Shown here in pieces: positions 1 to 21,572 of a stretch of 21,572 nt of DNA (the first letter of the stretch is position 1; each line of letters starts with the position of its first letter). The stretch comes from Saccoglossus kowalevskii. Lineage: Eukaryota > Hemichordata > Enteropneusta > Harrimaniidae. The stretch lies in NCBI RefSeq assembly GCF_000003605.2, contig NW_003134355.1, forward strand, positions 97,490 through 119,061, read 5' to 3'. Position numbers and translations under genes: made by a program. The notes below the pieces were generated by a model. The model had not been told where the DNA came from and ran no database searches. It worked only from the letters and a program-made list of their open reading frames with translations.

Positions 1-276
1 AAGTTATTCAGTAACCTAGTATACCCAAGTTATTCAGTAACCCAGTATACTCAAGTCATTCAGTATCCCAGTATACCCAAGTTATTCAGTAACCCAGTAT
101 ACCCAAGTTATTCAGTAACCCAGTATACCCAAGTTATTCAGTAACCTAGTATACCCAAGTTATTCAGTAACCCAGTATACCCAAGTCATTCAGTATCCCA
201 GTATACCCAAGTTATTCAGTAACCCAGTATACCCAAGTCATTCAGTATCCCAGTATACCAATTTAATTCAGTAACC
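1..276. repeat. 26-bp minisatellite array, truncated by the window edge
   Basis: Ten contiguous 26-bp units fill positions 1-260, and a degenerate eleventh fades out near 276. Two variants alternate: one with AAGTTATTCAGTAACC and one with AAGTCATTCAGTATCC, both ending in CAGTATACCC. Units 1-4 match units 6-9 almost exactly, giving a 130-bp (five-unit) higher-order period. There are no spacers, so this is not a CRISPR array. It lies downstream of the last recognisable exon of the minus-strand gene and starts at base 1, so its true length is unknown. Confidence 0.95.
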
Positions 277-459
277 TGTTATTTTGAGGAGTAACAATAG
301 TACTTACTAAAAATGTACTGAATGTCTTATTACAAGCTCTGCAGAACCAGCAATTTGTATCCAAGGCAATAATTGGACTGTCGAATTCAGGCAACACCTG
401 TGGGTATTTGAAAACAGAGTATCATGACTATGTTCATTCATGTGAGCTTTCATTCATTT

Positions 460-826
460 TCAACTCTTTTTTTCACAGACAGCAAACCCATGTCCCATAT
501 AACCCAACACTCCCACAGCAAAAGTAACAACTTGTGCCAAAACACAATGGCAGAAATTTCTTGATTTCCTTTGTAATGCATCACTTGATTGCTGAGTATT
601 AATCTCTGGATTTGTTAGACCATCTATTTTGTCATTTTTGCAATTCATTCTAGAATCAGACACTGAGTATCTAGCATCTGTTTTTTCATCATTCACTACT
701 CTATGCGATGTTTGTGGATCTGATTTACTTTTCCCAAAATTCATTTGCTTGAGTTTCTTAGATTTATTACCAGGTGTCAAGAGATTCAAATTTACTTCTT
801 TTAGTTCTCAAATATACAGATGATTC
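460..826 (-). CDS. Candidate downstream exon with a duplicated exon head and an apparent frameshift
   Basis: An acceptor (polypyrimidine tract ending TTTAG) precedes base 826. The first ~14 codons read ESSVYLRTKRSKFES and match the head of the large exon at 3838 (GSSLYQRTKRSILES), in the same phase 0 that follows the donor at 1105. In this phase the frame stops at 769-767 after DTW. The neighbouring frame stays open to 460 and continues with lysine/serine-rich residues (TPGNKSKKLK), which resemble the next residues of the large exon (SPDENAKKIK). This suggests one extra base between about 787 and 770. Alternatives are a short terminal exon ending at 767, or a 56-nt exon using the donor-like CTG|GTAATA at 770. 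The function is unknown. The duplication is clear; the exon boundaries are not. Confidence 0.4.
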
Positions 827-1105
827 CTAAACAAAAACACAGTGTACTTTCAAATGAGTAAACTTACAATGTAAGATAGAAATATCTCCACTGTAGCTGA
901 GATGATGTTGTATATGATGAAAAATTAGTCAAACGTGGCAGTTACAACACATCACCACCATAGCTGTTTATAGGGATGTTGCTATGGGTACTGTGTCACT
1001 AGTTTGTTTATGTATTATTATTATGATTATTATGATATGTATAATGTTTCATACATAAAACATTGTAAACATTGTTATTGTTCTTATATACCCAAATATA
1101 CTTAC
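827..1105 (-). other. Intron between the repeat exon and the downstream candidate exon
   Basis: This 279-bp interval starts with a consensus donor (AGT|GTAAGT, intron G at 1105) and ends with a pyrimidine-rich acceptor TTTGTTTAG. Nothing else was recognised inside it. Confidence 0.65.
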
Positions 1106-3838
1106 ACTTCCAGCAACAGGCTCCTGAATCTTTGAGCCTTTTTCAGAATCAGTCACTATATTTCTAACATCTAAGGCTCTTTGTGGTGTTTTTGAGACAA
1201 GTCTGTTCTGCCTGATTAACTGATAATCATTTTCATATATCCCATCAGTCTGTTGCCATCCCAAATATCCAGCTTTTCGTCTATCATTATTCTCATAGTA
1301 CTTTCTCCAGGCTTCTCTCCAAATCCTCTCTTCTTCATCATCTTGAGACTTCCATTCTTCATATTTTCTCCATGCCTCTCGCCTATGCCATTCTTTCCAC
1401 TCTGCCAGGTAGGCTCTGTATCTAATATCATCTCTATCTTCTTCACATAATGCTCTCCATTCCTCGTCTGTACCATGCCAATCTGGGATATCAACCCTTT
1501 GTCCATAGTTTTGTTTTTCGTGCCATTTACGCCAATCCTCCCTGTCCATTTTTTCATAGTACATTTTCCAAGCTTTCTGCCTATCAGCCTCTTTCGCTGC
1601 CCAGTAAGATTCCCATGCTTGCTTTCTTTTTTCTTCTGGTGTATCCCAATATCCTTCATCTCGCCCTCGTTGGAATGAATTTCTTATTCGTTGTCTCTCC
1701 AAGTGTCTTGGGTGAAAACCTAGAGGTTCATCTCGATATCTGCCATCCCATTTTCTTGGGAGAAAACCAGGAGGTTCATTTTGATGTCTGTCATGCCATT
1801 CTCTTGGGGGAGGGCCAAGAGAATTATCCGGATATCTGGCATCCCATTCTCTTGGCTGTGGACCAGGAGGTTCATCTTTATGTCTGGCATCCCATTCCCC
1901 TGGGTGAGAACCAGGAGGATCATCTCGATTTCTGACAACCCATTCCCTTGGGTGAGGACCAGGAGGTTCATCATGATGTCTGCTATCCCATTCCCTTGGG
2001 TGAGGACCAGGAGGTTCATCTTGACGCATGTCATCCCATTCCCTTGGGTAAGGACCAGGAGGCTCATTTCGATTTCTGACATCCCATTCCCTTGGGTGAG
2101 GACCAGGAGGCTCATCTCTTTTTTTGACATCCCATTCCCTTGGGTGAGGACCAGAAGGTTTGTCTTGACGCATGTCATCCCATTCCCTTGGGTGAGAACC
2201 AGGAGGCTCATCTCGATTTCTGACATCCCATTCCCTTAGGTGAGAACCAAGAGGTTTGTCTTGACGCATGTCATCCCATTTCCTTGGGTGAGGACCAGGA
2301 GGTTCATCTTGATGTCTGCTATCCCATTCCCTTGGGTGAGAGCCAGGAGGTTCATCTTGACGCATGTCATCCCATTCCCTTAGGTGAGGACCAGGAGGCT
2401 CATCTCTTTTTCTGGCATCCCATTCCCTTGGGTGAGGACCAGGAGGTTTGTCTTGACGCATGTCATCCCATTCCCTTGGGTGAGAACCAGGAGGCTCATC
2501 TCGATTTCTGACATCCCATTCCCTTAGGTGAGGACCAAGAGGTTTGTCTTGACGCATGTCATCCCATTTCCTTGGGTGAGGACCAGGAGACTTATCTCGA
2601 TTTCTGACAACCCATTCCCTTGGGTGAGGACCAGGAGGTTTGTCTTGATGCATATCATTCCATTCTCTTGGGTGAGTTCCAGGTGGTCTATCGTGATGTC
2701 TGTCATCCCATTCTTTTAAGCGCGGACCAGGAGGTTCATCTTGATATCTGCCATCCCATTCCCTTATGTGAGGACCAGGACGTTCATCGTGATGTCTGAT
2801 ATCCCATTCCCTTGGGTGAGGACCAAGAGGTTCATCTTGATGTCTGGCAACCCATTCCTTTGGGGGAGGACCAGGAGGTTCATCTCGATGTATGGCATCC
2901 CATTCCCTTGGAGGAGGACCAGGAGGTTCATCTCGATGTCTGCCATCCCATTCCCTTGGGTGAAGACTATGAGGTACATTTTGATGCCTGTCATCCCATT
3001 CTCTTGGGTGAGGTCCAGGTGGTCTATTGTGATGTCTATCATTCCATGCTCTTGGTCGAGGACCAGGAGGTTCATCTCGATGTATGGCATTCCATTCCCT
3101 TGGGCGAGGACCAGGAGGTTCATCTCCATGTCTGGCATCCCATTCCCTTGGAGGAGGACCAGGAGGTTCATCTCCATGTCTGGCATGCCATCCCTTTGGG
3201 TGAGGACCAGGAGGTTCATCTAGATGTCTGGCATCCCATTCCCTTGGATGAAGACCAGGAGGCTCATCTAGATGTCTAGCATCCCATTTCTTTGGGGGAG
3301 GACCAGGAGGTTCATCTCGATGTCTGGCATGCCATCCCTTTGGGTGAGGACCAGGAGGTTCATCTAGATGTCTGGCATCCCATTCCCTTGGGTGAGGACC
3401 AGGAGGTTCATCTCCATGTCTGGCATCCCATTCCCTTGGAGGAGGACCAGGAGGTTCATCTCCATGTCTGGCATGCCATCCCTTTGGGTGAGGACCAGGA
3501 GGTTCATCTAGATGTCTATCATCCCATTCCCTTGGATGAAGACCAGGAGGTTCATCTAGATGTCTGGCATCCCATTCCCTTGGGGGAGGACCAGGAGGTT
3601 CATTCGATTCTCTGAGCTGTAGATGTTTCTCTTGAAGTCTCACATTCACTTCTCTTGGGCAAGGACCAGGACCAGGACCAGGAGGATCTATGTGATTATA
3701 ACATTCCTGACTTTGCCCAAATGTGGGAATAGGATTCACACCTTGAAGAACTGGCTTTATCTTCTTAGCATTTTCATCAGGAGAAATATTGCCAGATTCC
3801 AAAATACTTCTTTTTGTTCTCTGATATAAGGATGACCC
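1106..3838 (-). CDS. Large internal exon: 40 tandem 16-residue Pro-rich repeats plus a Trp/Tyr-rich helical region
   Basis: The exon is 2,733 bp (911 codons), open throughout and phase 0 at both ends. It is bounded by a T-rich acceptor (TTTTTTTAG at 3839) and a perfect GTAAGT donor (1105). Codons 1-79 are a linker with a KKIKP stretch and a PPGPGPGPCPRE segment. Codons 80 to about 719 are 40 repeats of consensus EPPGPHPREWDARHxD, in which Pro-Pro-Gly, the Arg/Lys and the Trp are nearly invariant. From about 720 to 870 comes a highly charged, probably helical stretch rich in Trp and Tyr, with recurring blocks such as EAWRKYYE and KAWKMYYEK. There are no membrane segments or signal peptide. PPGPPPR-like motifs are known ligands of WW domains and PPG-hydrophobic motifs of GYF domains, so a protein-interaction role, perhaps in RNA processing, is possible. 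YLPM1-like nuclear proteins share Q-rich, P-rich and WxxY-rich composition, but I see no homology good enough to name it. Confidence 0.75.
1683..3601 (-). repeat. 48-bp coding tandem repeat, about 40 copies
   Basis: The unit is exactly 48 bp (16 codons). Thirty-nine regular units occupy 3601-1730 and a degenerate fortieth reaches about 1683. No unit breaks the reading frame. A higher-order period of six units (288 bp) appears twice: units 1-4 match 7-10 (the latter with KKWDARH and KGWHARH variants), and units 22-25 match 28-31 (RKWDDMRQD, LREWDVRNRD, SHPREWDDMRQD). This indicates repeated unequal exchange or replication slippage. Confidence 0.97.
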
Positions 3839-6800
3839 CTAAAAAAACACAAAGTAAATTACATTTTAATAAACAATAACATTCAATAGATTATAAAGCA
3901 TTCTGAACAAAGTAACTGAGAGATCATGTGTCAAATAGACGGAGCACTAATGGTACAATGAAGTAGGTCTGATGGATCTATTGAATGGATGCAGAGAGGA
4001 CAAAGATTAAAAGAAGATGCAAAAAAACCAACATCACTCAATACAATGTGAAACAAGTAATTGTCAATGACATTTTCTCCGTCCAGTTTTTAGTTACTGT
4101 GTCAAATAAAAACAATGACAGATGTAGGTTATAATTAAATGTTGTAGGAGTATTCCGCATGTTAATATGTTACTCATCCAGCACTTTCTTGAGCAAAGTA
4201 TTAAAATAAAACATAACTGTGATATTTTGTATATCCTACTGTTATGTATTATCCTTGTTGCGGAACGAGGTTCACGCATGCGCATTAAAAATAAAGTTAT
4301 TTACGTTCATGACAGCTCAGAACTAGTCTTGTTGTTTGTGTTTCTCTGGCGAACTTTTGTGCAATATATCAATAACTAGTCAGCATTTTGAATTAAATTA
4401 CAATGCAGACGTGCATCAAAGCCATCATCTATAATATTCATAACAAGTTTGAATAAAATCCACAATGCGCAAAACATAATTGACAGCTCAAGCATGTTCA
4501 AGGGACACATAAAAATAAAACCATTACTCTACCAATTATTTGTAATCCTGATTTCAGTACAATATGCAAGCAAGTCATAAAGGGCATACACAAACCTTGT
4601 CACTAAAATGTTGGAATGGTTCCTTCTGAATTAAAATTGTACAATAACAATGTTAGTGTAATGACTTAAATCAGCAAAATTTGTTCAAATCACACAAAAA
4701 ATAACATGCACCTGTAACTCAACATGTATGATCATCACACCAACTTTGATCACAATCATCCTAGTCATGTCCAAGAAACAACTGCTGACATGCAACAATG
4801 ATGTTTTAGCTCTTTTCATCAAAATTGAATGTTGGTTGGCTGAATTAGATTGCATCACACACAAAAAATTGATGCTGACGTATGTTCATTTATACTATCT
4901 ATCTGTATGTACTAAGCAGTCTGCCATTTTTGTTTCGATCTTCAAACAAATAAAAAGGCATCTGTAAAACATGATGTAGTGTATGTGTGTAAAGCTTGAA
5001 TGAGATCGGGTAATGCATGACTGACTGAGATATGATTCCAAATTAATAGTCCCATGTTCTGTACAAGTCACATGTATATGTATACAAAAAGGCCTCATGC
5101 ATCATCAGTATGTTAATTTCAGTACAGTATTACTGACAAAATGTAATAATATAATACCACAGTCTTTGTGGAGGGACTGTGATAATACATAGAAACAGAT
5201 ATACAGAGAAACATGCATAGATACCGGTACCATAAAAACAAAATAAATTATCATTGGATTATTTTTGCTATAATGACATGACAGAATTCCCCTTAGAAAT
5301 GAGTCAGAACATGAAACAAATGATGCGATGTTTAATGTAGTTGTAGTCAATGGATGGCTCTAAAACAACATTTGTATTCATCAACTTGCTCTTGTAACCC
5401 AATATGCATGATCATGGTACAAGGATTTAGAGGAAATTACCCTGTTAATTTCTGAGAACATTTTCAAACATATTTTACAGAAAGCGATTTCAGAAAAATT
5501 CACCAAATTTGATGAATTAAGTCAAAATAAGATAATAATTCTATGGTACATCTCAGAGAAATGGTTCTGGACACTTATAATTTTAGCAAATTTGATTAAT
5601 ATGCATATGCTTGCACCAACAATATGTAAATATGTTTATATAAACTATCTGTGTCATTTTTGTTCATCAGATGAAGAGTGTTCACTAGAAGAGTATGTTT
5701 TGATGTAATATTTGTAAGTGCTTTTTTGTCTCGCCTGTTGGTCATTTTATTGTTACATATTTTCAATGTTAAGCGCACAGACTAAACATACTTAATGTTT
5801 TCACACTGAGCAATTAAGTTCCAATTAAAACAGTGACAATACAGAATGTGACAGATGACTTAGATAAGTTATATTGTACTCTGTTCAACCCTTGACTCTT
5901 TGACTGATTTAATAAAAACACAAACAAAATAACGTATAGCATATGTGACGAAGCATACAATGTACAAGAACTTAAATTCCTGTATTTTGTTAATACAAAA
6001 TGTAACAATATTTTTGAATATAATTTTTTTTAAAGACGCTGAAAATGAATGCTACAATATCACTCTCGCTTTCAGAACTAGTTTTCCACCAGGCACAGTC
6101 AGTGATGTATCCAAAATAAGCATATTTGAACGCCCGACATGCGAACATGTAACTGATGCAAATTCTGAGTACTTGTTACTTTGGACCATTAAAAAAGCCA
6201 TACTCGCTCTCTTATGCTTTGATAACATTACAAATATCTTCAGAAGTAATAACATGTAGTAACAACCAGAAAGAAGTGATCAACTGTAAGGATCAGCAGC
6301 CAGGATACTGCTGCCCTGATGGAACTCGTTGATAACCACTATCAGAATTTACTTGTATATAAATCAGTCAAATTTTACTACAGCATGATTAAGTTCTCAT
6401 TGTCAGGAATTAATATGAAATAATATTCCAACAAAAAAATGATACCATGTAATCACATGATCACTGTGCAAATAGAGAGGTGTAATTTTCGAAGAAACCG
6501 AAATAAGGCCACAGAAATAATGTTCGTGATACTATAAAAGGTTTGAATTCAATTTCCCAGTTAGTCTACTGTTGCGTGACCTAGATTTTTACTTCATAAC
6601 ATAACTTTTTAAAATCATTGTCAACGTTGTTTTGAAATATGGTACCCTGTTTCAGAGTTCACATACGGGAGAGTTGTGTTGTATTTTCTAAAGTCAAAGT
6701 GGTAGACAAACTATCTTTGCCAGATTTCATTAGCAGCTATCAGAGAATACCTATTCCAAAAATCACCATCGTGGAGCAGCTAGGAGTCTAGATCAACTCT

Positions 6801-6917
6801 CTAGACTAACCCCCAAATACCGATGTTTACTTAAGCATGAAAAAATCACAGAAACATAAAACACACTGTATTTCTTAACCCATCACTACAATTGTTTTTT
6901 CTAGTTGAATGCATGCT
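3839..6917. other. Left part of the large intron, no gene recognised
   Basis: About 3 kb of AT-rich sequence begins at the acceptor (AG at 3840-3839). I see no splice-bounded coding segment. A motif TGTAACnCAAnATGnATGATCAT occurs near 4710 and near 5390, hinting at an old dispersed repeat. The open frame at 5945-6259 has no recognisable homology. A short perfect inverted repeat (AGTCTAGA / TCTAGACT, 6785-6807) lies near the right end. Confidence 0.5.
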
Positions 6918-7335
6918 GAACAAATCTGAGAGAGGTCCACATGTAGTACCTATATATGTAATATCAAAGCAATTGCACTTGCGGTTTTTAACAAGAAGTC
7001 GAAAATATCACTTTTTACCAAAAATGTCAAAAATATTCACCAAAATTAGAGAATTAAAGATATCATTACAAAATGAACAAATCTGAGAGAGGTCCACATG
7101 TAGTACCTATATATGTAATATCAAAGCAATTGCACTTGCGGTTTTTAACAAGAAGTCGAAAATATCACTTTTTACCAAAAATGACAAAAATATTCACCAA
7201 AATTAGAGAATTGAAGATATCAACATGAAATGAACAAACCTAAGAGAGGTCTACCCAAGGTACATATACACCAAGTATCAAAGCATTCAGGCTTGTAGTT
7301 TTCAAGAAGAAGTCGAAAAAGTAAAACATTGACAC
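6918..7335 (+). repeat. 157-bp tandem core repeat, about 2.6 copies
   Basis: Units begin at 6918, 7075 and 7232 with GAACAAATCTGAGAGAGG or a close variant. The first two are nearly identical through CTTGCGGTTTTTAACAAGAA and AAAATATTCACCAAAATTAG. The third diverges and is cut short by the microsatellite-bearing tail. It is the core of element 1. Confidence 0.93.
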
Positions 7336-7374
7336 GAACGACGACGACGACGACTGACAATCACTCATATGATA

Positions 7375-7405
7375 AGCTCCGCTCGACAAAGTCGACAGCG
7401 GAGCT
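7375..7405 (+). repeat. Terminal hairpin of element 1
   Basis: Arms 7375-7383 (AGCTCCGCT) and 7397-7405 (AGCGGAGCT) are perfect inverted repeats, with a further inner pairing CGAC/GTCG around an AAA loop. The 3' arm runs directly into CTAAAAA. The arm's 12-mer GACAGCGGAGCT also occurs at 15924-15935. Confidence 0.9.
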
Positions 7406-7629
7406 AAAAAGAGGGACCAAGATGATCCAAGTAATTACATAGGGATAGCAGTTTCCAGTTGTGTAGGTAAAATGTAGCATAATTTATAACAGAATATATC
7501 AATTTACAGAAACAAATAATATAATAAATAATAATCAAGCAGGTTTCAGGAAAGAATACCGTACCACTGATCAAATCTTGTTTTAAAAACAATTGTTAAT
7601 AAATATCTTAAACAAAAAGGAAAACTATA
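7406..7629 (+). mobile_element. LINE-A, piece 1 (early reverse transcriptase domain)
   Basis: Plus-strand frames, with stops and shifts, encode the early RT region: DPSNYIGIAVSSCVGKM, then NNNQAGFRKEYRTTDQILF, then LNKYLKQKGK-like residues. The same order appears in the minus-strand copy at 20.0-19.7 kb. The reading breaks at 7629 where an inverted LINE fragment is inserted, and resumes at 8439 with the next RT block. The copy is clearly dead. Confidence 0.8.
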
Positions 7630-8438
7630 GTATATTTTATTTCGCACGAAATAATGCATTGAATTACCATATTTAAAAATTCTATACGACTATTTTTAAT
7701 TTCAATATTTTCACAGTCCATGAATGCATGAGATTCACTGCCAACAGACCCTAGATCACATAGTGTACAATTTTTTTCTTCTGGAGGTATTCCTTGATAT
7801 CTCAACTTTTCAATTGGAAGTGAATGAGCTGAAAATCTAAACCTAGTTAAGCTGGTTCGATGTTTCATATTTTTCATAAGGTCCAAGTATGGCTCAAATT
7901 TGAATGCTAATTTTAATTTGTTGTATGTTCGTAATTTGTTATTTTCTGCTTTTTGTAGACTTTGCAACCAAATATTTTCTACATACAATTGTTTTAACTT
8001 TGTTTTAAAATTTGAAATATCAATAACGAGTTTCAGTAATTTCAAGCAGTTTATTAATAAATGCTGTCCAAGTATTACCGGTACTATTTTTTTCTTGGTT
8101 GAAAGCAGAACACACCAATTTGTTACATTTATAATTCTTAAGTCTTTTCCAGAATTTCAGCATATGTGTGCAGAGTTCAATAATAATAGGGTAGCATCCC
8201 AACTCTGCTCTGACAGCATTATTGCTTGCTTTCTTATGTACACCCAAGACCTGCTTACAGAATTTGATGTGAAGCTGTTCAAATTGGGTTTTGTCACTAA
8301 ACAATTTTTCAATGAATGCTTAATTAGTCATAATACCACTTTGTTTTGTACAATTTAAAAGTGAAAGCACCCCATACTTCTGACCCATACATGATAATTG
8401 GTAACACTACTTTTAAAAAGATGAATGGCATTTTTGGG
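7630..8438 (-). mobile_element. LINE-B: inverted 3' fragment inserted in LINE-A
   Basis: The minus strand encodes a LINE C-terminal region. IIMYGSEVWG (near 8390) is followed by two open frames overlapping with a shift (8304-8020 and 8045-7608). They carry the post-RT region, RFRFSAHSLPIEK, and a C-terminal CCHC-like knuckle (CTLC...ESHAFMDC). Its 3' end has an AATAAA just before 7630. The LINE-A sequence at the two junctions, GGAAAACTATA (7619-7629) and GGAAATATATA (8439-8449), agrees at 9 of 11 bases and looks like a target-site duplication. It is 5'-truncated, degenerate and more diverged than the other LINE copies here. Confidence 0.8.
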
Positions 8439-8682
8439 GGAAATATATACTTGCTTTGTCGACTTCCAAAAAGCATTTGATAGTGTTTGGAGGAACAGAT
8501 TATGTTATAAATAACTAACCAATGGTATTGATGGGAAAATATACAATTTAATTAAGAACTTGTATGACAATACAAAAACATGCATTCGTTTCGGAAATAA
8601 AATTACACCTTTATTTGAGACAAGTAAAGGTGTAAGGCAGGGGTGTGTGATCAGTCCCAGTGCTCTCTACGTGTTGATTTGG
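8439..8682 (+). mobile_element. LINE-A, piece 2 (RT motif FVDFQKAFDS to GVRQGCVISP)
   Basis: The plus strand encodes CFVDFQKAFDSVWRN, the RT block holding the first catalytic Asp, then NLIKNLYDNTKTCIRFGN and GVRQGCVISP. It contains at least one in-frame stop. The exact right boundary is uncertain: an LYV-like remnant extends to about 8682 before unrelated sequence begins. Confidence 0.85.
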
Positions 8683-9495
8683 TAGGGCGGGCTGCCATGG
8701 TAAAATCATATGCCGCTAGGATAAATATCGCGCCGCTAGGGTAAAATTCTTCAGCGTCATGCTAAAATGACCAAATATAATCCTGCATAAGTATAAATTC
8801 AAAGTGTTTTAATACATTAGTGAGAGGTCGCATTTTACATGAACAAGAAAATGCACTAAGAAGGAAAAGCAAGCCGGAGTCGAAACAGGGTGTATCATGG
8901 ACTTGGTACAACATGCTCTGCAACAATTGAGTAATCGTCAACATCATTTTGGGGCGCAATTGAACTTCAAGTACTTTGCGTAACTTGATACGCGGCGATG
9001 CTGACATCAAGTGAGTGTTAACCAAAGTTTGATCCCAAGTCACGCACTGAACTGGCGCGTTACCTTAGCAACCCTTTTCTTTCACTCAACTTGTATGCAA
9101 CTCTGTTTTGGCTTTGAATATTTCAACATCGTTTACTTAATGTGCTGCTTTTCTAATAACGCAAATACATTTTAACTCACAAATACCATGAACGCAAAGA
9201 GTTAACTGAAAAACAACGTAATTTTTTAACATAAGTCAAGGCATTAGGTAAGCAATAGACTAGAGCAGTTGGGGCGATTAATTTGTTTTTGTAGTTTCAA
9301 TAAAAAAAAATCTTATCAATTTTTTGCATTGCCGGTGCATTTTACGATGAAAAATTGCCTTGAGGTTGCCAAGATTTACGCCGGGGAAACTTCCCAGATT
9401 GCATCTAAAGGCATCTAAATTTCAAAACTTTTTTCGGGGGAGGTCCCCCAGACTCTCCCTTGCTCGCCAGGCTAATTTTTAACCCGTGGAAAACA
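8683..9495. mobile_element. Unclassified ~0.8-kb insert splitting LINE-A
   Basis: Both sides are LINE-A RT sequence (ISPS..LYV on the left; SPILFNLYVND on the right), so this block is probably an insertion. It is richer in CpG than its flanks, has no coding homology I recognise, and contains a short G/C inverted repeat (GGGGGAGGTCCCCC, around 9436). A minus-strand frame at 9043-8762 is not recognised. Similar AGTCC-containing sequence at both junctions (8653 and 9499) could be a decayed target duplication. I see no terminal repeats that classify it. Confidence 0.5.
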
Positions 9496-9592
9496 CTGAG
9501 TCCAATACTTTTTAATCTGTATGTAAATGATTTAAATAGTACATTAGAAGATGATACTTCAGTAGACCAGGTTACATTAAATAATAACAAGC
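9496..9592 (+). mobile_element. LINE-A, piece 3 (SPILFNLYVND block)
   Basis: The plus strand encodes LSPILFNLYVNDLNS, then LEDDTSVDQVTLNN. This lines up with the minus-strand copy (SPTLFNLYVNDM, LEDRSLDQVTLH). It breaks just before the expected YADD block, which reappears at 10990, so element 2 sits inside the RT domain. Confidence 0.85.
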
Positions 9593-9719
9593 CATGCATA
9601 GCACAGTCCTGTTAGTTATCAAATTTAAGATATATAGTTTTGTTTACAGTAATATAGCTGGAATATAACCATGTCAGGAATATGATTTTTTAACATTAAA
9701 ATGATTGACATTTGTATCT

Positions 9720-10810
9720 GATCGTCAAACAAGTACTTGTCCATATTGAGAGATATTGCTCTGGAACAGCATTTAAAATCAGCCATTTTGAGTACATGTA
9801 TATATACAAATAACATGATGTATAATGAATATATAAAATTTGAATATAATCAGTCAAAGCATTTAAGAGATATGGCTCTAGAAGCCCAATCATTAAAACA
9901 AAATGGCCACCAGTCAGCCATTTTGAATCCAATCTGAAAAATAAATGTGCATCAAAAACCTGTAATGTCTGTAATGTCTTATCAAGTTTGAACAAAATCC
10001 ATCCATAAATGCCAGAAACGCTTGATATTTGATGATTTTTTAGCACAAAAATGGCCACCATTTGGTCACTTTGAATAGGATCGTCAAACCAATACATCTG
10101 TCTATCTATGACATGATGTATAATGAATATTTAAAATTTGAACATAATTAAAATTTGAACCACATTAATTAAAACAAAATGGCCGCCAGTCGGCCATTTT
10201 GAATCTAATCTGAAAAACAAGGTCCCCTAATGTCCAATTTATATACCAAGTTTGAACAAAATCCATCTGTAAACAGCTGAGAAATGCTTGATTTTTATTA
10301 TTTTTTAGAACAAAAATGGCCGCCATTCGGCCATCTTGAATCAGATCGTAAAACAAAATGATGTGCATCAAGGTCCTATAATGTCTAACGTATATACAAT
10401 GTTTGAACAAAATCCATCTGTAAACAGCAGGGAAATGCTTGATTTTGATGGTTTTTTAGCACAAAAATGCCCACCATTGGGCCATTTTTAATAGAATCGT
10501 CAAACTAATATATCTGTCTATCAATGACATGATCCATAATGAATATTTAAAATCTGAACATAATCAGTCAAAGCAAGTCAGAGATATGGCACTAGAACCA
10601 CATTTATTAAAACAAAATAGCCGCCAGTTGGCATTTTGAATCTTATCTGAAAAACAAAATGATGTTCATCAAGGTCCTATAATGTCTAATGTATATACCA
10701 ATTTTGAACAAAATCCATCTGTAAACAGCCGAAAAATGCTTTATTTTGATGATTTTTAGCACAAAAATGGCCGCCATGGTCATTCTGAATCAGATCGTGA
10801 AACAAATTGA
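9720..10810 (+). repeat. Alternating A/B tandem units of element 2
   Basis: Two related half-unit types alternate as A-B-A-B-B-A-B. Type A carries CATGATGTATAATGAATAT and type B carries TTTGAACAAAATCCATCTGT. Each ends in a palindromic box of the form AAAATGGCC, about 7 nt, GGCCATTTT, then GAATC. Boxes start at 9900, 10047, 10176, 10314, 10464, 10614 and 10764, with the last four spaced exactly 150 bp apart. Confidence 0.9.
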
Positions 10811-10954
10811 TGTGCATATGTATAATATCATGTATGATGTATGTGTGAAGTTTGATTGTGATTGGTCCAGGCATTTCTAAGATACAGGTTCGGATGCACG
10901 CACGGAAGCACACGCACGCACGCACAGACACAGACACACAGAGGTAAAAACATA

Positions 10955-10988
10955 AGTCCCTGTTTTCGGACTGCGTTCAACAGGGACT
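10955..10988 (+). repeat. Terminal hairpin of element 2
   Basis: Perfect 10-bp arms AGTCCCTGTT (10955-10964) and AACAGGGACT (10979-10988) enclose a 14-nt loop. The last bases of the arm plus the next two form CTAA, as in elements 1 and 3. LINE-A coding sequence resumes immediately afterwards. Confidence 0.9.
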
Positions 10989-10989
10989 A

Positions 10990-12332
10990 ATAAGATTAGC
11001 TCATTATTCTATGCAGATGATTTGGTATTAATTTCAAAAACAAATACAGGATTGCAGAATGACTGTTGCAGAATGTTTAATGACTACTGCTATAAATGGA
11101 ATCTCCATGTTAATCTCACAAAAACAAAAGTAATAATTTTCAGAAAAGGATCAATGAAGAGCAGAGATGCATTTTATTACCAAAGTCACAACATAAGTTG
11201 TGTTAATACTTACATCTATCTTGGTATCTTTATTCAATCTAATGGTGAATTTAATGAAACCAGAAAATACCAGATAAAGCTACTAGAGCTATGTATGTGA
11301 AATCATTACCAAAAGAGGCTAACTGTAGAACATATCTACACTTATTTCAAGCATGTGTAGGGCCAATACTGTTATATGGTTGTAACGTTTGGGTGGTGAC
11401 ATTTTGGAAAACTCAAAATGGGACAAAACAAGTATTGAACAAGTACATATAAAATTTTGCAAACAGTTATTGGAGGTAAGTAAGCTCTCTTCAAATGGAG
11501 CAAATAGAACTGAACTTGGTGAATTCCCACTGTTGATTGATATTAAGGGAAATCATATAAAATAATGGTCTTGTATCGAAGAGCTTCCAGAACACATTCT
11601 CACAAAACATGCCTTTCATGAACAGAAGAAGTTAAACTTGCCATGGATGAAGTCTGTTTAAAAATTGATAAATAAAAGATATTATATCGATGAATAATCT
11701 GTCAGACTTATCACCCAGGGATATTAAACTTATTATCAACAACATCAAAGAAAAATTTATGGATTGGTGGAAAGTAACCATAAGCAACCAAAATGGCAAA
11801 CTCAGAACATACGCAAAACTAAAACAAACATACAGCTATGAAAAATATTTAGACACTCTTAATTTAAAACAAAGACATTGCATATCCAGATTTAGAATTA
11901 GCAAGCATCCATTAGCAATAGAGAAAGGCAGACATACTCAACCAAAGACACCCCTAGGAAATAGATTATGTATACATTGATCAGAGAACAAAATAAAAAA
12001 TGAGGTACATTTTTTCATGGAATGTCCAAAATATTACAATAACAGGCAAAAACTATCGAGAGATGTAATAATTCCAAACACAGCCCACAACATTAATCAG
12101 AAATTGATATACCTGATGAGTTGCAATGATGTTGAAATTATAAAGCAAGTGGGTGAATATGTATATGCCATATTTGACATTAGAACAGAACATCCAATTA
12201 AAAGATAATTCTTACTTTTATCATTTCTTTTTTTTTTCTTTTGTGCATTTTTCATTTTTTTTATGTATTGCTTTTAACTGATAAAAAATTAATTTCAAGG
12301 ATGCAATAAAAATTTTTATTATTATTAGAAAG
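10990..12332 (+). mobile_element. LINE-A, piece 4 (YADD to 3' end)
   Basis: FYADDLVLIS (11007-11036) is the RT catalytic box. It is followed by GLQNDCCRMFNDYC and NLTKTKVIIFRKGS in frame to 11300, then frameshifted segments (VGPILLYGCNVW near 11350), an open stretch 11690-11980 (RFRISKHPLAIEKGRH) and 12017-12208 (MECPKYY...). The first half of the C-terminal zinc knuckle is broken by a stop after LCIH. The 3' end is AT-rich, with AATAAA and a short ATT microsatellite at about 12310-12332. It is a dead copy, closely related to the minus-strand LINE at 18-20 kb. Confidence 0.85.
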
Positions 12333-12889
12333 AAAATCCTGTCACTAACACAAATTGCATGATATGATTTTGGCTGGCATTTCAGATTTTTATATCACAG
12401 TAAATCAAGACTACCAAGAGAAACAAAAAATGATGCATAATATTGCCACAAGGCACATCAACTTCTGATTGCTTTTCTTCATTCTTTGCAGTATTCTCAT
12501 AACATCCTATTACCGTAATTGTCCGGGTAAGCGCCCAAACGCCCACCCCCCAAATTTTGATACATTAAAGAAATTTAGGTCATGTCTGGGCTTCAGCGTC
12601 ATTGACAATAAAACCAATGTTGCAATATTTAACAACCCATACCAGGAAGTGGTTGAAAGCATGTTGTTTTGGCTTTATAAAATATTTGGTAGCAGCTTGC
12701 GAATTCATAACTGGGGCCAGCAAATTTGCAATATCACGCCGATGACTTGACCTCTATGATGAAACACTAGTAATGTTATTCATAGCCAATCAGTAAAGCA
12801 GATGCTTGAAGGTCAAAGATGATAGAGAGTCCTTTGCATGCTACCCCATTTTTCTTGTCTCTTTATTGTGATATGCAAAGCTGACAGAC
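12333..12889. other. Intronic stretch, one MITE-like motif
   Basis: No coding sequence is recognised. A C-rich motif near 12512-12550 (TACCGTAATTGTCCGGGTAA, then repeated CGCCCA blocks) resembles ends of common invertebrate DNA-transposon fragments. A similar GTCCGGGCATACGCCCACCC occurs at about 14155-14175. Neither has visible terminal repeats. Confidence 0.35.
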
Positions 12890-13500
12890 AGCGAAATTCA
12901 TGGATTAAAAGTGCCAAGTCATATTTCAGTTCTTCCAATTTTCAGCAAAATCTTTGAAATTATAATTAATAAACAATTAATCAATTAATTTGACAAGAAA
13001 AATATACTCCTAGACATTGATATATTCAAGCTTCACAAATATCAGAATTGTCTATTTATTTTTTACTTAAATCAAAACCGTTTCGCTCAGAACATCAACC
13101 ATTATTTTACTCCATTATCACACAACTATTCAACACGGCACGCATCTAATAAATACTTCTACTTGCCCCAAGCCAATCTTTCTTTCAATAAACATAATTT
13201 AAAATATGCAGCAGCTACTCATTGGAATTCATTACCAAATAATATCAAAACAATGAAAATAGATGTAATTTCAAAACAGAATTAAAACAATACATTTCAA
13301 CCAATTAGCAGTCCGAGTTATACAAGTATTTTAGTAATGTTAATGATATTCATCTTAAAATTATTTACAATTTATTGCAAAAATTATTGTTGTTAAAAAT
13401 ATCATTATTACAACTAATATGCTGTTTATTACTTTTATATTTTTCAAACAATTGTAATTATTAAGCTCATAACTCTCTAATAAATGCTTTTAATGGATTC
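12890..13500 (+). mobile_element. LINE-C: internally deleted fragment of a second LINE family
   Basis: Around 12917-12988 the plus strand reads HISVLPIFSKIFEIIINKQL, typical of the start of a CR1/jockey-type RT domain. From 13022 an 87-codon frame without a Met start encodes the C-terminal end of such proteins: NYSTRHASNKYFYLPQ, then AAATHWNSLPNNIKT. One base slip later it reads FKTELKQYISTN. Almost the whole RT core between these ends is missing. An AATAAA near 13480 may mark the 3' end. Confidence 0.75.
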
Positions 13501-13616
13501 ATCTTATTAGAATTGGGGCGCAGACTCAACTAGTTTTAAGCAAACTATATCTGGGTTCCACACTAGGTAAAAAACTTGTAAATTATTATTATCTTCTGGT
13601 GAAAATAAATTTATAC

Positions 13617-13764
13617 CTTTATATCTTAAGTCCAAACTGTGTGGGACGACATCTTGGACTTCTGGTTTCTGGTTCCGCCGCAGGGATTTTGTTGGACGCC
13701 GACTTGGACTTTGAGGGTTTTGACTTTGACGAAGTACCGCAACAATGAACATGCAAATGGAGAT
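13617..13764 (-). CDS. Weak candidate exon, Arg/Ser/Pro/Gln-rich
   Basis: An acceptor-like AAAAAACTTTTCAG precedes 13764 and a donor-like AAAG|GTATAA follows 13617. The 148-nt interval is open from phase 0 and encodes basic residues such as QSQNPQSPSRRPTKSLRRNQ. A phase-0 start would fit the donor of the polyQ exon. Its phase-1 end does not fit the large exon at 3838, so another exon would be needed. It could equally be a fragment of an unrecognised mobile element. Confidence 0.2.
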
Positions 13765-14312
13765 CTGAAAAGTTTTTTCAATCAACTATAATAACTTTTG
13801 TAATTTTTACTATGTAAATTCGTAAATGATTATTGTTCATGTATGACTGTTGATCCAGAAAAACGGAAACAATTTTACACAGTTTCACCCCTGACATTTT
13901 AGTTCATTTTGAGTTCACGCATATTGGGCGTGTTTGTGACGGGGAAATCCTAATTCAAATAATTCCTTACTGTCGATTTTTATTATTTCTGGTTTATTTG
14001 TCACATTATAAGCAATAAATTATTTTTGTTATACTTCTAATGTTGCATATTGTTCATTTATTTCCGTTGCATGTTTTCATTTGTCATTCTATTCCCTACC
14101 GCAGTTTGATCTGCATGTTGTCCATTTTTGCATATTTTTGTTTTTTGCCGAGGATGTCCGGGCATACGCCCACCCCTATTTTCTTGCATTTTTCCATGTT
14201 CAGAAACTTGGGTGCTTACCTGGACAACTACAAAAATTCTTTTGGAGTTTAAACGCACCTCTATAGTGCAGCAAAATAAGTAAACAAAATAAATCAACAC
14301 TCAAATTCTTAC
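13765..14312. other. Intronic interval upstream of the candidate exon
   Basis: AT-rich, with no gene recognised. It begins at the strong donor (CAAGAG|GTAAGA, intron G at 14312) of the polyQ exon. Short open frames at 14040-14300 on both strands lack homology and splice support. Confidence 0.5.
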
Positions 14313-14979
14313 CTCTTGGTGGATTCTTTTACTATTATTATCAGATGTCAGTTTCATAGGATCTGATTGAGTACCAGTATAATCCACAATGCCCTCTACA
14401 AACTCTGATTGTTGTGGACTCTTCTGTGATTGGTTTACAATAGATTGTAGAGATGCAGCTTGATATGTCGGATATTTAGTTATTAAATGATTGTAGTAAA
14501 CCATATCAGGTAATGGATTAGATGGACGACCTGGTGGAGGTGGTGGTGGTGGGGGAGAAACACTCAGCAGTTCATCTCGCTTACACAGTAGAATGTCTTG
14601 TGATAATTTTGCCTGAATGTCTTTCAAATGAGCATATTTTGTAGAATCACCACTTGCAGACTGCAGAGAACCTTCAACTACCCTCAACATATGTCTAATA
14701 TTATCAGAATGTGTCTGCATTGATATAACAGGATTTGTTGGAGGTGAGCTAAAAGGGTTTGTTGGTTGTGAATATGCAGCAACAACAGCAGATTGTGAGT
14801 GTGCAGCAACAGTCGCAGAAGGTTGAGAGTTTGCAGTGATAGCTTCTCGTTTTTGCTTTTCTATTAAGTCATGTAACTGTGAATTGAACTGCTGCTGAAG
14901 TACCATCATTAGTTGCATAACTTGACTAGAAGACTGTTGTTGTTGTTGTTGTTGCTGTTGTTGTTGTTGTTGTTGAGGC

Positions 14980-15011
<32 letters not shown>

Positions 15012-15049
15012 CTGATAGTCAGTTAAGATTTGTTGAGGGGTCCCAGGAA
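14313..15049 (-). CDS. Exon with a polyQ tract, coiled Gln-rich segment and polyproline run
   Basis: The exon is 737 bp, entered in phase 1 after CTTTTGCAG and left in phase 0 at CAAGAG|GTAAGA. It encodes PGTPQQILTDY, then Q12-P-Q14, SSSQV, a probable helix (MQLMMVLQQQFNSQLHDLIEK), alternating Ala/Ser/Gln/Pro segments, an 8-proline run, and a conserved-looking tail with YYNHLITKYPTYQAAS. The composition is that of a nuclear, low-complexity scaffold protein. The spliced product would run into further exons; joining directly to 3838 preserves phase 0. The first in-frame Met in this exon is at 14918, but the frame continues upstream into the 28-nt micro-exon, so the true start is probably further 5'. 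No family could be named. Confidence 0.75.
14934..15014 (-). repeat. CAG/CAA repeat encoding Q12-P-Q14
   Basis: Twenty-seven codons mix CAG and CAA, with a single CCT (Pro) interruption. The downstream block is mostly CAA, whereas the upstream block is mostly CAG. The interruptions should reduce pure-triplet slippage. Confidence 0.97.
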
Positions 15050-16095
15050 CTGCAAAAGATTAAATTACAAGTGGCTAAGTTTGGGGTTCTTATAATACAC
15101 TTGCAACATGTTTTTTTGTCTACTGTATATTCATTTGTTTTTTTTTCAAAATGAATGGCGGAACTATATCTCCAGACATCCTGCCAGTGTTTGTTGGTGT
15201 CCATTTTAATTCAATTCGGCAAGTGGATACATGTCTGTGAAAAAAATGATTGTTATCGTCCAGAATCTCCACTACAAGAATTATGTTTTACTTTCAGTAA
15301 TTTGTGTCAATCAGGGATGTGGTTGATTATGTTTATTTACATTCGGAACACGAGGCACGCTATAAGTATAAAATGAAGAATTCTGGGTCACCAGGCGCCA
15401 AAATCCGTTTTCGAACACATAATCGACTGTTCATTTAATCAGAAGAGAATTCTCAGGAAGCAATCTGTGTTTTGGTTCAGTTTGCTGAAGTCGAGAGTGG
15501 AAAACATCGTACTACGGTAGCATCACTGGTACGAGCTTACAAATACTGTACTGGGAAGGCTTGTAGTGGCACTAGTACACAGGGTATTGTTATAGCGAGT
15601 GCATTTCACTTCTACTACAAATATACCTTTCTGGCGCACATTGCCACTTTTTCCTGTAGTCTGGGGCCGACAACTCGAACCATTGGCTTTCAGATTTGGA
15701 TTCGACGCCATCTTGAGAGTGTGTGTCTGCACTTTCGTTCCTCCACAGCGAACACTTAGCTTGTCCTAAGGTCAACAGTTGAAACAAGGTACGAGTGGAA
15801 CTCAATTTATTGCAAGAAATGTACGATGTCGTGTGCATGCGAAACATATTGCAAGAAAGACAAACTCAAATGATTAAAAAAAAACGTTATTTAAAAATAA
15901 ACAATAAAGTAATTAAATCTGATGACAGCGGAGCTTACTTGTCCAGTACTTACGTGCATGTTTCTATGTCATGTTTTATATTGCATGGTCTAAAAACTTT
16001 GGGGTCCTGTAATTGTTGAAATTCAACAACTAATTTTGACCATTTGAATCAAAACAGTCAAAGTCAAATCTGCAATAGACAAGATAGATAGTTAC
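15050..16095 (-). other. Intron between micro-exon and polyQ exon
   Basis: About 1.05 kb bounded by GGAG|GTAACT and TTTTGCAG. The stretch 15400-15780 has more G+C and CpG than its surroundings and is open on both strands for 70-95 codons, with no recognised homology. The 12-mer GACAGCGGAGCT at 15924-15935 is identical to the 3' hairpin arm of element 1. Confidence 0.6.
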
Positions 16096-16123
16096 CTCCA
16101 TGGTTACATCTAGCTTTGAATCT
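16096..16123 (-). CDS. 28-nt micro-exon
   Basis: The sequence ACTTTTCTTTTGCAG precedes 16123 and GGAG|GTAACT follows 16096, leaving 28 nt that encode RFKARCNHG plus one base. The leftover G joins the TT at the start of the polyQ exon to make GTT (Val), which keeps its long frame open. This phase match is the main support. An ACCATGG with good start context spans the exon's last bases, but it lies in another frame and meets a stop after about ten codons. The upstream exon was not identified. Confidence 0.6.
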
Positions 16124-16351
16124 CTGCAAAAGAAAAGTTCTAACAAATATAAGAAGAGTTTTTGTTTGCATACGTACGTAACTTGAAATCCACGGACTCA
16201 CAGGAACTGTGATAAAGATAGCTAGTTGTATGTGATTACAATAATGTTGTAATTGTCACTTTTGACAGATTTGTCATTATATACAGTATGCTACAGGTGA
16301 AGTTGACTGTCGGAAATATATTACATTTTTACCCCTCCTTATCACACATAC

Positions 16352-16560
16352 CTATGACGTCTAGCTCAATAAGACATGGAAGTCAATCGAAATAACTGAA
16401 CATTTGAATTGAAAGACAGATCTTGTAGTAAATATAAATTGGTCAAAGTAACAAATTGTTGATATGACGTTGCGAGAAATAAATACCAAATAATGTTGAA
16501 ATGATCGTCGGCAACAAAATAGTTTTGGACACAACGTCTGGACTCGCCCATTTGGCTTTA
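16352..16560 (-). other. Possible 5' exon with a TATA-like upstream motif
   Basis: A strong donor (ATAG|GTATGTGTG, intron G at 16351) is preceded on the minus strand by a 61-codon frame that starts in good context (CCAAATGG, 16551) and ends at 16366. A TTTATAAGG motif lies about 35 bp upstream of the ATG. Read into the micro-exon in phase 0, the last codon would be TAG, so this can only be an untranslated leader or belong to another transcript. The evidence is sequence signals only. Confidence 0.25.
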
Positions 16561-17086
16561 CGAGTCACCGTGAAAGAAGGTATCCTTATAAAGAAAATAT
16601 CGGTTTTACCAGCAGAAAGTTTGTAAATTACTTTGTTCTTTAAGTTTGAGCTGGGTTTCTTTTTTTATGAAATGTGTGTTATTTTATTTGCAAAATCTAC
16701 CCATCTCTGACAGAATGAATATCATCTCGCGTAGTGTACTAATATGCGATGCGAACATCAACATGGTTTAGGGGTCAAAGGGATCAGGGGACACGTGATA
16801 TCGAATATTTGTGGTTCATACTAGTATATCACAGTTTTAGTTTGTGTTAGTTTGTATCGTTTAAATGCTTTAACTTGTTTTGATTCGTTATTACTTTATA
16901 GATGCTAGGAAATTATCGGGAATCATTATAAGCACTCGAGCTTAATGCAACTTTTGGATTCTGCATACAAAAGATTCAGCCTATCACAACGCATATAATT
17001 TAGCCAATCAGATCCCTTCCTTATTGACCTATTACAAACATGTAATATATCCTCTTCCCGCCTAAATTCAAGAATGCACCATTCCC

Positions 17087-17146
17087 CTATAAATTGAGAA
17101 TTTGTCCTTGTACTTGTCAGATGCTGTTTTATGTTAGTGTAATAAA
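17087..17146 (+). promoter_or_regulatory. LTR-like cassette: TATA box and closely spaced AATAAA
   Basis: CTATAAAT (17087-17094) sits in a C-rich context and is followed 53 bp later by AATAAA (17141-17146) and then a T/C-rich segment. Such tight spacing is typical of the U3-R-U5 core of LTR retrotransposons. I could not define terminal TG...CA ends, a primer-binding site or coding sequence, so a solo LTR remnant is only a suggestion. Confidence 0.3.
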
Positions 17147-17723
17147 CCTCGTTACTTGCTCAAGCCACTGTTATCTCGCCTCCGTTATCTCTATCCACCC
17201 GAATCTCTTCTATACAATTCTACACAGAAATTACTGTCTATTATATTCCGTTTACTTGATTATGTATTGTTATGTTAGTCAAAAGTTATACACATTATAA
17301 CATGTTTCACTATTGTATTCACCTCACTTTAACACTGATCCCTGTGGCTAAGAAGCACACTTTCAGAAATTACAAGCCATTACATTATTGGTCAGTTTGA
17401 TAGATAGTATTTCTCCCAATAACTGCCATGGCGTAGGATTAAAATAAACTAAGAATTGCTGTAAAGGACAAGTGAATTGGGCTTTTAAGGTATAGATGCA
17501 GGTAGGTGGGCACTCGGAGTGATTTTTTTTTTTGCTTTATCTTACCCAGACAGTCTTGGCTAGATAATGTTAACATTTTGGAGCATTGTAAATTAAATTA
17601 TAGGGAACCGAGGCATGTGTATGTGATTAAAAGTCCCGAAAGTTTGTTATATGCAAATGAGTTGGTGGCGCCTCAGTTATGGTGTGGCGATGTGTGACTG
17701 GACCCAGTTTATTTACCTCAGGC

Positions 17724-17755
17724 GCTATCAACTAGCCTCGCTATCAACTAGCCTC
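17724..17755. repeat. Perfect 16-bp tandem duplication
   Basis: GCTATCAACTAGCCTC occurs twice back to back. It looks like a recent local duplication, with no other structure around it. Confidence 0.9.
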
Positions 17756-18069
17756 GCAAAGACGTAGACGCTTCAGGCATGCAAGCGGAATAAAACAAAA
17801 TACAGTTCAGCCGACAGTTGTAAATTATAGGTAAACTTTTCCTCCCTTATCTCGCAACATGCCGACTTCTAGCCTTGCAGATTCCAGTGGTACTTGTATA
17901 CTGTATACTGTTAAATAATTTATTTTCACGCTTTTTTTTGTTCTCCAAAGGCATTTTAACACTGCAGTGAACATTTTTCGTTTGGCTGTAACGATGACAC
18001 TGCTGATAGCATGGCGATGCAATGGATAAACACCATTCATGTGTTCTCATCGATAACTAACTTTGAGTG

Positions 18070-20235
18070 TCAATTTACACAAACATAAAATTCTCGGTTA
18101 ATTAAAAACTTAATACGCTGGAAATTACAGAAAACGTAAAAAATAGAAAAAAAAAGAGTCAAAGAGATCTCATTTCTTAAAATGAATGATTTATGTAAAC
18201 AATCCTGTAATTACTTTTCATTAAATATGTGAATTTTTGCAGGTTGGTAATGATTTCTTTGAAGAATAAAATTTGGAAATAAAATAATTTGTATCTGTTT
18301 GATATCGTGGACAAACTTCCTGTAATGGGCATTTTTTACAAATTCTATTTTCTAATGAGGTTTTTGGATTGGTATGTCTGCCTTTTTCAATGGCTAGATT
18401 GGGACTACTTGTCCTGAATCTAGCCAATGATATTCTTTGATTACTATCCAAAACATTAAGGTAATTTTCCAGATTGTAATTCATTTTAAATTTAATGTAT
18501 GTTCTCAGTTTTTTTTATTTGTCATATTCTCTCTCCAGTATGTTATGTATTGTTGTTTAATAGTGCTGCTCATTGCCTTAATATTTTGATGTGATACCTG
18601 TGATGTTTTAAAGAGGTGTAGCGGTGTAGATGTAGATCTTTCAAGATATTTTTGACTGATGTTTCGCAATGTGCTTTTGACAAAGTCTGATCGCTTAACG
18701 ACATATTTGTATAATTATTTTGTGACTTGTCTGTGACATGGGACCAGAACTTAATTATATTAATTTTCACTTCAGTTATCAATGGAAATGCTCCAATTTC
18801 ACCTCGACATGCACTATTCGCTGTGTATTTATTAAGCCCAGGTAGTTGTTTAATGAATTTTAGATGCACTTTTCTGTTTTAGTTTTGTCCCAGTTATTGT
18901 TACTCATATTTTCCATTCCCCAAATTTCAGATCCATACAGTAAGATTGGTTTGATACTTATATTAAACAGATGGATGTATGTTTTACAGTCTGTTTCTTT
19001 TGGTAAAGACTGCTTTAGTGCATACATGGCTTTGATTGTTTTATCTGCTAGATTGTCTCTAGCTTCTGTAAATTTACCATTTGACTGAAAAATTATCCTA
19101 AGATAATTGTATGAGTTGACACAGCAAAGTTTCTCATTTTGATAATAGAATTTTTCATGTCTATGTAGTGTTCCCCTTCTGAATATAAGAGTTTTAGTTT
19201 TCGCAAGATTTACTTTGATTTTCCATTTTTGGCAATAATCTTGCAGTTTATTTAATGCATTTTGTAGGCCTTTTTCTGTTATTGAAATTAGCACCAGATC
19301 ATCGTCGTAAAGTAGCGAGCTAATTAGTGTCATGTAGTGTGACCTGATCAAGGGATCTGTCTTCCAAGTATTCATTCATATCATTCACATATAAATTAAA
19401 TAATGTGGGGCTTATAACACAGTCTTGTCTCACAGTGGCGGATCCAGCATGCGTAATCCATCTGGATCCGCCACTGTTGTCTCACACCTTTTGTTGTCTC
19501 AAATATATTTGTGATTGTGTTTTCTAAACGAATGCATGCTTTCGTATTACGCTACATATTTTTAATAATATTATAGATATTGCCATTTATTTCATTTTTG
19601 ATTAATTTGTAAAACAAGCCGTCACGCCAGACACTATCGAATGCTTTTTGGAAGTCTATAAAGCATGCATATAATTTTCCATTTAGCTGGAGATATTTTT
19701 AACAATTGTATTCAGTACAAAAATGTGGTCTGTTGTGCGGTGACCTTTACGGAACCCTGCTTGATTATTGTTAATGATGTTATTTATTTCAAGGTATTGG
19801 GTAATTCTATTATTTATTATAGTACAGAATGTTTTTCCCACACGACTTGATACATCTATTCCCCCGGTAGTTTCCTGGGTCGTGCGAATCACCCTTTTTA
19901 TAGACGTGTGAAATAATACTAATATTCCACGACTTTGGATAAATTCCAGACTCTAAAAATAATTAAAAAAGTTTTTTTAATGGTTTTATTAAGAAATCTG
20001 AGCTGCATTTTAAAAACTCAGAGCAGAAGCTATCATAACCAGGTGCCTTTTTATTTTTAAGTGTTTCAATAGCATTTTTTATCTCTTTTTCTGTTATTTT
20101 ATTGTTAATAAGATTATTAGATTCATTCCTGTTTTCCATAGCTGACATATCAGAAATGATATCATTTTGCAAATTTCTTTTCTTTTCACAAAATATATTT
20201 TTCTTAACTTTTTATCAAAAGGGTGTAGCACAATA
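18070..20235 (-). mobile_element. LINE-A' : minus-strand LINE copy, interrupted by a hAT-like MITE
   Basis: From right to left the minus strand encodes KKAPGYDSFCSEFLKC (about 20060), the NNNQAGFRKGHRTTDH block (about 19760), CFIDFQKAFDSVWRD (19667-19623), GVRQDCVISP split by the MITE at 19433-19476, SPTLFNLYVNDM, LLYDDDLVLIS (catalytic box, YDDD in place of YADD), KVNLAKTKTLIFRRG, NISIKPILLYGSEIWG, the post-RT region, and ARFRTSSPNLAIEKGRH with a damaged zinc knuckle (RICKKC). Several frameshifts and stops are present, and no endonuclease domain is visible, so the copy is 5'-truncated. It is the closest relative of LINE-A and lies in the opposite orientation. Confidence 0.87.
19433..19476. 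mobile_element. 44-bp hAT-like MITE with 15-bp TIRs
   Basis: Perfect inverted repeats CAGTGGCGGATCCAG (19433-19447) and CTGGATCCGCCACTG (19462-19476) enclose only 14 bp. The flanks are identical 8-bp direct repeats TTGTCTCA (19425-19432 and 19477-19484). An 8-bp duplication and a CAGTGG terminus are typical of hAT transposons. Removing the element and one duplication (52 bp) restores the LINE frame through GVRQDCVISP. Confidence 0.9.
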
Positions 20236-21048
20236 AATCAGGTCCTTTTTATGAATGAGGTATTTCCAGATGTCAGGGTTCGTTTAAATTGTATCGACCT
20301 GTCTCGTTTGTAGTTGAACGAAACCTGTCTCGATTTACTATCAGGGGGAAATTCTTCTCCTCTGGGGTTCTCCACACTTGTCAGGGGGGAATCTCGTCTC
20401 GTCTCTATGTCTTGTCCCCTTGAGGTGCGGGATCGGGGAAGTCACTTAAGCTTTACAGTCAAATAAGACACACACAACGAAATACGTTTCAACTCTCGTC
20501 TTAGTCGGTCAATCGAGCACTCTATAAGACCTCAGACTAGTAATATTGTATTACTGGATTCATTCCTGTTTGCGTTCGAAGGTTGTTGCCACACTTTCCA
20601 CACTCGTGCCACACCACGTACAAATTCACGTGTAAATTGCGTGTTTAAGTCGCGTACCATAAATTGCGTTTTACAGTCCCTCAAGTTTGTTCCAAAGACT
20701 ACAGTCGCACCAGAGATAACCAGAACATTGATTCGTTTCAAAAACGTTCGTCGTTAAATTCACGTTTAAAACGTTTTTGACATTTGTGAATTGATGATAA
20801 GCAAACAATCATGGCAGATTGGCCCCGACTTTTTGTCGATCGGAAACGCAAAGGAGATAAGACTCGATTTTCATAGACTCAGGTCGTTTAGATCGGACGG
20901 TTACTTTTGTTTCAGGTTCGATAGCATTTAGTGTTCATTTCTATGCAATATAAAATCATATCGATGCTGTGGGCGGCGAAGGGTGACAGATTGTTTTGGT
21001 TCTGTGGCCGGCTCTCATGGCACGGGCAACTGATATTAGCTGACTTTT
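20236..21048. other. Unassigned block, richer in CpG than its flanks
   Basis: It starts where recognisable LINE-A' ends. It includes runs such as CAGGGGGGAATCTCGTCTCG and a perfect 10-bp inverted repeat CAAAAACGTT / AACGTTTTTG (20739-20748, 20770-20779). A 69-codon minus frame (20741-20532) has no recognised homology. It could be an LTR or other mobile-element fragment, but no ends were identified. Confidence 0.35.
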
Positions 21049-21572
21049 TAGGGGCCCAAGCCTGAAGGGCGAGGCCCCTATTCTTATTGTCCGGTTTTTT
21101 CTTCTTTCTTTCTTTCTTTCTTTCTTCCGTAACTTTTTTCGTCAAGCCGTTTGAGAAAACCACTGAACGGAATGGTCTGATAATGCTCTATACTGATAGT
21201 CCCTAATGTGAACTGGTGCAATATGCTTTCAGAATTTAGATTGGGCAATTAGTTTTGCAGCCATATTGGATTGAAATAAAACCGGAAGTGGCTGTTTGAC
21301 CACTTTCTGAGGGTCTAGGCGTCTAGATTTTTTTATGGTATATAGTACAACTCATGTGTAATAGATATCAGCAATAAAAACTTTAGCGGTCATGTGAGTT
21401 TTCCCGCCATTTTGTTTTTCCTAAAAACGGCAAAAACTACTAAAAAATCTTCTTCTTCAGAACCACCAAGCAGAATGCTCTCATATGTAGTATTTAGCTT
21501 CTATATATGAATCCCATTTACGTTTGAAAAATGTTTACGATTGGTCACGTGGTTTGGCCACCATTTTGGATT
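21049..21572 (-). mobile_element. Non-autonomous element 3 (HINE-like), minus orientation, runs off the right edge
   Basis: Read on the minus strand, three degenerate ~150-bp units (starting at the right edge, near 21415 and near 21272, each beginning near AATCCAAAATGGTGGCC) are followed by a (GAAA)n microsatellite (about 21101-21126). A hairpin then follows with 8-bp arms TAGGGGCC / GGCCCCTA (21049-21056, 21073-21080). On the minus strand the hairpin ends in CCCCTAAAAAG, again giving CTAA. The order is the same as in elements 1 and 2, but the hairpin sequence is unrelated. There is no coding capacity. Confidence 0.6.
21101..21126. repeat. (TTTC)n microsatellite
   Basis: About six consecutive CTTT units lie on the plus strand between the core units and the terminal hairpin of element 3. 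Confidence 0.95.

Follow-up and report, generated by a model that had tools for sequence, protein, structure and literature searches.

The 44-bp unit at 19433–19476 of the window, the whole 21,572-nt stretch of Saccoglossus kowalevskii DNA analysed here (contig NW_003134355.1), is well supported as a genuine and unusually short insertion scar of hAT type, which together with both target site duplications spans 19425–19484. It lies in the reverse transcriptase region of a LINE (copy A, Table 1). Its history was probably the insertion of a longer hAT-type element that lost its middle in place and left an inert 44-bp shell. In that case it counts as an ordinary relic, chiefly useful as a clean insertion scar with an empty site in the same window. 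The coordinates and letters given by an earlier note on this DNA, namely 8-bp TTGTCTCA repeats, perfect 15-bp terminal inverted repeats (TIRs) and a 14-bp spacer, were all recovered as described.

The two inverted arms of the unit match perfectly over 15 bp; the inverted-repeat search itself gives 16-bp arms because the duplication begins with T and ends with A. Folded as DNA, the unit forms an 18-bp stem with a one-base bulge and a 7-nt loop (−19 kcal/mol), three base pairs (ATG/CAT) being gained past the bulge beyond the 15-bp arms. The z-score of this fold is −8.82, and none of 200 shuffles folds equally well. The unit thereby shows the MITE traits of inverted ends, a stable fold and, at 44 bp, no coding capacity. 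The letters also allow a duplication of 9 bp, TTGTCTCAC, after which the unit would start AGTGG; this reading was dropped because the symmetry of the inverted ends would be lost. Likewise, a third TTGTCTCA at 19494–19501 was dropped as a structural part: it represents the LINE's own FETTK codons, and the second LINE copy of the window (copy B) has TTTGAGACAA there.

Table 1. Coordinates of the 44-bp unit, its LINE surroundings and other features of the window, together with the look-alike palindrome of contig L042 (numbered on that contig)
Feature	Position	Strand	Details
Left target site duplication TTGTCTCA	19425..19432		identical to 19477-19484
Left 15-bp terminal inverted repeat CAGTGGCGGATCCAG	19433..19447	+	repeat search; 13/15 identical to BmMITE-13 end
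14-bp middle	19448..19461		ATG/CAT pairing in fold leaves 7-nt loop
Right 15-bp terminal inverted repeat	19462..19476	-	repeat search; complement of CAGTGGCGGATCCAG
Right target site duplication TTGTCTCA	19477..19484		identical to 19425-19432
LINE copy A, reverse transcriptase region, multiply broken; host of 44-bp unit	18863..20211	-	open pieces; weak Pfam RVT_1 matches
LINE copy B, family of copy A, uninterrupted site GVRQ|GCVISP at 8640/8641	8441..8657	+	74% identity; flank comparison; translation
LINE copy B, pieces (whole 7405-11502)	~7405-7640, 8441-8657, 9499-9570, 10995-11502	+	other DNA between, partly tandem repeats
841-bp unit in LINE copy B	8658-9498		ends CAGTGCTCTCTACG / CAGTGTTTTCCACG, CAGTG-type, 11/14 inverted; AGTCC at 8653-8657 and 9499-9503
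929-aa open frame	1049-3838	-	mostly 16-residue repeat with PPGPHPREWDARH; tryptophan-rich charged C-terminal part
252-aa open frame, long glutamine run	14301-15059	-	Pfam at E 0.001: no match
Tandem or locally repeated DNA	6917-7319 and 9809-10855		units ~157 bp and ~151 bp
34-bp palindrome of contig L042, CAGTGGCGGATC arms	1871-1904		21 nt past end of 615-aa open frame; GCTTTTT then follows; no duplication

According to the analytic estimate, a 15-bp inverted repeat that has a spacer of at most 500 and an 8-bp direct repeat immediately outside its ends is expected about 9e-7 times per window, so that the structure lies far outside what chance would give. A weaker form (8-bp inverted plus 8-bp direct repeats, spacer up to 500) has a mean of 0.01 per window in 100 simulated windows. 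With 8-bp arms and spacers of up to 5000, the 44-bp unit is the sole match in the real window, and 6-bp arms yield six further matches, each with at least 829 bp between the outer ends. A scan requiring CA(A/G)...(C/T)TG ends that agree at 10 or more of 14 positions, next to direct repeats of 5 or 8 bp, reports five units in the window, among which the 44-bp unit alone has an 8-bp repeat (simulated mean 0.1, 20 simulations).

No second copy of the 44-bp unit occurs in the 21.6-kb window, and Rfam reports no match there at gathering thresholds. In the collection viral_contigs, the exact 15-mer end has 41 single matches, none of which has a partner end (within the locus, up to 6 kb, at most 3 mismatches), so they were taken as chance. 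Patterns requiring both ends, exact and closely spaced, gave zero matches in viral_contigs and one in genome_contigs, the latter in contig L042 of an Anaerolineae metagenome-assembled genome. Both collections consist of viral and prokaryotic sequences, so the lack of relatives there is hardly informative for a family of eukaryotes.

The L042 palindrome, followed by GCTTTTT as in a terminator, lends some colour to the view that the 44-bp unit is itself an isolated palindrome or hairpin, whether a product of chance or akin to a terminator, and so does the lack of a second copy in the window and in the viral and prokaryotic collections. The L042 hairpin, however, is best read from its letters and position as a putative terminator and an unrelated look-alike of the unit. 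It was combined with 48 viral_contigs loci found with a looser pattern into a control set of short palindromes that have CAGTGGCGG ends, 49 in number: none is flanked by an 8-bp direct repeat, and the best flanks agree at 5 of 8 positions. Moreover, the empty site in copy B and the reading frame across the site, both described below, require an insertion. The related suspicion of a synthetic adaptor or assembly artefact is prompted by GGATCC within the arms, but GGATCC is also contained in the published end of BmMITE-13 (Table 1 of PMC2997013). A one-off palindrome or an artefact is thus very improbable.

As for the host, the unit splits the minus-strand LINE reverse transcriptase directly after KGVRQ, and the joined flanks read KGVRQDCVISP. 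When the unit and one copy of the duplication are removed, 50 codons are open across the site, reading ...NIFETTKGVRQDCVISPTLFNLYVND.... This joined 50-aa piece matches Pfam RVT_1 with 22.2 bits (E 1.3e-4, profile positions 104–143), under the curated cut-off of 29.6 bits, below which every piece of copy A falls. Among the unjoined pieces, the 25-aa upstream one has no match, the 36-aa downstream one has 14.1 bits, and a 53-aa downstream piece that reads into the 44-bp unit has 16.5 bits; the gain on joining is therefore real, though modest. Over copy A as a whole, the 18860–19375 piece reaches 28.6 bits, and 4 of seven further pieces match (21.3, 16.5, 15.1, and 14.1 bits, the two downstream pieces just named included). 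The claim that the unit disrupts a LINE frame restored on its removal consequently holds locally, over the 50 open codons, but not for the LINE as a whole, which has a stop at 19552–19554 and a frame change before the ISSLLYDDD block, the reverse transcriptase running in another frame from 19324. As copy A now stands, the unit did not break an otherwise intact LINE, and no working gene is implied. When the 171-aa downstream piece was used to look for LINE relatives in viral_contigs, two stretches fitted a pattern, neither of them confirmed.

The earlier note had also proposed looking for an empty site in a related LINE copy, and such a site is present in the same window. Copy B shares 74% identity with copy A across the 199 nt preceding the site and is continuous at 8640/8641: its translation runs through the site as KGVRQGCVISP with no interruption and reads ...PLFETSKGVRQGCVISP.... 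The upstream flanks of the two copies match at 47 of 60 positions, with no gap across the site. In the downstream flank, 13 of 18 positions match copy B with the unit removed, versus 7 of 18 with the unit retained. Extended to 24 nt, the comparison with the unit removed has 14 matches, a low number explained by copy B's own 841-bp insert, which begins at 8658. Automatic aligners placed the gap uncleanly, the repeat and BLAST alignments overrunning the site by 12 nt into the unit and MAFFT pairing copy B with letters of the unit, although a BLAST with different settings did end at the site, after 199 nt. The evidence for the empty site is therefore the direct comparison of flanks together with the translation of copy B. 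Copy B is a paralogous empty site, and this evidence for an insertion is independent of the reading frame and stronger than it. That the 44-bp unit is an insertion is well supported.

Regarding the kind of element, both the length of the duplication, 8 bp, and the CAGTGGCGG ends suggest the hAT superfamily. TTGTCTCA stands twice, abutting the ends, with an empty site in copy B, and the inverted ends are short and of hAT type (CAGTGGCG), being perfect over 15 bp. The unit was compared with MITEs termed Pegasus-like by the authors who described them, Pegasus being a hAT-related mosquito MITE. Position by position, 4 of 17 silkworm MITE families were examined, chosen because they have 8-bp duplications. 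These are BmMITE-13, -14, -15, and -16, for which PMC2997013 reports NNNNNNNN duplications (8 bp of any sequence) and, in its Table 1, the ends CAAGGGCGGATCCAG, CAGTGGCGGATTA, CAGTGGCGTACCTA, and CAGTGGCGGATTT, respectively. CAGTGGCGGATCCAG is identical to them at 13/15, 11/13, 11/14, and 11/13 positions. In duplication length and ends the four families thus resemble the 44-bp unit; they differ from it in being multi-copy and 263, 431, 300, and 265 bp long, against 44 bp and one known copy (PMC2997013).

The target sequence does not single out either of two hAT groups, since TTGTCTCA fits half of each published preference: nTnnnnAn of Hermes (PMC2803484; PMC10368747) at T2 only, and nnnTAnnn of Buster (PMC3517528) at T4 only. 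Mar, a Drosophila MITE of the Buster group of hAT elements, likewise has an 8-bp duplication and 11-bp ends starting with CAG, whereas it is 610 bp long and its duplication consensus is the nnnTAnnn that is half matched here; an origin by internal deletion of a full-length hAT element is proposed for Mar MITEs (PMC3517528). Hermes shares with the unit the 8-bp duplication and, if the unit is of hAT type, movement by cut-and-paste (PMC10368747), and hAT elements in general are described in PMC3942097. The plant elements hATpin, MITE-like and of hAT type with stable secondary structure, also form hairpins, a likeness given by the title of the report, and belong to a different kingdom of hosts.

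It is improbable that an element of some other superfamily with CAGTG ends, or repair with a templated hairpin filler, produced the 8-bp repeat by accident. A repair event can duplicate a few bases, and the hAT assignment is based on how similar the ends are and how long the duplication is, with no transposase known. However, filler repair gives no reason to expect perfect inverted arms of 15 bp that begin right at the duplication, and the ends match those of four published MITE families with 8-bp duplications (PMC2997013).

In the preferred history, a DNA transposon of hAT type, bearing CAGTGGCGGATCCAG ends and mobilised by a presumed transposase encoded elsewhere, would have inserted into the 8-bp site TTGTCTCA of the LINE copy, between GVRQ and DCVISP of the reverse transcriptase, and the staggered cut would have been filled in to give two 8-bp copies. 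The element would have been longer than 44 bp on arrival and later have lost its interior in place, perhaps because gap repair following an attempted excision broke off, or by deletion at the palindrome centre. Left behind would be an inert shell able to form a hairpin, made up of both tips with a junction of 14 bp between them. The observed part of this history comprises the repeats, the site of insertion, its empty counterpart in the paralogue and the likeness to published ends of MITEs with 8-bp duplications. On the opposite side, the 41 viral_contigs sites include no longer relative with CAGTGGCGGATCCAG ends, no transposase was seen, and the 14-bp middle, when inspected, contains nothing that proves a deletion junction.

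The main rival is that the 44-bp unit inserted as such, a micro-MITE of tips alone, cut and pasted by a hAT transposase; this course is possible, although it seems the less probable one. Its anatomy is complete, comprising the ends, the 8-bp duplication and the empty site. Given a persistence length of DNA of about 150 bp, however, a 44-bp duplex is stiff and synapsis of both tips would be difficult, and a single copy is known from the window and the viral and prokaryotic collections. According to PMC10368747, Hermes in cells requires about 220 bp of terminal sequence at each end, and no significant integration is seen when the full right end is paired with a left end of 50 bp. For other elements the reported needs are 200 and 150 bp (Tol2), about 100 bp per end (Tag1) and at least 200 bp (Ac). 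The studied elements, which belong to hAT families other than that of this unit, thus need about 100–220 bp per end, against 44 bp in total here. Together with the 263–431 bp of the silkworm families, these figures make the insertion of a longer element likelier than insertion at 44 bp.

In favour of insertion at 44 bp, the chemical steps take place at the very tips of hAT elements (PMC10368747), and the termini or TIRs are said to be usually all that a transposase must recognise (PMC6004678), a statement that would allow an element of tips alone and in this respect counts against the longer-element history. The size range of detectMITE is 50–800 nt (PMC4726161), so that the 44-bp unit falls short of this MITE length and such elements could be overlooked by design rather than shown absent. 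Among the literature matches listed, no hAT unit this short was recognised by title or opening of the abstract, which does not prove that none is in print. It is rather unlikely that the unit represents a 'tips-only' hAT family, cut and pasted in trans as such, without subterminal binding sites and under the 50-nt floor of detectMITE. If the 44-bp form did move, it would contradict the view that long ends with subterminal repeats are needed by hAT transposases, and detectors with a 50-nt floor would miss such elements. To our knowledge, a mobile 44-bp unit would also be smaller than any eukaryotic cut-and-paste element of its kind known so far. The label 'hAT-like MITE' of the earlier note is accordingly sound as to a hAT-type insertion, given the ends, the 8-bp duplication and the empty paralogous site, but not as to the mobility of the 44-bp form, which is opposed by the published hAT end requirements and for which no second copy turned up in the window or the viral and prokaryotic collections.

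As for the age of the insertion, the duplications (8 pairs) and the arms (15 pairs) show no differences, which over 46 site-lineages bounds the divergence per lineage below about 6.5% (95%). In addition, the two arms of a hairpin may be corrected against one another. A recent insertion, as proposed from the perfect repeats, is possible: the repeats are indeed identical at all 23 positions, but the bound is a weak limit.

Among the neighbouring features, the 929-aa open frame has no Pfam match at E 0.001, and its 16-residue repeat corresponds to a 48-bp unit present in 39.6 copies at 1707–3608. The 841-bp unit of copy B belongs to the 5-bp-repeat units of the end scan, of which the window holds four versus a simulated mean of 1.35 (20 simulations), so that it is weak by repeat statistics; it is supported because of its exact LINE junction, the reverse transcriptase frame joining as GCVISPILFNLYVNDLN once it is removed. 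It sits 13–17 nt downstream of the copy B site homologous to the 44-bp insertion. The occurrence of two CAGTG-ended insertions near one reverse transcriptase motif in two LINE copies may be a coincidence.
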